Shown: positions 1 through 64,000 of the stretch, in pieces
How positions within the stretch are numbered: the stretch's first letter is position 1
How the letters are laid out: each line of letters opens with the position of its first letter
Assembly (NCBI RefSeq): GCF_900102745.1
Contig: NZ_FMZF01000001.1
Span: forward strand, 868,001-932,000
Length of the DNA: 64,000 bases
Origin: Geodermatophilus telluris
GTDB lineage: Bacteria > Actinomycetota > Actinomycetes > Mycobacteriales > Geodermatophilaceae
Direction of reading: 5' to 3'
The notes under the pieces: generated by a model
What the model was told of the DNA's origin: nothing
Databases searched by the model: none
Seen by the model: the letters and a program-made list of their open reading frames with translations, nothing else
Translations under genes and position numbers: made by a program

Positions 1-334
1 GTTCAAGTCCGCGTACGTGACGGCCAAGCACGCGCTCGAGGGCCTGTCGAAGGTGGTCGCGCTGGAGGGCGCCCCGCACGGCGTCACCTCCAACTGCGTG
101 GCACCGGCCTACGTGCGCACGCCGCTGGTCGAGGGCCAGATCGCCGACCAGGCGCGCACCCACGGCATCTCCGAGGACGAGGTGGTCGAGCAGGTCATGC
201 TCGCCCCGGCGGCGCTCAAGCGGCTCATCGAGCCGGCCGAGGTGGCCGACGCGATCGCCTGGCTGTGCTCGCCGGCCGCCACGTCGGTCACCGGCACCTC
301 CCTGCGCATGGACGGCGGGTGGACCGCCCACTGA
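1..334 (+). CDS. 3-hydroxybutyrate dehydrogenase (SDR), C-terminal part
   Basis: This is the 3' end of a short-chain dehydrogenase whose start lies before the window; the first whole codon is at base 2. The catalytic pair of the SDR family is visible as Y-V-T-A-K at the very start, followed by the cofactor-loop sequence VAPAYVRTPLVEGQI and a C-terminal substrate-lid stretch typical of D-3-hydroxybutyrate dehydrogenases, which oxidise 3-hydroxybutyrate to acetoacetate with NAD. The gene ends with TGA and is followed at once by a hairpin repeat. The downstream GAF/PucR regulator, in the same orientation, is a likely controller. An acetoacetyl-CoA synthetase at 48-50 kb could take the product onward. 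A related SDR specificity cannot be excluded. Confidence 0.85.
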   Translation, partial: FKSAYVTAKHALEGLSKVVALEGAPHGVTSNCVAPAYVRTPLVEGQIADQARTHGISEDEVVEQVMLAPAALKRLIEPAEVADAIAWLCSPAATSVTGTSLRMDGGWTAH

Positions 335-337
335 GAC

Positions 338-396
338 AGGACCCCCTACCCCCCACGGCTCGCAAGCTCGCGGCGGGGCCCTCCAGGGGGCCTGGA
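338..396 (+). repeat. Intergenic hairpin repeat, family A copy 1
   Basis: Begins 4 nt after the stop codon of the dehydrogenase. It reads GGACCCCCT, then CCCCCCAC, a TCGC-containing core, GGGGCCC, and AGGGGGCC; the outer ends pair imperfectly as CAGGACCCCCT against AGGGGGCCTGG. The same layout occurs at 13000, 13131, 33601, 36850 and 43421. It may act as a terminator-like structure, although no U-tract follows. Confidence 0.75.
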
Positions 397-405
397 ACCG
401 AGAGG

Positions 406-2349
406 ATGCCGGTCGTGGCCCGGAGCGCAGCACCGCCCGCCGACGGCACCGGCCGGGCACCCCGCGCCACCTCCGCGGCCGCCGAGTACCTGCGGCTGGT
501 GCTCGACGACGCCGCGGCCATCGAGTTCGAGGGGCCGCTGGTGCGCGCCCGGGCCTCCGGCGCCGACGCCGCCACCCTCGCCGAGCTGGAGGACGTGCGG
601 CTGCTGGCGCTGCAGGTGCGCGCCGCGTTCGCCGCCCGCCGTCGCCGGGAGTCCGAGCTCTCCGCGCTGTTCGACACCGCCAGCGACCTGGCCACGCTGC
701 GCGGCGTCGACTCGGTGCTGACCGCCATCGTGCGGCGCGCCCGGCAGCTGCTGGGCACCGACGTCTCCTACCTGACGCTCAACGACGACGCCCGCGGCGA
801 CACCTACATGCGGGTCACCGACGGCTCGGTGTCGGCCCGGTTCCAGGCGCTGCGGCTGCCGATGGGTGCGGGTCTGGGCGGGCTGGTGGCGCAGACCGCG
901 GCGCCCTACGCGACCGCCAGCTACTTCGCCGACCCGCGGTTCCACCACACCGACGAGATCAACGACGGCGTCCGCGAGGAGGGCCTGGTCGCCATCCTCG
1001 GCGTCCCGCTGATCCGCGGGTCGCAGGTCATCGGGGTGCTCTACGCCGCCGACCGCACCGAGCGGGCCTTCGACCGCTCCGAGGTGTCCCTGCTGGGCTC
1101 GCTCGCCGCGCACGCGGCGATCGCGATCGACAACGCCCGCCTGCTGGAGGAGACCCGCACCGCGCTGGAGGAGCTGTCCGCGGCCACCCGAGAGCTGCGG
1201 GCGCACACCGAGTCGGTCGAGCGGGCGGCCGGGGTGCACGACCGGTTCATCGACGTCGTCCTGCGCGGCGGCGGGGTCGAGGGCGTCGCCGCCGCGGTCA
1301 CCGAGGCCCTCGGCGGCCGGATCGCGGTGCTCGACGAGGAGGGGCGCCCCACCGGTGGGGACGGCGGCGCCGACGCCCTGCCGCCCGACCCCGCGGGAGC
1401 GCTGGCGCTGGCCCGCGCCACCGGCCGCACGGTCCGCGACGGCGAGTGGTGGACCGCCGCGGTCACCGTGGGCAGCGAGCTGCTCGGCGGCCTGGTGCTG
1501 CAGCAGGCCGCCGACCTCTCCGACGCCGACCAGCGGATCCTCGAGCGCGCCGCGCTGGTGACCGCGCTGCTGCTGCTCATCCGGCGCACCGCCAGCGAGG
1601 CGGAGGGCCGGGTGCGCGGCGAGCTGGTCGACGAGCTGCTCACCGTGCCGCTGCGCGACCCCGACGGGCTGCGCGAGCGGGCCCGCCGGCTGGGTGCCGA
1701 CCTCGACCGGCCGCTGGCGGTGGTCGTCGTCCGGGTGCCGGAGCAGGGCCGGGGGCGGGCGCTGGCCGCCGCCACCCACCTGGCCGCCACCCGCGGGGGC
1801 CTGGCCGGGACGCGGGACGGCCGCGTCGTGGTGTGCCTGCCCGACCTCGCCGCCGGGGAGGCCGCCGCGCTGGTGTGCCGGGAGGTGACCGCGGCGGTCG
1901 GCCGGCCGGTGACCGCGGGCGGCGCCGGGCCGGTGGACGGACCGGCTGCCGTGGCGGGCGCCTGCGCGGAGGCCGGGCGCTGTGCGTCGACGCTGGAGGC
2001 GCTCGGGCGGGCGGGCGAGTCGGCCAGCGCCGACGAGCTCGGTTTCGTCGGGCTGCTCGTGGGCGAGGGTCGCGACGTGCCGGGGTTCGTCAGCGCGACG
2101 CTCGCGCCGGTGCTCGACTACGACGCCCGCCGCGGCACCGACCTGGTGGCCACGCTGCGGGCCTGGTTCGACACCGGGAGTTCCCCCGCGCGGGCGGCGG
2201 AGGTGCTCAACGTGCACGTCAACACCGTCACCCAGCGGCTGGACCGGGTGGGCCGGCTGCTCGGCCGCGACTGGTCGGCGCCCGACCGCGCGCTGGAGGT
2301 GCACCTGGCGCTGCGGCTGCACCGGCTCACCGCCGTCGACGACGGCTGA
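406..2349 (+). CDS. GAF-domain PucR-family transcriptional regulator
   Basis: A regulator of about 647 residues. Residues about 80-240 form a GAF sensor domain containing GVREEGLVAILGVPL, followed by a coiled region (LEELSAATRELRAHTESVERA) and a middle region of the PucR type. The C-terminus has the PucR helix-turn-helix (PF13556-like), seen as SSPARAAEVLNVHVNTVTQR followed by LDRVGRLLGRDW. Such proteins bind DNA in response to a small ligand. It lies 71 bp after the hydroxybutyrate dehydrogenase, so control of that operon is a reasonable inference. The start is uncertain: an AGAGG motif at 401-405 touches the ATG at 406 but is well spaced for an in-frame GTG at 415. Confidence 0.85.
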   Translation: MPVVARSAAPPADGTGRAPRATSAAAEYLRLVLDDAAAIEFEGPLVRARASGADAATLAELEDVRLLALQVRAAFAARRRRESELSALFDTASDLATLRGVDSVLTAIVRRARQLLGTDVSYLTLNDDARGDTYMRVTDGSVSARFQALRLPMGAGLGGLVAQTAAPYATASYFADPRFHHTDEINDGVREEGLVAILGVPLIRGSQVIGVLYAADRTERAFDRSEVSLLGSLAAHAAIAIDNARLLEETRTALEELSAATRELRAHTESVERAAGVHDRFIDVVLRGGGVEGVAAAVTEALGGRIAVLDEEGRPTGGDGGADALPPDPAGALALARATGRTVRDGEWWTAAVTVGSELLGGLVLQQAADLSDADQRILERAALVTALLLLIRRTASEAEGRVRGELVDELLTVPLRDPDGLRERARRLGADLDRPLAVVVVRVPEQGRGRALAAATHLAATRGGLAGTRDGRVVVCLPDLAAGEAAALVCREVTAAVGRPVTAGGAGPVDGPAAVAGACAEAGRCASTLEALGRAGESASADELGFVGLLVGEGRDVPGFVSATLAPVLDYDARRGTDLVATLRAWFDTGSSPARAAEVLNVHVNTVTQRLDRVGRLLGRDWSAPDRALEVHLALRLHRLTAVDDG

Positions 2350-2357
2350 GCGGCTCC

Positions 2358-2363
2358 TAGGCT
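2358..2363 (+). promoter_or_regulatory. Candidate -10 hexamer TAGGCT for a leaderless transcript
   Basis: TAGGCT lies 6 nt before the GTG at 2370, and no ribosome binding site is visible. This spacing puts the predicted transcription start at or next to the start codon. The same arrangement recurs at many genes in the window. Confidence 0.5.
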
Positions 2364-2369
2364 GGTGCG

Positions 2370-3248
2370 GTGACCGCCGTGCTGCCCCGCCTGAGCGCGG
2401 CGGAGTGGACCGCGCGGGCCGCGGCGCACGACGCGCGCGTCGAGCAGTGGACCGCCCCGCACCGGGAGCGCCGTCGCCGCGGCGAGCGCCACCCGGTGCT
2501 CGACTTCCTGTTCACCTACTACTCCGAGACGCCCGGCCGGCTGCGCCGCTGGCACCCCGGAGCCGGGGTCGCGCTGGCGCCGTCGGCCGACGGTCCGGCG
2601 CCGCACGCGGCGTGGCGGTGGTACGCCACCGACGGCGACGGGACGGTGCGGCTCGACGTCGCCGCCCTCCTGGCCGACCGGGAGCCGACCGTGCGCTTCG
2701 TGCGGGAGCTGCTGGCGGCCACCGCGTCGCGGCCGGCGCAGACCGGCTGCTTCGGGCTGCACGAGTGGGCGATGGTCTACCGCGCCGACGAGCGCCGGCA
2801 CGCCGTCCCGCTTCGGCTGGGCCGGGCCGGCACCGACGCCGTGGTCGAGTCGCACCCGGTGCGGTGCAGCCACCACGACGCGTTCCGGTTCTTCACCCCC
2901 GAGGCCGTCGGCCTCAACCGGCTGCGGCCGACGCGGGAGACGCAGGTCGCGATGGAGCAGCCGGGCTGCCTGCACGCCACGATGGACCTCTACAAGTGGG
3001 CCTACAAGCTCTCCCCCGCCGTCCCCGGGGAGCTGGTGGCCGACTGCTTCGCCCTCGCCGTCGAGGTGCGCGAGCTGGACATGCGGGCCTCGCCCTACGA
3101 CCTCGCCGGCCACGGCTACCCGCCGGTGCGGATCGAGACGCCGGAGGGCCGGGCCGGGTACGCGGCCGCGCAGCGGGCCTTCGCCGCCCGCGCCGCCCCG
3201 CTGCGGCAGCGCCTCGTCGGCCTCTGCGACGCGCTGCTCGGCTCCTGA
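2370..3248 (+). CDS. Protein of the family annotated as 3-methyladenine DNA glycosylase
   Basis: A 292-residue soluble protein with no signal peptide or membrane segment. I recognise the pattern HPVLDFLFTYYSETPGRLRRWHPG from an actinobacterial family usually labelled 3-methyladenine DNA glycosylase. No helix-hairpin-helix or other repair-glycosylase motif is evident, so the enzymatic label rests on family naming only. Other conserved-looking stretches are GCFGLHEWAMVYR and HATMDLYKWAYKLSP, with several Cys and His that could bind a metal. It starts with GTG, probably on a leaderless mRNA, 20 bp after the PucR regulator, and is followed 46 bp later by a tyrosine phosphatase in the same direction. 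Confidence 0.6.
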   Translation: MTAVLPRLSAAEWTARAAAHDARVEQWTAPHRERRRRGERHPVLDFLFTYYSETPGRLRRWHPGAGVALAPSADGPAPHAAWRWYATDGDGTVRLDVAALLADREPTVRFVRELLAATASRPAQTGCFGLHEWAMVYRADERRHAVPLRLGRAGTDAVVESHPVRCSHHDAFRFFTPEAVGLNRLRPTRETQVAMEQPGCLHATMDLYKWAYKLSPAVPGELVADCFALAVEVRELDMRASPYDLAGHGYPPVRIETPEGRAGYAAAQRAFAARAAPLRQRLVGLCDALLGS

Positions 3249-3281
3249 CCTCCGGCGGCCGGGGCGGGCGCGCCGACGCCG

Positions 3282-3287
3282 TACGGT
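3282..3287 (+). promoter_or_regulatory. Candidate -10 hexamer TACGGT for a leaderless transcript
   Basis: TACGGT is 7 nt before the GTG at 3295. The identical hexamer stands 7 nt before the serine hydrolase start and 8 nt before the SDR start at 41636, which strengthens the reading as a -10 element. Confidence 0.5.
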
Positions 3288-3294
3288 CGGGAGC

Positions 3295-4128
3295 GTGACC
3301 TCCGCACCCTCCGACCGCTGGCTGCGCCTCGACGGCACCACCAACACCCGGGACCTCGGCGGGCTGCCGACCACCGACGGCGGGACGACGGCGTTCGGCC
3401 GGGTGCTGCGCAGCGACAACCTGCAGACGCTCAGCGACGACGACGTCCGCCGGCTGGTCGGCGAGCTGAGGCTGCGGGACGTGGTCGACCTGCGCACGAC
3501 CGCCGAGGTGCTGCTCGAGGGCCGCGGCCCGCTGCGGTCGGTCGAGGACGTCACCCACCGGCACTTCACGCTGCTGCCCGAGCGGGGCCACCACACCGAC
3601 GTCTTCGCCGTCGAGGAGGACGAGCTGCCCGACCTGCCGGCCGACTGGGCGGAGACGGTGCTGCCGCGGCAGACCACCGCGGCCGACGAGGTCGAGCCCC
3701 CGGCGGTGCGCGCCTACCTCGGCTACCTGCACCACCGGCCGGAGAACGTGGTCGCCGCGCTGCGGGCGCTGGTCGACGGCGAGGGCGGGGGCGCGGCGGT
3801 CGTGCACTGCGCGGCGGGCAAGGACCGCACGGGCGTGGTGGTCATGTTCGCGCTCGCGGCGGCCGGCGTGCCCGACGAGGAGATCGTGGCCGACTACGCG
3901 ATGACCGCCGAGGTCATCGACGACCTGGTGGCCAAGCTGCGCGAGTCGCCGACCTACGCCGAGGACATGACCCGGCGCGACGTGGCCAGCCACACGCCGC
4001 GCGCCGAGACGATGCGGCGGGTGCTCGCGGTGCTGCGCGAGCGGCACGGCGGCCCGCTCGGCTGGCTGGCCGCGCACGGCTTCGGCGCCCGCGAGCAGGC
4101 GGCGTTGCGCGCGCGCCTCCGCGACTGA
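3295..4128 (+). CDS. Tyrosine-protein phosphatase (Y_phosphatase3 type)
   Basis: A 277-residue cytosolic phosphatase. The N-terminus shows the signature GTTNTRDLGGLPT and a DLRTTAEV segment found in the bacterial Y_phosphatase3/PtpB-like family. The P-loop is HCAAGKDRTG with nucleophile Cys172 and Arg178, fitting CX5R; the Lys between them resembles dual-specificity or lipid phosphatases of the MptpB type. It therefore probably removes phosphate from tyrosine or phosphoinositide substrates. The stop codon sits in an 18-bp palindrome shared with the convergent GGDEF gene. Start chosen at GTG because of the TACGGT hexamer just upstream. Confidence 0.85.
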   Translation: MTSAPSDRWLRLDGTTNTRDLGGLPTTDGGTTAFGRVLRSDNLQTLSDDDVRRLVGELRLRDVVDLRTTAEVLLEGRGPLRSVEDVTHRHFTLLPERGHHTDVFAVEEDELPDLPADWAETVLPRQTTAADEVEPPAVRAYLGYLHHRPENVVAALRALVDGEGGGAAVVHCAAGKDRTGVVVMFALAAAGVPDEEIVADYAMTAEVIDDLVAKLRESPTYAEDMTRRDVASHTPRAETMRRVLAVLRERHGGPLGWLAAHGFGAREQAALRARLRD

Positions 4129-4142
4129 GCCGCGCGGCTCAG
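4125..4142. terminator. Palindrome containing both stop codons of a convergent pair
   Basis: An 18-bp perfect palindrome, CTGAGCCGCGCGGCTCAG. It contains the TGA of the phosphatase (4126-4128) and, on the other strand, the TGA of the GGDEF gene (4139-4141). It could form a short hairpin in transcripts from either side; it lacks a U-tract, so a true terminator role is unproven. Confidence 0.5.
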
Positions 4143-6277
4143 GTGGCCTGACGCGGGGAGGGCGCCGGCGGGCGGTCGCGGTGCTTGTGCCGGTACATCG
4201 CGGCGTCGGCGTCGCGCAGCAGCTGCTCGGCCACGGCCGCGACGTCGGCGACCGGGCCGCTGCGCACCGCCACGCCGGTGCTCGTGCCGACGTCGACGGG
4301 GGTGCCGTCGAGCCGGAAGGGCTCGGCGAACGCCTCGTCCACCCGGGCGACCACGCTGTCGGCGTCGGCGGGACCGCCCAGCCGCGGGAGCAGCACGGCG
4401 AACTCGTCGCCGCTGAGCCGGCCGACCGTGTCGCCGGGGCGCACCGCGGCGCGCAGCCGGGCCGAGACCTGGCGCAGCAGCTCGTCGCCGGCCGCGTGTC
4501 CGAGGGTGTCGTTGACCGCCTTGAACCGGTCGAGGTCGCAGAACAGGACGCCGACCGCGCTGCCGTCCGGGACCGCGGCGAGGGCCGTGGCCAGGCGCTC
4601 GCGGAACAGCACCCGGTTGGGCAGCCCCGTCAGCGCGTCGTGGGTCGCCTGGTGGCGGACGGTCTCCAGCAGCCGGGCCTTCTGCAGCGCCGTGGAGGCC
4701 TGGTCGCCGACACCGCGCAGGCGGGCGAGGACGTCGGCGTCCACCGCGCCGCCGGACTGCCCCTCCGACCAGCTGGCGGTGACGACCCCCAGGAACGTGC
4801 TGCCGGCCAGCAGGGGCACGGCGACCGCGTCGCTGACACCCAGCGAGGTGAGCAGCCGCCGCATGGGCGCGCTGCCGCCGGTGGGGCTGAGCACCCGCGG
4901 CTCGCGGTCGCTGAGCATGCCGAGGAGCTCCGGGACCTCCTCGGCCCGCAGGGAGGTGGTGCGCATGACCGTCTCCCGGTCGGCGGGCAGCCCCACGGTG
5001 GCCGCCGTCGACAGGGCGCCGGCGGCCGGGTCCCACAGCATGACCGCGGCGTTGTCGCAGCCGACGATGCTGGGCAGCGCGCGGGCGACGGTCGCGCAGG
5101 TGCTCGGGACGTCGGCCGCCTGGGCCAGGCCGTGCGCGAGGTCGAGCAGGGCGCCGGCCCGGCGGGTCTCCAGCCGGCTGCCCTCCAGGGCCATGACCAG
5201 GTCGAGGGCGGCCGCGGCGTGCCCGGCGTACGCGGCGAGCATGGCCCGCTCGTCGCCGAGGCCGCCCTCGCCGGGCCGGTGCAGGGCGGCCAGCCGGCCG
5301 TGCGTGCGCCGGGCGGACCTGACGTCGACGACGACCGCGCCGGGTCCGAGGTCCTCCCCGGCCAGCAGCCGGGCGGTCAGGCCGGGCACGTCGGCGTCGG
5401 GCAGGCCGGCGCTGTGCACGAGGGGCGCGCCGCCAGCGGGTGCGGAGACGGCGAGCAGGTAGGCGGGGGCCAGGACGGCGGCGGCGGCCCGCTCGACGAT
5501 GCGCGGCAGCACGGTGTCGAGGTCCACGCCGTCGACCAGGTCGGTGGCCGCCGACTGCAGGCTGCGGACCTGGATGCGCAGCGCGGCCAGCTCCGGGTCG
5601 GCCGCCGTCGTCGCGCCGCGCCGGCGCCACGGGAGGCGCTGCCGCCGGTCCCAGGACAGGTGGTAGACGCAGGCCTCGTAGCCCGAGGACTCGCACTCCT
5701 CGTGCACGACCTGCGCCGGCGCCAGGCCGAAGACGGTGGGGACCATGCTGATCAGGCCGCGGGCGTAGTCGCAGTCGAGGCGCGAGTGCACGTAGCCCTC
5801 GTGCAGCTGGTACCGGATGGTGGCCGTGGTGGCGCCGGCCTCGAGCACCTGCATGGTCGAGGTGGTGCTGAAGTTGGCCACGGCGCGGGGCAGCCGGGCG
5901 TAGACCTGTCGCGGCGTGCCCATGGCGCGCACCAGCAGCACCACCGCGGCGTTCATCCCGTTGCGCAGCGCCTCGGCGCCCATCGGGAACATCGCGTCGG
6001 GGTCGCCGAGCACCTCGGTGGCCGCGGTGAACAGCCGGATGCGGGTGTCGTAGCTGGTCCAGGTGGACGGCTCGGAGAGCTCCTCGGCGGTGAAGGGCAC
6101 GCCGGCGCGGCGCAGCGTCTCCTCGACGGCGGCCTCACCGGCGCGCTCGCGCACGTAGGAGACGAGCAGGCCGGTGGTCACCCCGGACGTCTCGCGCGCC
6201 TCCCCGCCGGCGCGGGGGGCCACCGGGTCCGGGCCGGTGCCGGGCCGGGGGTCTGCCCCGGGGCGTACTCCACTCAC
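4139..6277 (-). CDS. V4R-like/GAF/GGDEF diguanylate cyclase
   Basis: A soluble protein of up to 712 residues. The first about 210 residues look like a heme-NO-binding/V4R-type sensor, ending in HEECESSGYEACVYHLSW with the E-C...G...C spacing of V4R domains. One or two GAF-like regions follow (about 230-540). The C-terminal cyclase domain has DALTGLPNR, the substrate region FCDLDRFKAVNDTLGHAAGD and the active loop SGDEF; RPGD upstream of the loop matches the RxxD inhibitory site. It should make cyclic di-GMP from two GTP. No EAL or HD-GYP domain is present. Serine replaces the first Gly of GGDEF, which is tolerated in active enzymes. The GTG at 6277 has no clear ribosome site; GTG at 6181 is an alternative. 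Confidence 0.85.
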   Translation of the reverse strand: MSGVRPGADPRPGTGPDPVAPRAGGEARETSGVTTGLLVSYVRERAGEAAVEETLRRAGVPFTAEELSEPSTWTSYDTRIRLFTAATEVLGDPDAMFPMGAEALRNGMNAAVVLLVRAMGTPRQVYARLPRAVANFSTTSTMQVLEAGATTATIRYQLHEGYVHSRLDCDYARGLISMVPTVFGLAPAQVVHEECESSGYEACVYHLSWDRRQRLPWRRRGATTAADPELAALRIQVRSLQSAATDLVDGVDLDTVLPRIVERAAAAVLAPAYLLAVSAPAGGAPLVHSAGLPDADVPGLTARLLAGEDLGPGAVVVDVRSARRTHGRLAALHRPGEGGLGDERAMLAAYAGHAAAALDLVMALEGSRLETRRAGALLDLAHGLAQAADVPSTCATVARALPSIVGCDNAAVMLWDPAAGALSTAATVGLPADRETVMRTTSLRAEEVPELLGMLSDREPRVLSPTGGSAPMRRLLTSLGVSDAVAVPLLAGSTFLGVVTASWSEGQSGGAVDADVLARLRGVGDQASTALQKARLLETVRHQATHDALTGLPNRVLFRERLATALAAVPDGSAVGVLFCDLDRFKAVNDTLGHAAGDELLRQVSARLRAAVRPGDTVGRLSGDEFAVLLPRLGGPADADSVVARVDEAFAEPFRLDGTPVDVGTSTGVAVRSGPVADVAAVAEQLLRDADAAMYRHKHRDRPPAPSPRQAT

Positions 6278-6340
6278 GCCGTCCCATCGGCACCGGACGG
6301 CTCCGGGTTGAGCCGCCCACCCCCAAGGGGGGACCCCCCG

Positions 6341-6440
6341 GTGCGACGATCAGGTGACCTGGTCATCGAGCGTCCCACCCGACCGTGGGACGTCGGGTGG
6401 GACGCGCTGCGGTGCGGGAGGACGTCGGCTGCGGCGGCCC
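6341..6440. repeat. Palindromic repeat, family B copy 1
   Basis: The 246-bp gap between the GGDEF gene and the next small gene holds this element. It has a 25-bp near-palindrome centred on GGTGACC (6344-6368), then a hairpin with 14-bp perfect arms, GCGTCCCACCCGAC (6370-6383) and GTCGGGTGGGACGC (6392-6405), around the loop CGTGGGAC. It matches a second copy at 40324-40437. The rest of the gap shows only a short GC-rich hairpin near 6320-6338. Confidence 0.8.
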
Positions 6441-6523
6441 GGACGAGGCTCGGCCCCGGACCGCGGGTGCGGGCCGGGGCCGTGAGGTGGCCGGTCACCC
6501 GCTCCGGGGAGCGGGGTCCTTTC

Positions 6524-6670
6524 TCAGACGCGCGACGACCAGGCGCTGTTGGCCATGGTGAGCAGCTCGTCGCGCATCGCCGGGCTGCTGCTGCGGGCGA
6601 GGGCCCGGTCGAGGGCGCGCTGCGTCCGAGCCGCCTGCCGACGCTGCCGCCAGGTGGTCCCGCTGTTCAT
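6524..6670 (-). CDS. Small basic hypothetical protein (48 aa)
   Basis: A 48-residue basic protein, MNSGTTWRQRRQAARTQRAL onwards, ending SSPAMRDELLTMANSAWSSRV. It begins at the ATG at 6670 with a well-placed GAGGAG ribosome site, which supports that it is expressed. The pattern of Arg-rich helix followed by SPAMRDELLTMA resembles short uncharacterised proteins common in actinobacteria, often annotated only as hypothetical. There is no Cys, no membrane segment and no recognised domain; a helical nucleic-acid or protein-binding role is possible but speculative. The region upstream (6710-6760) is unusually AT-rich for this window and probably carries its promoter. Confidence 0.7.
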   Translation of the reverse strand: MNSGTTWRQRRQAARTQRALDRALARSSSPAMRDELLTMANSAWSSRV

Positions 6671-6796
6671 GTCCGTCGTCTCCTCTGCTGGGCTTCCGGT
6701 GGGGTGCACCAGTAGTAAAGCAGGCAGGACGACGGATATTCCGACGATGCGAAGGTCGTGTCCGTCACTCCCCGACGATCGTTCACCCGTCGGGGT

Positions 6797-6821
6797 GGGG
6801 TCGGCCGGTGCGGCCGACCCC
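6797..6821 (-). terminator. Terminator hairpin after ptsI
   Basis: Perfect 10-bp arms GGGGTCGGCC (6797-6806) and GGCCGACCCC (6812-6821) around GGTGC, 9 bp beyond the ptsI stop. A second hairpin, CCCCGACG/CGTCGGGG at 6770-6795, follows. Together they separate ptsI from the small gene downstream. Confidence 0.7.
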
Positions 6822-6829
6822 CGACCCCC

Positions 6830-8539
6830 TCAGCCCCGGAGCAGCACGGCACGTGCCGCGGCCCGGCCCGCACGGGGGTCGTCGGCGGCGAGCGCGGCCG
6901 CGGCGGCCTCCTGGCACGCGGCCAGGTCGACCGTGGCCAGCCGGGCACCGACGCCGGCGACGGCCGGGGCGGCGCAGGACAGCGAGGTGACCCCCAGCCC
7001 GACGAGGACGCAGGCCAACAGCGGGTCGGCCGCGGCCTCGCCGCAGACGCCCACCGGCTTGCCCGCCCGGCGCCCCGCGGCCGCGGCGGTCTCCACCAGC
7101 GCGAGCAGCGCCGGCTGCCACGGGTCGGTGAGGTCGGCGAGGTCGGCCGAGAGCCGGTCGGCGGCCAGCGCGTACTGCGAGAGGTCGTTGGTGCCGATCG
7201 ACAGGAAGTCGACGTGCTGCAGGACGCGGTCGGCGAGCAGCGCAGCCGAGGGCACCTCGACCATGACGCCGGGCACCAGGCCCCGGGCGCGCACCCGGGC
7301 GGCGAAGTCGGCGGCCTCCGCCACGGTGGCCACCATCGGCGCCATCACCCACGGCGAGGCGCCGGTGCGCCGCGCGGCCTCGGCGACCGCGTCGAGCTGG
7401 CGGTCGAGCAGGCCGGGGTCGCGCCGGGCCACCCGCAGGCCGCGCACGCCCAGGGCGGGGTTGGCCTCCTCGGGCGGGGTGGCGAACTCCAGCGGCTTGT
7501 CCGAGCCGGCGTCGAGGGTGCGCAGGACGACGCGGCGGCCGGCCGCGGCCTCGAAGACGGCGGCGTAGCCGCGGGCCTGCTCCTCCACCGTCGGCTCGGC
7601 GGCGCGGCCGAGGAAGGCCAGCTCGGTGCGGAACAGCCCGACACCCTCGGCGTGCGCGGCGACCGCGAGGCGGGTGCCCTCGCCGTCCTGGACGTTGGCC
7701 AGGACGGGCAGCGGCACGCCGTCGCGCGTGGCGGCCGGGCCGGTGTAGCCGGCCAGCGCCGCGGCGGCCCGGCGCGCGGCCTCGAGCTGCCCGGCGGCCG
7801 CGTCCGGGTCCGGGTCGACCGTGACGGTGCCCTCCTCCGCGTCGAGCAGCACGGTGGCACCGGCGGGCACGGCGTCGAGACCCTCGACGGCGACGACCAG
7901 GGGCAGGTTGAGCTGGCGGGCGATGATCGCGGTGTGGCTGGTCGTGCCGCCCAGCCGGGTGGCCAGGCCGACGATCCGGGCGGGGTCCAGGCCCGCGGTG
8001 TCGGCGGGAGCCAGGTCGTCGGCCAGCAGCACCGAGGGCACCTCGGGCGCGGGCACCCCGGGCTCGCCCTGGCCGGTCAGCTCGGCGACGACCCGGTCGC
8101 GGACGTCGCGGACGTCGGTGACCCGCTCGGCCATGACCCCGCCGAGCGAGGTGAAGACCTCGACGAACTGCTGCGCGGCCTGGACGGTGGCCACGGCGGC
8201 GGGGACGCCGGCGGCGATCCGCTGCTCGACCGCGCCGAGCAGGCCGCGGTCGCGGGCCAGCCCGGCGGTCGCCGAGAGCACCTCGGCGGTCATGCCGGTC
8301 GCGGCCGCGGCGCGCTCGGCGAGCCGGCCGGCCACGGTCTCGGCGGCCGCGGCGAAGCGTGCCTTCTCCTCCGCGCGGGCGGCCTCCGGCAGCTCCTCGA
8401 ACGCCTCGGCCGGCAGCTGGACGGCGCCGGCGGGGCGCACCACCGGGCCGAGGACCACGCCGGGGACGACGGGGGTGCCGGTCAGCACGCCGGAGGCGGG
8501 GCGCTCGGCGGTGGGGGCGCTCGGGGTGGTGGTGGACAT
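6830..8539 (-). CDS. ptsI: PTS enzyme I (phosphoenolpyruvate-protein phosphotransferase)
   Basis: A 569-residue cytosolic enzyme that takes phosphate from PEP and passes it to HPr. The phospho-His motif is LGGTTSHTAIIARQLNLP, with His202 as the expected active residue. The N-terminal HPr-binding helical region spans about 45-160, and the C-terminal PEP-binding barrel includes TNDLSQYALAADR and the catalytic-Cys loop VGVCGEAAADP. The start is the ATG at 8539, where the protein begins MSTTTPSAPT with a disordered tail before the conserved GTPVVPGVVLGP. Open reading continues far upstream on this strand but only antisense to fruK and fruA, so it is not coding. It is divergent from the regulator-fruK-fruA-ptsH operon. 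Confidence 0.97.
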   Translation of the reverse strand: MSTTTPSAPTAERPASGVLTGTPVVPGVVLGPVVRPAGAVQLPAEAFEELPEAARAEEKARFAAAAETVAGRLAERAAAATGMTAEVLSATAGLARDRGLLGAVEQRIAAGVPAAVATVQAAQQFVEVFTSLGGVMAERVTDVRDVRDRVVAELTGQGEPGVPAPEVPSVLLADDLAPADTAGLDPARIVGLATRLGGTTSHTAIIARQLNLPLVVAVEGLDAVPAGATVLLDAEEGTVTVDPDPDAAAGQLEAARRAAAALAGYTGPAATRDGVPLPVLANVQDGEGTRLAVAAHAEGVGLFRTELAFLGRAAEPTVEEQARGYAAVFEAAAGRRVVLRTLDAGSDKPLEFATPPEEANPALGVRGLRVARRDPGLLDRQLDAVAEAARRTGASPWVMAPMVATVAEAADFAARVRARGLVPGVMVEVPSAALLADRVLQHVDFLSIGTNDLSQYALAADRLSADLADLTDPWQPALLALVETAAAAGRRAGKPVGVCGEAAADPLLACVLVGLGVTSLSCAAPAVAGVGARLATVDLAACQEAAAAALAADDPRAGRAAARAVLLRG

Positions 8540-8613
8540 GTGCACCTCATCGGGTCTGCAGGCGGTCAGGGCAGGACACCGTCGTCCGTCGGTGACCAGA
8601 CTCACGACTCGGT

Positions 8614-8627
8614 GTTGACTTGTCAAC
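8614..8627. promoter_or_regulatory. Inverted repeat with -35-like TTGACT/TTGACA on both strands
   Basis: GTTGACTTGTCAAC is a perfect 14-bp palindrome in the 190-bp ptsI-regulator gap. On the + strand TTGACT is followed after 17 nt by TAGAAC (8638-8643), a plausible promoter for the fru operon. On the - strand it presents TTGACA toward ptsI, though no good -10 follows at standard spacing. Confidence 0.5.
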
Positions 8628-8667
8628 GGATCCCACGTAGAACAACACAGACACAAGCCAAGACCCA

Positions 8668-8687
8668 CACATTCGGGCACGAATGTG
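8668..8687. promoter_or_regulatory. Candidate fructose regulator operator
   Basis: CACATTCGGGCACGAATGTG: perfect 8-bp arms around GGCA, placed 43 bp before the GTG of the DeoR-type regulator and 24 bp downstream of the TAGAAC -10 candidate. The position fits an autoregulatory operator that would block the fru operon until a sugar phosphate releases the repressor. Confidence 0.6.
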
Positions 8688-8729
8688 ATCCGGATCAGGC
8701 ACCCGGTGGAACGACGAGGAGGTGGGCCG

Positions 8730-9497
8730 GTGTACGCGGAGGAGCGCCAGCAGGCGATCGCCACGCTGGTCACCGAGCAGGGCCGGGTCGCGGTGACCGC
8801 CGTGGCCGAGCAGTTCGGGGTGACCACCGAGACCGTGCGCCGCGACCTCGCCGTCCTCGAGCGGTCCGGGGTGCTGCGCCGGGTGCACGGTGGAGCGGTC
8901 CCGGCCGCGGCGCTCACCCTGGTCGAGACGGCGCTGGCCGAGCGCAACGCCACCCGGGCGGAGGCCAAGCGCAAGATCGCCGCCGCGGCGGCCGACCTGC
9001 TGCCCGGTCCCGGCGGCAGCCTACTGCTCGACGGCGGCAGCACCACCGCGGCGCTGGCCGAGGTGCTGCCCGCCGACCGGAACCTGTTCGTGGCCACCAA
9101 CTCGGTGCCGATCTCCGCCCGGCTGGCCACCGCCGCCGGGCTGACGCTGCACGTCCTCGGCGGCCGGGTCCGGGGGCTCACCCAGTGCGCCGTCGGCGAG
9201 ACGCCGGTGCGGGCGCTGGCCGAGCTGCGCGTCGACGTCACCTTCCTGGGCGCCAACGGCATCACCCCCGGGCACGGGCTCACCACGCCCGACGAGGCCG
9301 AGGCCTCGGTCAAGCGGGCGATGGTGCGCGCCGGCCAGCGGGTCGCGGTCCTCGCCGACGGCAGCAAGCTCGGCCGCGAGCACCTGGTCCGCTTCGCCAC
9401 CCTCGACGAGGTCGACGTGGTGGTCACCGACAGCGGCGCGGACCCGGCGGTCGTCGCCCGGCTCGAGGACGGCGGCGTCGAGGTCGTGGTCGCGTGA
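8730..9497 (+). CDS. DeoR-family repressor of the fructose PTS operon
   Basis: A 255-residue regulator. Residues about 1-55 are a DeoR winged helix (VYAEERQQAIATLV, then TTETVRRDLAVLERSGVLRR). The C-terminal DeoRC sensor includes DGGSTTAALAEVL and LADGSKLGREHL, which bind sugar phosphates in this family. The GTG at 8730 is chosen because family members begin with YAEERQ and GAGGAGG lies 7 nt upstream. Its TGA overlaps the GTG of fruK. It is expected to sense fructose 1-phosphate and repress the operon through the palindromes upstream; the ligand is inferred from the neighbouring kinase and transporter. Confidence 0.92.
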   Translation: MYAEERQQAIATLVTEQGRVAVTAVAEQFGVTTETVRRDLAVLERSGVLRRVHGGAVPAAALTLVETALAERNATRAEAKRKIAAAAADLLPGPGGSLLLDGGSTTAALAEVLPADRNLFVATNSVPISARLATAAGLTLHVLGGRVRGLTQCAVGETPVRALAELRVDVTFLGANGITPGHGLTTPDEAEASVKRAMVRAGQRVAVLADGSKLGREHLVRFATLDEVDVVVTDSGADPAVVARLEDGGVEVVVA

Positions 9498-10531
9498 GCC
9501 GCGGCCGCGTCGTCACGCTGACGGCCAACCCCAGCCTCGACCGCACCCTCGTCCTGCCCGGCGAGCTCGCCCGGGGCGGGGTCGTGCGGCTGGGCACCAG
9601 CTCCACCGAGCCCGGCGGCAAGGGCGTCAACGTGGCCCGCGTGCTGGCCGCCGCCGGTACCGACGTCACCGCCGTCGTCCCCGCCGAGGACGCCGACCCG
9701 CTGGTCACCGCGCTGCGGGCCCTGCGCCTGCCGCTGGTCACCGTGGGCACCGGCGCCCCGGTGCGCACCAACTACACGCTCACCGAGCCCGACGGCACGA
9801 CCACCAAGCTCAACGAGCCGGGCACCCCCCTGGACGCCGGCACCCGGGCCGCGCTGACCACCGCGCTGGCCGCGGCCGCCGAGGGTGCTGCGTGGGTGGT
9901 CCTCTCGGGCTCGCTGCCGCCGGGCACCCCGGCCGACTGGTACGCCGACCTGGTCCGCGCGGTGCGCGGCTCCGGTGCGCGGGTCGCCGTCGACACCTCC
10001 GAGGCACCGCTGCTGGCCCTGCTCGCCGCCGGCCCCGACGCCGCGCCGGACCTGGTCAAGCCCAACGCCGAGGAGCTGGCCCAGGTGGCCGGCACCACCG
10101 AGGCCGCGCTGCTCGCCGACCCCGCCGCCCTCTCGGCCGCGGTGCGCGGCCTGCACGACGGCGGCATCGCCGAGGTGCTGCTCACCCTCGGCGGCGACGG
10201 CGCCACGCTCTCCACCGCCGACGGCGAGGTGTGGTCGGCCCGGCCGCCGCGGACCACCGTCCGCAGCACGGTCGGCGCCGGCGACTCCAGCCTGGCCGGG
10301 CACGTGCTCGCCGACCTCGCCGGCGCCCCGGCCGCCGAGCGGCTGCGCCGCGCGGTCGCCACCGGCGCGGCCGCCGCCGCACTGCCCGGTTCCGCCCTCC
10401 CCACGCCCGACCAGGTCGACCTGGCCGGCGTCTCCGCACAGCCCGGCCTGCCCGGGTCCGTCCCGCCCGCACCACCCGCAGCACCGCCCGCACAGCAGCC
10501 CGTCCCGGCCGCCGGCCGGGACGTCCCCTGA
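9494..10531 (+). CDS. fruK: 1-phosphofructokinase
   Basis: A 345-residue PfkB/ribokinase-family enzyme that makes fructose 1,6-bisphosphate from fructose 1-phosphate and ATP. Visible signatures are LTANPSLDRTL at the N-terminus, the substrate loop GGKGVNVARVLAAAG, and near the C-terminus VRSTVGAGDSSLAGH carrying the catalytic Asp. The start is GTG at 9494, overlapping the regulator stop by 4 nt (GTGA), so translation is probably coupled. The last about 35 residues form a Pro/Ala-rich tail not needed for the fold. It is followed 18 bp later by the fructose permease. Confidence 0.95.
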   Translation: MSRGRVVTLTANPSLDRTLVLPGELARGGVVRLGTSSTEPGGKGVNVARVLAAAGTDVTAVVPAEDADPLVTALRALRLPLVTVGTGAPVRTNYTLTEPDGTTTKLNEPGTPLDAGTRAALTTALAAAAEGAAWVVLSGSLPPGTPADWYADLVRAVRGSGARVAVDTSEAPLLALLAAGPDAAPDLVKPNAEELAQVAGTTEAALLADPAALSAAVRGLHDGGIAEVLLTLGGDGATLSTADGEVWSARPPRTTVRSTVGAGDSSLAGHVLADLAGAPAAERLRRAVATGAAAAALPGSALPTPDQVDLAGVSAQPGLPGSVPPAPPAAPPAQQPVPAAGRDVP

Positions 10532-10549
10532 CGCCCCGGAAGGTCCGTC

Positions 10550-12682
10550 ATGTCCGCACTCATCACCCCCGAGCTGGTCGTCCTCGACAGCGACCTCGGC
10601 TCCGACAAGGCCACGGTGGTCCGCCGGCTGGCCGGCCTGGTGGCCGACGCCGGCCGGGCGACGGGCGCCGAGGCGCTCGCCGGGGACGCGCTGGCCCGCG
10701 AGGCCCAGGCGGCCACCGGGCTGCCCGGCGGCATCGCCATCCCGCACTGCCGATCGGCGGCCGTGACGCAGGCGTCGCTGGCCTTCGCCCGCCTGCGCCC
10801 GGGCGTGGACTTCGGTGCCGCCGACGGCCCGGCCGACCTGGTCTTCCTCATCGCCGCGCCCGCGGCCGGCGACGCCGACCACCTCACGCTGCTGTCCGCG
10901 CTGGCGCGGGCCCTGGTGCGGCCGGACTTCGTGGCCGCCCTGCGGGCCGCCGCCACCCCGGCCGACGTGGTCGCCCTGGTCGAGGAGGTCGTCTCCCCGC
11001 AGCCGGCGACCGGCGCGAGCGCGGCCACCTCGGTCCCCGCACCGGCCACCTCGCCGGCCGCCGCGGACCCGGCGTCCACCGACCGGACGTCGGCCCGCCG
11101 CCGGATCGTCGCGGTCAGCGCCTGCCCGACCGGCATCGCGCACACCTACATGGCCGCGGACAAGCTCACCGCGGCCGCCCAGGACGCCGGGGTCGACCTC
11201 GTCGTCGAGACCCAGGGCTCCTCGGGCTCCACGCCGCTGGACCCCTCGGTCATCCGGGCCGCCGACGCGGTGATCTTCGCCGTCGACGTGGGCGTCCGCG
11301 ACCGCGACCGGTTCGCCGGCAAGCCCGTCGTCCAGTCGGGCACCAAGCGGGCCATCAACGAGCCCGACGTCATGATCCGCGAGGCGCTGGCCGCCGCCGA
11401 CGACCCGAACGCCCGCCGGGTGCCCGGCTCGGGTGCGGCCGGGGAGCCCGCTGCCGCCGCGGCCGGCCGCCCGTCCACCGCCGCGGAGATCCGCCGCTGG
11501 CTGCTCACCGGCGTGAGCTACATGATCCCGTTCGTCGCGGCGGGCGGTCTGCTCATCGCGCTGGGCTTCCTCTTCGGCGGCTACCAGATCGTCAGCAGCA
11601 ACCCCGACGTCGAGGGGCAGAACTACGCGCTGAGCTGGGTGCTGAACAACTCGTTCTTCGACCTGCCGAGCGCCTCCGGCGTCGAGGGCCTCAACGACGG
11701 CTTCTGGGGCTACCTGGGCGCGGTCTGCACCGTGCTCGGCCAGGCGGCCTTCGGGTTCCTCGTGCCCGCGCTGGCCGGCTACATCGCCTACGCGATCGCC
11801 GACCGCCCGGGCATCGCACCCGGCTTCGTCATCGGCGCGGTCTCGGTCAGCGTCGGCGCCGGCTTCCTCGGCGGTCTGGTGGGCGGCATCCTGGCCGGCC
11901 TGGTGGCCCGGTGGATCGCCTCGTGGAAGCTGCCCGCCGGCGTCCGCGGGCTGCAGCCGGTCGTGATCATCCCGCTGCTGGCCACGCTGATCTCCAGCGG
12001 GATCATGGTCGCGGTGCTGGGCCGCCCGCTGGCCGCCGCGCTCGAGGGCCTGGGCAACTGGCTCAACGGCCTCAGCGGCACCTCGGCGGTCCTGCTCGGG
12101 ATCATCCTCGGCCTGATGATGTGCTTCGACCTCGGCGGCCCGATCAACAAGGCGGCCTACCTGTTCGCCACCGCCGGCCTGGCCTCGCAGACCAGCGGCT
12201 CCCTGGTGATCATGGCCACCGTCATGGCGGCCGGCATGGTCCCGCCGCTGGCGATGGCGCTGTCCACCGCGATCCGGCCGAAGCTCTACACCCCGGCCGA
12301 GCGGGACAACGGCAAGGCCGCCTGGCTGCTGGGCCTCTCCTTCATCTCCGAGGGCGCCATCCCGTTCGCCGCGGCCGACCCGCTGCGGGTCATCCCGTCG
12401 ATGATGCTCGGCGGCGCGACCACCGGCGCGATCGTGGCGGCCAGCGGCGTCGAGCTGCGGGCGCCCCACGGCGGCATCTTCGTGTTCTTCGCGATGAACA
12501 ACGTGGTGGTCTTCGTCCTGGCCCTGGTCGCCGGCATGGTGGTCGGCGGCCTGGCGGTCACCATCGCCAAGAGCATCGGCCGCACCAAGGCCGAGGAGGC
12601 CGTCCCGGAGGACGCCGTCGACCTGGCCCACGCCCACACCGCCACCCCGGCGTCCGGGGTCAGCGCGCCCGCTCGCGCCTGA
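10550..12682 (+). CDS. fruA: Fructose-specific PTS permease, IIABC fusion
   Basis: A 710-residue membrane permease that imports fructose and phosphorylates it to fructose 1-phosphate. Domain order is IIA (about 1-150; phospho-His66 in GGIAIPHCRS), an Ala/Pro linker, IIB (about 180-285; phospho-Cys192 in VSACPTGIAHTYMAADKL), and IIC from about residue 320 with about nine hydrophobic segments, including the substrate-site stretch SFISEGAIPFAAADPLRVIP. The phosphate path is PEP, enzyme I, HPr, His66, Cys192, sugar, and every upstream component is encoded in this locus. ATG start. A short charged tail ends the protein. Confidence 0.96.
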   Translation: MSALITPELVVLDSDLGSDKATVVRRLAGLVADAGRATGAEALAGDALAREAQAATGLPGGIAIPHCRSAAVTQASLAFARLRPGVDFGAADGPADLVFLIAAPAAGDADHLTLLSALARALVRPDFVAALRAAATPADVVALVEEVVSPQPATGASAATSVPAPATSPAAADPASTDRTSARRRIVAVSACPTGIAHTYMAADKLTAAAQDAGVDLVVETQGSSGSTPLDPSVIRAADAVIFAVDVGVRDRDRFAGKPVVQSGTKRAINEPDVMIREALAAADDPNARRVPGSGAAGEPAAAAAGRPSTAAEIRRWLLTGVSYMIPFVAAGGLLIALGFLFGGYQIVSSNPDVEGQNYALSWVLNNSFFDLPSASGVEGLNDGFWGYLGAVCTVLGQAAFGFLVPALAGYIAYAIADRPGIAPGFVIGAVSVSVGAGFLGGLVGGILAGLVARWIASWKLPAGVRGLQPVVIIPLLATLISSGIMVAVLGRPLAAALEGLGNWLNGLSGTSAVLLGIILGLMMCFDLGGPINKAAYLFATAGLASQTSGSLVIMATVMAAGMVPPLAMALSTAIRPKLYTPAERDNGKAAWLLGLSFISEGAIPFAAADPLRVIPSMMLGGATTGAIVAASGVELRAPHGGIFVFFAMNNVVVFVLALVAGMVVGGLAVTIAKSIGRTKAEEAVPEDAVDLAHAHTATPASGVSAPARA

Positions 12683-12738
12683 CCGGGCAGGCTGTCCCCC
12701 AGCACCGGAACCCACCCCACCAGAAGCGAGGACGACTG

Positions 12739-12999
12739 ATGCCCAGCCAGACCGTCACCGTCGGCTCCCGGGTCGGCCTGCACGCCCGCCCCGCCGCGCT
12801 CATCGCCGAGGCGGTGGGCAAGGCCGGCGTCCCGGTCACCCTGGCCACCCCCGGCGGTGCGCCGGTCGACGCCGGGTCGCCGCTGATGATCATGACCCTG
12901 GGGGCCCAGAAGGGCACCGAGGTGACCGTCACCAGCGACGACCAGTCCGTCGTCGACCAGATCGCCGGCCTGGTCGCCCAGGACCTGGACGCCGAATAA
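12739..12999 (+). CDS. ptsH: Phosphocarrier protein HPr
   Basis: An 86-residue HPr that carries phosphate from enzyme I to IIA. The active residue is His15 in VGLHARPAALI. The region around residue 46 reads DAGSPLMIMTLGAQKG; it has a Ser in the place where Gram-positive HPr is regulated by HPr kinase, but no such kinase lies in this window. The ATG has GCGAGGA upstream. It is the last gene of the regulator-fruK-fruA-ptsH operon, 56 bp after fruA, and ends with TAA, rare in this DNA. Confidence 0.96.
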   Translation: MPSQTVTVGSRVGLHARPAALIAEAVGKAGVPVTLATPGGAPVDAGSPLMIMTLGAQKGTEVTVTSDDQSVVDQIAGLVAQDLDAE

Positions 13000-13060
13000 A
13001 GGACCACCCTTCCCCCCACGCTTCGCAGGCTCAGCGCGGGACCCTGAAGGGCGGCCGTTC
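13000..13060 (+). repeat. Hairpin repeat, family A copy 2
   Basis: Starts at the base after the ptsH stop, oriented with the gene. It has GGACC, CCCCCCAC, TTCGCAGGCTCAGCGCGGGACCC, and an outer stem CACCCTTC pairing with GAAGGGCG. See the family description under the finding at 338. Confidence 0.75.
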
Positions 13061-13062
13061 CA

Positions 13063-13119
13063 GCAACGACGACGGCGCCCGTCCCCTCGGCCGGAGGGGG
13101 CGGGCGCCGTCGTCGTTGC
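13063..13119. terminator. Strong bidirectional terminator hairpin
   Basis: Perfect 19-bp arms, GCAACGACGACGGCGCCCG (13063-13081) and its complement at 13101-13119; the loop itself contains CCCCTC/GAGGGG. It lies between the convergent ptsH and SRPBCC genes. There is no U-tract, which is usual for actinobacterial terminators. Confidence 0.85.
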
Positions 13120-13130
13120 GGGATCGGCTC

Positions 13131-13182
13131 CCTCGCAGGGGCCCGGCCCGAGCTCGCGAGGGACGGGGGCGAGGGGGTCCTG
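13131..13182 (-). repeat. Hairpin repeat, family A copy 3
   Basis: On the minus strand it starts directly after the TAG of the SRPBCC gene: CAGGACCCCCTCGC, then a core with CCCTCGCGAGCTCGGGCCGGGCCC, then GCGAGGG. The outer stem pairs as CCCTCGC/GCGAGGG, so copies 2 and 3 flank the terminator between two convergent genes. Confidence 0.7.
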
Positions 13183-13647
13183 CTACTGGTCGGGGCGGGA
13201 GACGTCGCCGCGCCAGGCACCGGTCTCGCTGCCGCGGCTCTCGATGAACTCCTTGAACCGCTTGGCGTCGGCCTTGACCTGACGGTCGTCGAAGCCGAGC
13301 GCGGCGCCGGCCTTCTCGACGATCCCGGTGGGCTCCCAGTCGATCTGGATCATCACCCGGGTCTTGGTGTCGTCGAGGCGGTGGAAGGTCACCACGCCGG
13401 CGTGCTTGGCACCGCCGCTCGTGCTGGTCCAGGCCACCCGCTCCTCGGGGTGCTGCTCGGTGATCTCGGCGTCGAACTCGCGCGTGACGCCGTCGATGTT
13501 GGTGACCCAGTGGGTGCGCGTGTCGTCGAGCTGGGTGATCCGCTCGACACCACCCATGAACTGGGGGAAGGACTCGAACTGGGTCCACTGGTCGTAGGCG
13601 ACCCGGATGGGGACGTCGACGTCGACGGACTCCTGCACGCTGGCCAC
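13183..13647 (-). CDS. SRPBCC-family protein (polyketide cyclase/dehydrase type)
   Basis: A 154-residue protein of the START-like SRPBCC fold. The N-terminus VASVQESVDVDVPIRVAYDQWTQFESFPQFM and the later EERVAWTSTSGG are typical of the cyclase/dehydrase group often annotated as a coenzyme Q-binding or cyclase protein; the real ligand is generally unknown. The GTG at 13647 is preferred because GAGGAG lies just upstream. It is divergent from a flavin monooxygenase, 174 bp away, but a shared pathway is only a guess. The gene ends at TAG inside a terminator/repeat zone. Confidence 0.85.
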   Translation of the reverse strand: MASVQESVDVDVPIRVAYDQWTQFESFPQFMGGVERITQLDDTRTHWVTNIDGVTREFDAEITEQHPEERVAWTSTSGGAKHAGVVTFHRLDDTKTRVMIQIDWEPTGIVEKAGAALGFDDRQVKADAKRFKEFIESRGSETGAWRGDVSRPDQ

Positions 13648-13821
13648 GGGACTCGCTCCTCTGGCTCGGGTTCTCGTTGCGGTCACGGTCGCCCTACCCC
13701 CGCCCGCAGGCGTGGACACGTGGGATCCGCGCAGGCCGGCACGCCGTCCGCGCCGCCACGGACGCCTGCGGACCGGCACACTCCCGGCTGTCGGAGCACC
13801 TCGCGCGGGAGCGGAGGACGG

Positions 13822-15021
13822 GTGACCGGAGAACGCACGGCGACGGTGGTCGGCGGGGGCATCGCCGGCCTGGCTGCCGCGGCCGCGCTCGTCCGGACCG
13901 GCTGGCAGGTGACCGTCCTGGAACGGGCCCCCGAGTTCGGTGAGGTGGGGGCCGGTCTGGCGGTCACCCGCAACGGCATGGCCGCGCTGGACGCCCTGGA
14001 CGTCGGCGACCGGGTCCGCGCGGCCGGGTGCGCCACGTCCACCGCCGGCACGCAGGACCGGCACGGGCGCTGGCTGCTGCGCGTCCCGGCCCCCGGGGAC
14101 GAGCCCGACCCGGTCAACCGCCTGTGGGGCGTGCACCGGCAGCATCTGCACGCCGCACTGCTGGGCGCCGCCGGGGACGCCGACCTGGTCACCGGTGCCG
14201 CCGTCGTCCGGGTGGTCCCCGGGGACCCCGGCGGGGAGCCGGCGTCGGTCACCTGGCGGTCCGGCGGCGCCGAGCACACGCGGACGTCGGACCTGCTCGT
14301 GGCCGCGGACGGGATCCGCAGCGCCGTGCGGGCGCAGCTGTTCCCCCGCGCCCGGCTGCGCTACAGCGGGTGGAGCAGCTGGCGGGCGGTGGTCGACGTC
14401 GCCGGCACCGCGGGCGACCGGTTCGTCGCGGTCTGGGGACCGCAGGCCGAGTTCGGCACCGTGCCCATCGGCGCCACGCAGGTCTACTGGTACGGCTACA
14501 CCCGCTCCCCCGAGGGCGTCCGGCACGACGACGAGCACGCCGCGGCCGTCGCGCGGTTCGCCGACTGGGCGCCGCGCGTGCGCGCCACCGTGGCCGGCAC
14601 CCCGCCCGGGCGGCTGGTCCGCCACGACGTCCACCACCTGCAGGACGGGCCGGACTCCTACGTGCGCGGGCGGAGCGTCCTGGTCGGCGACGCGGCGCAC
14701 GCGATGCTCCCGACCATGGGACAGGGCGCCAACACCTCGCTCGAGGACGGCGTGAGCGTGGGTCGCCTGGTGGCCGCGCCGGTCGCCGCGGGCACGCCGC
14801 TGGCCGACGCGCTCGCCGCCTACGACGCCGCCCGCCGTCCGCGCTGCCGCCGGATCGCCCGGGAGTCGCGGGTGACGGCGCGCATCGGCGCCCACCTGCC
14901 CGGCGGCTGGCCCCAGCTGGCGCGCAACGCCGTCCTCCGGCGGCTGCCGGCGGCCCTGCTCGTGGACGCCGGTGCGCGCGTCGTGCGCTGGACACCGCCG
15001 GCGGCCGTGCCCGGCGGCTGA
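13822..15021 (+). CDS. FAD-dependent monooxygenase (salicylate-hydroxylase-like)
   Basis: A 399-residue class A flavoprotein monooxygenase. The Rossmann motif TVVGGGIAGLAAAAALV binds ADP of FAD; DGIRSAVRAQL corresponds to the DG motif, and GDAAHAMLPTMGQGANTSLEDG is the GD motif that contacts FAD and NAD(P)H. Family members hydroxylate aromatic acids or isoprenoid/polyketide substrates; nothing here fixes the substrate. The GTG at 13822 follows GGAGG and starts the protein just before the FAD motif. It converges on the E2 gene, with 21 bp between. Confidence 0.88.
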   Translation: MTGERTATVVGGGIAGLAAAAALVRTGWQVTVLERAPEFGEVGAGLAVTRNGMAALDALDVGDRVRAAGCATSTAGTQDRHGRWLLRVPAPGDEPDPVNRLWGVHRQHLHAALLGAAGDADLVTGAAVVRVVPGDPGGEPASVTWRSGGAEHTRTSDLLVAADGIRSAVRAQLFPRARLRYSGWSSWRAVVDVAGTAGDRFVAVWGPQAEFGTVPIGATQVYWYGYTRSPEGVRHDDEHAAAVARFADWAPRVRATVAGTPPGRLVRHDVHHLQDGPDSYVRGRSVLVGDAAHAMLPTMGQGANTSLEDGVSVGRLVAAPVAAGTPLADALAAYDAARRPRCRRIARESRVTARIGAHLPGGWPQLARNAVLRRLPAALLVDAGARVVRWTPPAAVPGG

Positions 15022-15042
15022 CCGGGCACGGCGCCGGGCGGG

Positions 15043-16557
15043 TCAGAAGGCCAGCGCCGTCCCGGGGTCGGACAGCAGCGCGCCGACGTCGGCCAGGAAC
15101 CGGGAGCCCAGCTCCCCGTCGACGATCCGGTGGTCGAACGACAGCGCCAGCTGGGTCACCTGCCGCGGCCGCACCTTCCCCTTGTGCACCCACGGCAGCT
15201 CGCGGACCGCGCCGAAGGCGAGGATCGCCGACTCGCCGGGGTTGAGGATCGGCGTCCCGGTGTCGACGCCGAAGACACCGACGTTGGTGATGGTGATCGT
15301 GCCGCCGGTCATGTCGCCCGGCGCCGTCCGCCCGGCCCGGGCCGTCTCGGTCAGCTCGGTCAGCGCGGCCGCGAGCTCGGCCAGCGAGAGCCGGCCGGCG
15401 TCCTTGACGTTGGGCACGAGCAGACCGCGCGGGGTGGCCGCGGCGATGCCCAGGTTGACCTGCCCGTGGACGACGATCTCCTGCGCCGCCTCGTCCCACG
15501 AGCTGTTGACCATCGGGTGCCGGCGCGCGGCCAGCAGCAGCGCCTTGGCCACGAACAGCAGCGGGCTCACCTTGACGCCGGCGAACTCCGGGCGGGCGGC
15601 GATCCGCTGCCGCAGCTTCATCATCCGCGTGACGTCGACGGTGAGGAACTCGGTGACGTGCGGCGCGGTGAAGGCGCTGGCCACCATCGCCTGGGCGGTC
15701 GCCCGCCGCACGCCCTTGACCGGCACCCGCTGCTCGCCGGCGGTCGCCACGGGCGCGGCGGCGACGACGGCATCAGGGACGGCCTCGGGCGCGGGCCCGG
15801 CCGCGGCGGCGGTGACGTCCTCGCGGGTGATGACCCCGCCGGCGCCGGTGCCGGTCAGCGCGGCGAGGTCGACGCCGAGGTCCTTGGCCAGCTTGCGCAC
15901 CGGGGGCTTGGCCAGCGGGCGCAGCCGGCCGCGGCCCGGGGCGGCCCCGAGCGCGGTGGCGGCCTCCTCGGCCGCGGCGTGCGCCTCGGCCTGCCGCCCG
16001 ACCTCCAGGCCGCCGTGGCGCACCGGCTTGACGGTCATGTCCGGGGCGGTGGCCAGCAGCGGCGGCCGGTCCTGACCGCCGGAGCCGTAGTCGGCACCGG
16101 GGGTGGCCGCCGGTCGCGCGGGCGGCGGGCCCCCGCGGCGCGGGCGACGGCGGGCCTCGGTGGTGCGCGGCCCGTAGCCGACCAGCACCGCCGTCCGGCC
16201 GCCCGGTGCCGCACCGCCGATCAGCCCCGCGGCGGGCTCGGCGGACTCGGCCGGCCCACCGGCGGCGGCCTCGGCACCCGCACCGGCCGGCGCCGGGGCC
16301 GCGGCGGGGGCGTCGGCGCCGTCGTCGATGGTGATGATCGGCGTGCCGACGTCGACGGTGGTGCCCGCCTCGAACAGCAGCGCGGTCACCGTGCCGGCGT
16401 AGGGCGAGGGCAGCTCGACGGCGGCCTTGGCCGTCTCCACCTCGCACAGCGGCTGGTTGACCGTGACCGTGTCGCCGACGGCGACCAGCCACTGCAGGAT
16501 CTCGCCGTCGGTGAGGCCCTCACCGACGTCGGGCAGCTTGAACTGACGCAGGGCCAT
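15043..16557 (-). CDS. bkdC: 2-oxo acid dehydrogenase E2 (dihydrolipoyl acyltransferase)
   Basis: A 504-residue core enzyme that moves the acyl group from lipoate to CoA. Domains: one lipoyl domain (about 1-80, with Lys44 in VETAKAAVELPSPYAGTV), a long Ala/Pro/Gly linker, a peripheral subunit-binding domain (about 220-258, VRKLAKDLGVDLAALTGTG), a second linker, and a catalytic domain from about 285. The catalytic motif SFDHRIVDG supplies His476 and Asp480. It is third in the E1alpha-E1beta-E2 operon, 4 nt after E1beta (TGAGGACATG). Branched-chain specificity is inferred from the E1 sequences and the Lrp neighbour; a pyruvate complex is possible. No E3 gene is nearby. Confidence 0.92.
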   Translation of the reverse strand: MALRQFKLPDVGEGLTDGEILQWLVAVGDTVTVNQPLCEVETAKAAVELPSPYAGTVTALLFEAGTTVDVGTPIITIDDGADAPAAAPAPAGAGAEAAAGGPAESAEPAAGLIGGAAPGGRTAVLVGYGPRTTEARRRPRRGGPPPARPAATPGADYGSGGQDRPPLLATAPDMTVKPVRHGGLEVGRQAEAHAAAEEAATALGAAPGRGRLRPLAKPPVRKLAKDLGVDLAALTGTGAGGVITREDVTAAAAGPAPEAVPDAVVAAAPVATAGEQRVPVKGVRRATAQAMVASAFTAPHVTEFLTVDVTRMMKLRQRIAARPEFAGVKVSPLLFVAKALLLAARRHPMVNSSWDEAAQEIVVHGQVNLGIAAATPRGLLVPNVKDAGRLSLAELAAALTELTETARAGRTAPGDMTGGTITITNVGVFGVDTGTPILNPGESAILAFGAVRELPWVHKGKVRPRQVTQLALSFDHRIVDGELGSRFLADVGALLSDPGTALAF

Positions 16558-16561
16558 GTCC

Positions 16562-17539
16562 TCAGAACCCCATCACGCGGTCGACGGCGTCGAGCACCCG
16601 GTCGAGGTCGGGGAGGTACTCCTCCTCGAGCTTCGACGGCGGGTAGGGCGTGTCGTAGCCGCCCACCCGCAGCACCGGGGCCTCCAGGGAGTGGAAGCAG
16701 GTCTCGGTCACGCGGGCGGCGATCTCCGCCCCGAGGCCCAGGGTGACCGGCGCCTCGTGGACGACGACGCAGCGCCCGGTGCGCCGCACCGAGTCGAACA
16801 CCGGCTCGAGGTCGAGCGGGCTGATCGTGCGCAGGTCGACCACCTCCACCGAGCGGCCCTCCTCCGCGGCGGCCTCGGCGGCCTGCAGCGCCGTCTTCAC
16901 CATCGGGCCGTAGGCCAGCACGGTGACGTCGTCGCCGCCGCGGACCACCCGCGAGGCGAACAGCGGGCCGGGCGTGGCGCCGGTGTCGACCTCGGCCTTC
17001 TCCCAGTACCGCCGCTTGGGCTCGAGGAAGACGATCGGGTCGGGGTGGGCGACGGCCTGCTGGATGCCCCAGTAGGCGTCCACCGGGTTGCTGACCGCGA
17101 CCACCTTCAGGCCCGGCGTGTGCGCGAAGTAGGCCTCGGGGCTCTCGCTGTGGTGCTCGACCGCGCCGATGCCGCCGCCGAAGGGGATGCGGATGACGAT
17201 CGGCATCGGCAGCCGGCCCCGCGAGCGGGCGTGGATCTTGGCCACCTGGGTGACGATCTGGTTGTAGGCGGGGAAGACGAACCCGTCGAACTGGATCTCG
17301 CACACCGGTCGGTAACCGCGCATGGCCAGGCCGACGGCGGTGCCCAGGATGCCGGCCTCGGCCAGCGGGGTGTCGACGACGCGGTCCTCGCCGAAGTCCT
17401 TCTGCAGGCCGTCGGTGATCCGGAAGACCCCGCCGAGCCGGCCGATGTCCTCGCCCATGAGCACGACCTTGGCGTCGTCCTCCATGGCCCGGCGCAGGCC
17501 GAGGTTGAGGGCCTTGCCGATGGTGAGCGTCTCGGCCAT
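16562..17539 (-). CDS. bkdB: 2-oxo acid dehydrogenase E1 beta subunit
   Basis: A 325-residue transketolase-like subunit that completes the thiamine-diphosphate site of E1. Signatures include VVLMGEDIGRLGGVFRITDGL, DTPLAEAGILGTAVGLAMRG with the conserved Glu that activates thiamine diphosphate, and the C-terminal VVVHEAPVTLGLGAEIAARV. The ATG shares its A with the E1alpha stop (TGATG), so translation is coupled. The segment HHSESPEAYFAHTPGLKVV is well conserved in branched-chain E1beta proteins. Confidence 0.93.
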   Translation of the reverse strand: MAETLTIGKALNLGLRRAMEDDAKVVLMGEDIGRLGGVFRITDGLQKDFGEDRVVDTPLAEAGILGTAVGLAMRGYRPVCEIQFDGFVFPAYNQIVTQVAKIHARSRGRLPMPIVIRIPFGGGIGAVEHHSESPEAYFAHTPGLKVVAVSNPVDAYWGIQQAVAHPDPIVFLEPKRRYWEKAEVDTGATPGPLFASRVVRGGDDVTVLAYGPMVKTALQAAEAAAEEGRSVEVVDLRTISPLDLEPVFDSVRRTGRCVVVHEAPVTLGLGAEIAARVTETCFHSLEAPVLRVGGYDTPYPPSKLEEEYLPDLDRVLDAVDRVMGF

Positions 17540-18678
17540 CAGTGACCACTCCCCTCGAAGGAGGCCTGGTAGGCCTCGAACTCCGCCTGCTGCGCGGCCA
17601 GGGGCGGCGTCTGCTCGGCGTAGACCTGGTCGAACATCGCCGTGCCCGGCGGGTCGGGCATCTCCACGGTGCCCGTGCGGATCCGCTTCGCCAGCTCGTC
17701 GGCCTCGGCCTCGACGGCGTCGAAGAAGGCGGCGTCGGCGACGCCGCTGCGCGACAGGTACGCCTTGACGCGGGCGATCGGGTCGCGCAGCTTCCACTCC
17801 TCCAGCTCGCTGGCCAGCCGGTAGCGGGTGGGGTCGTCGGAGGTCGTGTGCGCGCCCATCCGGTAGGTGAACGCCTCGATGAACGTCGGCCCCTGGCCCT
17901 CGCGGGCGGCGGCCAGCGCCGCGCGGGTCACGGCGAGCACGGCGAGGACGTCGTTGCCGTCGACGCGGACGCCGGGGAAGCCGAAGCCGGCCGCCCGCTG
18001 GTACAGCGGCACCCGTGTCTGGCGCTCCAGCGGGACGCTGATCGCGTACTGGTTGTTCTGGCAGAAGAAGACGACCGGGGCGGAGAAGCTGGCCGCCCAG
18101 ATCATCGCCTCGTTGACCTCGCCCTGACTGGTGGCGCCGTCGCCGAGGAAGGCCAGCGCGGCGCTCTCGGCGCCGTCGCGCTGCAGGCCCATGGCGTAGC
18201 CGGTGGCGTGCAGGCACTGGGCGCCGATGACGACGGTGTAGAGGTTGAACGCCGTCGCGACGGGGTCCCAGCCGCCGTTGTCGACACCGCGGAACAGGCT
18301 GATGACGTGCAGCGGGTCGACGCCGCGGGTCCAGGCCACGCCGTGCTCGCGGTAGGTGGGGAAGGCGACGTCGCCGTCGGCCAGCGCGCGGCCGGCGCCG
18401 ATCTGGGCGGCCTCCTGGCCGAGCAGCGAGGCCCAGATGCCGAGCTCGCCCTGGCGCTGCAGGGCGGTCGCCTCGACGTCCCACCGGCGCACCAGCACCA
18501 GGTCGCGGTAGAGGTCGCGCAGCTCCTCGGCGGAGACGTCGATCGCGTAGTCGGGGTGCTCCACCCGCTCGCCCTCCGGCGTCAGCAGCTGGACGAGGTC
18601 GGGCTGGGCCGGGAGGTGGGGCGCTGCCGCCCCCGGTACGGGGTCGACCACCTCGGTGGTCGCGCTGGACACGCTCAC
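17539..18678 (-). CDS. bkdA: 2-oxo acid dehydrogenase E1 alpha subunit
   Basis: A 379-residue thiamine-diphosphate enzyme that decarboxylates the 2-oxo acid. The cofactor motif is FLGDGATSQGEVNEAMIWAA ending at CQNNQYAIS, and the conserved loop RMGAHTTSDDPTRYR is the region phosphorylated in eukaryotic homologues. The HTTSDDPTRYR form favours branched-chain over pyruvate substrates. The GTG at 18678 has GAGGAGGA just upstream. It is first in the operon and divergent from an Lrp regulator, 217 bp away, which is the usual arrangement for branched-chain 2-oxo acid degradation. Confidence 0.93.
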   Translation of the reverse strand: MSVSSATTEVVDPVPGAAAPHLPAQPDLVQLLTPEGERVEHPDYAIDVSAEELRDLYRDLVLVRRWDVEATALQRQGELGIWASLLGQEAAQIGAGRALADGDVAFPTYREHGVAWTRGVDPLHVISLFRGVDNGGWDPVATAFNLYTVVIGAQCLHATGYAMGLQRDGAESAALAFLGDGATSQGEVNEAMIWAASFSAPVVFFCQNNQYAISVPLERQTRVPLYQRAAGFGFPGVRVDGNDVLAVLAVTRAALAAAREGQGPTFIEAFTYRMGAHTTSDDPTRYRLASELEEWKLRDPIARVKAYLSRSGVADAAFFDAVEAEADELAKRIRTGTVEMPDPPGTAMFDQVYAEQTPPLAAQQAEFEAYQASFEGSGH

Positions 18679-18768
18679 GTGCTCCTCCTCGCCGTCGTCC
18701 GCGGGCCACCGGGGTCACCGGTCGGGCTCGCGGGATGGGACGTCCTGCGGCGCCCGGGTGTGGCGCCA

Positions 18769-18889
18769 CTCACACATCGTGGCACGGCCCGCGTGTGAGC
18801 GAGCACACCACCACCCGGTCGGTGTGCGCAAGTCCCCGGAGCGGAGTTGAGCAGGATGTGGTGACCGCGGGGCGCTGCGGTGTCAGACT
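18769..18889. promoter_or_regulatory. Bkd-Lrp divergent control region
   Basis: The gap carries several GTGTG/CACAC boxes: CTCACAC at 18769-18775 opposite GTGTGAG at 18793-18799, then GAGCACACC and GGTCGGTGTGCGC. Repeated half-sites of this kind suit cooperative Lrp binding. CAGACT at 18884-18889 lies 6 nt before the Lrp start and may be its -10. Confidence 0.55.
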
Positions 18890-18895
18890 GACGCC

Positions 18896-19399
18896 GTGCC
18901 CGCGCCCCCGGACCGCCTGGACGCCACCGACGCACGCCTGCTGCAGGCCCTCGGCACCGACCCGCGCGCCACCGTGATGGCGCTGTCGCAGCGGCTGGGA
19001 CTGGCCCGCAACACCGTGCAGGCGCGGCTGGCCCGCCTGGAGGCCGGCGGGGTGCTGGCGCCGTTCGAGTCCCGGGTGCGCCCCGAGGCGCTGGGCTACC
19101 GGCTCTCGGCCTACGTGACCGTGCAGGTGGTGCAGCGCGGCCTGGAGGAGGTCGCGGCCGCCCTGGCCGCGCTCCCCGAGGTGCTCGAGGTGACCGCGCT
19201 GTCGGGCGCGGCCGACCTGCTGGTGCGGGTGGTGGCCGTCGACGCCGACGACCTGTGGCGGCTGACCGAGCAGGTGCTCGCGCTGCCCGGCGTCCAGCGG
19301 ACCGACACCGCGCTCGCGCTGCGCCGCTACGTCGACCACCGGATGGGCCCGCTGCTGGAGCGGGCGGCCGGTGCCGACCAGCACCCTCCGGTGGGGTAG
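18896..19399 (+). CDS. Lrp/AsnC-family regulator, likely of the bkd operon
   Basis: A 167-residue regulator. Residues about 5-60 are the helix-turn-helix (LDATDARLLQALGTDPRATV, then LGLARNTVQARLARLEAGGVL). The C-terminal RAM domain follows, with AYVTVQVVQRGLEEVAAALAALPEV and the ligand-contact region TALSGAADLLVRVVAVD. Lrp proteins of this type respond to branched-chain amino acids or their keto acids. GTG start with CAGACT 6 nt upstream and no ribosome site, so the mRNA is probably leaderless. It is divergent from E1alpha. Confidence 0.92.
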   Translation: MPAPPDRLDATDARLLQALGTDPRATVMALSQRLGLARNTVQARLARLEAGGVLAPFESRVRPEALGYRLSAYVTVQVVQRGLEEVAAALAALPEVLEVTALSGAADLLVRVVAVDADDLWRLTEQVLALPGVQRTDTALALRRYVDHRMGPLLERAAGADQHPPVG

Positions 19400-19408
19400 G
19401 GAGGGCGG

Positions 19409-20485
19409 GTGCCGACCCCGCTGCCCGACCTGCTCGCCGAGCTCCTGCGCGCCTACGGCCCCTGCGGCGAGGAGGGCGCGGTGCGTGACGTCGTCCGCCG
19501 CGAGCTCGAGCCGCTGGCCGACGAGGTGGCGGTCGACGCCGCGGGCAACCTGGTCGCCCTCGTGCACGGGACGGACCGGTCCGCCCCGCCGGTCCGGGTG
19601 ACGGCGCACCTCGACGAGCTGTCGATGGTCGTCAAGCGGGTCGAGCCCGACGGCACGCTCCGGGTCAACTCCCTCGGCGTCATGTACCCGGGCAACTTCG
19701 GCCTGGGGCCGGTCGCCGTGCTCGGCCGGCGGGAGACGCTGACCGGCGTGCTCACCCTCGGGTCGGAGCACACCACGCCGGAGAGCCCGCGGATCTGGCA
19801 GACCAAGCCCGACGGCGGCGACCAGGCGATGGACTGGACGCACGTGTACGTCTTCACCGGCCGGTCCGCCGACGACCTCGCCGCCGCGGGCGTCCACCCC
19901 GGGACCCGCGTGTGCGTGCACGCCGACCGGCGGGAGCTCACCACGGTGGGCGACTTCCTGGGGTCGTGGTTCCTCGACGACCGGGCGGCGCTGACCGCGC
20001 TGGTCGCGGCGGCGCGGCTGCTGCGCGCCGACGGCGGCCGGCCGCCCGGCGACGTCTACCTGGTGGCCACCTCGAGCGAGGAGATGGGCGGCATCGGCGC
20101 CCTGCACGCCAGCCGCACGCTGCCCGGCGACCTCACCCTGGCCCTCGACGTCGGCCCCGCGGAGGCGGAGTACCAGGTGACCGTGGACGGCGGGCCGGTG
20201 GTCGCCTACGCCGACGATGCCGTCGTCTACGACCGCGCCGTCGCCGACGCGCTCGTCGACGTCGGCCGGGAGCTGGGTCTGGACCCGCAGACGGCGGTGT
20301 GGCAGTCCTTCGACTCCGACGCCTCGCAGGCCAAGGCCGCGGGCCTGACGGCGCGCGCGGCCCTGCTCAGCCTGCCCACGCTGAGCACGCACGGCTACGA
20401 GGTGCTGCACAGCGGCACGGTCGACCGGACCGCCCGGCTGCTGGCCGCCTTCCTCGCCCGGCCGGTCCCGCCGGTCAGCGGCTGA
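19409..20485 (+). CDS. M42-family metallopeptidase
   Basis: A 358-residue cytosolic aminopeptidase-like protein related to the tetrahedral TET/glutamyl aminopeptidases. Metal and catalytic motifs are visible: TAHLDELSMVV, the long insert with a second Asp in GSWFLDDRAALTAL, and the general-base pair in VATSSEEMGGIGA, then DVGPAE and a final His in LSTHGYEVLH. It should trim N-terminal residues from peptides using two divalent metals. TAGGGA containing the Lrp stop lies 6 nt before its GTG. The last 11 bp overlap the convergent DUF3253 gene. Confidence 0.88.
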   Translation: MPTPLPDLLAELLRAYGPCGEEGAVRDVVRRELEPLADEVAVDAAGNLVALVHGTDRSAPPVRVTAHLDELSMVVKRVEPDGTLRVNSLGVMYPGNFGLGPVAVLGRRETLTGVLTLGSEHTTPESPRIWQTKPDGGDQAMDWTHVYVFTGRSADDLAAAGVHPGTRVCVHADRRELTTVGDFLGSWFLDDRAALTALVAAARLLRADGGRPPGDVYLVATSSEEMGGIGALHASRTLPGDLTLALDVGPAEAEYQVTVDGGPVVAYADDAVVYDRAVADALVDVGRELGLDPQTAVWQSFDSDASQAKAAGLTARAALLSLPTLSTHGYEVLHSGTVDRTARLLAAFLARPVPPVSG

Positions 20486-20729
20486 CCCGGCGCACCCGCA
20501 CCGGGCCGCGGGCGGTGCCGACGTCGACCACCGCGCCGCGCTGGGTCACCTCGACCGTGCCGCGCTCCGCCAGCCGGCCGGCCGCGGCGCGGGCCTCCGG
20601 CATCAGGTCGCGCCAGCCCTCCGGGGCCACCGCGCGGGCCGCCTCCGACGGGCAGATCGTCGCGCCGGGCGTCCGGGCGTCGAGCAGCGCCTCGATCGCG
20701 CGCTCGAGCGCGGCGCCGGCGTCGTCCAC
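20475..20729 (-). CDS. DUF3253 protein
   Basis: An 84-residue protein that I recognise as DUF3253 by RTPGATICPSEAARAVAP, WRDLMPEARAAAGRLAERG and VEVTQRGAVVDV followed by GPVRVRRV. The predicted fold is a small winged helix with a beta hairpin; no biochemical role is established. The GTG at 20729 is chosen because the conserved region begins about 10 residues in and a CACAGT hexamer sits 6 nt upstream. It ends 11 bp inside the convergent M42 peptidase gene. Confidence 0.85.
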   Translation of the reverse strand: MDDAGAALERAIEALLDARTPGATICPSEAARAVAPEGWRDLMPEARAAAGRLAERGTVEVTQRGAVVDVGTARGPVRVRRVSR

Positions 20730-20783
20730 TCCCCCACTGTGCCCCCGTTTGCCCTGGTGAGCGCGGCGGGTACCGCGGGCGGC

Positions 20784-21302
20784 ATGGCGAGACGCACTCC
20801 CGTGGGGACGTTCGGCAAGGGCAGGCGGGGCATCACCACGCTCGGCTGGGCGGTGCGCGGCGCGGCGGCCGGGGCGGCCGGGACCACGGCGCTCAACGCC
20901 GTCACCTACCTCGACATGGTCGTCCGCGGCCGCGGCACCAGCTCGACGCCGGAGCAGACCGTGGAGAGGCTCGCGGAGAAGGCGCACGTGCCCATCCCCG
21001 GCGACGAGGAGCACCGGTCGAACCGGGTCCAGGGGCTGGGGCCGATGACCGGGCTGGTCGCCGGCGTCGGCGTGGGCGTCGTCGTCGGGCTGCTGCGGGC
21101 CTCCGGCTTCCGGTCGCAGCCGCTGGTGGGCACGGCGCTCACCACGCTCGGCGTGCTCGTCGCGGCCAACGGGCCGATGACCGTGCTGGGCATCACCGAC
21201 CCGCGCTCGTGGTCGGCCACCGACTGGGCCAGCGACCTCGTCCCGCACCTGGCCTACGGCGCCGTCGTCAAGACCACGATGGACGCCTTCGACCGCCTGT
21301 GA
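20784..21302 (+). CDS. Putative membrane protein, unknown function
   Basis: A 172-residue protein with about four hydrophobic stretches (AVRGAAAGAAGTTALNAVTY, GLVAGVGVGVVVGLL, LVGTALTTLGVLVAANG, and a weaker C-terminal one). Between the first two is a charged region, PEQTVERLAEKAHVPIPGDE. I do not recognise the family. The ATG at 20784 is chosen; an in-frame GTG at 20757 would add nine residues, and neither has a strong ribosome site. It lies between a divergent DUF3253 gene and a convergent serine hydrolase. Confidence 0.65.
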   Translation: MARRTPVGTFGKGRRGITTLGWAVRGAAAGAAGTTALNAVTYLDMVVRGRGTSSTPEQTVERLAEKAHVPIPGDEEHRSNRVQGLGPMTGLVAGVGVGVVVGLLRASGFRSQPLVGTALTTLGVLVAANGPMTVLGITDPRSWSATDWASDLVPHLAYGAVVKTTMDAFDRL

Positions 21303-21340
21303 GGACGTGCACTCCCGCGGGAGGGCGGCCGTTCCCTCAC
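21298..21340. terminator. Inverted repeat between convergent genes
   Basis: CTCCCGCGGGAG (21312-21323) is a perfect palindrome, and outer GTGAGG/CCTCAC (around 21298-21303 and 21335-21340) can pair so that both stop codons fall in the stem. The part GGGCGGCCGTTCC also occurs at the end of family A copy 2, so this may be a decayed relative. Confidence 0.45.
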
Positions 21341-22665
21341 GGCACCGACCAGCCGCCGGGGTCGACGCCGCCGGGGACGGGGGCGGCGGGGTCGTAGGGC
21401 GTGCGGGTGAAGACGAAGGTGCCCACGTCGAGGTGGTCGGCGGCGATCCGCAGCGGCTCGCCCGCGTAGTAGCCGTCCAGGCCCAGCCAGGTGCCGTCGC
21501 CACGCCGGCAGAAGCGGCTGGCCCGTCCCGGGCGCCCGGGCAGCGGCCCCAGGTGCAGCAGCCCGCCGGGCAGCGCGCGCAGCACCACCGGCGCCGGTCC
21601 CCAGTACCAGACGCCCAGCTGCTCCAGCGGCACCGGCGACGGCGCCGGCCGCCACGCCTCGACCACCCGCGGCTCGGCGGCCCGCAGGTCGGCGAGCAGG
21701 CCGGGGACCAGCACGTCCAGGCCGCTGGTGGTGTTGGCCAGCGAGACCCCGCCGGTGCCCTCCTCCCGGTCGACGAACACCCCGGCGAGGAAGCCGGGCA
21801 TCGAGCCGCCGTGGCCGGTCAGCGTGCGCCCGTCGACCCGCAGCACCTGCAGGCCCAGGCCGTAGGCCGACCAGGCGGGCGAGGACGGGTCGACGCCCGC
21901 GGGCACCGCCATCTCCTCCAACGTGGCCGGCGAGAGCACGTCGCCGGTGTCGCCGAGCAGGAAGGCCGCGAAACGGGCGAGGTCGGCGAGCGTGGCCCAC
22001 AGCTGCCCGGCGGCGGCCATCACGCCGGCGTCGTGCTCGGGCTCGGGCAGCACGACGTCGGCCCACGGGTGCACCGCCCACCCCTGCGCGGCGCGGCCGG
22101 ACGGGCGCGGCGTCGTCCGGGTCATCCCCAGCGGCGCGAGCACCTCGGCGGTGACGGCGTCCGCCCAGGACCGGCCGCGCAGCCGGGCCACCAGCTCACC
22201 GAGCAGGCCGAAGCCGAGGTTGGAGTAGTGGAAGCGGCGCGCCTCCCCCAGGACCACGTGCCCGCCGGCCAGGCCCAGGTCGGCCAGCGACCCGCCGGGC
22301 ACCCGCTCCCACCAGCCGCCCGGGCTCTCCGCGGCCGCGCCGGCGAGGTGGGAGAGCAGCTGGCCGACGCTGCGGTCGCCGAGCGGCGTGCCGGGCACGT
22401 GCCGGTCCAGCGGGTCGTCGAGCGCGAGCCGGCCCTCGTCGCGCAGCCGCAGCACGGCGACGGCGGTGACGGTCTTGCTGATCGACCCGAGCCGGTACTG
22501 GACGTCGGTGTGCGGCGCGGCGACGTCACCGCGACCCGCCGACCAGGCCAGCCCGCCGTCGCGGACCACCCCGGCCACCAGGCTCGGCGCCCGCCCGTCG
22601 CGCTGCACCCGGGCGGTGCGGGCGAGCAGGGTGCGGGCGGTCGCGGGCAGCACGGGCTCGGCCAT
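21337..22665 (-). CDS. Class C beta-lactamase-fold serine hydrolase
   Basis: A 442-residue penicillin-recognising hydrolase. The catalytic tetrad S-I-S-K has Ser61 and Lys64 (YRLGSISKTVTAVAVLRL); the second motif is YSN in FHYSNLGFGLLGE, and the third is the H-G-G form in LTGHGGSMPGFLAG. A C-terminal beta domain of about 120 residues is appended. There is no signal peptide, so it is likely a cytosolic esterase or peptidase rather than a secreted lactamase; the substrate is unknown. TACGGT stands 7 nt before the ATG at 22665, suggesting a leaderless mRNA despite a gene only 15 bp upstream. Confidence 0.87.
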   Translation of the reverse strand: MAEPVLPATARTLLARTARVQRDGRAPSLVAGVVRDGGLAWSAGRGDVAAPHTDVQYRLGSISKTVTAVAVLRLRDEGRLALDDPLDRHVPGTPLGDRSVGQLLSHLAGAAAESPGGWWERVPGGSLADLGLAGGHVVLGEARRFHYSNLGFGLLGELVARLRGRSWADAVTAEVLAPLGMTRTTPRPSGRAAQGWAVHPWADVVLPEPEHDAGVMAAAGQLWATLADLARFAAFLLGDTGDVLSPATLEEMAVPAGVDPSSPAWSAYGLGLQVLRVDGRTLTGHGGSMPGFLAGVFVDREEGTGGVSLANTTSGLDVLVPGLLADLRAAEPRVVEAWRPAPSPVPLEQLGVWYWGPAPVVLRALPGGLLHLGPLPGRPGRASRFCRRGDGTWLGLDGYYAGEPLRIAADHLDVGTFVFTRTPYDPAAPVPGGVDPGGWSVP

Positions 22666-22672
22666 GCCCGGA

Positions 22673-22678
22673 ACCGTA
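22673..22678 (-). promoter_or_regulatory. Candidate -10 hexamer TACGGT for the serine hydrolase
   Basis: On the minus strand TACGGT is 7 nt before the ATG at 22665, identical in sequence and spacing to the phosphatase promoter at 3282. It falls in the 15-bp gap after the DUF3817 stop. Confidence 0.5.
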
Positions 22679-22680
22679 GG

Positions 22681-22998
22681 TCAGGCCCGCGCGGGCACCC
22701 GCAACCGGCCGGTGCGCCCCGCCCAGCGCTCGAAGACCACGGTGGCCAGCGGCGGGACCGAGGCGGCCAGCGCGAGCAGCGTCGTCCACCGGGACCAGCC
22801 CAGCACCCGCGCCGCGGCCAGCGCGACGACCAGGTAGGCGACGAACACCGCCCCGTGCACCGGGCCGAAGAACTGCACGCCCGCCTCCGAGGTCTGCGGC
22901 ACGTACTTGACGTACATCCCGGCCAGGAGGCCCACCCAGGACAGGGCCTCGGCGACGGCGACGGCGCGGAAGGCGAGGGCGACGGTGCGCGGGTTCAT
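22681..22998 (-). CDS. DUF3817 integral membrane protein
   Basis: A 105-residue membrane protein with three hydrophobic segments (about 5-27, 42-64, 71-90). The stretch AEALSWVGLLAGMYVKYVP followed by FFGPVHGAVFVAYLVVAL is the DUF3817 signature found in actinobacteria and some firmicutes. Function is unknown. ATG start. It precedes the serine hydrolase by 15 bp on the same strand. Confidence 0.85.
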   Translation of the reverse strand: MNPRTVALAFRAVAVAEALSWVGLLAGMYVKYVPQTSEAGVQFFGPVHGAVFVAYLVVALAAARVLGWSRWTTLLALAASVPPLATVVFERWAGRTGRLRVPARA

Positions 22999-23040
22999 CG
23001 GGGGCGGGTCCTCCGGGGTCGAGCGGCTCTCCCCGCTCCA

Positions 23041-23070
23041 ACGGCGGGCCGCCCGCGGGTGTCCCGCCGT
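23041..23070 (-). terminator. Hairpin after the NlpC/P60 gene
   Basis: ACGGCGGG (23041-23048) and CCCGCCGT (23063-23070) form an 8-bp stem about 40 bp past the NlpC/P60 stop and just before the DUF3817 start. The intervening 23070-23111 holds a G/C run GGGGCCGGGGGGCCCCG but nothing else recognisable. Confidence 0.5.
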
Positions 23071-23111
23071 CCGGTGTGACCTGCGTGGCAGGGGCCGGGG
23101 GGCCCCGCCGC

Positions 23112-24236
23112 TCAGACCAGGCGGCGGGCGCCGGCGTAGCCGCCCATCGAGTCGACGCTGGCGACCTTGACCACGTCGCCCGACGTGGGCGCGTGCACCA
23201 TCTGGCCGTTGCCGATGTAGATGCCCACGTGGCTGACCGGGCTGTAGAAGAACACCAGGTCACCGGGCTGCAGCTGGGCGCGGGAGACCGCGGTGCCCAT
23301 CTTCGACTGCATGCTGCTGGAGTGCGGGAGGCTCACGCCGGCCGCGCGGTAGGCGTACTGGGTGAGCCCGGAGCAGTCGAAGGAGCCGGGCCCGGCGGCG
23401 GCCCAGACGTAGGGCTTGCCGCGCTGGGCCATGGCGGTGGCCACGACGGTCGAGGCGGCCCCGCTGTCGCCGGCCGGGACGGCGGTCGTGGTCTCGGCGG
23501 AGGCGGACGACGAGGCCGGCGCGCTGGTCGCGGCGGGCTCGCTGCGCTCCTCGTCGCGGCTGGCCCGGGTGTCCTCGGCGGCGTGCGCGGCCGCGGCGGC
23601 CTCCAGCGCGGCGCGCCGCTCCTCGGCGCTGAGCCGGGCGTAGTCGGCCTGGTAGTCGGCGATCTGGTGCTCGAGGTCGGCCTGCTGGGCGGCGACGTCG
23701 TCGTAGAGGCGCTGCGCCTCGGCGGCGGTCTGCGCGGCCTGCGCCTGCGCGGCCGTGGCGGTGTCGGTGGCGGTGACGGCCTGGCCGAGCAGCTCGTTCT
23801 GGTAGCCGGCGACGCCCTGCAGGAGGGTGACCCGGTTGACGAACTCGTCGGCGTCGGCGCTGGTCATGAGCGCCTGCAGCGAGCCCATGCTCTCCCCGGT
23901 GTAGGCCGAGCGGGCGATGCCGACGACCTGCCGGCGGGCGGTGTCGACGGCGGCCTGCGCCTCGGCGAGGGTGGCGGCGGCGGCCTCGGCGGCGGCCTGC
24001 TGGGCGGCCAGGGTCTCGCGGGCCTCGTTGAAGCGCTCGGTCACGACCTCGAGCTCGTGCCCGCGGGCGGCGACCAGGTCGGCGGCCGCGGCCGCGCTGG
24101 TCGGCTCCTCGGCCGCGGCCGGCGTGGCGGCCAGCCCGGCGCCCAGGCCGAGGACCCCGGCGAGGGCGAGGACGGCCCGGCGGCGCGACCGGGTGGTCGC
24201 GGGCGTGCCGGGGACGGTCGTGCGGGGGAACGCCAC
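23112..24236 (-). CDS. Secreted NlpC/P60 peptidoglycan endopeptidase (RipA-like)
   Basis: A 374-residue exported cell-wall hydrolase. The N-terminus has a twin-basic stretch and a hydrophobic signal, AVLALAGVLGLGAGLAATPAAA, cleaved near AAAEE. Residues about 45-210 form a long Ala-rich coiled coil, then an Asp/Glu/Ser linker, then the NlpC/P60 domain. Catalytic Cys288 is in FDCSGLTQYAYRAAGVSLPHSS, and the His is in VSHVGIYIGNGQMVHA. It should cut peptide stems during cell separation. The GTG at 24236 has AAGGAGAG upstream and lies behind a c-di-AMP riboswitch, the usual control for such genes in actinobacteria. Confidence 0.93.
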   Translation of the reverse strand: MAFPRTTVPGTPATTRSRRRAVLALAGVLGLGAGLAATPAAAEEPTSAAAAADLVAARGHELEVVTERFNEARETLAAQQAAAEAAAATLAEAQAAVDTARRQVVGIARSAYTGESMGSLQALMTSADADEFVNRVTLLQGVAGYQNELLGQAVTATDTATAAQAQAAQTAAEAQRLYDDVAAQQADLEHQIADYQADYARLSAEERRAALEAAAAAHAAEDTRASRDEERSEPAATSAPASSSASAETTTAVPAGDSGAASTVVATAMAQRGKPYVWAAAGPGSFDCSGLTQYAYRAAGVSLPHSSSMQSKMGTAVSRAQLQPGDLVFFYSPVSHVGIYIGNGQMVHAPTSGDVVKVASVDSMGGYAGARRLV

Positions 24237-24258
24237 GGTCGGCGACTCTCCTTCTCCC

Positions 24259-24386
24259 AGGCCGCCTACCGGGTTAGCTGACGGGTTCGGGCGTGGAGTC
24301 GCCCGGCGCGCACGCGCGCCACACCCCAGGACTGCGATGGGTCCCCGGCCCGGTAACCCCGCGGGGTCACCGGCTCGACGGCGTCC
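24259..24386 (-). promoter_or_regulatory. c-di-AMP (ydaO/yuaA-type) riboswitch
   Basis: On the minus strand, 23 nt upstream of the NlpC/P60 start. The hallmark is GCCCGAACCCGTCAGCTAAC (24273-24292) followed by CCGGTAGGC, the most conserved part of the ydaO aptamer. Further 5' are GGGGTTACCGGGCCGGGGAC and CCATCGCAGTCCTGGGGTG, with a variable GC stem between. Rising c-di-AMP is known to switch such genes off. Confidence 0.93.
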
Positions 24387-24434
24387 GCGGGGTGTCACCC
24401 AGGCCGGTGACGGAGCGCCCCGTCGGACACACAG

Positions 24435-24464
24435 AGAGTAGGCAGCGTGACCCCTGCGTGACAA
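24435..24464 (-). promoter_or_regulatory. Promoter of the riboswitch-NlpC transcript
   Basis: Minus strand TTGTCA (24459-24464), an 18-nt spacer and TACTCT (24435-24440). It would start RNA near 24428, leaving about 40 nt before the aptamer. No better pair is seen in the 328-bp gap, whose remaining right part (24465-24550) holds the upstream region of the small lipoprotein gene. Confidence 0.6.
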
Positions 24465-24564
24465 TCCCCTCCGTGTGATTCCGTCAGCGTGATCCCGGTG
24501 ACGGCGGGCACAGCCCCGCCGGGCGCCGGTTTGGGACGGGCCCGGGCCGAGCAGGAGGCGGGGC

Positions 24565-24789
24565 ATGTCCTCCTCCACCCGGATGCGCCTCGCCCGGCCG
24601 CTCGTCGTGCTCGCCCTGCTCGGGTCCGTGGTCGCCTGCGGCGACAACACCGACTTCTCCCGGGGGCCGACGAACTGCGACTCGGCCGGGGAGAACGCCA
24701 GCAACGAGAACGACGCCAGCTGCCAGGAGACCGGCGAGAACCCGGGCAACGACGCGCCGACGACCGACGACGCGAACCCCGGCGGCTGA
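24565..24789 (+). CDS. Small putative lipoprotein
   Basis: A 74-residue exported protein. It has a basic start (MSSSTRMRLARP), a hydrophobic core and a lipobox V-V-A-C with the modified Cys at about residue 25; the mature part is hydrophilic and rich in Asn, Asp and Glu. AGGAGG six nt before the ATG supports expression. No domain is recognised. It is divergent from the NlpC/P60 riboswitch unit and 47 bp before the YihY-like gene. A role in the cell envelope is likely only because of the signal. Confidence 0.75.
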   Translation: MSSSTRMRLARPLVVLALLGSVVACGDNTDFSRGPTNCDSAGENASNENDASCQETGENPGNDAPTTDDANPGG

Positions 24790-24836
24790 GCACCGCGTCG
24801 GGACCGGCGGCGGGCACGGGCTGGTGGCGTGAGCCG

Positions 24837-25913
24837 GTGAGCCCTGGACGGACGTGGACGGCGGCCCGGCTCGGCGCCGAGGCGCGGACGCTCCTGGGCA
24901 GCGCGCGCCACCAGCTGCACGGCCGCGACCTGGCCCTGATCGCGGCGGGCCTGACCTTCTACGCCGGCATCGCGGTGGTGCCGCTGCTGCTGGTCGCCGT
25001 CCGGCTCACCGCGCTGGTCACCTCGGCGGAGGAGGTGCGCGCCCTCACCGCGCGGCTGACCGAGCTGCTGCCCGCCCAGCTGGGCGCCCCGGACGCCGTC
25101 GAGCGGCTGGTGGCCGCGGGCGTGCGGGTGGACCTGCTCGGGTTCCTGCTGGCGCTGCTGCCCATGTCGCTCTACGGGGAGGGCCTGCGCCGGGCGCTGC
25201 TGCGGTTCAGCCAGCGGCAGGAGACCCTCACCGCCTGGCGGGGGCGGCTGCTGGCGATGCCGCTGGTGCTGCTCACGCCCGCGCTGCTGTACCCGCTGCT
25301 GCTGGCCGCCTCGGTGATGGCCGACCTGGCCCGGGAGGACGGCGCCGCCCCGGCCTTCGGCCGCTTCGCCGTCGGCTACTACTCGGTGCTGTTCGTGCTC
25401 ACCGTGCCGCTGCTGTGGGGGTTCGGCGTGGTGGCCGGGGTCCGGCGCCGCCGCGCCGCGCTGGTCACCGGGGCGCTGTTCACCGCGGCCTGCCTGTCGG
25501 GGTTCCTGCAGGGCTTCGTGCTGTTCCTGTCCCTGCCGCTGGACCTCGGGGCGCCCTTCGGCGGGCTGGTGGCCGTCGGCGCGGTGGTCGCCGTCGCCCT
25601 GTGGATGTTCCTGCTGCACCTGGTGCTGCTCGGCGGGTGGCTGCTCACCCAGGCCCTCGACGAGCGGCTCGGCCGGCCTCAGCCCGGGGGACCCCCGGGC
25701 GGGCCGCCGGGCGGGGACGACGGCCGCCCGTCCGGAGCGGGCGCGGCGGGCGCCGTGGGCGGCTCGGGCGCCGGGGGGGCCCCCTCCTCCGGGGCCGGCG
25801 CGGGCGCCGGCTCCGGCGGGGGCGCGGGCTCCGGCTCGGGCGCCGGTGCCTCGGCGGGCGGCTCCGGTTCGGGCTCCGGTTCGGGTTCGGGCTCCGGCGC
25901 GGGCTCCACGTAG
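24837..25913 (+). CDS. YihY/BrkB-family membrane protein with Gly/Ser tail
   Basis: A 358-residue protein. Residues about 1-285 are the YihY/virulence factor BrkB fold with six membrane segments, starting with RDLALIAAGLTFYAGIAVVPLLL and ending LHLVLLGGWLLTQALDERLG. The family is of uncertain function (once called ribonuclease BN in error). From about residue 282 the sequence becomes a Gly/Ser/Ala tail of about 75 residues whose DNA (25679-25913) is also the 3' end of the convergent PBP gene. The GTG at 24837 is chosen over upstream in-frame starts, which would run through the lipoprotein gene. Confidence 0.82.
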   Translation: MSPGRTWTAARLGAEARTLLGSARHQLHGRDLALIAAGLTFYAGIAVVPLLLVAVRLTALVTSAEEVRALTARLTELLPAQLGAPDAVERLVAAGVRVDLLGFLLALLPMSLYGEGLRRALLRFSQRQETLTAWRGRLLAMPLVLLTPALLYPLLLAASVMADLAREDGAAPAFGRFAVGYYSVLFVLTVPLLWGFGVVAGVRRRRAALVTGALFTAACLSGFLQGFVLFLSLPLDLGAPFGGLVAVGAVVAVALWMFLLHLVLLGGWLLTQALDERLGRPQPGGPPGGPPGGDDGRPSGAGAAGAVGGSGAGGAPSSGAGAGAGSGGGAGSGSGAGASAGGSGSGSGSGSGSGAGST

Positions 25914-28144
25914 TCGCTGCCGTTGCTCACCAGGACGAGGACCTCCTGGCCGGGGACGGCGCGGCTGCCGCGCGGCGGGCTGGTCCCCAGCAGCGTGCCC
26001 GCGGGCTCGTCGCCGTCGACCCGCACCGTCCGCGGCACGAACCCGGCGTCGGTGAGGGTGGCGGTGCAGCTGCGCACGCCCGAGCAGCCGGGTACCGGGC
26101 GGGTGTTGCCGTTCATCACCGTCTCGTCGGCCGGCGGGAACTCCCCGCTGCCCCGGGCGTCCAGGATCGGCGCCATGGCGTCGCGCCAGATGGTGGCGCC
26201 CTTGCCGCCGCCGAACCCGCCGACGTCCTCGTTCTCCTTGGGGTTGAGCACCATGACGCTGGCGGTGATCTCGGGGGTGTAGCCGACGAAGGCCACCGAG
26301 TAGTTGTCCTGCGAGGTGCCGGTCTTGCCGGCGATCTGGTGCCCGCGCACGTAGGCGCGCGACCCGGTCTGGCCCGGGTTCCCCGGCTCGACGTCCTTGC
26401 GCAGCATCTGGTTCATCGTGGTCGCGACGCCCGGCGGGATGGCCTCGGGCGTGCACCGGTCGCCCACCGGCAGCGGCTCGCCGTCGGCGCCGACCGCGGG
26501 CTCGCCGTGCTGGTCGAGCACGGCGGTCACCGGGACGACGTCGCACTGGGTGCCGCCGGCGGCGAAGGTCGAGTACGCGCTGGCCAGCGCCAGCGGGCTG
26601 GTGGCCTCCGACCCGAAGGTGAACGAGCCGCGGTTCTCGTCGACGATCTGCTGCGCCAGCCCCGGCGGGCTGAACTGGAACAGGCCCATCGCCTCGGCCA
26701 TCCGCACCGGCTCCTCCACGCTGCCGAGGGCGTCCTCCAGCGCGAGGAAGTAGGTGTTGGACGACTGGTAGAGCGCCGTCGTCAGGTCCAGGGTCGGCCG
26801 GTAACCCGACCCGGCGTTGCGCACGCAGTACCGGCCGTCGGTGTCACGGCCCTGGCAGGGACCGGAGTAGACCCGCGACACGTAGGGCTCGGGCGCGGTG
26901 AGCGTGTAGTAGGAGGAGTACCCGCGGGCCAGCGCCGCCGCGGCGACGAACACCTTGTAGGTCGAGCCCGAGCCCTGGCTGGGCCAGGTGTTGAGGTTGA
27001 ACGACTCCTGCCGCGGGTCGGACCGGTCGTAGCCGAACACCCGGTTGACGCTCATCGCCAGCAGGTGGCCGGTGCCCGGCTCCACCGCGGTGAACATGCC
27101 GGCCAGCGAGTCGTCGACGGCCAGCGTCTCCAGCACCGCGGCGTCGCCGGAGCGCTGCAGCTCGGGGTCCAGCGTCGTCTGGACGACGTAGCCGCCGTTG
27201 TCGAGCTGCTCCTGGGTGAGCCCGAGCTCCTGGGTGAGGTGGCGCTGCACGAAGTCGCACACGTAGGGGCCGACGGTGGCCTGCGCGCACCCGCGCGGCG
27301 GCGCGGGGGCCGGCGCCAGCCCCAGCGGCTCGGCCTGCGCCGCGGTGGCCTCCTCGGCGCCGACGAGGCCCTGCTCGGCCATCCGGGACAGCACCTCGTT
27401 GCGGCGGGCGAGGGCCGCGTCGGGGGCGGTGAACGGGTCGTCGGAGGTCGGGCTCTGCACCAGCCCGGCCAGCAGCGCGGCCTGCGGCAGGGTGAGCGCG
27501 GCGGCGTCGACGCCGAAGAAGGCGCGGGCGGCGGGCTGCACGCCGTAGGCGTTGGAGCCGAAGTAGACGATGTTGAGGTAGCGGGTGAGGAGCTCGTCCT
27601 TGCTGTAGACGTCCTCGAGGGCCAGCGCCAGACGGGCCTCGCGCAGCTTGCGGCCCAGGGTCTGCTCGGTGGCCGCCTGCCGCTCCTCCGGGGTGTCGGC
27701 CGTCTGCAGCAGCGTCTGCTTGACCAGCTGCTGGGTGAGCGTCGACCCGCCCTCCTGCACGCCGCCGGCCGCGAGGTTGGTGACCAGCGCGCGCAGCGTG
27801 CCCTGCACGTCGAGGCCGCGGTGCCCGTAGAAGCGGGCGTCCTCGATGGCGACCATCGCCTGCTTCATGACCTCGGCGATCTCGCCGGGCTCCACCGGGT
27901 CGCGGTTCTCGTCGTAGAAGTACGTGACGGGCTCGCCGTCGGCGGCGAGCAGCACGGTGTTGCCCGGTGGCGGGTCGACGGTGAACTCCGTGGGCAGGTC
28001 ACCGAGCAGGCCGGTGGACTGCTGCGCCGCGACCGCGGGCACGCCGACCCAGGGCAGCAGCAGGCCCGCCACGAGCGCCCCGGCGACGACGATCGTCGCG
28101 GCCAGGCGCAGCAGCGCGTCCCCCCGGCTCCACTGCCGGTCCAT
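25679..28144 (-). CDS. Class A penicillin-binding protein (glycosyltransferase/transpeptidase)
   Basis: An 821-residue bifunctional cell-wall synthase. An N-terminal membrane anchor (about 12-40) is followed by the GT51 glycosyltransferase, with catalytic Glu101 in AIEDARFYGHRGLD and the GGSTLTQQLVKQ motif. The transpeptidase domain has S394-T-Y-K397, S-S-N in LYQSSNTYFLALED, and K607-T-G in IAGKTGTSQDN. A C-terminal PASTA-like domain (GFVPRTVRVDGDEPAGTLLG) precedes a Pro/Glu/Ala tail of about 75 residues encoded opposite the YihY-like Gly/Ser tail. ATG with GAGGAGG upstream. It polymerises lipid II and cross-links peptidoglycan outside the membrane. Confidence 0.95.
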   Translation of the reverse strand: MDRQWSRGDALLRLAATIVVAGALVAGLLLPWVGVPAVAAQQSTGLLGDLPTEFTVDPPPGNTVLLAADGEPVTYFYDENRDPVEPGEIAEVMKQAMVAIEDARFYGHRGLDVQGTLRALVTNLAAGGVQEGGSTLTQQLVKQTLLQTADTPEERQAATEQTLGRKLREARLALALEDVYSKDELLTRYLNIVYFGSNAYGVQPAARAFFGVDAAALTLPQAALLAGLVQSPTSDDPFTAPDAALARRNEVLSRMAEQGLVGAEEATAAQAEPLGLAPAPAPPRGCAQATVGPYVCDFVQRHLTQELGLTQEQLDNGGYVVQTTLDPELQRSGDAAVLETLAVDDSLAGMFTAVEPGTGHLLAMSVNRVFGYDRSDPRQESFNLNTWPSQGSGSTYKVFVAAAALARGYSSYYTLTAPEPYVSRVYSGPCQGRDTDGRYCVRNAGSGYRPTLDLTTALYQSSNTYFLALEDALGSVEEPVRMAEAMGLFQFSPPGLAQQIVDENRGSFTFGSEATSPLALASAYSTFAAGGTQCDVVPVTAVLDQHGEPAVGADGEPLPVGDRCTPEAIPPGVATTMNQMLRKDVEPGNPGQTGSRAYVRGHQIAGKTGTSQDNYSVAFVGYTPEITASVMVLNPKENEDVGGFGGGKGATIWRDAMAPILDARGSGEFPPADETVMNGNTRPVPGCSGVRSCTATLTDAGFVPRTVRVDGDEPAGTLLGTSPPRGSRAVPGQEVLVLVSNGSDYVEPAPEPEPEPEPEPEPPAEAPAPEPEPAPPPEPAPAPAPEEGAPPAPEPPTAPAAPAPDGRPSSPPGGPPGGPPG

Positions 28145-28224
28145 GGGCTCCCCTCCTCGGCCGCGCCCATGGAAACGGAGATCGACAGGGACCACAACCA
28201 CCCGCGCCGAACGAGTGGTCCCGG

Positions 28225-30288
28225 TCACCCCGCCAGGGGCGCCGGCAGGTCGTCGCGGTGCAGGACGACGAGGGTGCTCACCGCCCGGGTGAGCACCACG
28301 TAGAGCCGGTTGAGGCCGCGTGGCTCGGCGGCGGCGATGGCCGCCGGGTCGGCGACCACGACCGCGTCGAACTCCAGCCCCTTGGCCAGCGTCGCGGGCA
28401 CGACGGCGACCCGCCCGGCGGCCGCGCCGTCGTCGGCCAGCACCGCGGCGGGCAGCCCGGCGTCCCGCAGCGCCCCGGTCACCGCCGGGACCGCGGCGTC
28501 GGCGCAGACGACGCCCACCGACCCGGGCCCGGCGGCGAGCGCGGTGACGACCTCGGCCAGCGGGCCCGCGAGGTCGGCGACCGGCCGCACCTCCAGCGCC
28601 CCGGCCTCGTGGCGCACCGCGGTGGCCGCGGGCAGGCCCGGGGCGATGGCCGGCAGCAGCCGGTTGGCGTAGTCGAGCACCTCGGCGGGCACGCGGTAGC
28701 CGCGGGTGAGCGGCCGGACCGCGGTGTCCGGGCGGCCGAGCCCGGCCAGCGTGGGCGCCCAGTCCGACGGCGACCACGGGCTGGTGGCCTGCGCGAGGTC
28801 GCCGAGCACGGTGAGCGAGCCGGCGGCCAGCCGGCGGGCCACCGCGCGGCACTGCATGGGCGAGAGGTCCTGCGCCTCGTCGACGACGACGTGCCCGTAG
28901 CCGGGGGTGCGCTCGAGGAGCCCGGCGGCCTCGTCGACGAGCACGGCGTCGGCCCCGGTCCACGGCGCGGTGCGTGGCGAGCGGGTGGCCGGCCGCAGCA
29001 GCAGGGCCTGCTCGTCGTCGGTGAGCAGCCCGCGCGCGGCCCGGGCGAGGACGGCGGGGTCGGTGAGCAGCGCGGCCACGAGCCCCTCGGCGTCCCGGGC
29101 GGGCCAGACGGCGTCGCAGAACGCGCGCACCTCCGGGCTGCGGGCCGCGCGGCGGGTCTCGGCGTCCGTCGGGCTGCCGCCGGCCTCCTCCTTCTGCCGC
29201 CGCGCGTCCTCGGCCAGCAGCATCGCCAGCCGCTCACGGCCGGCCGAGTAGTGCAGGCGCTGCTGGTCGTCGGCGCCGCGGCCGCGTCGGCGCAGGTCGT
29301 CGACGTGGCGCTTGAGTCGCTCGACCGGCACCCGGTACCGGCGGCCGGCCAGTGGTACCAGGACGTCGTCCGCGGGCTTGGCGATCGCGCCCCACAGCGC
29401 CCGCTCCAGGACCTGCGCCATGCGGGCGTCGCCCTTGAGGGCCGCGACCTCCGGGCGGTCCTGGGCGCGCACCGGGACGCGCGCGGTGAGCGCGGCGACC
29501 GTCGTCTGCTCGACGTCGACCTCGCCGAGGGTGGGCAGCACCTGCTCGATGTAGCGCAGGAACGCCCGGTTGGGGCCGACGACGAGCACGCCGGTGCGCG
29601 CCAGCTGGCCGCCGTGCGTGTAGAGCAGGTAGGCGGCGCGGTGCAGGCCGACGGCGGTCTTGCCGGTGCCCGGGGCGCCCTGCACGCAGACCGACTCGGC
29701 CAGCGGCGCGCGCACGATCTCGTCCTGCTCGGGCTGGATGGTGGCCACGATGTCGCGCATCGGGCCGCTGCGCGGGCGCTCGATCTCGGCCCGCAGGAGG
29801 GCACCGTCGCCCTCCTCACCGGCGCCGAGCAGCTCGTCCTCGTAGCCGGTGAGCTCACCACCGGAGAAGCCGAAGCGGCGGCGGCGGACCAGACCCTGGG
29901 GGTCGGCCGCACTGGCCCGGTAGAAGGGCCGGCTCATCGGCGCCCGCCAGTCGATGACCACCGGCCGGCCCGCGGCGTCGCGGACGTGGCGGCGGCCGAT
30001 GTGGAAGGTCTCCTCCCCGGTGTCGGTGCGGCCGAAGAACGGCGGGACGCCGGGGTCGGCGGCCAGCGAGCGCAGCCGCTCGGCACGGGCGGCACCGAGG
30101 CGCTCGGAGGCCCAGGCGTCGACGCCGGCGTCGACGACGGCGGAGGCGGCGGCGCGCATCCCGGTCAGGCAGTCCCCGGCGAGGGCCAGGTGGGCGCGCT
30201 CGGCGGCGAGGACGGGGTCGGTCGCGGCGGGGGTGGTGTCGGTGGGGGGCGTGTCGGTCGGTGTCGTGTCGGTCGGGGTCGCGGACAC
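28225..30288 (-). CDS. HelD-like UvrD-superfamily ATPase
   Basis: A 687-residue superfamily 1 ATPase. After a Thr/Pro/Asp repeat tail (PTDTTPTDTPPTDTTP) comes a helical arm (about 25-120), then Walker A in VQGAPGTGKTAVGLHRAAYLL with Lys210, Walker B in VVVDEAQDLSPMQCRAV, and the C-terminal motif VVPATLAKGLEFDAVVV. The order matches HelD, which releases stalled RNA polymerase; some actinobacterial HelD proteins protect against rifampicin. I see no 19-bp rifampicin-associated element upstream. The GTG has TAGCGT 9 nt before it, suggesting a leaderless mRNA. Confidence 0.85.
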   Translation of the reverse strand: MSATPTDTTPTDTPPTDTTPAATDPVLAAERAHLALAGDCLTGMRAAASAVVDAGVDAWASERLGAARAERLRSLAADPGVPPFFGRTDTGEETFHIGRRHVRDAAGRPVVIDWRAPMSRPFYRASAADPQGLVRRRRFGFSGGELTGYEDELLGAGEEGDGALLRAEIERPRSGPMRDIVATIQPEQDEIVRAPLAESVCVQGAPGTGKTAVGLHRAAYLLYTHGGQLARTGVLVVGPNRAFLRYIEQVLPTLGEVDVEQTTVAALTARVPVRAQDRPEVAALKGDARMAQVLERALWGAIAKPADDVLVPLAGRRYRVPVERLKRHVDDLRRRGRGADDQQRLHYSAGRERLAMLLAEDARRQKEEAGGSPTDAETRRAARSPEVRAFCDAVWPARDAEGLVAALLTDPAVLARAARGLLTDDEQALLLRPATRSPRTAPWTGADAVLVDEAAGLLERTPGYGHVVVDEAQDLSPMQCRAVARRLAAGSLTVLGDLAQATSPWSPSDWAPTLAGLGRPDTAVRPLTRGYRVPAEVLDYANRLLPAIAPGLPAATAVRHEAGALEVRPVADLAGPLAEVVTALAAGPGSVGVVCADAAVPAVTGALRDAGLPAAVLADDGAAAGRVAVVPATLAKGLEFDAVVVADPAAIAAAEPRGLNRLYVVLTRAVSTLVVLHRDDLPAPLAG

Positions 30289-30337
30289 GGTCGGAGGACG
30301 CTACGCCCTCCCGCGCGCCCCGTCACGCGGGTTTCCC

Positions 30338-30383
30338 GGGGCAACTCCGCGGAAGTGCACGGGGCGACTCCGCGGAAGTGCAC
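30338..30383. repeat. Two tandem 23-bp direct repeats
   Basis: Units 30338-30360 and 30361-30383 are identical except for one base (GGGGCAACTCC versus GGGGCGACTCC); both continue with CTCCGCGGAAGTGCAC, and a partial third begins CGGGGCG. TCCGCGGA is palindromic. They occupy the 142-bp gap between the divergent HelD-like and alcohol dehydrogenase genes and could be operator sites. Confidence 0.8.
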
Positions 30384-30430
30384 CGGGGCGTGGCCGTGTG
30401 GTGCCGCGGGCCCGTGGGGAGGTACCGGGC

Positions 30431-31447
30431 ATGCCCGACACGATGCTCGCCGGCCGGTTGAACGTGCGCACCAGGAGGTTCGAGGTCACGGAGGTCCCGC
30501 GGCCGACGCCCGGTCCCGGGCAGGTGCTCGTCGAGGTGCGGGCCGCCGGCATCTGCCTGTCCGACGTCCACCTGGTCGACGGCACGCTCAGCCCGCTGTT
30601 CCTGCAGGGCGAGGAGGTCACGCTCGGGCACGAGGTGGCCGGCGTCGTCGCCGACCTCGGGGAGGGCGTGACCGGCTGGCGGCCCGGCCAGCGGGTCACC
30701 CTCCAGGCCGGCGAGGAGGTCGACGGCTGGATCCACACCCGGGGCGTCGACTACGACGGCGGCTGGGCGCAGTACGCGCTGGCCACCGTCGGCACGCTGG
30801 TGCCCATCCCCGACGAGCTGCCCTTCGAGCAGGCCTGCATCATCCCCGACGCGGTGTCCACGCCGTGGGCCTCGATCGTGCGCACGGCCGGGGTGCGCGC
30901 CGGTGAGCCGGTGGGCGTGTGGGGCATCGGCGGGCTCGGCGCGCACGCCGTCCAGCTGCTGCGGCTGGCCGGGGCGGCGCCGATCGTCGCCGTCGACCCG
31001 GTGGAGTCGGCGCGGGAGCGGGCGCTGGCCCTCGGCGCGGACCTGGCGCTCGACCCGTCGGAGGACGTCGCGACGCGGGTGCGCGAGCTGACCGGGGGCC
31101 TCGGGCTGTCCCACGCCTTCGACTTCGCCGGGGTGCCGCCGGTGCGGGAGCAGGCGGTGCGCTGCCTCGAGCGCGACGGCGGGCTGGTGCTCGTCGGCCT
31201 GACCGACCAGCCGCTGACCCTCCGCAACGGCACCCAGTTCTCCTACTTCGGCCAGCGGCTGCTGGGCCACTACGGCTCCGAGCCGCAGCACGTCGAGCAG
31301 CTGGTGCGCCTGGTCCGGCACGGCCGGCTGGACCTGTCCCGCTCGATCTCCGGCACGCTGCCGCTGACCGAGGCCGCCCGTGGCATCGAGGCGCTCGAGC
31401 GCAAGGAGGGCAACCCGATCCGGCTGGTCCTGCTCCCGAACGGCTGA
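30431..31447 (+). CDS. Zinc-type alcohol dehydrogenase (MDR family)
   Basis: A 338-residue medium-chain dehydrogenase. The catalytic zinc ligands are suggested by AAGICLSDVHLVDG and TLGHEVAGVV, and the Rossmann motif by VWGIGGLGAHAVQLLRLAG, followed by the NAD-selecting acidic residue in IVAVDPVE. The usual four-Cys structural zinc lobe is absent: the segment after GQRVTLQAG runs into WIHTRGVDYDGGWAQYA without cysteines. Substrate unknown. The ATG follows a 142-bp gap with tandem 23-bp repeats; it is divergent from the HelD-like gene. Confidence 0.88.
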   Translation: MPDTMLAGRLNVRTRRFEVTEVPRPTPGPGQVLVEVRAAGICLSDVHLVDGTLSPLFLQGEEVTLGHEVAGVVADLGEGVTGWRPGQRVTLQAGEEVDGWIHTRGVDYDGGWAQYALATVGTLVPIPDELPFEQACIIPDAVSTPWASIVRTAGVRAGEPVGVWGIGGLGAHAVQLLRLAGAAPIVAVDPVESARERALALGADLALDPSEDVATRVRELTGGLGLSHAFDFAGVPPVREQAVRCLERDGGLVLVGLTDQPLTLRNGTQFSYFGQRLLGHYGSEPQHVEQLVRLVRHGRLDLSRSISGTLPLTEAARGIEALERKEGNPIRLVLLPNG

Positions 31448-31458
31448 GAGACGACACG

Positions 31459-31475
31459 GCGGTCCTCCGGACCGC
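31459..31475. terminator. Short terminator hairpin
   Basis: GCGGTCC (31459-31465), loop TCC, GGACCGC (31469-31475), 12 bp past the alcohol dehydrogenase stop and before the convergent VLRF1 gene. Confidence 0.55.
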
Positions 31476-31552
31476 ACCGCGGCCCGGTGCCGTCCCCCAG
31501 CGGCGCTGAGCCGTACCCGCCCGTCCTCGCGCAGCCCTCCGGGCCCCACTCG

Positions 31553-32233
31553 TCAGGTCGACCCCTGACGGGGGTCCACGACGTGCACCCGGACGGCGCG
31601 GAACTGCGCCGGGGTGGCCAGCAGGACCTGCTTGGTGGGCTCGCCGACCTCCAGCGCGGGCTCCCGGCGCAGCGCCGCCAGGGTCCGCAGCCGCTGGTCG
31701 GCCAGCACGTCGTCGACCATCCCGCGGTCGCCGCCGGTGAACAGCGCGGTCAGCTCGCCGGCGTGCGGCAGCAGCACCCGCGCGGCGGTGTCCGCGGCGG
31801 CGGCCACGACCGCGTCGGCCTGGTGGGCCCGGCGGCGGGCGAAGCGCTGCTGCGACCAGCCGCCGGCGGCGCTGCGACCCTGCACGAGGCGGGTGTCGAC
31901 CTTGGAGACGACGAGGTCGCCGCCGGCGAACACGCCGGCCGCCCAGCGCCCGCGGCGCACCAGCAGGACGGCGGCGTGCCGGGGACGGCGGGCCTCGGCG
32001 GTGAAGGTGGTGAGCAGCGGGGCCGACGGCGCCCAGCCGAAGGGGGCCCGCAGCGTGACGGTGGTGCCGTCGGCGCAGGTGAGCCGCAGCGCGCCGTCGT
32101 CGTCGACGGTGGTCTCCAGCGCGCCGTGCCGGGCGACGACGCCGTCGACCCACCGGCCGAGCCGCTCGGGGACGACGCCGAGGACGCGGCCGCCGCCGGC
32201 CGCGGGGCGGGGCCGGGTCAGCGGGCCACTCAG
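31553..32233 (-). CDS. acVLRF1-type peptidyl-tRNA hydrolase
   Basis: About 226 residues. The release-factor-like core is recognised by GGWSQQRFARRRAHQADAVV, where the Gln of the G-x-S-Q-Q loop corresponds to the catalytic Gln of Vms1/eRF1-like factors, and by HAGELTALFTGGDRGMVDDVLAD. Actinobacterial VLRF1 is thought to release nascent chains from stalled ribosomes. The start is odd: no ATG, GTG or TTG occurs in frame near the conserved N-terminus (GGGRVLGVVPERLGRWVDGV). The best candidate is a CTG overlapping the MFS stop as CTGA (32230-32233), implying coupled translation. Confidence 0.8.
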   Translation of the reverse strand: MSGPLTRPRPAAGGGRVLGVVPERLGRWVDGVVARHGALETTVDDDGALRLTCADGTTVTLRAPFGWAPSAPLLTTFTAEARRPRHAAVLLVRRGRWAAGVFAGGDLVVSKVDTRLVQGRSAAGGWSQQRFARRRAHQADAVVAAAADTAARVLLPHAGELTALFTGGDRGMVDDVLADQRLRTLAALRREPALEVGEPTKQVLLATPAQFRAVRVHVVDPRQGST

Positions 32234-33486
32234 CGGGCCAGGGCGGGCTCGGCGGCGTGCTCGGCCGGCACGTGCAGCAGTCGCTGGAAGACCAGGACGA
32301 CGACGCCGGCCAGCCCCGCGGACACCGTGGCGACGAGGAACGACGCGTTGGCGCCGTAGGTGTCGACGATCTTGCCCGCGACCGAGGTGCCGACCGCGAC
32401 ACCGAGCCCCAGCGCGGTGCCGATCCAGGTGAAGGCCTCGGTCACCGCCGACCGCGGCACGATCAGCTCGGCGAGGGTGAACGAGCTGATCAGCGACGGC
32501 GACACGGCCACGCCGGCGACGACGACCAGCGGGATCATCACCCACACGTTGCCGACGAGCGAGAGCGGCACGGTGAGCACGGTCAGCGCGCCCAGCACCA
32601 CGAGCAGCCGGTGCCGCAGCGGGTGCCGCCAGTGCACGGCGCCCCAGCCGATGCCGCTGGCCATCGAGCCGACGGCCAGGCCGGCGATGAGCACGCCGGA
32701 CAGGCTCATCGCGTCGACCTCGTCGGCGAAGGCGACCAGCGCGATCTCCAGCGTGCCCAGGATCGAGCCGACCGCGGCGCCCACGACGAAGAGCACCTTG
32801 AGCCCCGGCGTCCGGATCGCCGCGGGGCCCCGGCGGGCCTCGTGCCCGTGCGGCGGCGGCTCGGTGCGGCCCTGCGCAGCGAACAGCAGGGCGCCGACGA
32901 CGGCCAGCACGAAGGCGGTCACCACGCCGGAGGTGGCGTGTCCCGTGGTGGAGAGGAAGGTGACCAGCACCGGCCCGACGATGAAGACGAACTCGTCGAC
33001 GACGGACTCCATCGCCAGCGCCGCGGGCAGCCGGGTGGTGCCGCGCAGCAGGTGCGTCCAGCGCACCCGGATCATCGAGGCGACCGGCGGGATGCACGCC
33101 CCGGCCAGACCGGCGGTGACGAAGAAGGTCCAGCGCGGCCAGTCCTCCTTGACCGCGGTCAGGAACAGCGCGCCGGCGGCGGCGAACACGACGACCACCG
33201 GGAGCAGCGTCCGGCGCTGGCCGTGGGTGTCGGCCCACCGGCCGAGCAGCGGCCCGGCGATCGCGGTGGTGACCGCGCCGGCGGCCGCGACCGCGCCGCC
33301 CAGGCCGTAGGACCCGGTCTCGGAGGCCACGAGCAGCACGCAGCCCAGACCGACCATCGACAGGGGCAGCCGGCCGATGAAGGCGGCGAGCACCATGGGC
33401 AGCGCGTGCGGCGTGCGCAGCACGTGCAGGTAGGGATTGGGCACCGGGGATGGACCTGTCGTCAGGGGACGCCGTGCGCCCGCCAC
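32230..33486 (-). CDS. MFS transporter
   Basis: A 418-residue major facilitator with about 12 membrane segments. The loop between segments 2 and 3 reads GPLLGRWADTHGQRR, close to the family motif G-x-x-x-D-R-x-G-R-R, and a His-rich linker (PPPHGHEARRG) divides the halves. The substrate is not evident; it resembles sugar-efflux or drug exporters. The GTG at 33486 gives the long form; a GTG at 33444 beginning VPNPYLHVLRTPHAL is an attractive alternative, since TAGCGT just upstream of the longer start could be a -10. Translation is likely coupled to the VLRF1 gene. Confidence 0.85.
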   Translation of the reverse strand: MAGARRPLTTGPSPVPNPYLHVLRTPHALPMVLAAFIGRLPLSMVGLGCVLLVASETGSYGLGGAVAAAGAVTTAIAGPLLGRWADTHGQRRTLLPVVVVFAAAGALFLTAVKEDWPRWTFFVTAGLAGACIPPVASMIRVRWTHLLRGTTRLPAALAMESVVDEFVFIVGPVLVTFLSTTGHATSGVVTAFVLAVVGALLFAAQGRTEPPPHGHEARRGPAAIRTPGLKVLFVVGAAVGSILGTLEIALVAFADEVDAMSLSGVLIAGLAVGSMASGIGWGAVHWRHPLRHRLLVVLGALTVLTVPLSLVGNVWVMIPLVVVAGVAVSPSLISSFTLAELIVPRSAVTEAFTWIGTALGLGVAVGTSVAGKIVDTYGANASFLVATVSAGLAGVVVLVFQRLLHVPAEHAAEPALAR

Positions 33487-33546
33487 GCTAACCGACGTCG
33501 CCGCGCACAGCAGTCGGACAGCTCCGTTGCGTGCCGGGACGGCAGC

Positions 33547-33584
33547 GGGCCCCGCCCCGGACGACGCTGTCCGGTGCGGGGCCC
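33547..33584 (-). terminator. Long terminator hairpin downstream of pckG
   Basis: GGGCCCCGC (33547-33555) pairs with GCGGGGCCC (33576-33584), and inside it CCGGAC (33557-33562) pairs with GTCCGG (33569-33574), giving a 15-bp stem broken by one C-T mismatch. With family A copy 4 beside it, it fills the 174-bp gap between pckG and the MFS gene. Confidence 0.8.
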
Positions 33585-33600
33585 TGGACCCGCGCGGGCG

Positions 33601-33660
33601 GCCCTCCTGCAGGGTCCCGCCCCGAGCGTCAGCGAGGGGTGGGGGGCAGGAGGGTCCTTC
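33601..33660 (-). repeat. Hairpin repeat, family A copy 4
   Basis: On the minus strand it begins directly after the pckG TGA: GAAGGACCC, TCCTGC, CCCCCCACCCCTCGC, a core with GCTCGGGGCGGGACCC, then GCAGGAGGG. The outer stem is perfect: CCCTCCTGC (33602-33610) pairs with GCAGGAGGG (33646-33654). Confidence 0.8.
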
Positions 33661-35475
33661 TCACGCCAGCCGGCTCTTGAGGATCTCCAGCTCGTCCCAC
33701 ATGGTGCTGGGCAGCTTGTCCCCGAACTTCTCGAACCACTCGGTGATCTGCGGGATCTCCTGGCGCCACTCGTCCTTGTCGACGGCGAGCGCCTGGCGCA
33801 CCTGGTCCTCGGTCATGTCCAGGCCCGAGACGTCGAGCGAGTCCGCCGTCGGGACGTGGCCGACCGCGGTCTCCTCGGCGGCCGCGGTGCCCTCGATGCG
33901 CTCGACGACCCACTTGAGCACCCGGCTGTTCTCACCGAAGCCCGGCCACAGGAAGCCGCCGTCCTCGTCGCGGCGGAACCAGTTCACGTAGAAGATCCGC
34001 GGCAGCTTGGTGGAGTCGTGCATCTTGCCGGTCTCGACCCAGTGGCCGAAGTAGTCGCCGGCGTTGTAGCCGATGAACGGCAGCATCGCGAACGGGTCGC
34101 GGCGGACGACGCCGACCGCGCCGGTGGCCGCCGCCGTCGTCTCCGAGGACAGCGTGGCGCCCATGAACACGCCGTGGTTCCAGTCCCGGGCCTCGGTGAC
34201 CAGCGGGATCGTGGTCTTGCGGCGGCCGCCGAAGAGGATCGCCGAGATCGGCACGCCCTTCGGGTCCTCGTACTCCGGCGCCAGGATCGGGCACTGGGTG
34301 ATCGGGGTGCAGAAGCGCGAGTTCGGGTGCGACGAGGGCTCGTCGGAGTCCGGCGTCCAGTCCTGGTGCTTCCAGCTGGTCAGGTGCGCCGGCGGCTCCT
34401 CGGTCATGCCCTCCCACCAGATGTCGCCGTCGTCGGTGAGGGCGACGTTGGTGAAGACCGAGTTGCCCTTGTCGATCGTGCGCATGGCGTTGGGGTTGGT
34501 GTCCCAGCCGGTGCCCGGGGCGACGCCGAACAGGCCGAACTCGGGGTTGAGCGCGTAGAGCCGGCCGTCCTCGCCGAAGCGCATCCAGGCGATGTCGTCG
34601 CCGAGGGTCTCGACCTTCCAGCCCGGGATGGTCGGCTCGAGCATCGCCAGGTTGGTCTTGCCGCAGGCGCTCGGGAAGGCCGCCGCGACGTAGTAGGTCT
34701 TCTGCTGGGGGCTGACCAGCTTGAGGATCAGCATGTGCTCGGCGAGCCAGCCCTCGTCGCGGGCCATCACCGAGGCGATCCGCAGCGAGTAGCACTTCTT
34801 GCCCAGCAGGGCGTTGCCGCCGTAACCCGAGCCGTAGGACCAGATGGCCCGCTCCTCGGGGAAGTGCACGATGTACTTGGTGTCGCTGCAGGGCCACGGC
34901 ACGTCCTCCTGGCCCTCCGCCAGCGGGGCGCCGAGGGAGTGCATGGCCGGCACGAACGGCCGGTCGCTGCCCATCGCCTCGAGGATGTGGCTGCCGATGC
35001 GCGCCATGACGCGCATGGAGACGACGACGTACTCCGAGTCGGTGAGCTCGACGCCGAACATCGGGTTCTCGGCCTCGACCGGGCCCATGCAGAACGGGAT
35101 GACGTACATCGTCCGGCCGCGCATGCACCCGCGGTACAGCTCGGTCATGATCGACTTCATCTCGTCGGGGGCCATCCAGTTGTTGGTGGGCCCCGCGTCG
35201 GCCTCGTCGACCGAGCAGATGAAGGTGCGGTCCTCGACGCGCGCGACGTCGCTGGGGTCGGAGGCGCACCAGAACGAGTTGGGCTTCTTCGCCAGGCGGG
35301 TGAAGGTGCCGGCGTCGACCAGCTTCTGGGTGAGCCGCTCCCACTCCTCGTCGGTGCCGTCCACCCACACCACCTGGTCCGGCTGCGTCAGCTCCGCCAT
35401 CTCGCGCACCCACGCCAGCAGGCGGGCGTGGGTGGTCGGGGCGTTGTCGAGACCGGGGGTGGCCACGGAAGTCAC
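33661..35475 (-). CDS. pckG: Phosphoenolpyruvate carboxykinase (GTP)
   Basis: A 604-residue cytosolic enzyme converting oxaloacetate and GTP to PEP and CO2. The kinase-1a loop is [13 protein letters not shown] with the reactive Cys271 and Lys273; the conserved [20 protein letters not shown] near the N-terminus and [20 protein letters not shown] near the C-terminus identify the GTP-dependent family used by actinobacteria. It permits gluconeogenesis from acetyl-CoA sources, such as the ketone-body and branched-chain routes in this window. The GTG at 35475 follows GAGGATGGAG; a promoter with an overlapping inverted repeat lies upstream. Confidence 0.97.
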
Positions 35476-35574
35476 GGCGTCTCCATCCTCTGGGCACGCC
35501 GGGTGCGGTCACCACCGGCGCCGGTGCCTGCTGGGTCCGGGACGGCGGAACGGGTCCGGCCGTCGGGTCGGGTC

Positions 35575-35619
35575 AGCGTACAAGCGGGGACACCCGCCTG
35601 TAACGGTGAGAGATGTTAC
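35575..35619 (-). promoter_or_regulatory. pckG promoter and overlapping inverted repeat
   Basis: Minus strand TTACAG (35598-35603), exactly 17 nt, TACGCT (35575-35580). The -35 overlaps an inverted repeat GTAAC (35600-35604) and GTTAC (35615-35619), a possible repressor or activator site. Transcription would begin about 95 nt before the start codon. The rest of the 217-bp gap toward the old yellow enzyme shows no clear signal. Confidence 0.6.
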
Positions 35620-35692
35620 GTCTAGGACGTCTTGCCACGCGCGCCGTGGTCCCCCGGAAGAGGCCAGGCCAGCGCGGTGTTGGGCTCCTGGC

Positions 35693-36934
35693 GTGACCAG
35701 TCCCACACCCGCGACGCCCGCCCTGCTGACCCCGCTGACCCTCCGCGGGGTCACCCTGCCCAACCGCCTCGTCGTCGCCCCGATGTGCCAGTACTCCGTC
35801 CGCGACGGCCTGGTCGGCGACTACCACCTCGTGCACCTGGGCCGCTTCGCCCTGGGCGGCTTCGGCACCGTCGTCGTCGAGGCCACGGCGGTGACGCCGG
35901 AGGGGCGGATCAGCCACGGCGACGTCGGCCTGTGGTCCGACGGGCACGTCCCCGGGTTGGCGCGCACCGCGGAGTTCCTGCGCGCGCACGGCGCGGTCGC
36001 GGGCATCCAGCTGGCGCACGCCGGCGCCAAGGCCAGCAGCCACCGCCCGTGGGAGGGCGGGGCGGCCGTCACGCCGGAGGACGCCCGGCCGGGTGAGGCG
36101 CCGTGGCCGACCGTCTCGGCGAGCGCCGTCCCCGCCGGGCCGGGCTGGCCGGTGCCGCACGAGCTCACCGTCGCCGAGCTCGGCGAGGTGCGCGAGGCGT
36201 TCGCGGCCGCCACCCGCCGGTCGCTGGCGGCGGGCTTCGACGTCGTCGAGGTGCACGCCGCGCACGGCTACCTGCTGCACCAGTTCCTCTCGCCGCTGTC
36301 CAACCGGCGCACCGACGGCTACGGCGGCTCGCGGGAGGCACGCACGCGGTTCCCGCTCGAGGTGGTCGAGGCGGTGCGCGCCGAGTGGCCCGAGGACCGG
36401 CCGCTGTTCGTGCGCGTCTCCGCCGTCGACGGCTCCCCGGGCGGGATCACCCTCGAGGACACCGTGGCGTTCGCCGCCGAGCTGCGCGCCCGCGGCGTGG
36501 ACGTCGTCGACGTGTCCGGCGGCGGGCTGGGCGGCTGGCAGCACCCCCTGGGCTACGGCTACCAGGTCCCCTTCGCCGCCCGGGTCCGCGCGGAGGCCGA
36601 CGTCGCGGCGATGGCCGTCGGGCTGATCGTCGACCCGCACCAGGCCGAGGCCGTCGTCGCCGCGGGGCTGGCCGACCTCGTGGCGGTCGCCCGGGAGGCG
36701 CAGGAGGACCCGAACTTCGCCGTGCACGCCGCCCGCGAGCTCACCGGCCGCTACGACGCCTACCCCGTGCAGGCGGGGCCGCGGCTGGGCCGGCGGCGGG
36801 AGTTCCTCGGCATGCTGGGCCCGTGGACGGGACCCGGGCCGGTGCAGACGAAGGACCCCCGTTCCCCCCACCCTTCGCCCGCTCAGGGCGGGCCCCTGAA
36901 CGGGGGCCGGAGGAACCAGCCTGCGGCGCCGTGA
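35693..36934 (+). CDS. Old yellow enzyme family NADH:flavin oxidoreductase
   Basis: A 413-residue FMN ene-reductase of the YqjM class. Motifs: [13 protein letters not shown] with the redox-modulating Cys, [31 protein letters not shown] with the substrate His pair, and VAVGLIVDP-like phosphate loops ([18 protein letters not shown]). It reduces activated C=C bonds with NAD(P)H. The normal end should be near the EFLGMLGPW segment; the last about 28 residues ([16 protein letters not shown] onward) are read from a family A hairpin repeat. GTG start; its TGA overlaps the next GTG. Confidence 0.92.
36850..36910 (+). repeat. Hairpin repeat, family A copy 5, inside a coding region
   Basis: GAAGGACC, outer stem CCCCCGTTC (36856-36864), CCCCCCACCCTTCGCC, a CTCAGGGCGGGCCCC core, then GAACGGGGG (36898-36906), a perfect 9-bp stem. 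Unlike the other copies it is before, not after, the stop codon and is translated as the tail of the old yellow enzyme. Confidence 0.85.
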
Positions 36935-37353
36935 CCCGTCGCCGGGCGCTGGTCGCCGTCGCCGCCGTCCAGCTCGCCGCCGGAGTGGCCGGGCAGGCGC
37001 TGGCGCTGCGCCGCCGTCGCGCGTTCGACACCCCGCTGCTGGCCGGCGACCCGGCCCGGGTGGGCCGCGACGCGTGGTGGGCCGGGACGGCGCTCGGCCC
37101 GCCGGCGTGGACCCTCGCCGTCCACGGGTGGGCGCTGGCCCGGCTGGCCGCCCGACCGGACGCGCGCGCTGCCGCGGTGCTCGGGTGGGTGGGCGCCGCC
37201 CTGGTGCCCGGCTACCTGCAGGAACGGCTGGTGCGGCAGCGGCTGGCCTCCCCCGCCGCCGAGCCGGCGGAGACCGCGGTGGTGGCCGTGGGGCTGGCCA
37301 CCGCGGGGGCGATGGCGGTGCTGGGCGCTCAGGCCTCCGGCGCGCGGCCGTAG
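36931..37353 (+). CDS. Small membrane protein, unknown function
   Basis: A 140-residue hydrophobic protein with about four predicted segments (ALVAVAAVQLAAGVAGQALA, WWAGTALGPPAWTLAVHGWALA, AAVLGWVGAALVPGYLQ, AVVAVGLATAGAMAVLGAQ) joined by Arg-rich loops. I do not recognise a family. The GTG overlaps the old yellow enzyme stop by 4 nt. It ends 25 bp inside the convergent AHSA1-type gene. Coupling to the upstream enzyme is by position only. Confidence 0.7.
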   Translation: MTRRRALVAVAAVQLAAGVAGQALALRRRRAFDTPLLAGDPARVGRDAWWAGTALGPPAWTLAVHGWALARLAARPDARAAAVLGWVGAALVPGYLQERLVRQRLASPAAEPAETAVVAVGLATAGAMAVLGAQASGARP

Positions 37354-37853
37354 GCCGGACCGGTCTCGGCGAGGAAGGCGTCCCAGCCGGCCGGGGCCGG
37401 GCGCCCGCCCACCTCGGCGTCCAGCTTGTCGAGGTACCAGTGCCAGCCGAGCGCGACGTCGGTGACGTCGGTGCCGGCGGCGAACCGCTGGACGAGGTGC
37501 AGGGTGCTGCGGCCGCTCTCCACGGTGACCGCCACCTCGACCCGCCAGCCCTCCTGGTCGGGCCACTCGACGACCAGCCGCCGGGGCGGGTCGCACTCGA
37601 CGATCCGCAGCGCCTCGGCGGCCGGCTCGGCCTCGTGCGTCATCGTGAACGTGCCCGAGCCGCCGGGCGCCCGCTCGCCGTCGTAGCTGCCGATCCAGCG
37701 GGCCAGCCGGCCGGGCTCGGTGAGCGCCGCCCACACCTCGTCGGGGCCCTGTCCCCACGCGCGCCGGAACTCCAGCCGCAGCCGGCCGTCGGGCTCCTCG
37801 GTGACCACGCCGCGGCGGTCGGTGGGGACGTCACGGGGCTGGGCTGCGGTCAC
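37329..37853 (-). CDS. SRPBCC protein of the AHSA1 type
   Basis: A 174-residue START-like domain. FRRAWGQGPDEVWAALTEPGRLARWIG and FTMTHEAEPAAEALRIVECDPPRRLVVEWP are the AHSA1 (activator of Hsp90 ATPase-like) signature, followed by VAVTVESGRSTLHLVQRF and WHWYLDKLDAEVGG. Bacterial members are small-ligand binders or stress proteins; no ligand is known here. GTG start. Its 3' end overlaps the convergent membrane protein gene by 25 bp. Confidence 0.85.
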   Translation of the reverse strand: MTAAQPRDVPTDRRGVVTEEPDGRLRLEFRRAWGQGPDEVWAALTEPGRLARWIGSYDGERAPGGSGTFTMTHEAEPAAEALRIVECDPPRRLVVEWPDQEGWRVEVAVTVESGRSTLHLVQRFAAGTDVTDVALGWHWYLDKLDAEVGGRPAPAGWDAFLAETGPAYGRAPEA

Positions 37854-37934
37854 GGCGTGCTCCTCCGTCGGGGACGCCGACCCTGCCGCAGCCGGCCGGG
37901 GTTGTCAGCACGCCGGCACGGGCAGGGAGGGCGC

Positions 37935-38165
37935 ATGACCGTCACCGACCCCGACGTCCCCGACCCGCTCAACGACCCCCGGACGACGCAGGCCGACCCC
38001 GGTGCCTACGGCGAGGGCGCCGACCTCGCCTCGGCCGGGGACGACCCGGCGGCCACCGGCGAGGACGAGCTGTCCGCCGAGGACGCGGGGACCACGGCCG
38101 GGCAGACCCTCGCCGACGACGCCGGCGGCGGCGACGTCACCGGCGGTGCGTTCTCCGGGGCGTGA
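37935..38165 (+). CDS. Small acidic disordered protein
   Basis: A 76-residue protein, strongly acidic and low in hydrophobic residues (MTVTDPDVPDPLNDPRTTQA onward, with GEDELSAEDAGTT), so probably disordered. GGGAGG lies just before the ATG, supporting expression. No domain is recognised. It sits 95 bp upstream of a ferritin-like small protein in the same direction; many stress-associated small proteins have this composition, but no function is claimed. Confidence 0.6.
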   Translation: MTVTDPDVPDPLNDPRTTQADPGAYGEGADLASAGDDPAATGEDELSAEDAGTTAGQTLADDAGGGDVTGGAFSGA

Positions 38166-38260
38166 GCCGACCCCGCCGTCCGTGACGGATCGGTCCGTTT
38201 CCGCACCCCGGCGGCGGGGAACCTGCTCGGGCGCCCACCCCCGTCGACGAGGAGGTAGTC

Positions 38261-38503
38261 ATGGCCACCGGTGAGACCGGCTTCGAGGACGTCACCTTCG
38301 ACCTGATCTCCGTGCAGTACCACTCGCTGAAGGCCGGGCACGACTACGGCCAGTACGTCCGCGACGCCGAGAACGCGGGACTCGACGACATCGCCGCGTT
38401 CTTCCGCGAGGTCATGGAGCAGGACTCGGCGCGCGCCCGGCGCTGCCACGAGTTCCTGCGGAACATCTCCGGCACCGAGCAGGGCGGTCCCGCCACGACC
38501 TGA
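38261..38503 (+). CDS. Small helical, ferritin-like protein
   Basis: An 80-residue helical protein. FDLISVQYHSLKAGHDYGQY followed by VRDAENAGLDDIAAFFREVM and EQDSARARRCHEFL gives two amphipathic helices with His and Glu spaced as in half of a ferritin-like bundle; homologues I recall from actinobacteria are annotated only as hypothetical. GAGGAGG precedes the ATG. A perfect hairpin follows the stop. It could dimerise into a four-helix bundle, an inference from the helix pattern. Confidence 0.7.
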   Translation: MATGETGFEDVTFDLISVQYHSLKAGHDYGQYVRDAENAGLDDIAAFFREVMEQDSARARRCHEFLRNISGTEQGGPATT

Positions 38504-38509
38504 CCCCAC

Positions 38510-38552
38510 GACGACGGAGGCCCCACCCGAGCCGGGTGGGGCCTCCGTCGTC
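38510..38552. terminator. Bidirectional terminator hairpin
   Basis: Perfect 19-bp arms GACGACGGAGGCCCCACCC (38510-38528) and its complement (38534-38552) with loop GAGCC, placed between the small ferritin-like gene and the convergent FrnE-like gene, whose stop overlaps the right arm. Confidence 0.9.
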
Positions 38553-39276
38553 AGACGGCGCAGGTGTCGCCGTCGCAGCCCTCGGCGGCGGGGACGGTGG
38601 TCAGCGGGGCGCGCTCGGCCCAGGCGCGCTCGACCAGCTGCAGCAGCAGCTCGGCGGGCTGGGCGCCCGCGGCGCCGTACTTCCGGTCCACCACGAAGAA
38701 GGGCACGCCGGTGGCTCCGAGCGCCTGCGCGGTGCGGGCGTCGTCGAGGACGGCGGGGCGGTAGCGGTGGTCGGCCATCGCGGCGCGCACCTCCGCCTCG
38801 TCCAGGCCGACCTCGACGGCCAGCGCGGCGAGCGCGTCGACGTCGAAGACCGACCGGCCCTCCTCGAAGTACGCGTGCAGCAGGCGCTCCTTGGCCTGTG
38901 CCTGCAGGCCCCGCTCGGCGGCCAGGTGGAGCAGCTCGTGGGCGAGCAGCGTGTTGCCGCTGACGCCGTCGGCCAGCGAGTACTCGAGGCCCTCGCCGGC
39001 CGCGGTCTCCTCGACGTGCCGCACCATCGCCCGCACCTCCTCGACCGGGCGGCCGTACTTGGCGGCCAGCGCGGGCAGCGTCGGGTGGGTCTCGCCCTCC
39101 GGGATCGACGGGTCGAGCTGGTAGGACCGCCAGACCACCTCGACGGATTCGCGGTGCGGGAACCGCTCGAGCGCGGCCTCCAGCCGGCGCTTGCCGATGT
39201 AGCACCACGGACAGACGACGTCGGACCAGACCTCGATGCGCACGGAGGCCCTCAACCGCGGCCCGGTCGGCGTCAT
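38551..39276 (-). CDS. DsbA-family oxidoreductase (FrnE-like)
   Basis: A 241-residue thioredoxin-fold protein. EVWSDVVCPWCYIGKRRLE has the CPWC redox centre at Cys22 and Cys25; the helical insert contains EEVRAMVRHVEETAAGEGL, and the cis-Pro region is ATGVPFFVVDRKYGAAGAQP, both typical of FrnE/2-hydroxychromene isomerase-like proteins. It acts in the cytosol, having no signal. The C-terminal CDGDTC adds a second Cys pair, as in FrnE proteins linked to stress tolerance. The ATG overlaps the CDF transporter stop (ATGA). Confidence 0.9.
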   Translation of the reverse strand: MTPTGPRLRASVRIEVWSDVVCPWCYIGKRRLEAALERFPHRESVEVVWRSYQLDPSIPEGETHPTLPALAAKYGRPVEEVRAMVRHVEETAAGEGLEYSLADGVSGNTLLAHELLHLAAERGLQAQAKERLLHAYFEEGRSVFDVDALAALAVEVGLDEAEVRAAMADHRYRPAVLDDARTAQALGATGVPFFVVDRKYGAAGAQPAELLLQLVERAWAERAPLTTVPAAEGCDGDTCAV

Positions 39277-40277
39277 TCCGGCCGGTGCACCTCCGCGCGG
39301 GCCCGGCCGTCGCCCGGCGTCGGGTCGAGGAACACGTAGCGGACACCGCTGTGGAGGGCGACCAGCCGCCGCTCGGCCTCGTCGGAGGCGCGCTCGACGT
39401 CGGCGACCGTGGCGTCGTCGGCGAAGTCGACCTTGGCCGAGACGATGAGCTGGCCGGGGCCGATGACCGAGGTCATCAGCACGGGGACGTCGACGACCTG
39501 GTCCAGCGCGGTGATCTCGGCGCGCAGCTGGTCCTCGACGGTCCGGGGCACCGACTGCCCGATCAGCAGGGAGACGTTGGTGCGGGCCAGGGCGCCGGCG
39601 ACGACCAGCAGCAGGACGCCGATGAGGATCGCCGCGAGGCCGTCCCACACGGGGTCGCCGGTCACCTGCTCCAGGAACAGGCCCAGCGCGGCGAGCACCA
39701 GGCCGACGAGCGCCGCGCTGTCCTCGAAGGTGACCGCCTTGACCGTGGTGTCGGTGGTCTCGGCGAGGTAGCGCCGCCACGTCGTCCCCCAGCGGCGGGC
39801 CGAGCCGCGCACCTGCCGGACGGCCTTGAGCCAGGACGCGCCCTCGAGCAGGAAGGAGACGCCGAGGACGACGTAGGCGATGAGCGGGTCGCCCTGCTCC
39901 TCGCCCTCGACGATCGTCTGGACGCCCTGGTAGAAGGAGAAGCCCGCGCCGAGGGTGAAGGTGGCCAGGCAGGCCAGCAGCGCCCAGAAGTAGGTCTCCC
40001 GCCCGTAGCCGACCGGGTGGCGGGCGTCGGGGGCGCGGGTGCCGCGCTTGAGCGCGACGAACAGCAGCACCTCGGTGATCGTGTCGGCGAGCGAGTGCGC
40101 CGCCTCGGACAGCATCGCCGAGGAGTGGCTGACCAGGCCCCCGACGAGCTTGGCGATCGCGATGCCGAGGTTGGCCAGCCCGGCGACGACGACGGTGCCG
40201 GTGGACTCACCGCCCGACTCGCCGGCGCTCGCCTCCTCGGTCAGCGCGTGCGTGCGGGTGGGCACGGGCTCGGTCAT
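39273..40277 (-). CDS. Cation diffusion facilitator transporter
   Basis: A 334-residue CDF-family exporter. The membrane domain has six segments; the metal site on segment II shows as SSAMLSEAAHSLADTITEVLL (H-x3-D form) and segment V as TFEDSAALVGLVLAALG. The C-terminal cytosolic domain (about 245-330) contains VDVPVLMTSVIGPGQLIVSA. The substrate metal, zinc, iron or manganese, is not decided. GGGAGCGG precedes the ATG. It is translationally coupled to the FrnE-like gene. Confidence 0.9.
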   Translation of the reverse strand: MTEPVPTRTHALTEEASAGESGGESTGTVVVAGLANLGIAIAKLVGGLVSHSSAMLSEAAHSLADTITEVLLFVALKRGTRAPDARHPVGYGRETYFWALLACLATFTLGAGFSFYQGVQTIVEGEEQGDPLIAYVVLGVSFLLEGASWLKAVRQVRGSARRWGTTWRRYLAETTDTTVKAVTFEDSAALVGLVLAALGLFLEQVTGDPVWDGLAAILIGVLLLVVAGALARTNVSLLIGQSVPRTVEDQLRAEITALDQVVDVPVLMTSVIGPGQLIVSAKVDFADDATVADVERASDEAERRLVALHSGVRYVFLDPTPGDGRARAEVHRPE

Positions 40278-40323
40278 GGCCGCTCCCGTGCCCACCCGTT
40301 GCCCGGCACAACCACCGGGCGCG

Positions 40324-40437
40324 CGACGATCAGGTGACCTGATCGTCGAGCGTCCTACCCGACGTCCCACGGTCGGGGAGGACGCTGCACGGTGAGGGAG
40401 GACGCGGCGGGATCAGGTCACCTGGTCATCGACGTCG
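40324..40437. repeat. Palindromic repeat, family B copy 2
   Basis: Between the CDF and FKBP genes. It begins with a perfect 25-bp palindrome (40324-40348: 12-bp arms CGACGATCAGGT and ACCTGATCGTCG around G), then a hairpin AGCGTCCTACCCGAC (40349-40363) with GTCGGGGAGGACGCT (40371-40385) around GTCCCACG. It ends with an inverted unit GATCAGGTCACCTGG (40411-40425) that abuts the FKBP stop. The loop octamer is the reverse complement of copy 1's. Confidence 0.85.
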
Positions 40438-40815
40438 TCAGCGGACGCCGACGAGGTCCACCACGAAGACGAGGGTGGCGCCGGGCTTGATCACGCCGCC
40501 GGCACCGCGGTCGCCGTAGGCCTTGTGCGCGGGGATGGTGAGCCGCCGGCGGCCGCCCACCCGCATCCCCTGGATGCCCTCGTCCCAGCCCTGGATGACC
40601 ATGCCGACGCCCAGGCGGAACTCCAGCGGGTCGCCGCGGTCCCAGGAGGCGTCGAACTGCTCGCCGCCGTCGTGGGTGACGCCGACGTAGTGGGCGCTGA
40701 CCAGGTCGCCGGCCGTGGCCTCGGGGCCGTCGCCGACGGTGATGTCCTCGATCACCAGGTCGGCGGGCGCGGGGCCGGTGGGCGGCTCGACGTCGGGGCG
40801 GGTGGGCTGGGACAT
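40438..40815 (-). CDS. FKBP-type peptidyl-prolyl isomerase
   Basis: A 125-residue single-domain FKBP. ISAHYVGV-like VSAHYVGVTHDGGEQFDASW, FRLGVGMVIQGWDEGIQGM and RRLTIPAHKAYGD are the classical active-site segments, with the Trp at the pocket floor, and ATLVFVVDLVGV closes the sheet. It accelerates proline isomerisation during protein folding; there is no signal peptide, so it is cytosolic. ATG with GAGGAG upstream. The stop is followed immediately by family B copy 2. Confidence 0.93.
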   Translation of the reverse strand: MSQPTRPDVEPPTGPAPADLVIEDITVGDGPEATAGDLVSAHYVGVTHDGGEQFDASWDRGDPLEFRLGVGMVIQGWDEGIQGMRVGGRRRLTIPAHKAYGDRGAGGVIKPGATLVFVVDLVGVR

Positions 40816-40889
40816 CGGTGCTCCTCGGGTCGGCGCCGGGTGGTCCCGACGGGGTCCCGCCCATCCAAACAGCGCGCCGGCGGGGTCGC

Positions 40890-41636
40890 TCACCGCCCCC
40901 CGGAGACGTCGAGCAGGCTGCCGGTGCAGTAGCCGGACTCCTCACCGAGCAGCCACAGCACCGCGGCGGCCACCTCCCCGGGCAGCCCGGCACGGCCCAT
41001 CGGCACCGTCGGCGCGATCCGGGCGACCCGGTCGGGCTGGCCGCCGCTGGCGTGGATGTCGGTCTCGACGATGCCGGGGCGCACGACGTTGACCCGCACG
41101 CCCTCGCCGGCCACCTCGCGGGCCAGGCCGATCCCGAGCGTGTCGACGGCGCCCTTGCTGGCCGCGTAGTCGACGTACTCGCCGGGCGAGCCGAGCCGGC
41201 TGGCCGCCGAGGACACCAGCACGACCGACCCGCCGGTCCCGCCGTGCCGGGTGGACATCCGCCGCACCGCCTCCCGGCAGCACAGCACCGCCCCGAGCAC
41301 GTTGACGGCCAGCACCCGCTGCACCCGCTCGGCGGTGAGCTCGTCGACCCGTGCCCGCGGCGCGACGACGCCGGCGTTGGCGACCAGGCCGGTCAGCGGG
41401 CCGAGCCGCTCGGCGGCGGCGAACGCGGCGAGGACGTCGTCCTCCACCGCGACGTCGGCCCGGACGGCGAGCCCGGGGCGCCCGGCGGCCTGCACGTCGG
41501 CGACGACGGCGGCGGCCGCGGCCTCGTCGTCGCGGTAGGTGAGGACGACCGACCAGCCCGCGGCCGCGGCGGCGCGCGCGGTGGCCGCGCCGATCCCGCG
41601 GCTCCCGCCGGTCACGAGCAGCACACCGGGAGGCAC
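40890..41636 (-). CDS. SDR-family oxidoreductase
   Basis: A 248-residue classical short-chain dehydrogenase of the FabG/glucose dehydrogenase type. LLVTGGSRGIGAATARAA is the NAD(P) motif, LVANAGVV the central sheet, SAASRLGSPGEYVDYAASKG supplies Ser and the Y-x3-K pair, and NVVRPGIVETDI the C-terminal cofactor loop. An Arg after the first strand region (TYRDDE) suggests NADP. The substrate is unknown. The GTG at 41636 has TACGGT 8 nt before it and no ribosome site; a GTG at 41624 is possible. Divergent from the glucosidase gene. Confidence 0.9.
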   Translation of the reverse strand: MPPGVLLVTGGSRGIGAATARAAAAAGWSVVLTYRDDEAAAAAVVADVQAAGRPGLAVRADVAVEDDVLAAFAAAERLGPLTGLVANAGVVAPRARVDELTAERVQRVLAVNVLGAVLCCREAVRRMSTRHGGTGGSVVLVSSAASRLGSPGEYVDYAASKGAVDTLGIGLAREVAGEGVRVNVVRPGIVETDIHASGGQPDRVARIAPTVPMGRAGLPGEVAAAVLWLLGEESGYCTGSLLDVSGGR

Positions 41637-41644
41637 GGTCGGCG

Positions 41645-41650
41645 ACCGTA
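41645..41650 (-). promoter_or_regulatory. Candidate -10 hexamer TACGGT for the SDR gene
   Basis: Minus strand TACGGT, 8 nt before the GTG at 41636; the same hexamer is found before two other genes in the window. Confidence 0.45.
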
Positions 41651-41693
41651 GCGCGCAGGTGCGGGTGGCGGTGCGACGTGCTGGGCTGGGCCC

Positions 41694-43400
41694 GTGCCCG
41701 ACCCGTCGCCGTGGTGGACCCGTGCCGTCGTCTACCAGGTCTACCCGCGCTCGTTCCAGGACTCCGACGGCGACGGGATCGGCGACCTCGGCGGCATCCT
41801 GCAGCGGGTCGACCACCTCGCCGACCTCGGCGTCGACGTCGTCTGGCTCTCGCCGGTCTACCCCTCGCCGCAGGCCGACAACGGCTACGACATCAGCGAC
41901 TACCAGGGCGTCGACCCGCTGTTCGGCAGCCTGGAGCAGCTCGACGGGGTGATCGCGGCGCTGCACGAGCGCGGCATCCGGCTGGTGATGGACCTGGTGG
42001 TCAACCACACCAGCGACGAGCACCCGTGGTTCGTCGAGAGCCGGTCCTCGCCGGACTCGCCCAAGCGGGACTGGTACTGGTGGCGGCCGCCGCGCGACGG
42101 CATGGCACCGGGGCAGCCGGGCGCGGAGCCGACCAACTGGCACTCGTTCTTCTCCGGCCCCACCTGGGAGCTCGACGAGGCGAGCGGCGAGTACTTCCTG
42201 CACCTGTTCGCCGCCAAGCAGCCCGATCTGAACTGGGAGAACCCCGAGGTCCGGCACGCGGTCCACGCGATGATGCGCTGGTGGCTCGACCGCGGGGTCG
42301 ACGGCTTCCGCATGGACGTCATCAACATGATCAGCAAGGCCGTCGCCCCGGACGGCTCGCTGCCCGACGGCCCGCCGCTGCCGGGCCTGCCCCACGGCGA
42401 CGGGACGGCGCACTTCCTCAACGGCCCGCGCATCCACGAGTACCTGCAGGAGATGCACCGCGAGGTGTTCGCCGGCCACCCCGAACCGCTGCTGCTGGTC
42501 GGGGAGATGCCCGGCGTGACGATCGAGCAGGCGCGGCTCTACACCGACCCCGCGCGGGCCGAGGTGGACATGGTGTTCCAGTTCGAGCACGTCCAGCTCG
42601 ACTTCGACGGCGACAAGTGGAACCCCCGGCCGCTGCGGATGCGCGACCTCAAGGCGTCGCTGGGCCGCTGGCAGGCCGGGCTGGCCGACGTCGGGTGGAA
42701 CTCCCTGTACTGGGACAACCACGACCAGCCGCGCGCGGTGTCCCGCTTCGGCGACGACTCGCCGCAGTACCGGCGGGACTCGGCGACCTGCCTGGCCACC
42801 CTGCTGCACCTGCACCGCGGGACGCCCTACGTCTACCAGGGCGAGGAGCTCGGGATGGCCAACTTCCCGTTCACCGCGCTCGAGCAGTTCCGCGACGTCG
42901 AGTCGCTCAACCACCACGTGCAGGCGGTGTCGCACGGCGCCGACGCCGACGAGGTGCTGGCCGCGATGCGCCGGATGAGCCGGGACAACGCCCGCACGCC
43001 GGTGCAGTGGGACGCCTCGCCGAACGCCGGGTTCACCACCGGGACGCCGTGGATCGCGGTCAACCCCGACCACGTCGAGTGGAACGCCCAGGCCCAGCGG
43101 TCGGACCCGGACTCGGTGTTCGCCCACCACCGGCGGCTGATCGCGCTGCGGCACGAGGACCCGGTGGTCGCGCTGGGTGACTTCAGCATGCTGCTGCCGG
43201 AGCACGACGAGGTCTACGCCTTCACCCGCTCCCTCGACGGCCGGACGCTGCTCGTCGTGTGCAACCTGAGCGCGACGCCGCAGCCGCTGGCCGGGCTGCT
43301 GCCGGAGGCGGTGGCCGCGGAGGTCGTCCTCGGGAACCTGCCCGAGGACGACCCCGCGGTCCTGCGCCCCTGGGAGGCGAGAGTCCTGCGCCTGCCGTAG
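41694..43400 (+). CDS. GH13 alpha-glucosidase, probably oligo-1,6-glucosidase
   Basis: A 568-residue cytosolic glucoside hydrolase. Conserved regions: VVYQVYPRSFQDSDGDGIGD, DLVVNHTSDEH, GFRMDVINMISK with nucleophile Asp208, GEMPG with acid Glu271, and YWDNHDQPR with Asp344. QPDLNWENPEV marks subfamilies 17/23/30 and others. The Val right after the nucleophile is the determinant for alpha-1,6 specificity in oligo-1,6-glucosidases, so it probably cuts isomaltose, panose or similar. The calcium-site motif DSDGDGIGD is present. It ends in a beta domain. No sugar transporter or regulator is adjacent. Confidence 0.9.
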   Translation: MPDPSPWWTRAVVYQVYPRSFQDSDGDGIGDLGGILQRVDHLADLGVDVVWLSPVYPSPQADNGYDISDYQGVDPLFGSLEQLDGVIAALHERGIRLVMDLVVNHTSDEHPWFVESRSSPDSPKRDWYWWRPPRDGMAPGQPGAEPTNWHSFFSGPTWELDEASGEYFLHLFAAKQPDLNWENPEVRHAVHAMMRWWLDRGVDGFRMDVINMISKAVAPDGSLPDGPPLPGLPHGDGTAHFLNGPRIHEYLQEMHREVFAGHPEPLLLVGEMPGVTIEQARLYTDPARAEVDMVFQFEHVQLDFDGDKWNPRPLRMRDLKASLGRWQAGLADVGWNSLYWDNHDQPRAVSRFGDDSPQYRRDSATCLATLLHLHRGTPYVYQGEELGMANFPFTALEQFRDVESLNHHVQAVSHGADADEVLAAMRRMSRDNARTPVQWDASPNAGFTTGTPWIAVNPDHVEWNAQAQRSDPDSVFAHHRRLIALRHEDPVVALGDFSMLLPEHDEVYAFTRSLDGRTLLVVCNLSATPQPLAGLLPEAVAAEVVLGNLPEDDPAVLRPWEARVLRLP

Positions 43401-43420
43401 GCAGTCCGTCCCGCTCCTCG

Positions 43421-43477
43421 GCCCCGTCCCGGGTCCCGCCCCGAGCCTGCGAGGGGTGCGGAGGACGGGGTCCTTCG
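43421..43477 (-). repeat. Hairpin repeat, family A copy 6
   Basis: On the minus strand it directly follows the MFS stop: GAAGGACCCCGTCC, then CGCACCCCTCGCAGGCTCGG, GGCGGGACCC, GGGACGGGGCC. The outer stem CCCCGTCC (43422-43429) pairs with GGACGGGG (43463-43470). It fills the 77-bp gap between two convergent genes. Confidence 0.8.
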
Positions 43478-44758
43478 TCAGGCCGGCTCGCCGACCCGCT
43501 CGCCCTCGTCCTCGGGGAGCACGTCGAGCGGGTGGGCGAGCTCGTCGGCCGGCAGCCGCCAGGCCAGGACGGCGAGCACCGCGAGCACGGGCGGCACCAG
43601 CCCGGCGAGCAGGAACGTGCCGGTCAGGCCCACCGACTGGCTGACCGGCCCGGCCAGCGCCATCGACAGCGGCATGAACGCCAGCGAGACGAAGAAGTCC
43701 AGGCTGGACACCCGTCCCAGCAGCGCCGGTGGCACCCGCCGCTGCAGCAGCGTGCCCCAGATGACCGTGCCGGCCTCGAACGCCGCCCCGAGGAGCGCCG
43801 CCGCCGCGATCATCGGCCACAGCTGCGACGTCGCCCCGAACACGACCAGCGGCACGCAGCCGGCGCCCCACAACAGGTTCATCACCGTGAGGTAGCGGCG
43901 CGGCAGCCGCAGCGAGGCGACGACGGCCGAGCCGACCGCACCGCCGATGCCGAACGCGGCCAGCACCCAGGCGTGCTCGGCGGGACCGCCGCCGGCCCGG
44001 TCGCGCACCGCGAAGGGCACCAGCACCTCGAACGGGCCCATGATCAGCAGCACCATCAGCGAGGCGAACAGCAGCGTGGCCAGCAGCCACGGCGTCCGGA
44101 CCATGTAGGCCACGCCCTCGCGGACGTCGGCCAGCAGCCCGGGACGCTCCCCCTCCCGGCGGACCGGCAGCGTCGGCAGCGCCGCCACGCAGGCGGCCGC
44201 GGCGGCCGAGGTCAGCGCCGTCGCCAGCAGCGCCGCACCGGGTGAGAAGAGGGCCACCAGCAGGCCGCCGGCCGCGGGGCCCGCGGCCATCGCCAGCGCC
44301 GGGCGGACGACGCCCTCGAGGCCGTTGGCCGCCAGCAGCTCGCCGGGCGGGACGACCCCGGGCACCAGCGCGGAGTAGGCCGGGTAGTACAGGCCCGTCG
44401 CGATCCCGCCGGCCAGCGCCGCCGCGGCCAGCGGCCCGAGCGCGAGCGCACCGGCCAGCGACAGCAGGGCGACCGTGCCGACCGCCACCGTCTGCAGCAG
44501 CGCGACGCCGAGCAGGATCCGTCGCTGCGGCACCCGGTCGGCCAGCGCGCCGCCGAGCAGGGTGCTCGCCAGCATCCCGGCGGCCTGCAGGGCGGTGGCC
44601 AGCGACAGCGCGCCCGGCCCGCCGCCGAGCTCGACGACCTGCCAGACCAGCGCCACGGTCCACAGTCCCTGCGCGAACAGCGACAGGCCCATGGACGAGG
44701 CCAGCAGGCGGTAGTCGCGGGAACGCAGGGGCGCGAGTGCGCGCGGCAGCGTGGCCAT
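43478..44758 (-). CDS. MFS exporter
   Basis: A 426-residue transporter of the MFS_3/EntS-like group with about 12 membrane segments. The start MATLPRALAPLRSRDYRLLA and the loop LGGALADRVPQRRILL fit that group, members of which export siderophores, macrolides or other drugs. The ATG at 44758 has GGAGGGGGAG upstream and is preferred over a GTG nine codons earlier. It is divergent from a second MFS gene of the same broad group, 125 bp away. Substrate unknown. Confidence 0.87.
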   Translation of the reverse strand: MATLPRALAPLRSRDYRLLASSMGLSLFAQGLWTVALVWQVVELGGGPGALSLATALQAAGMLASTLLGGALADRVPQRRILLGVALLQTVAVGTVALLSLAGALALGPLAAAALAGGIATGLYYPAYSALVPGVVPPGELLAANGLEGVVRPALAMAAGPAAGGLLVALFSPGAALLATALTSAAAAACVAALPTLPVRREGERPGLLADVREGVAYMVRTPWLLATLLFASLMVLLIMGPFEVLVPFAVRDRAGGGPAEHAWVLAAFGIGGAVGSAVVASLRLPRRYLTVMNLLWGAGCVPLVVFGATSQLWPMIAAAALLGAAFEAGTVIWGTLLQRRVPPALLGRVSSLDFFVSLAFMPLSMALAGPVSQSVGLTGTFLLAGLVPPVLAVLAVLAWRLPADELAHPLDVLPEDEGERVGEPA

Positions 44759-44868
44759 CTCCCCCTCCGTCGTCGGCGGGCGCACCGTCGCGCCCGGACC
44801 CCATGCTCGCGGAGGGCACCGACAGGAGGCACGCGGTTATCCGGAGGAGAGCAGGAACGGTCGGCGGC

Positions 44869-44874
44869 TAGGGT
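44869..44874 (+). promoter_or_regulatory. Candidate -10 hexamer TAGGGT
   Basis: TAGGGT is 9 nt before the GTG at 44884, in keeping with a leaderless mRNA. A GGAGGAG at 44842-44848 is too far away to serve as ribosome site. Confidence 0.4.
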
Positions 44875-44883
44875 CCGGCAGCC

Positions 44884-46140
44884 GTGGGGGGACTGGTCGA
44901 GACGCTGCTGCCGGCGCGGATGGGGACCCCGTTCCGCTGGCTGGTCGCCTCCTCGTGGGTGAGCAACCTCGGCGACGGGGTGGCGGTCGCGGCCGGGCCC
45001 CTGCTCGTGGCCGGGCTGACCCGCGACCCGCTGGTCGTGGCGCTGGCGGCGCTGCTGCAGCAGCTGCCGTGGCTGCTGTTCGGCCTGCACGCCGGGGTGC
45101 TCGCCGACCGGGTGGACCGCCGGGCGCTGGTGGTCGCCGTCGACCTCGCGCGCGCCGGCGTGCTCGCCGTCCTCGTCCTCGCGCTGGCCACGGGCGACGT
45201 CGGCATCCCCGCCGTCCTGGCCGCGCTGTTCGTGCTGGGGACCGCCGAGGTGTTCGCCGACACCGCGGCCGGGACGCTGCTGCCGATGGTCGTGCCGCGC
45301 GCCGACCTGGGTACCGGGAACGCGCGGATGACCGCCGGGACGCTGACGATGAACCAGCTGGCCGGGCCGGCCGTCGGGGGCGTGCTGTTCGTGGCCGGCG
45401 CCGCGTGGCCGTTCCTCGCCCAGGCGGTGCTGGTGGCGCTCGGGGCGGTGCTGGTCTCGCGCGTGCGGCTGCCGGTGGTCCAGCGCCCGGCCCAGCGGGC
45501 GACCGTGCGCCGCGACGTCGCCGAGGGGCTGCGCTGGACGTGGGGCCACCCCGCCGTCCGCACGCTGACGCTCACCATCGTGCTGTTCAACGTCACCTAC
45601 GGGGCGGCGTGGTCGGTGCTGGTGCTCTACGCCGACCAGCGGCTGGGGCTGGGTGCGGCGGGGTTCGGCCTGCTCACCACCGTGGTCGCCGTCGGCGGCA
45701 TGGCGGGGACGGCGTCCTACGACTGGCTGGAGCGGCACGTCGGGCTGGCGCACCTCATGCGGGTCGGGCTGGTGATCGAGACGCTGACCCACCTCGTGCT
45801 CGCGCTCACCCGCACGCCGTGGGTGGCGATGGCGGCGCTGGCCGTCTTCGGCGCGCACGCGTTCGTGTGGGGGACGACGTCGCGCACGGTGCGGATGCGC
45901 GCCGTGCCGGCCGGCCTGCAGGGGCGGGTGGGCAGCCTCTACGCGATGGGGGTGTTCGGCGGCATCCTGGTCGGCCAGGCACTCGGCGGGGTGATCGCCC
46001 GCGTCTGGGGCGTGACCGGCCCGTTCTGGTTCGCCTTCGCCGGCTCCGCCGTCCTGGTGACCGTGCTGTGGCGCGAGCTCGGGCACGTCGCCCACGCCGA
46101 CGCCGAGGCCCTGGCCGCACCCGGGGCCTCCTCCCGGTGA
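44884..46140 (+). CDS. MFS exporter
   Basis: A 418-residue MFS_3-type transporter with about 12 segments. WLVASSWVSNLGDGVAVAAGPLL and GVLADRVDRRALVVAVDLARA are characteristic, as is the later MRAVPAGLQGRVGSLYAMGVFGG. It is divergent from the MFS gene at 43478-44758; the two proteins share layout and motif positions, so they may be old paralogues or work with related compounds. The stop codon forms part of a 40-bp perfect inverted repeat. The C-terminus ends in a short cytosolic tail. Confidence 0.87.
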   Translation: MGGLVETLLPARMGTPFRWLVASSWVSNLGDGVAVAAGPLLVAGLTRDPLVVALAALLQQLPWLLFGLHAGVLADRVDRRALVVAVDLARAGVLAVLVLALATGDVGIPAVLAALFVLGTAEVFADTAAGTLLPMVVPRADLGTGNARMTAGTLTMNQLAGPAVGGVLFVAGAAWPFLAQAVLVALGAVLVSRVRLPVVQRPAQRATVRRDVAEGLRWTWGHPAVRTLTLTIVLFNVTYGAAWSVLVLYADQRLGLGAAGFGLLTTVVAVGGMAGTASYDWLERHVGLAHLMRVGLVIETLTHLVLALTRTPWVAMAALAVFGAHAFVWGTTSRTVRMRAVPAGLQGRVGSLYAMGVFGGILVGQALGGVIARVWGVTGPFWFAFAGSAVLVTVLWRELGHVAHADAEALAAPGASSR

Positions 46141-46178
46141 GTCGTGCTCTGCCCACACCTGTGGGCAGAGCACGACTC
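46139..46178 (+). terminator. 40-bp perfect inverted repeat overlapping a stop codon
   Basis: GAGTCGTGCTCTGCCCACA (46139-46157) and its exact complement (46160-46178) with a 2-nt centre; the first two bases belong to the MFS stop codon TGA. A very stable terminator-like hairpin, not matching family A. Confidence 0.85.
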
Positions 46179-46226
46179 GCCACCGGACCCCATCGGGAGG
46201 ACAGCTCACAATACCTTCACAGATCT

Positions 46227-46238
46227 CACACCAGTGTG
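46227..46238. promoter_or_regulatory. Candidate DeoR operator
   Basis: CACACCAGTGTG: 5-bp arms around CA, 13 bp before the DeoR start, within an unusually AT-rich stretch (46206-46240) that probably holds the promoter. The position suggests autoregulation. Confidence 0.5.
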
Positions 46239-46251
46239 GTAGGAAGTGCGC

Positions 46252-47052
46252 ATGGCCGTCCCCGACCGACTCGACGTGACGCTGCGGCTGGTGCGCAACG
46301 CCGGCCGCGCCTCGCTGGCCGACCTGGCGGCGCGGCTGGGCGTCTCGGAGATGACGGTGCGCCGCGACCTCGACGCGCTGCAGGCCCGCGGCCTGGTCGA
46401 GCGGGTGCGCGGCGGCGCGGTCGCCGTCGCCGAGCCGGAGAGCGCCGCCGGGTTCACCGCCCGCGCGGGCTGGCAGGCCGGGCTCAAGGAGCGGATCGGC
46501 CGGGCGGCGGCCGCCCGGGTCGAGCCGGGCGCCACCGTGCTGCTCGACGCCGGGACGACGACGGTGCACGTCGCCCGGGCGCTGGCCGACCGCGCCGCCG
46601 CGGGCGAGGGCCCGTTCACGGTCGCGGTCGTGAGCCTGCCGGTGGCCGACGCGCTGGCCGACCGGCCCGGCGTCCGGCTGCTGGTGGTCGGCGGGGAGGC
46701 GCGCCCGGGCGAGCGCAGCCTCGCCGGCCCGCTGACCGCCGCAGTGCTGCGGCAGCTGACCGTCGACCTGTTCGTCATGTCGATCGGCGCGGTCGACGCC
46801 CGGGCGGGCTGGTCGGAGTTCACCCTCGAGGACGCCGCGGTCAAGCAGCTCGGCCTCCAGCAGGCCCGCGACACCCTCGTCGTCGCCGACGCCTCGAAGC
46901 TCGGCGTCCGCGCCTTCGCCTCGGTGGCCCCGCTGGACGCGGTCGGCCGCCTGGTCACGGACGGCAGCGCCCGCGACCCCCAGCTCACCCCCGCGGCGCA
47001 GGAGACCCTCGCCGCGCTCGACGACGCCGGCGTGGAGGTCGACTTCGTGTGA
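46252..47052 (+). CDS. DeoR-family regulator
   Basis: A 266-residue repressor. The winged helix is seen as ASLADLAARLGVSEMTVRRD and ALQARGLVERVRGGAV; the sensor domain contains LLDAGTTTVHVARALADRA and VVADASKLGVRAFASVAP. The ATG at 46252 is preferred to a GTG two codons before because AGGAA is well spaced. Its last codons overlap the next start (GTGA), forming a three-gene unit with a DUF4406 protein and a Nudix hydrolase. It probably senses a phosphorylated sugar or nucleotide related to those enzymes, which is an inference. Confidence 0.9.
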   Translation: MAVPDRLDVTLRLVRNAGRASLADLAARLGVSEMTVRRDLDALQARGLVERVRGGAVAVAEPESAAGFTARAGWQAGLKERIGRAAAARVEPGATVLLDAGTTTVHVARALADRAAAGEGPFTVAVVSLPVADALADRPGVRLLVVGGEARPGERSLAGPLTAAVLRQLTVDLFVMSIGAVDARAGWSEFTLEDAAVKQLGLQQARDTLVVADASKLGVRAFASVAPLDAVGRLVTDGSARDPQLTPAAQETLAALDDAGVEVDFV

Positions 47053-47420
47053 ACGAGCCCCTGATGATCCTGGTCGCCGGCCCCTACCGCGGCGGCACCG
47101 GCGACGACCCGGAGCGGATCGCGGCCAACCACCGCGCCATCCAGCAGGCCTGCCTGCAGCTGTTCCGCGCCGGCCACCTCGCCGTCAACGGGGAAGACCT
47201 CGCGTTGCCGCTGGCCGAGCTGGCCGGGTCGACGCGGGTGGGCGACGCCGCGTTCGACGAGGTCTTCCACCCGATGGGCCGGCGGCTGGTGGCCCGCGTC
47301 GACGCCGTGCTGCGGCTGCCCGGCGCCTCGGCGGGGTCCGACGAGATGGTGGCGCTGGCCCGGGCCCGCGGCGCGGCGGTCTACACCAGCCTCGACGAGG
47401 TGCCGGCGGTGACGGAGTGA
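47049..47420 (+). CDS. DUF4406 protein (deoxyribosyltransferase-like fold)
   Basis: A 123-residue protein. LMILVAGPYRGGTGDDPERI followed by AANHRAIQQACLQLFRAGHLAV is the DUF4406 signature, a Rossmann-like relative of nucleoside 2-deoxyribosyltransferases; GSDEMVALARARGAAVY matches the part that holds the catalytic Glu in those enzymes. It may cleave or transfer an N-glycosidic bond in a nucleotide. GTG start overlapping the DeoR stop; the Nudix gene overlaps its own end, so all three are coupled. Confidence 0.8.
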   Translation: MNEPLMILVAGPYRGGTGDDPERIAANHRAIQQACLQLFRAGHLAVNGEDLALPLAELAGSTRVGDAAFDEVFHPMGRRLVARVDAVLRLPGASAGSDEMVALARARGAAVYTSLDEVPAVTE

Positions 47421-48136
47421 CCGGCGTCCTCGGCGTCGACGTCCCGGACGCGCGGGGGCGGACCGGGCTGGACCGCGCCGGGCGCGACCTCACCGGCAAC
47501 CCCGACGTCGTCGTCCGCGACGTGGAGCTGCTCTCCAGCTCCTGGTACGTCAACCGGCGGACGACGTTCGAGCGGCGCGGCCGCGACGGCGTCTGGCGCA
47601 CCGAGCAGCGCGAGACCCACGACCGCGGCAACGGCGCGACGGTGCTGCTGTACGACACCGACCGCGGCACCGTGCTGCTCACCCGCCAGTTCCGCCTCCC
47701 CGCCTACGTCAACGGCTCCCCCGACGGGCTGCTGGTCGAGACCGCCGCCGGGCTGCTCGACGAGCAGGACGCCGAGTCCGCCGTCCGCCGGGAGGCCGAG
47801 GAGGAGCTCGGCGTCGCCGTCGGGCCGCTGTCCCGGCTGCCCGACCTCTTCATGAGCCCCGGCTCGGTGACCGAGCGGCTGGCGTTCTTCGCCGGGCCCT
47901 ACACCCCCGCCGACCGGGTGTCGGCCGGGGGCGGGCTGGCCGAGGAGGGCGAGGACATCGAGGTCCTCGAGCTCTCGTTCGACGAGGCGCTGGCCTGGGT
48001 CGACGACGGCCGCATCGCCGACGCCAAGACGGTCCTGCTGCTGCAGTGGGCGGCGCTGCGCGGCCCGTTCTCGGCGCGCCGTCCCTCAGCGGGTGCCGCG
48101 CTCGCGGGCCAGCGCCGCGTAGTGCTCGACGAGTGA
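47417..48136 (+). CDS. Nudix hydrolase, GDP-mannose pyrophosphatase NudK-like
   Basis: A 239-residue Nudix enzyme. The Nudix box is GLLDEQDAESAVRREAEEEL followed by GV, with Asp where the first Glu is usual; the following FMSPGSVTERLAFFAGPY closely resembles the NudK segment. NudK-type enzymes hydrolyse GDP-mannose and related nucleotide sugars, and ADP-ribose relatives share this layout. Conserved RQFRLPAYVN precedes the box. GTG start overlaps the DUF4406 stop by 4 nt. The last 51 bp lie opposite the end of the acetoacetyl-CoA synthetase gene. Confidence 0.88.
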   Translation: MTGVLGVDVPDARGRTGLDRAGRDLTGNPDVVVRDVELLSSSWYVNRRTTFERRGRDGVWRTEQRETHDRGNGATVLLYDTDRGTVLLTRQFRLPAYVNGSPDGLLVETAAGLLDEQDAESAVRREAEEELGVAVGPLSRLPDLFMSPGSVTERLAFFAGPYTPADRVSAGGGLAEEGEDIEVLELSFDEALAWVDDGRIADAKTVLLLQWAALRGPFSARRPSAGAALAGQRRVVLDE

Positions 48137-50065
48137 CGCGTCGTCGACCGCCCCGGGGTTGACCGCCTTCTCCGGCGCCACGCCCTGGAACAGCCGCTTG
48201 AGCGGCACCTCCAGCCGCTTGCCGGTGCGGGTGTGCGGGACGCCGGGCACGACGAGCACCTCGTCGGGCACGTGCCGCGGGCTGGCCTGGCTGCGGATGG
48301 CGGCGCGGATCCGGTCGCGCAGCTCGTCGGTGAGGTCCGCACCCGGCGCGAGCTGCACGAACAGCGGCATCCAGTAGCCGCCGTCGCGCTGCTCCACGCC
48401 GAGGACGACGCAGTCGAGCACCTCCGGCACCGACTCGACGGCGGCGTAGATGTCGGCGGTGCCCATGCGCACGCCCCCGCGGTTGAGGGTGGAGTCCGAC
48501 CGGCCGGTGATCAGGCAGGTGCCGCGCTCGGTGACCTCCATCCAGTCTCCGTGCCGCCACACGCCCGGCCAGGGCTCGAAGTAGGCCTCGCGGTAGCGGG
48601 TGCCGTCGGGGTCGTTCCAGAAGTACAGCGGCATCGACGGCATCGGCTCGGTGATGACGAGCTCGCCCAGCTCGCCGACCACCGGCCGGCCCTCCTCGTC
48701 CCAGGCGGCCGCGGCGACGCCGAGCATCGGCCGCTGCAGCTCCCCGGCGGTCACCGGCAGCAGCAGCGTGCTGCCGACGAACCCGGTGGCGACGTCGGTG
48801 CCGCCCGACACCGAGGCGAGGAACACGTCGCGCTTCACCGCGTCGTACACCCAGTGGAACGCCGACGCCGGCAGCGGCGACCCGGTGGAGCCGATCGTCC
48901 GCAGCGCCGAGAGGTCGTGGGTGTCCCCCGGGCGGATCCCGGCCTTCTCGCAGGCGGTGAGGTAGCCGGCGCTGGTGCCCAGGTAGGTGATCCCGGTGCG
49001 CGCGGCGAGGGCGAACTGCGCGTCGACCGAGGGGTACGCCGGGGCGCCGTCGTGCACCACCACGGTCGCGCCGCGCAGCAGCGCCGAGGTGGCGATGTTC
49101 CACATGATCCAGGCGGTGGAGGCGTACCAGTAGAACCGGTCGCCGGGGCCGACGTCGCCGTGCAGGCCCAGCTGCTTGTGCTCCTCGAGGACGACGGCGC
49201 CGTGGCCGTGCACGATCCCCTTGGGCAGCCCGGTGGTGCCCGAGGAGTAGACGATCCACAGCGGGTGGTCGAAGGGCAGCGCCTCGAACTGCGGCTCCTG
49301 CTCGTCGGCGACGGCGTCGGCCCAGGACAGCGCGCCGTCGGGCACCTCCTGCTCGAACAACCGGGGGACGGCGACCGTCGTCCGCACGCTCGGCAGCGCT
49401 GCCCGGAGCTCGGCGACGACGTCGCGCCGGTCGTACTCGCGGCCGTTGAACCGGTACCCGTCGACGGCGACCAGCACGGTCGGCTCGATCTGGGCGAACC
49501 GGTCGAGGACGGCGCGGGTGCCGAAGTCGGGCGCGCACGACGACCAGACCGCGCCGATGCTCGCCGCCCCGAGGAAGGCCACCACCGCCTCGGGCACGTT
49601 GGGCAGGTAGCCCGCCACCCGGTCGCCCCGCCGCACGCCGAGCCGGCGCAGCGTCGCGGCGAACGCGCCGACCTGCCCGCACAGCCGCCCCCAGGACACC
49701 TCGACGGGCTCGGCGTCCTCGGCCACCGCGACCAGCGCGGGGTGCTCGTCGGTGGCGTGGCGCAGCGCCTGCTCGGCGAAGTTGACCGTCGTGCCGGGGA
49801 ACCACTCGGCGCCGGGCATCTCGCGGCGGGTGAGCACCCGGTCGTCGGGGACGCGCGGGAGGACCCCCGACCAAACGGCGACGTCGGCCCAGAACTGGTC
49901 GGGGTGCTCGACCGACCAGCGCCAGATCGCGTCGTAGTCGGTCGGGTCGAGGTCGAGCCCCCGCCGCTCGGCCGCCTCCCGGGCGAAGGAGGCCAGCCGG
50001 GTGGCCTCCGCGCTCTCGCGGGTGGGCTGCCAGAGCACCGGGGCGGCGGTCGGGTCGGCGGTCAC
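48086..50065 (-). CDS. Acetoacetate-CoA ligase
   Basis: A 659-residue adenylate-forming enzyme activating acetoacetate to acetoacetyl-CoA. The phosphate loop is IVYSSGTTGLPKGIVHGHG; later motifs are ITGRSDSTLNRGGVRMGTADIY and the C-terminal lysine region HTRTGKRLEVPLKRLFQG. The N-terminal WRWSVEHPDQFWADVAVWSG is the ACAS-N domain, and the length suits acetoacetyl-CoA synthetases rather than shorter acyl-CoA ligases. With the hydroxybutyrate dehydrogenase at the window start it would complete ketone-body or polyhydroxybutyrate use. GTG start. Convergent with, and overlapping by 51 bp, the Nudix gene. Confidence 0.92.
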   Translation of the reverse strand: MTADPTAAPVLWQPTRESAEATRLASFAREAAERRGLDLDPTDYDAIWRWSVEHPDQFWADVAVWSGVLPRVPDDRVLTRREMPGAEWFPGTTVNFAEQALRHATDEHPALVAVAEDAEPVEVSWGRLCGQVGAFAATLRRLGVRRGDRVAGYLPNVPEAVVAFLGAASIGAVWSSCAPDFGTRAVLDRFAQIEPTVLVAVDGYRFNGREYDRRDVVAELRAALPSVRTTVAVPRLFEQEVPDGALSWADAVADEQEPQFEALPFDHPLWIVYSSGTTGLPKGIVHGHGAVVLEEHKQLGLHGDVGPGDRFYWYASTAWIMWNIATSALLRGATVVVHDGAPAYPSVDAQFALAARTGITYLGTSAGYLTACEKAGIRPGDTHDLSALRTIGSTGSPLPASAFHWVYDAVKRDVFLASVSGGTDVATGFVGSTLLLPVTAGELQRPMLGVAAAAWDEEGRPVVGELGELVITEPMPSMPLYFWNDPDGTRYREAYFEPWPGVWRHGDWMEVTERGTCLITGRSDSTLNRGGVRMGTADIYAAVESVPEVLDCVVLGVEQRDGGYWMPLFVQLAPGADLTDELRDRIRAAIRSQASPRHVPDEVLVVPGVPHTRTGKRLEVPLKRLFQGVAPEKAVNPGAVDDASLVEHYAALARERGTR

Positions 50066-50116
50066 GGTCGCACCCTGCCACCGCGCCGCGCCCCACGCCT
50101 CTGCGACCATCGACGC

Positions 50117-50512
50117 GTGACCGAGCCCGAGCGCAACGTGCTGGGCGGCGAGCTGCAGCCGTGCGGCACGGAGCCGCTGACGGGCTTCTACCGCGACGGC
50201 ACCTGCAGCACGGGCCCCGACGACCTGGGCAGCCACACCGTGTGCACGGTCGTCTCCCAGGAGTTCCTCGCCCTGCAGCAGGAGCTGGGCAACGACCTCA
50301 CCACGCCGAGGCCGGAGTTCGGCTTCCCCGGCCTGCGGCCCGGCGACCGCTGGTGCGTGGTGGCCGCGCGCTGGCTGCAGGCCTACCGGGCGGGCGCGGC
50401 GGCCGGCGTCGTGCTGGCGGCCACCAACGCGCGGGCGCTCGACGTCGTCCCGCTGGCCGCGCTGCGCCAGCACGCCGTCGACGTGCCCGACGACGTCAGC
50501 AGCCTCGAGTGA
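50117..50512 (+). CDS. DUF2237 protein
   Basis: A 131-residue protein clearly of DUF2237: NVLGGELQPCGTEPLTGFYR, DGTCSTGPDDLGSHTVCTVV and FGFPGLRPGDRWCVVAARW, with five conserved Cys that may bind metal. Function unknown, although the family is widespread. GTG start, divergent from the acetoacetyl-CoA ligase by 51 bp. It is followed 20 bp later by glutathione peroxidase, suggesting co-transcription and perhaps an oxidative-stress link. Confidence 0.9.
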   Translation: MTEPERNVLGGELQPCGTEPLTGFYRDGTCSTGPDDLGSHTVCTVVSQEFLALQQELGNDLTTPRPEFGFPGLRPGDRWCVVAARWLQAYRAGAAAGVVLAATNARALDVVPLAALRQHAVDVPDDVSSLE

Positions 50513-50532
50513 CCACGAGCGAGAGGACCCCC

Positions 50533-51027
50533 GTGACCGACCTGCTCGACCAGCCGCTCTCGACCCTGCAGGGCGAGGCGACCACCCTCGGCGCGCTCAC
50601 CGGCGGCGGCCCCGCCCTGGTCGTGAACGTGGCCAGCCGCTGCGGCCTGACGCCGCAGTACACCCAGCTCGAGCAGCTGCAGCAGGAGTACGGGCCGCGC
50701 GGGTTCACCGTGGTCGGCGTGCCGTGCAACCAGTTCGCCGGGCAGGAGCCGGGCACCGCCGAGGAGATCGCCGGGTTCTGCTCGGCCACCTACGGCGTCA
50801 GCTTCCCGATGACCGAGAAGCTCGAGGTCAACGGCGCGGGCGCGCACCCGGTGTTCCGGCAGCTGACCGCGGCGCCCGACGCCTCCGGTGCGGCCGGCGA
50901 CGTGCAGTGGAACTTCGAGAAGTTCCTCGTCGACGGCGACGGCGCGGTGGTGGCGCGGTTCCGCCCGACCACCGACCCCGGCGCCCCCGAGGTCCGGACG
51001 GCGATCGAGGCGCTCCTCCCCCGCTGA
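50533..51027 (+). CDS. Glutathione peroxidase-family protein
   Basis: A 164-residue thiol peroxidase. The catalytic residue is Cys37 in NVASRCGLTPQY; Gln is in VPCNQFAGQEPGTAEEI and Trp in VQWNFEKFLVDGDG, completing the tetrad. Bacteria lacking glutathione usually reduce such enzymes with thioredoxin, likely here. GTG start with GAGAGGA upstream. It is between the DUF2237 protein and an Rv2466c-like protein, both in the same direction. Confidence 0.93.
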   Translation: MTDLLDQPLSTLQGEATTLGALTGGGPALVVNVASRCGLTPQYTQLEQLQQEYGPRGFTVVGVPCNQFAGQEPGTAEEIAGFCSATYGVSFPMTEKLEVNGAGAHPVFRQLTAAPDASGAAGDVQWNFEKFLVDGDGAVVARFRPTTDPGAPEVRTAIEALLPR

Positions 51028-51134
51028 CCTCCCGCTCCCCGGGCGGGTTCCGCCCGTTCCGGGCCCGATCGGACCCGGGGAGCACGGAGCGCGCCCGCAG
51101 AGCGGTCCCGCGCACCCGGCGGGAGCATGGGGAC

Positions 51135-51848
51135 ATGGCCGACCTGCACTTCTACTTCGACCCCGTCTGCCCGTTCGCCTGGCTGACCAGCAGGTGGGTC
51201 CGCACGGTCGCCGCGCAGCGCGAGTACGACGTCGACTGGCGGTTCGTCTCGCTGCGGCTGCTCAACGCGCACGTCGACTACGACGCCCACTTCCCGCCCG
51301 AGTACGAGGCCGGGCACACCGCGGGACTGCACCTGCTGCGGGTCGCCGCCCGCACGCGGGAGGAGCACGGGCGCCCCGCGGTCGGCCGGCTCTACGAGGC
51401 GATGGGCCGGCACGTGTTCGAGGACCCCGCCGGCCAGCCGCCGCCGGAGCGGGCCACCGGCCGCGAGTTCCTCGGCACGGTGCTCGCCGAGGCCGGCCTG
51501 CCCGCCGACCTGGCCGCCGCCGTGGACGACGACGCGTGGGACGACGCCATCCGGGCCGAGACCGACGAGGCGCTCGGCCTCACCGGCCGCGACGTCGGGA
51601 CGCCGATCCTGCACTTCCGGCCGCCGGAGGGGGTGGCCTTCTTCGGCCCGGTCATCAGCCGGCCGCCGACCGCGGAGCAGGCCGTGGAGCTGTGGGACCA
51701 CGTCGTCGGGCTGGCCCGCTTCCCCGGGTTCGCCGAGCTCAAGCGCAGCCTGCGCGAGCGCCCCCAGCTGCCCGCGTTCGGCGCCACCGGCGACGAGGTC
51801 GGCGTCCAGGAGGACTGGCACCAGGGCAGCCGCCGCCTGAAGCACTGA
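51135..51848 (+). CDS. DsbA-family protein, Rv2466c-like, with altered active site
   Basis: A 237-residue thioredoxin-fold protein. LHFYFDPVCPFAWLTSRWVR corresponds to the N-terminus of mycothiol-dependent nitroreductase Rv2466c, but the CPWC pair is C-P-F-A here, so only Cys12 remains. GTPILHFRPPEGVAFFGPVI supplies the cis-Pro region. A single-Cys form can still act by forming a mixed disulfide with mycothiol. ATG start. The 107-bp gap before it is GC-rich with no clear signal. The stop is 12 bp before an IdeR-like box. Confidence 0.82.
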   Translation: MADLHFYFDPVCPFAWLTSRWVRTVAAQREYDVDWRFVSLRLLNAHVDYDAHFPPEYEAGHTAGLHLLRVAARTREEHGRPAVGRLYEAMGRHVFEDPAGQPPPERATGREFLGTVLAEAGLPADLAAAVDDDAWDDAIRAETDEALGLTGRDVGTPILHFRPPEGVAFFGPVISRPPTAEQAVELWDHVVGLARFPGFAELKRSLRERPQLPAFGATGDEVGVQEDWHQGSRRLKH

Positions 51849-51860
51849 CGCAGTGCCGGG

Positions 51861-51879
51861 TAAGGTGAGCCTCACCGAA
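51861..51879. promoter_or_regulatory. IdeR/DtxR-like iron box
   Basis: TAAGGTGAGCCTCACCGAA, containing the perfect palindrome GGTGAG-C-CTCACC, matches the consensus TTAGGTTAGGCTAACCTAA at most dyad positions. It lies 21 bp before the GTG of the first siderophore permease and would repress the operon when iron is plentiful. Confidence 0.85.
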
Positions 51880-51900
51880 CCCGACCGTCCGGAGCCGCCG

Positions 51901-52974
51901 GTGTCCGTCCCCAGCGCGACCCGCGCCGCCGCGGCGACCCCGCCTGGTGCGATCCCCGCCGGCCGGACCGCGCGCACCCGCCGCCGGCTCCTCGGCCTGC
52001 TCGCCCTCGTCGTCCTGCTGGTCGCGGCCTGCGCGGCGAGCATCGCCGTCGGCAGCCGCCCGATCGGCCTGGGCACGGTCTGGGAGGTCCTCACCGACCG
52101 CTCGCTGCGCACCGAGGAGGCGGTGATCCTGTGGGACCTGCGGGTCCCGCGCACCGTGCTCGGCGTGCTGGTCGGCGCCGCCCTCGGCGTCTCCGGCGCC
52201 CTCGTCCAGGGCCACACCCGCAACCCGCTGGGCGACCCCGGGCTGCTCGGCATCACCGCCGGCGCCTCGTTCGCCGTCGTGCTGGCGATCACGCTGCTCG
52301 GCGTCGGCACCCCGGCCGGGTACGTGTGGTTCGCCTTCGCCGGGGCGCTGGCCGGCACCGTCGCCGTCCACGTCCTCGGCTCGGCCGGCCGGGGCGGGCC
52401 CACCCCGGTCACCCTCGCGCTCGCCGGCTCCGCGCTGAGCGCGCTGCTGTTCGCCCTGGTCCGCGCGGTGCTGGTCAGCGACTCGAACTCCCTCGACGCC
52501 TTCCGCTTCTGGGTGGTCGGCGCCCTGGCCGGCCGCGGCGCCGACGTCGCCTGGCAGGTGGCGCCGTTCATCGCGGCCGGGCTGGTGCTCGCGCTGCTCA
52601 ACGCGCCGGCGCTGGACCTGCTCGGCATGGGTGAGGACGTCGCCCGCGGCCTCGGCCAGCGCGTGTGGCTCGCCCGGCTTGTCGGCCTGGGCGCGGTCAC
52701 CCTGCTGGCCGGCGCCGCCACCGCCGCCTGCGGCCCGATCGCCTTCGTCGGCCTGGTCGTGCCGCACGCCGTCCGGGCGTTCACCGGGCCGGCGCACCGC
52801 TGGCTGGTGCCCTGCGCCGGTCTGCTCGGCGCCGTGCTGCTGCTCACCGCCGACGTCGTCGGCCGGGTGGTCGCCCGGCCCGGCGAGCTGCAGGTCGGCA
52901 TCGTGCTCGCGCTCGTCGGCGGGCCGGCGTTCGTGGCGCTGGTGCGCCGCCGGCGGACGGCGGCCGGCCTGTGA
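51901..52974 (+). CDS. Iron-siderophore ABC permease (FecCD family)
   Basis: A 357-residue inner-membrane permease with about ten segments. LWDLRVPRTVLGVLVGAALG, SGALVQGHTRNPLGDPGLLG and the C-terminal GPIAFVGLVVPHAVRAFTGP are diagnostic of FecCD/BtuC proteins. The GTG at 51901 is chosen because it has GGAG at good spacing and lies after the iron box; longer in-frame starts would include the box itself. It pairs with the second permease, whose GTG overlaps its TGA. Confidence 0.93.
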   Translation: MSVPSATRAAAATPPGAIPAGRTARTRRRLLGLLALVVLLVAACAASIAVGSRPIGLGTVWEVLTDRSLRTEEAVILWDLRVPRTVLGVLVGAALGVSGALVQGHTRNPLGDPGLLGITAGASFAVVLAITLLGVGTPAGYVWFAFAGALAGTVAVHVLGSAGRGGPTPVTLALAGSALSALLFALVRAVLVSDSNSLDAFRFWVVGALAGRGADVAWQVAPFIAAGLVLALLNAPALDLLGMGEDVARGLGQRVWLARLVGLGAVTLLAGAATAACGPIAFVGLVVPHAVRAFTGPAHRWLVPCAGLLGAVLLLTADVVGRVVARPGELQVGIVLALVGGPAFVALVRRRRTAAGL

Positions 52975-54074
52975 CCGCCGGCGCCCTGGCGCGGACGGCG
53001 CCGCCCGACCCCGGCGGACGCCCGGGCGGGCGGGCGGTCAGCGTCCGGGTGGGCCCGGCCTCGGCGCGCTTCCGGTGGCGCTCGGTCGTCGTCCCGCTGG
53101 TGGCGGCGGCCGCCGTGGTGCTGCTCGGCGCCCTGAGCCTGGGCCGCGGCGACTACCCCATCGGCCTCGGGGACGTGCTGCGCACCCTGGCCGGCGCGGG
53201 CACCGGGGGCCAGGCGTTCGTCGTGCTGGAGCTGCGCGCCCCGCGGACCGTCGTCGGCGCGCTGGTGGGGCTGGCCCTCGGCCTGGCCGGGGCGCTGTTC
53301 CAGACCTTCGCGCGCAACCCGCTGGCTTCCCCCGACGTCCTCGGCATCACCCAGGGGGCCTCGGTGGGCGCGGTCGCGGCCATCGTGCTCGGCGGCGGCA
53401 CCTCCACCGGCGCCCTCCTCGGCGGGCTCGGCGTCCCGCTCGCCGCCCTGCTCGGCGCCCTCGTCGTCGGCGCGCTGCTGTTCGTGCTGGCCTGGCGCGC
53501 GGGCATCGACGGCTACCGGCTCGTCCTGGTCGGCATCGCGCTGTGGTCGGTGGCCCAGGCGCTCACCGACTGGCTGCTCACCCGCGCCGAGGTCTACGAC
53601 GCCGCGGCGGCCTACGTCTGGATCACCGGCTCGCTCAACGCGCGCACCTGGGACCAGGCCGCGCCGCTGGCCCTCTCGCTGCTCGTCCTGGTCCCGCTCG
53701 CGCTCGCCGCGGGCCGGGTGCTCGGCGCGCTGCAGTTCGGCGACGACACGGCCCGCGGGCTCGGCGTCCGGCTGGCCGCCGCCCAGGGCGCCGTGGTCGT
53801 CGTCGCCGTCCTGCTGGTGGCGACGGCGGTGGCCGCGGCCGGGCCGATCGCCTTCGTCGCGCTCGTCGTCCCGCAGGTCGCCGTCCGGCTGACCGGCGGC
53901 TCCCGGCCGCCGCTGCTCGCCTCGGGCCTGCTCGGCGCGGCGCTGGTCGTCGGCGCCGACCTGCTCACCCGGACCGTCCTGCCCCAGGCGCTGCCCGTCG
54001 GCATCCTCACCGCCGCCGTCGGCGCGCCCTACCTGCTCTGGCTGCTCGTCCGCGGGAGGCGGACCACCGCATGA
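52971..54074 (+). CDS. Iron-siderophore ABC permease, second subunit (FecCD family)
   Basis: A 367-residue permease, the partner of the preceding one. It has VLELRAPRTVVGALVGLALG, AGALFQTFARNPLASPDVLG and AGPIAFVALVVPQVAVRLTG, with about nine membrane segments after a Gly/Pro-rich start. Heterodimeric permeases of this kind import ferric hydroxamate or catecholate siderophores. GTG start overlaps the first permease by 4 nt, and its TGA overlaps the ATPase ATG, so all three should be made together. Confidence 0.93.
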   Translation: MTAGALARTAPPDPGGRPGGRAVSVRVGPASARFRWRSVVVPLVAAAAVVLLGALSLGRGDYPIGLGDVLRTLAGAGTGGQAFVVLELRAPRTVVGALVGLALGLAGALFQTFARNPLASPDVLGITQGASVGAVAAIVLGGGTSTGALLGGLGVPLAALLGALVVGALLFVLAWRAGIDGYRLVLVGIALWSVAQALTDWLLTRAEVYDAAAAYVWITGSLNARTWDQAAPLALSLLVLVPLALAAGRVLGALQFGDDTARGLGVRLAAAQGAVVVVAVLLVATAVAAAGPIAFVALVVPQVAVRLTGGSRPPLLASGLLGAALVVGADLLTRTVLPQALPVGILTAAVGAPYLLWLLVRGRRTTA

Positions 54075-54907
54075 CCTCCACCGAGACCGCGCCCGTGCCC
54101 GCACCGGCGGCCGACCGACCGGTGCGCCTGGCCGCCGAGTCGGTCAGCCTCGCCTACGACGACCGGGTCGTCGTCCGCGACCTGGACCTGTCGCTGACCG
54201 ACGGCTCCTTCACCGCGATCGTCGGGCCCAACGGCTGCGGCAAGTCCACCCTGCTGCGGGCGCTGGGCCGGCTGCTGCGCCCGCAGGCGGGGCAGGTGCT
54301 GCTCGACGGCCGCTCGATCGCCCGGACACCGACCCGCGAGGTGGCCCGCGTCCTGGGCCTGCTGCCGCAGACGCCGCTGGCGCCGGCCGGCCTCACCGTC
54401 GCCGACCTGGTGGCCCGCGGCCGGCACCCGCACCAGAGCTGGCTGCGGCAGTGGTCGCGCGAGGACGAGGCGGCCGTGGCCGAGGCGATGGCCTGGACCG
54501 ACCTGGGCGGGCTGGCCGACCGCCCGGTCGACGAGCTCTCCGGTGGGCAGCGGCAGCGGGCCTGGATCTCGATGGCGCTGGCGCAGGGGACCGACCTGCT
54601 GCTGCTCGACGAGCCGACCACCTACCTGGACCTCTCCCACCAGATCGACGTCCTGGAGCTGGTGACCCGACTGCACGCCGAGCGCGGGCGCACCGTGGTC
54701 GTCGTGCTGCACGACCTCAACCTCGCCGCCCGCTACGCGCAGCGGCTGGTGGCCATGCGCGACGGCGTCCTGGTGGCCTCGGGGACGCCGCACGAGGTGC
54801 TCACCGAGCGGCTGCTGGCCGACGTGTTCGACCTCGAGGCCCGCGTGGTGCCCGACCCGGTGGCCGGCACCCCGATGGTGGTCCCGGTCCGCCGCCTGCC
54901 CCGCTAG
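54071..54907 (+). CDS. Iron-siderophore ABC ATPase (FecE/FepC type)
   Basis: A 278-residue ATP-binding protein. Walker A is VGPNGCGKSTLLRALGRLLR, the signature is DELSGGQRQRAWISMALAQG, Walker B is LLLLDEPTTYLDLSHQIDVL, and the switch His is in VVLHDLNLAARYA; the DEPTTYLDLSHQ form is typical of siderophore importers. ATG overlaps the permease stop. Its TAG and the TAG of the convergent siderophore-interacting gene share the tetranucleotide CTAG. Confidence 0.95.
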   Translation: MTSTETAPVPAPAADRPVRLAAESVSLAYDDRVVVRDLDLSLTDGSFTAIVGPNGCGKSTLLRALGRLLRPQAGQVLLDGRSIARTPTREVARVLGLLPQTPLAPAGLTVADLVARGRHPHQSWLRQWSREDEAAVAEAMAWTDLGGLADRPVDELSGGQRQRAWISMALAQGTDLLLLDEPTTYLDLSHQIDVLELVTRLHAERGRTVVVVLHDLNLAARYAQRLVAMRDGVLVASGTPHEVLTERLLADVFDLEARVVPDPVAGTPMVVPVRRLPR

Positions 54908-55845
54908 TTCTCCGCGACGCCCTCGCGCCAGTAGCCCATGAAGGCGACCGAGCGGCGGTCGACGCCGAGGTCGCCGACCAGGTGCCGGCGCAGCCGCTTG
55001 ACCACCCCGGCCTCACCGGCCAGCCAGGCGTAGCAGCCGGCCCCGGCCGCGGGGTCCTCCGGCACCTCCCACAGCAGCCCGGTGTCGAGGTCGACGTCCT
55101 CCGGCGCCGGGGCGGGCGCGGCGGCGACGCCGAGGTCGACCAGCGCGGCGTGCACCGCGGGCACGAGCAGCTCCCCGCGCGGCCGGCCGGAGCGGAACAG
55201 CCAGTGCACGGTCACGCCCTCGGGCAGCACCAGGTTCTGCGCGTCGCCGGGCCCGGGGACCTCGAGGACGGCCACGGCGCGGCGCCCCGGCACCGGGGGC
55301 AGCGACTCCAGGACGGCGGACACCGCGGGCACCGCCGTCTCGTCGCCGACCAGCAGCAGGCAGATCGCGGTGGCCGGCGGCGCCCACTCGACGCCCCACG
55401 CGCGGCCGCGGCCGGGCCGGTCGGGGCCCATGAGCACGACCGGGTCGCCGGGCCGGGCCGCGGCGGCCCAGGTGGCGGCCGGGCCGGCGTGCCCGTCGTC
55501 CACCCCGTGCAGGACGACGTCGAGGTCGACCTCGGCCTGCTCGGGCCGGGCCGCCCGCACGGTGTAGGTGCGCAGCACCGGGCGCCGCCCGTCGGGCAGG
55601 GCGCAGTACGCCGGGTACCACTCCCCGCCGGCGGCCTGGAGCTCGGCCAGGGCCGCCGGGTCGGGGGCGAGCACCAGCTTGACCCGCTGGTCGTCGCCGG
55701 CGACCCCGAAGCCGCCCAGCTGCGGGCCGGTCAGCGTGATGCGGACCGTGCTCGGGCCGAGCGGGCGCACCCGGGCGACGACGGTGTCGAAGAAGAGCCA
55801 CTGCGGCAGCTCGGCCACCGCGCGGGGCGCCACGCTCGTCGTCAC
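54904..55845 (-). CDS. Siderophore-interacting protein (NADPH ferric-siderophore reductase)
   Basis: A 313-residue flavoprotein of the ViuB/YqjH type. The FAD motif is LRTYTVRAARPEQAEVDLDV with the R-x-Y-T-V core, then VVLMGPDRPGRG and the NADPH-side VGDETAVPAVSAVLESLP, ending CYAWLAGEAGVVKRLRRHLV and GYWREGVAEN, a hallmark of the family. It releases iron from imported siderophores by reduction. The GTG has GGAG six nt upstream. Divergent from the binding protein across an IdeR-like box. Confidence 0.93.
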   Translation of the reverse strand: MTTSVAPRAVAELPQWLFFDTVVARVRPLGPSTVRITLTGPQLGGFGVAGDDQRVKLVLAPDPAALAELQAAGGEWYPAYCALPDGRRPVLRTYTVRAARPEQAEVDLDVVLHGVDDGHAGPAATWAAAARPGDPVVLMGPDRPGRGRAWGVEWAPPATAICLLLVGDETAVPAVSAVLESLPPVPGRRAVAVLEVPGPGDAQNLVLPEGVTVHWLFRSGRPRGELLVPAVHAALVDLGVAAAPAPAPEDVDLDTGLLWEVPEDPAAGAGCYAWLAGEAGVVKRLRRHLVGDLGVDRRSVAFMGYWREGVAEN

Positions 55846-55887
55846 ACCGGTCTCCGTTCGCCAGGGACGGCCCGTGCGGACCGCAAG

Positions 55888-55906
55888 TAAGGCAAGGCTA
55901 ACCTCT
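55888..55906. promoter_or_regulatory. IdeR/DtxR-like iron box
   Basis: TAAGGCAAGGCTAACCTCT, a good match to TTAGGTTAGGCTAACCTAA, in the 106-bp gap between the siderophore-interacting protein (minus) and the binding protein (plus). It can control both directions. Confidence 0.87.
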
Positions 55907-55951
55907 GCCGCACCGGCGGGGAACCCCGCCCCCGACCCGCGAGGAGATCCC

Positions 55952-56953
55952 GTGTCCCGACCCACGCGCCCGATCGGCGCCTCCCTCGCGCTGGCGACCG
56001 TGCTCGCCGCCAGCGCCTGCTCCGGCGGCGGGAGCGAGGCGGAGGCCGCGTCCGGCGGACCGGGCTGGTCGTTCACCGACGACGTGGGCACCACCGTGGA
56101 GCTCGACGCGCGGCCCGAGCGGGTGGCCGGCCTCAACGACGTCGCCTCGTCGCTGTGGAACCTCGGCATCGCGCCGGTGGCCACGTTCGGGCAGACCTCC
56201 GCCGCCGACGACGTGCAGTTCGAGGGCCGCGACCTCTCCGGCGTCGAGGTCGTCGGCGAGAGCTACGGCCAGCTCGACCTGGAGGCACTAGCCGCGGCCG
56301 ACCCCGACCTGGTCGTCACCACCGTCTACCCGGTCGACGCCGAGGGGACCCTGGACGACACCCAGCCCCTCTACGGCTTCGAGTCCCTCGAGCAGCAGGA
56401 GCAGGTGGCGCGGATCGCGCCGATCGTGGCGATCGCCTGGCGCGGCTCGGCCGCCGAGGTCATCGAGCGCACCAACGAGCTCGCCGCGGCCCTCGGCGCG
56501 GACCTCGACGGCGCGGAGGCGACCGCCGCCCGGGAGGACTACGCGGCGGCGTCGGCGGCGCTCACCGAGGCGGCGTCCTCCGGCGTCACCGTGCTGCCGG
56601 TGGCCGCCTACCCCGACGAGGGCTTCTACCTGGCCAAGGCCCCCGACGACCCGTCGCTGCGGCTGTACTCCGAGCTCGGCGTGCGGTTCCTCGACCCGGG
56701 CGGCGAGGGGTACTTCTGGCAGACGGCGAGCTGGGAGCAGGTGCCGCAGTACCGCAGCGACGTGCTCCTGTACTCGCTGCGCGGGGCCATGACGCCCGAG
56801 GAGATGGCCGGCCAGCCCACCTACGGGCTGCTGCCCGCCGCGCAGGCCGGGCAGGTGCACCCGTGGGAGTACGTCGGCATGGACTGGGCCGCCCAGGCCC
56901 GCTACATGGAACGCCTGGCCGGCTGGCTGGCCGAGGCCCAGAAGGTCAGCTAA
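55952..56953 (+). CDS. Iron-siderophore substrate-binding lipoprotein (FepB type)
   Basis: A 333-residue exported lipoprotein. The signal ends LAASAC, with Cys the lipidated residue at about 23. DDVGTTVELDARPERVAGLN opens the class III binding fold, followed by the long helix linking the lobes (AALGADLDGAEATAAREDY) and GGEGYFWQTASWEQVPQYRS. It captures the ferric siderophore and hands it to the permease pair at 51.9-54.1 kb. GAGGAGA precedes the GTG. Its TAA overlaps the stop of the convergent EamA gene by 3 bp. Confidence 0.93.
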   Translation: MSRPTRPIGASLALATVLAASACSGGGSEAEAASGGPGWSFTDDVGTTVELDARPERVAGLNDVASSLWNLGIAPVATFGQTSAADDVQFEGRDLSGVEVVGESYGQLDLEALAAADPDLVVTTVYPVDAEGTLDDTQPLYGFESLEQQEQVARIAPIVAIAWRGSAAEVIERTNELAAALGADLDGAEATAAREDYAAASAALTEAASSGVTVLPVAAYPDEGFYLAKAPDDPSLRLYSELGVRFLDPGGEGYFWQTASWEQVPQYRSDVLLYSLRGAMTPEEMAGQPTYGLLPAAQAGQVHPWEYVGMDWAAQARYMERLAGWLAEAQKVS

Positions 56954-57927
56954 CGCGACAGCGGCGCCGGCGTCTCGGGGACGGGCGCCGGCGCCGGCCC
57001 GGCGGCACGGGTCCGCGCGGTCTGGGCGAGCGCGATCCCGGTGAGGACGACGAGGCCGCCGGCCACCTGCCAGCCGCTGAGCACCTGCTCGAGCCAGAGC
57101 CAGGCGACACCTGCGGCGAACACCGGCTCCACGGTGGCCACCAGGCCTGCGGTGGTGGGCGGCAGGTGGCGCAGCGCCGCGATCGACAGCCAGAACGGCG
57201 TGATCGCGCCGAGCACGACGATCCACAGCACCAGCAGCCACAGCGGCAGGGTCAGCGAGCCGAGGGAGACCGGCACCCGCTCGCCGAGCACACCGGCGTC
57301 GAAACGGGCGGTGAACGGCGCGACGACGGCCCAGAACAGCCCGGCGGCCACGAACGTCCAGGTGGTCAGCGCGACCGGGTCGCGGGTCGCCGTCCCCCGC
57401 TCGCCCATCAGGTAGTAGGTGGCCAGGCACACGGCCGCGGCCAGGCCCGCGCCGACGCCGACCGGGTCGAGCGACCCGCCGCCCTGCCAGACCTGCGCCA
57501 CCAGGACCAGCCCGGCCAGCGACAGCCCGAGTGCCAGCCAGATGCGCGGCCGCACCGGCTCCCGGCGCACCAGGCGGACCCACAGCGCGATCCCGATCGG
57601 CGCGGTCATCTCGAACACCAGCGCGATGCCCACCGGGAGGCGGCCGATCGCGACGAAGTAGAGGAACTGGGTGAGGGCCACGCCCACCACGCCGAAGACG
57701 GCGAGGAAGGGCACCTCGCGCCAGGTCAGCCGCAGCCGCCGCGGCGAGACCAGCGCCAGCGCGGCCAGCAGCCCCACCGCCGCCCCGCCGCAGCGCAGGG
57801 CCGTCAGCCAGGTCGGCGGGATGCCGGCCTGCAGCGCGAGCGTGGAGACGGTGCCGTTGACGGCGAACAGCCCGGCCGCCGCCACGGTGGTCAGGTAGCC
57901 GACGGCGGGACGGCGGGTGTGCGGCAC
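56950..57927 (-). CDS. EamA/DMT-family transporter
   Basis: A 325-residue membrane protein with ten hydrophobic segments in two EamA repeats, the first beginning AAAGLFAVNGTVSTLALQAG and the second ADPVGVGAGLAAAVCLATYY-like. Such proteins export amino acids or metabolites (RhtA, YdcZ relatives). The GTG at 57927 has TACAGT 7 nt upstream, suggesting a leaderless mRNA, and an 18-bp palindrome lies just behind that hexamer. The substrate is not evident. Confidence 0.88.
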   Translation of the reverse strand: MPHTRRPAVGYLTTVAAAGLFAVNGTVSTLALQAGIPPTWLTALRCGGAAVGLLAALALVSPRRLRLTWREVPFLAVFGVVGVALTQFLYFVAIGRLPVGIALVFEMTAPIGIALWVRLVRREPVRPRIWLALGLSLAGLVLVAQVWQGGGSLDPVGVGAGLAAAVCLATYYLMGERGTATRDPVALTTWTFVAAGLFWAVVAPFTARFDAGVLGERVPVSLGSLTLPLWLLVLWIVVLGAITPFWLSIAALRHLPPTTAGLVATVEPVFAAGVAWLWLEQVLSGWQVAGGLVVLTGIALAQTARTRAAGPAPAPVPETPAPLSR

Positions 57928-57934
57928 CCGTCCG

Positions 57935-57961
57935 ACTGTAGCGGTCGTAGTCAGCTACGAC
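57935..57961 (-). promoter_or_regulatory. EamA promoter with 18-bp operator
   Basis: Minus strand TACAGT (57935-57940) is the -10 candidate. Immediately upstream GTCGTAG (57944-57950), TCAG, CTACGAC (57955-57961) is a perfect inverted repeat in the -10/-35 spacer, a classical repressor position. No regulator gene is adjacent. Confidence 0.6.
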
Positions 57962-58053
57962 ACCTACCGGCCACACCCGGCCCGTCGTCGGCGCGGCCGA
58001 CACCACAGTCGGCGTGCGGGTGGCGTGCAGCCGGGGCGGGCACCCTCGACGGC

Positions 58054-58422
58054 GTGACCGAGCTCCGACCGCCGTGGTCCCCGCGCCGCCGCCGCACGCT
58101 GGGCTGGCTGGCCGGCGGCGCCGTCGTCCTCGGTATCGCGGCGCTGGTGCTGCCCGCGCAGTTCGGGGTGACCGCGGCGTTCCTGGCCGCACTGTGCGGG
58201 TTCCTCTTCGTGGCCGCGCTGGTGCTGTTCTTCGCCGTCCCCGGGCCGGACACGACCGGCACGCTGCTGCGCTCCTCCCCGCTGGCCGGGGCGGTCACCG
58301 TCGTGGCCGTGCTGCTCTGGCTGTCCACGGAGGGCCAGCCGCTGCGCTGGATCTGGGCGGCGGCCGCCGCCGGCGGGCTGGTCTGGGTGGCCACGGCGCT
58401 GTGGCTCACCCGGCGCGGCTGA
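58054..58422 (+). CDS. Small integral membrane protein
   Basis: A 122-residue protein with four hydrophobic segments: TLGWLAGGAVVLGIAALVLP, FLAALCGFLFVAALVLFFAV, PLAGAVTVVAVLLWLST and WIWAAAAAGGLVWVATALWL. No family recognised. GTG start with no clear ribosome site. It is divergent from the EamA gene, across the 57944 palindrome, and 43 bp before the thioesterase. Confidence 0.68.
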   Translation: MTELRPPWSPRRRRTLGWLAGGAVVLGIAALVLPAQFGVTAAFLAALCGFLFVAALVLFFAVPGPDTTGTLLRSSPLAGAVTVVAVLLWLSTEGQPLRWIWAAAAAGGLVWVATALWLTRRG

Positions 58423-58465
58423 CCCCGGGAGCCGTCCCGCCCGGCCCCTGGGCAGACTGCCCGGC

Positions 58466-59248
58466 GTGCAGCTGCCCGCCGCGTTCTACCTGCCCGACGG
58501 CGACGGCCTGGTCGCCACCGCGCTGACCATCGGCCCGTGGGACCCGGGCCTGCAGCACGCCGGGCCGCCCGCCGCGCTGCTGGCGCGGGAGGCCGAGCGG
58601 GTGAGCGGGATATCCGGCGGGCAGACGGTGCGGCTGGCCTACGACGTCCTCGGGCCGGTGCCGGTGGGCCCGGTGCGGGTGGCCGCCCGGGTGCTGCGCC
58701 CGGGGCGGCGCATCGAGCTGGTCGAGGCGACGCTGGAGGCCGGTGGCCGGACCGCCATGCGGCTGACGGCGTGGCGGGTGCGGACGGCGGACAGCGCGGA
58801 CACCGCGAGCCCGGCGGTCCCGCACCCGGTGGGCCCGGAGGACAGCGCGCCGGCGCAGTTCTCCGCCTTCCGCGAGGAGGTCGCCTACCACCGGTCGCTG
58901 GAGTGGCGGGCCGCCACCGGCTCGCTGGGCGAGGCCGGGCCCGCGGCCGCCTGGACCCGGCCGCTGTGCACCCTGGTCGAGGGCGAGCCGATCACACCGC
59001 TGCAGCACCTGCTGGTGATGACCGACGCGGCCAGCGGCATCTCCGCCGAGCTGGACTGGTCGCGGGCCACCTTCGCCAACGTCGACCTCGTCGTCGCGCT
59101 GTTCCGGCAGCCGGCCGGCGAGTGGCTGGGCATGGACGCCGCGACCACCCTCGGCCCCACCGGGGTCGGGCAGTGCGCCGCCGACCTCCACGACACCCGG
59201 GGGCGCCTCGGCCGCTCGCTGGCGTCGCTGTTCGTCGAGCCGCGCTGA
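58466..59248 (+). CDS. Acyl-CoA thioesterase-like protein (double hotdog)
   Basis: A 260-residue protein resembling the TesB-like thioesterase family (two hotdog domains). WDPGLQHAGPPAALLAREAE opens the first domain, with a His-Ala-Gly-Pro-Pro turn typical of this group, and RATFANVDLVVALFRQPAGE with TTLGPTGVGQCAADLHDTRG marks the second. It probably hydrolyses an acyl-CoA. CAGACT stands 7 nt before the GTG, suggesting a leaderless mRNA. Confidence 0.82.
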   Translation: MQLPAAFYLPDGDGLVATALTIGPWDPGLQHAGPPAALLAREAERVSGISGGQTVRLAYDVLGPVPVGPVRVAARVLRPGRRIELVEATLEAGGRTAMRLTAWRVRTADSADTASPAVPHPVGPEDSAPAQFSAFREEVAYHRSLEWRAATGSLGEAGPAAAWTRPLCTLVEGEPITPLQHLLVMTDAASGISAELDWSRATFANVDLVVALFRQPAGEWLGMDAATTLGPTGVGQCAADLHDTRGRLGRSLASLFVEPR

Positions 59249-59315
59249 GCGCCCTGCCGGGCACAGCCGGTTGGATGGGGGGCGACCCGCACCCGAGGGG
59301 AGGACCGGACCTGCC

Positions 59316-60209
59316 ATGGGGCCGCTGACCGACCTGCTCGACTGGCTCGCCGGCCGGGGCCTGGAGATCGTGCTGATCATCCTGGGCTCGGTGCTGCTCG
59401 CCCGCTTCATCACCTGGGTGGGCGGCCGGATCACCGCCCGCATCGACGCCCGCTCCACCGGCGGTGACGTGCTGGTGCGCTCCGAGGCGGCCAAGCACCG
59501 CCACTCGCTGACCCAGGTGATCACCTGGTCGCTGATCGTGCTGGTCTACGCGGTCGCCGTCTTCTACGTGCTCGACAAGCTCGGCGTCCCGGTCACCGGG
59601 CTGGTCGCCCCGGCCACCGTGATCGGCGTCGGCCTGGGCTTCGGCGCGCAGCGCATCGTCGGCGACGTGCTGGCCGGGTTCTTCCTCATCACCGAGCGGC
59701 AGTACGGGTTCGGCGACGTCGTCTCGATCCAGGTCGTCGGCGGGGGCGACCCGGCCGACGGCACCGTCGAGGACGTCACGCTGCGGGTCACCCGGCTGCG
59801 CTCCGCCGACGGCGAGGTGATCACCCTCCCGAACGGGCAGATCGTCAAGGTCGTCAACCTCTCCCGCGACTGGGCCCGCGCGGTGGTCGACGTCCCGGTG
59901 CCGACGACGGCCGACGTCACCCGGGTCAACGAGATCCTCCGCGACGTCGGCAGGCAGGCGTTCGCCGACGCCGGGCTGCGGCGGCTGCTGCTCGACGAGC
60001 CCAGCGTCATGGGCGTGGAGAGCATCGACCTCGAGCAGGTCAACGTCCGGGTGGTCGCGCGCACGCTGCCCGGGCGGCAGTTCGAGGTCGGCCGCGACCT
60101 GCGCGCCCGCATCGTGCTGGCCTTCCGCCGCGCCGGGCTGACCCTCACCCCCGCCCCGCCGCCGGAGCCGGCCGCGCCGGCGGCGCCCTCCAAGCAGGGG
60201 GCGCAGTGA
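59316..60209 (+). CDS. Small-conductance mechanosensitive channel (MscS family)
   Basis: A 297-residue channel. Membrane segments at about 10-30, 65-88 and 92-125; the pore helix region reads ATVIGVGLGFGAQRIVGDVLAGFFLI, the Gly/Ala-rich MscS hallmark. The cytosolic beta domain has VEDVTLRVTRLRSADGEVITL and PNGQIVKVVNLSRDW. It opens under membrane tension to release solutes. The ATG at 59316 has GAGGGGAGGA upstream. The next gene's GTG overlaps its stop (GTGA). Confidence 0.92.
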   Translation: MGPLTDLLDWLAGRGLEIVLIILGSVLLARFITWVGGRITARIDARSTGGDVLVRSEAAKHRHSLTQVITWSLIVLVYAVAVFYVLDKLGVPVTGLVAPATVIGVGLGFGAQRIVGDVLAGFFLITERQYGFGDVVSIQVVGGGDPADGTVEDVTLRVTRLRSADGEVITLPNGQIVKVVNLSRDWARAVVDVPVPTTADVTRVNEILRDVGRQAFADAGLRRLLLDEPSVMGVESIDLEQVNVRVVARTLPGRQFEVGRDLRARIVLAFRRAGLTLTPAPPPEPAAPAAPSKQGAQ

Positions 60210-60676
60210 CCGTCCCCGGTACCCCGCGCCCCGACGAGGAGCGGTCCGCGGGCGGTGACCCCGCCGCCCGGGGCCGCTTCGGCCTGACCCGCCGCCCGCG
60301 GGTGCCGGGGCACATCGGCCGGGCCCGCACCTCGACCGTGGTGCTGGTGGTGCTCTTCCTCGGCCTGGGCCTGCTGCACCTCTACGTCCGCCCCGAGTCG
60401 GTGTCCCCGGCGGGCGACCCCGGCACGCCCGTCGTCACCACCCCGGCGCCGGCACCGGGGACGACGCCGGGGCCGGCGACCACCGCGCCGGCCACGACTC
60501 CCGAGGCGCCGGTGACCGACGAGCCCACGACGACCGCGCCGACGACGGACGGGACCTCCCCTGAGGAGGACACCACCGGACCGACGACCACCACGCCGGT
60601 GCCCACGACGGCACCGGCGCCCGCGCCGACGACGGCCGACACGCCCGAGCCGACGACGAGCGCCCCGACGAGCTGA
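60206..60676 (+). CDS. Single-pass membrane protein with Thr/Pro-rich tail
   Basis: A 156-residue protein: about 40 basic N-terminal residues, one membrane helix (TSTVVLVVLFLGLGLLHLYV), and an outer tail of about 90 residues made of Thr, Pro, Ala and Asp-Glu, resembling O-mannosylated actinobacterial cell-wall linkers. No domain recognised. GTG overlaps the MscS stop, so it may assist or anchor the channel; that is inference from coupling alone. Confidence 0.75.
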   Translation: MTVPGTPRPDEERSAGGDPAARGRFGLTRRPRVPGHIGRARTSTVVLVVLFLGLGLLHLYVRPESVSPAGDPGTPVVTTPAPAPGTTPGPATTAPATTPEAPVTDEPTTTAPTTDGTSPEEDTTGPTTTTPVPTTAPAPAPTTADTPEPTTSAPTS

Positions 60677-60718
60677 CCCCCTGCCGGACCTGCCCGGCGT
60701 CCCGCTAGGGTCGGCGCA

Positions 60719-60801
60719 GGCTCCTGAGCGACAGCGCGAAGTACCTGGCTGGCTGTCCGGCAACCTCCTCCTCCGTCTGAGGTGCTCCCAGGGGAAGAGC
60801 C
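60719..60801 (+). promoter_or_regulatory. SAM riboswitch (SAM-I/SAM-IV superclass)
   Basis: In the 203-bp gap before metY. GGCTC (60719) pairs with GAGCC (60797-60801) as P1; between are GACAGCGCGAAGTACCTGGC, TGGCTGTCCGGCAACC with the conserved CGGCAACC, and GGTGCTCCCAGGGGAAGAGC, the invariant 3' part. CTCC at 60856-60859 could mask the GAGAGGAG ribosome site at 60864-60871, pointing to translational control. Confidence 0.88.
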
Positions 60802-60879
60802 GGCCGTGCGGCGACCGCCGTGCGGCAAGGACGGAGCACCTGTGCGCCGCAGGTCCTCCGGACGAGAGGAGACGGCGCG

Positions 60880-62172
60880 TTGACCGACCCGAAGAGCTGG
60901 AGTTTCGAGACCCGGCAGATCCACGCCGGCACCAGCCCCGACCCGACGACGGGCGCCCGGGCGCTGCCCATCTACGCCACGACGGCCTACCAGTTCCGCG
61001 ACAGCCAGCACGCCGCGGACCTGTTCGCCCTGGCGGAGATGGGCAACATCTACACGCGGATCATGAACCCGACGCAGGACGCCCTCGAGCAGCGGGTGGC
61101 CTCCCTGGAGGGCGGCGTCGCGGCGCTGGCCGTGGCGAGCGGGCAGTCGGCGACGACGCTGGCGATCCTCAACGTCGCCGAGGCCGGCAGCCACGTCGTC
61201 GCCTCCGCGTCGCTCTACGGCGGCACGTACAACCTGCTGCACCACTCGATGCCCAAGCTCGGCGTCGAGGTGTCCTTCGTCGAGGACCCCGACGACCCCG
61301 AGGCCTGGCAGGCCCTGGTCCGCGAGAACACCAGGGCGTTCTTCGGCGAGAGCATCGGCAACCCGAAGGGCGACGTCCTCGACGTCTCCGCGGTGGCGGA
61401 GGTGGCCCACCGCAACGGCGTCCCGCTGATCGTGGACAACACGATCGCCACGCCGTTCCTCGAGCGCCCGCTGGAGCACGGCGCCGACGTCGTCGTCCAC
61501 TCGGCGACCAAGTACCTCGGCGGTCACGGCACCGCGATCGCGGGGGTCATCGTCGACGGCGGCGGGTTCGACTGGCGCAGCGGCCGGTTCCCCGGCTTCA
61601 CCACGCCCGACCCGACCTACCACGGCGTGGTCTACGCCGACCTCGGCGCCCCGGCCTACGCGCTCAAGGCCCGTGTCCAGCTGCTGCGCGACCTGGGCCC
61701 GGCGATCTCGCCGTTCAACGCGTTCCTCGTCGTGCAGGGCATCGAGACGCTGTCGCTGCGGATGGAGCGGCACGTGCAGAACACCCTCCGCGTCGCCGAG
61801 TTCCTCGAGGCGCACGACGAGGTCGACCGGGTGAACTACCCGGGACTGCCCTCCTCCCCGTGGCACGCCGCGCAGCAGCGCTACGCCCCGCGGGGCGCCG
61901 GCGCGGTGCTGACCTTCGAGCTGCACGGCGGCCGCGCGGCGGGACAGCGGTTCGTCGAGGCCCTGGAGCTGCACAGCCACGTGGCCAACATCGGCGACGT
62001 CCGCAGCCTGGTCATCCACCCGGCCTCGACCACCCACTCCCAGCTCACCGAGGAGGAGCAGTTGACCACCGGCGTCACGCCGGGGCTGGTCCGCCTGGCC
62101 GTGGGCCTGGAGGGGATCGAGGACATCCTGGCCGACCTCGAGGCCGGGTTCCGCGCCGCCAAGGGGGCCTGA
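60880..62172 (+). CDS. metY: O-acetylhomoserine aminocarboxypropyltransferase (sulfhydrylase)
   Basis: A 430-residue PLP enzyme joining sulfide to O-acetylhomoserine to form homocysteine. PLP is bound by Lys211 in [18 protein letters not shown]; the phosphate region is [12 protein letters not shown], and the aspartate is in [40 protein letters not shown] at the start is typical. The start is TTG at 60880, with GAGAGGAG eight nt upstream; the only earlier in-frame ATG would begin inside the riboswitch leader. metX follows after 1 nt. Confidence 0.96.
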
Positions 62173-62173
62173 G

Positions 62174-63256
62174 GTGACGGGGGTGCGGGACGCGCCGGCG
62201 TCCCGCACCCCGCCGCGCACCGGCGGGTGGCGCGACGGCGACCCCGTCGGGCACCGGCTGTTCCTCGACCTCGACGGACCGGTCCACCTCGAGCGCGGCG
62301 GGGTGCTGCCCGGCGTCCGGGTCGCCTACGAGACCTGGGGCGAGCTCGCCCCCGACGGCGGCAACGCGGTGCTGGTCGAGCACGCGCTCACCGGCGACAG
62401 CCACGTCACCGGCCCCGCGGGCCCCGGCCACCCGACGCCGGGCTGGTGGGCGTCGCTGGTGGGCCCGGGCGCGCCGCTGGACACCGACCGGCTGTTCGTC
62501 GTCTGCGCCAACGTCCTCGGCGGCTGCCAGGGGACGACGGGGCCGTCGTCGACCGCGCCCGACGGCCGGCCGTGGGGGCCGCGGTTCCCCGAGGTGACGG
62601 TGGCCGACCAGGTGCTGGTCGAGGCCGCGCTGGCCGACGCGCTGGGCGTGCGCCGCTGGGCCGCGGTGATCGGCGGGTCGATGGGCGGCATGCGGGCGCT
62701 GGAGTGGGCCGTGGCGCTGCCCGACCGGGTGGCCGGGCTGTTCTTCCTCGCCTCGGGGGCCGCGGTCACCGCCGACCAGCTGGGCACCCAGACCACCCAG
62801 CAGGCCGCCGTCCGCGCCGACCCGGTCGCCGGCCTCGGCATCGCCCGGCGGATCGCCCACCTCACCTACCGCAGCGCGTTCGAGCTCGAGGAGCGGTTCG
62901 GCACGACCGTGCAGGCCGACGGCCGGTTCGCCGTCGCCTCCTACCTGGAGCACCACGCCGACAAGCTGGCCCGCCGCTTCGACCCGGGCAGCTACGTGGT
63001 GCTCACCGAGGCGATGAACACCTGGGACGTCGGCCGCGGCCGCGGCGGGGTGGAGGCCGCGCTGGCCCGGGTGACCGCGCGGGCGGTCGTCGCCGGGGTG
63101 GACAGCGACCGGCTCTACCCGCTGGCGCTGCAGCAGCGGGTCGCCGACGCGCTCGGGGTGCCGCTGCAGGTGGTGTCCTCGCCGTACGGGCACGACGGCT
63201 TCCTCGTGGAGGCCGACGCGGTGGGCGCGCTGGTGCGCGGGCTGCTCGGCACCTGA
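62174..63256 (+). CDS. metX: Homoserine O-acetyltransferase
   Basis: A 360-residue alpha/beta hydrolase-fold enzyme making O-acetylhomoserine from acetyl-CoA and homoserine, the substrate of MetY. The nucleophile is Ser169 in [19 protein letters not shown]; the oxyanion and substrate region is [13 protein letters not shown], and the His is in [15 protein letters not shown] with the Asp in [15 protein letters not shown] start 1 nt after the metY stop, so both are under the SAM riboswitch. A long inverted repeat follows the stop. Confidence 0.96.
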
Positions 63257-63265
63257 CCCTCCCCC

Positions 63266-63329
63266 GTCGAGATCGCGCGATCTCGCACGTCCCGGTGCCC
63301 CCGCGCGTGCGAGATCACGCGATCTCGAC
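63266..63329 (+). terminator. 24-bp inverted repeat after metX
   Basis: Left arm 63266-63289 and right arm 63306-63329 pair with one mismatch (GCG versus GTG side); each arm also contains the self-complementary AGATCGCGCGATCT or its variant. Loop of 16 nt. Likely the terminator of metYX, ending just before the CAGACT that precedes the next gene. Confidence 0.85.
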
Positions 63330-63340
63330 AGACTGGCGGG

Positions 63341-64000
63341 GTGAGCGACGACGACCTCGACGCCCTGCGGCTGTCCTGCGACCGGGCGCTGAGCGGGCAC
63401 GGCCCGGTGCGCGCCGACGCCCTGCTGGCCACGATCCCGCCCGACACCGCGGTGGACCGCTACGGCGCCGGCGGCGTGGTGGCCGAGCTGGAGGCCGAGG
63501 TGGCCACGCTGCTGGACAAGCCCGCCGCGGTGTACCTGCCCAGCGGCACGATGGCCCAGCAGGCGGCGCTGCGGGTGCACGCCGGGCGCACCCTGCGGCG
63601 CACCGTGGTCGCCCACCCCCAGTGCCACCTGTTCCAGCACGAGGGCGGCGCGCTGGAGCGGCTGCACGGCCTGGTCCCCCGCCCGGTCGGCGACCGCGAC
63701 CGGCTGCTGCTGCGCGCCGACCTCGACGCCGTCGCCGAGTCACCGGCCGCGCTCGTGGTCGAGCTGCCGCAGCGCGACCTCGGCGGGCAGCTGCCGCCGT
63801 GGGACGACGTCGTCGAGCAGGTGGCCTGGGCGCACGACGTGCACTCGGTGGCCCACCTCGACGGCGCCCGGCTGTGGGAGGCCTCGGCGGGCTACGACCT
63901 GCCGCCGGCGGACCTCGCCGCGCCCTTCGACACCGTCTACGTCAGCTTCTACAAGGGCATCGGCGCGCTGGCCGGGTGCTGCCTGGCCGGCCCGGCCGAC
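63341..64000 (+). CDS. Threonine-aldolase-like PLP enzyme, N-terminal part
   Basis: The first 220 residues of a gene running past the window end. PVRADALLATIPPDTAVDRYGAGG-type start, then the active lysine in VYVSFYKGIGALAGCCLAGP (Lys205), HLDGARLWEASAGYDL with the PLP-binding Asp, and LPSGTMAQQAALRVHAGRTL. These are features of the low-specificity L-threonine aldolase/beta-eliminating lyase family. GTG start with CAGACT 6 nt upstream (63329-63334), so likely leaderless. It follows the metYX terminator and is probably separate from that operon. Confidence 0.85.
   Translation, partial: MSDDDLDALRLSCDRALSGHGPVRADALLATIPPDTAVDRYGAGGVVAELEAEVATLLDKPAAVYLPSGTMAQQAALRVHAGRTLRRTVVAHPQCHLFQHEGGALERLHGLVPRPVGDRDRLLLRADLDAVAESPAALVVELPQRDLGGQLPPWDDVVEQVAWAHDVHSVAHLDGARLWEASAGYDLPPADLAAPFDTVYVSFYKGIGALAGCCLAGPAD

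Follow-up and report, generated by a model that had tools for sequence, protein, structure and literature searches.

A palindromic repeat found mainly at stop codons in Geodermatophilaceae

The window analysed here, a stretch of 64,000 nucleotides from Geodermatophilus telluris, contains six copies of a short hairpin-forming element, five of them directly 3' of a stop codon and in coding orientation. What places a hairpin at the ends of these genes, and is it there for the gene or for itself? The earlier note on this DNA favoured a role at the 3' end of the transcript (termination, RNA stability or a binding site) rather than spread. The comparisons described below make it somewhat more probable than not that the element is a RAYT-less, non-autonomous, REP-like palindromic repeat of Geodermatophilaceae that inserts or survives mainly at stops.

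The element and its family

All six copies are present at the places claimed for them, and the reported covariation is borne out. Copy 1 (335–396, + strand; 67.5 bits with the covariance model) is 3' of an SDR-type gene whose TGA ends at 334, and copy 2 (12998–13059, +; 81.6 bits) overlaps or follows the TAA (12997–12999) of the HPr gene. Copy 3 (13123–13183, −; 62.9 bits) lies 3' of the TAG of a polyketide-cyclase-type gene (13183–13647, −). Copy 4 (33597–33660, −; 78.7 bits) abuts the TGA of the PEP carboxykinase gene, pckG (33661–35466, −), and copy 6 (43416–43477, −; 63.2 bits) is 3' of the TGA of an MFS transporter gene (43478–44785, −). The exception is copy 5 (36850–36911, +; 82 bits), which lies within an FMN oxidoreductase ORF (35693–36934, +), in frame and close to its C-terminus. 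Except for that of HPr, the gene assignments are from Pfam. Copy 5 is an in-frame insertion within the ORF, since the relative G006 has no element there, yet the frame and the downstream TGA are kept; loss of a stop by mutation was rejected on the same comparison.

The unit is about 60 nt long and consists of an outer stem that is variable yet complementary, a C/G-rich inner stem and a near-invariant apex, TCGC-N(2-4)-GCTC. The outer helix is made from GG(A)CC and about 7–9 variable pairs, closed by GGCC. By eye, the consensus ends are GAAGGACC and GGCC, with neither a GTAG nor a CGTC tag. A 3' tail, GTTCCAGCACGTCACC, is found in 18 of 61 copies from the window's own genome if up to four mismatches are allowed, and two of these 18 are tandem rows.

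A seed alignment was built from 17 copies in the window and neighbouring stretches, with 90.5% of its cells paired. Both sides of a pair have changed in 37 cells, compared to a mean of 11.6 after shuffling; none of 500 shuffles scored as high, and slid pairings gave at most five such changes. The covarying outer stems described in the earlier note are thereby upheld. Single copies, by contrast, are not exceptionally stable: the six window copies folded with z-scores from −2.46 to +0.10 relative to dinucleotide shuffles, and the evidence for structure therefore comes from comparison, not from energy.

The earlier note had proposed a covariance model and a search of the genome and its relatives, and a model of this kind, R1, revealed a large family. 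The window's own genome yields at least 142 matches at E ≤ 0.01, which is a lower bound because only 150 candidates were scored. In a 464-kb sample of this genome, including the window, 28 matches reach E ≤ 1e-4 and 31 reach E ≤ 1, 22 of the 28 falling in the 400 kb outside the window; extrapolation from that 400-kb sample suggests a genomic total of roughly 260. The element is found in all 25 genomes of the genus that were searched and, with 48 candidates scored per genome, in 101 of the 112 genomes of Geodermatophilaceae, which cover 9 of the 12 genera. No match was found in 11 genomes, which comprise every one of the nine from the genera g21, g22 and g23 as well as G041 and G069, the last two having none although their genera are otherwise copy-rich; 10-mer counts in 200 kb of each of these two revealed no obvious replacement repeat at stops. 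A few genomes are copy-poor (G047 and G091 with four matches each, G057 with two). None of 16 genomes from other families of the order matched, and in a sample of the phylum, only two of 296 genomes did so: the window's own and G135, the latter with one weak match of 41.6 bits.

Rfam gave zero families on the six window copies, and around one consensus-like copy, its matches were all far below gathering scores. A literature search turned up no recognisable description of such a repeat in Geodermatophilaceae. Other structured sequences in the window include a SAM-IV riboswitch (60720–60837, +; 78.5 bits) and a c-di-AMP (ydaO) riboswitch (24249–24378, −; 53.3 bits). There is also a second palindromic repeat, CAGGTGACCTGATC, at 40331–40344 (+), 40411–40424 (−) and 6348–6364, with five matches in the window (some overlapping, at most one mismatch) against 0.06 expected. 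It recurs at L018:8183/8243, L053:5275/5335 and L164:672/732, and in several places, it forms an inverted pair with a spacing of 60–80 nt. In a few cases, a copy of the main element with no adjoining stop may be bordered by a GATCAG-like end.

Placement behind stop codons

To place the element relative to genes, 96 copies were used, 61 from the window's own genome and 35 from relatives (L052 and L166 being one G. dictyosporus site counted twice). Genes were called with a home-made finder based on codon usage, which misses some stops, such as that at L162:6343, where the TGA is correctly placed by eye. In 68 of the 96 copies (39 of 61 own, 29 of 35 from relatives), the element is in coding orientation with GGACC 0–8 nt past the end of a stop codon. 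All 39 own copies have GGACC starting 0–5 nt past the stop, at spacings of 0, 1, 2, 3, 4 and 5 nt in 3, 4, 6, 5, 16 and 5 cases, where 2.3% of copies would be expected from a random non-coding position and strand. The excess after stops and the coding-strand bias, which had been set beforehand as a test of the earlier note's idea, are thus both found. The binomial probability of 2e-48 is only indicative, since the copies are related and include two tandem rows, and roughly half were taken from stretches picked around matches.

The remaining 22 own copies are not within 8 nt of a called sense stop. One is at 16 nt, nine are at 21–400 nt, nine have no sense stop within 400 nt, two are inside predicted sense genes and one is inside an antisense gene; some of these are probably misses of the gene finder. 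Searching for truncated copies, as GGACC within 14 nt of stops, brought up many extra sites that by eye resemble unrelated sequence or ribosome-binding sites, and a few that resemble remnants.

The stops at the 68 adjoining copies are 51 TGA, 14 TAG and 3 TAA, whereas all genes called in an 864-kb sample of the window's own genome have 718 TGA, 118 TAG and 14 TAA. Stops other than TGA are thus present at 17 of 68 copies versus 132 of 850 genes (Fisher p = 0.058). Because TAG and TAA are used too and the spacing is variable, it was judged unlikely that TGA serves as a plain DNA target. Tolerance alone does not account for a precision of 0–5 nt. Either insertion is aimed at stops, or only copies at stop codons are tolerated or useful.

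A GC-rich hairpin just 3' of an ORF and in coding orientation is also what an intrinsic transcription terminator looks like, and the stems of the element are strong. However, the element has a conserved apex, lacks a U run in both directions (by eye) and has 3' flanks that are GTTCC or variable, with no T run. It also comes and goes while another hairpin stays. At pckG, 27 of the 28 genomes in the main set have a separate strong hairpin (stem of at least 9 bp) no more than 200 nt from the stop; of two further genomes, G022 has one, and the stem in G021 is just 7 bp. The hairpin picked in G011, G014 and perhaps G016 is itself derived from the element. A related hairpin follows the element in the window's own genome, G006, G005, G003, G004 and G018. 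In the window, it lies 3' of copy 4 (33547–33584, −), and similar hairpins are found in many relatives, whether or not the element is present.

The same holds at the HPr gene, where a long terminator-like hairpin (13067–13115) with a 22-position stem, one mismatch allowed, lies between copies 2 and 3, and relatives with and without the element have the same kind of hairpin. It measures 19–24 bp downstream of the gene in all three of the occupied genomes, and also in G005 and G003; in G009, G017 and G001, the best hairpin picked by script is shorter, and the long one is visible in the sequence. Judged by their form, these downstream hairpins at pckG and HPr would terminate transcription.

A terminator facing the antisense direction would fit the lower-energy hairpin on the complement strand, followed there by CCTTC and the reversed stop codon. 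The downstream neighbour is convergent for 18 of the 39 adjoining own copies, compared to 288 of all 846 genes (558 being co-directional; Fisher p = 0.12), and four copies (L190:16569, L193:4875, L198:7740 and L198:11476) span the entire gap between two convergent stops. However, 21 of the 39 copies have a co-directional neighbour. With another, longer hairpin present downstream of pckG and HPr whether the site is occupied or empty, it is quite unlikely that the element is a transcription terminator, either for its gene or for antisense transcripts. A binding or 3'-end role of some kind is possible.

Turnover between species and the origin of covariation

The pckG stop shows how variable the occupancy is. 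By eye, 29 relatives include eight with a forward element of various stem types (G003, G004, G005, G006, G011, G016, G018 and G021), one with a reverse copy (G014), three with apparent remnants (G001, G019 and G023) and 17 with none. Named relatives cover the same range. The reverse copies 3' of the pckG stop, opposite to the usual orientation, are those of Modestobacter lapidis (L060) and G014 (L158). Copy 4 itself is common to G006 and G005 (Geodermatophilus dictyosporus, whose PEP carboxykinase is the closest among the matches listed, at 96%), and many relatives lack it. At the HPr stop, the window's own genome, G006 and G023 have three different stem types, and G005, G009, G003, G017 and G001 have no copy. 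The other window sites behave likewise: that of copy 1 is without the element in G005 and G006 and has a degenerate version in G023; that of copy 3, from alignments judged by eye, has a copy with a different stem type in G001 and none in G006 and G023, where the adjoining HPr copy lies within 150 bp; and that of copy 6 is without it in G006 and G009.

Where eight genomes are syntenic, many occupied sites have about 60 nt separating the conserved flanks and most empty ones about 0–20 nt, although outliers occur. After correction by eye, only one of nine scorable own sites is occupied in G005, and two of seven in G006, one of these with a different stem type. Several "empty" sites resemble deletion scars, which, on the sequence evidence, means that loss of copies certainly occurs. 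One of these is in the window itself (6498–6521, −), a probable deletion remnant with the 5' arm and a short hairpin, where G006 and G005 have full copies at the orthologous place. Patchiness is thus partly due to loss. Gain of copies is suggested by the different stem types at one site together with near-identical dispersed copies, new insertion being inferred and not observed. No clear target-site duplication was found in the aligned empty sites, and the flanks diverge.

A second insertion into an ORF is found in G009 (L218:1223) and G023 (L211:6983), where the element follows ATGCAG directly and stays in frame with the N-terminal end of an ORF of 200 residues, whose product looks like an orotate phosphoribosyltransferase. 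The orthologue in the window's own genome has 181 residues and reads MQKGPDRD at the position of the element, which may be a scar. That genome also carries head-to-tail arrays of a 63-bp unit, at L199:10556-10807 (−; G000:C2:365556-365807) and in L193 near 2498, the unit being either the tail plus the element minus its 5' outer arm, or 3' halves plus the tail. At L194:10527 (−), the element begins within the apparent 5' arm of another, possibly as a nested insertion.

The earlier note thus stands as far as the structured family, the excess at stops and the coding bias are concerned, but its preference for a 3'-end role "rather than spread" is not supported. The unit is present or absent at orthologous sites, pckG and HPr have a separate hairpin, G041 and G069 have no match and nine dispersed own copies have a counterpart that differs at a single position.

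Close copies also show where the covariation lies. The 61 own copies have 26 types of outer arm, the commonest with ten and nine members, and 11 copies have a partner at 0–1 difference: two identical tandem units and the nine dispersed copies just mentioned. Among the 14 closest pairs (0–2 differences), three stem differences are uncompensated and none is compensated, and compensated pairs exceed the others only between copies with nine or more differences. Seven orthologous pairs from four sites yielded one convincing compensation (L218/L211) and several changes without compensation; two of the pairs involve L180:18127, and their counted compensations depend on a shifted alignment. Since the closest pairs show no compensation and orthologous copies show one convincing case beside several losses of pairing, the covariation is mainly a property of subfamilies. 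This is what would be expected if spread requires foldability, and is no proof that host genes need the structure. It follows, as a caution, that covariation between the copies of a repeat does not by itself demonstrate an RNA function in the host.

Matching stems could also arise without structural selection, through hairpin-templated template switching during replication, in which case the pairing would be evidence for neither a function nor an enzyme. According to published work, template switching can create hairpins and maintain them (PMC8794818), and the element does have many stem types with near-perfect arms. Such a process is very unlikely to be the source of the covariation, as nearly identical copies include no compensated pairs and the orthologous sites only the one convincing case among several uncompensated changes.

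The same observations bear on selection for control at the 3' end, by which the hairpin would affect ribosome release, re-initiation or mRNA decay and would be kept and spread for that effect. Placement 0–5 nt past all three kinds of stop is tighter than tolerance needs, different copies occupy the same stop codons, and REPs of E. coli within 15 nt of a stop offer a precedent (PMC12306157). Nevertheless, this explanation is unlikely in view of the patchy occupancy and scars at orthologous genes, the lack of matches in G041 and G069 despite their rich genera, the few copies inside ORFs and the uncompensated differences between very close pairs. Some effect on translation is plausible all the same, because the stop-proximal REPs of E. 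coli, those at most 15 nt from the stop, are reported to stall ribosomes (PMC12306157).

Folded strand and proposed mode of spread

Which strand of the element has been kept foldable can be read from its mismatches. At column 25/52 of the inner stem, 93 distinct copies have A.C (62), G-C (22), A-T (6), C.C (2) or G.T (1). If G.U is counted, 90 of the 93 pair on the complement versus 29 on the mRNA strand. Column 28/49 has 20 A.C or C.A and one T.G. The other stem mismatches, leaving aside 28/49 and the register-shifted column 7, are 23 A.C versus 11 G.T (p = 0.058), and the strand argument is weak outside the two columns. Each letter of the apex TCGC..GCTC is kept in 87–93 of the 93 copies. 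On the complement, it reads GAGC-NN-GCGA, which could form tandem G.A pairs on a short stem, a motif that would be stabilising.

Raw minimum free energy is lower on the complement in 90 of 93 copies. With DNA parameters, the complement is favoured in 78 of 93. However, dinucleotide z-scores average −2.40 on the complement versus −2.15, being in its favour for no more than 56 of the 93 copies, and raw energy as proof of the folded strand was rejected after this shuffle control. It seems somewhat more probable than not that foldability has been maintained on the strand complementary to the host mRNA, a confidence tempered by the shared ancestry of the copies.

A mobile repeat would account for these features in the following way. 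The unit would be copied or moved in trans by an enzyme that recognises one strand in its folded, single-stranded form, more probably the one complementary to the host mRNA, on which the recurrent A.C becomes a G.U (G.T) pair. Outer-stem covariation would then reflect subfamilies that need foldability to spread, while fixed copies decay. Insertion or survival would be concentrated in the few nucleotides past the stop, which leaves both the ORF and the downstream terminator undamaged. For the host gene, any effect would be secondary, from a stable hairpin within the footprint of the terminating ribosome.

REPs are known to be accompanied by Y1/RAYT enzymes. The RAYT/Y1 transposase family (PF01797) was found in none of 15 genomes of Geodermatophilaceae, including G083 and G090 from genera without the element, while the same search found it in five of 14 control genomes. 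Reverse transcriptases (RVT_1, PF00078) were rejected as the mobiliser: they are present in nine of 18 genomes and do not track copy number, being absent from the copy-rich G006, G042, G043 and G071 and present in the copy-poor G047. No parent transposon was found with these two enzyme families. One consensus-like copy had no match on plasmids. Viral carriage was rejected as well: six viral contigs match the 17-base core, apparently by chance, because none shows the arms of the element by eye.

The closest likeness is to the REPs and REPINs of E. coli and Pseudomonas, with their GTAG and CGTC super-families. As described in PMC3733652, PMC12306157 and PMC2817692, these are short, imperfect, extragenic palindromes of high copy number, sometimes at stops, with variable-stem families and occasional copies in ORFs. 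The at least 142 matches in the window's own genome make the element a high-copy, short extragenic palindrome in the same sense. It differs from them in having no Y1/RAYT in the 15 family genomes and no GTAG or CGTC terminal tag by eye, and in its length of about 60 nt with a conserved TCGC-NN-GCTC apex, compared to 20–40 bp for REPs (PMC3733652). It also adheres more closely to stops: 39 of 61 own copies are 0–5 nt away, whereas among the 4,072 REPs predicted in E. coli, 446 come within 15 nt of one (PMC12306157).

MITEs and stem-loop sequence families (SLS) are similarly dispersed, have an inverted-repeat structure and are present or absent at orthologous sites. The element, unlike them, has a strong preference for stops. 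No parent transposon was found with PF01797 and PF00078, and the aligned empty sites, whose flanks diverge, show no clear target-site duplication. Rickettsia palindromic elements are palindromic repeats that can insert in frame in ORFs, whereas ORF insertion is the exception here. The attC sites of integrons, with a structured bottom strand, a position just past the stop and covarying stems, resemble the element, but copies of the element are dispersed and do not form cassette arrays.

A bolder version of the mobile-repeat reading is that the palindrome is actively aimed at stops (all three codons, 0–5 nt, one prevailing orientation) by a non-RAYT enzyme acting on the folded complement. This is doubtful, although if true, it would be a stop-targeting element, having evolved a safe harbour within genomes of which about 90% is coding.

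If the mobile-repeat reading holds, an entire family of actinobacteria from soil and stone has a mobile hairpin of high copy number that is aimed at stops, apparently without Y1/RAYT. A comparison of occupied with empty orthologous gene ends would then serve as a natural experiment, showing how translation and mRNA 3' ends respond to a stop-codon hairpin.
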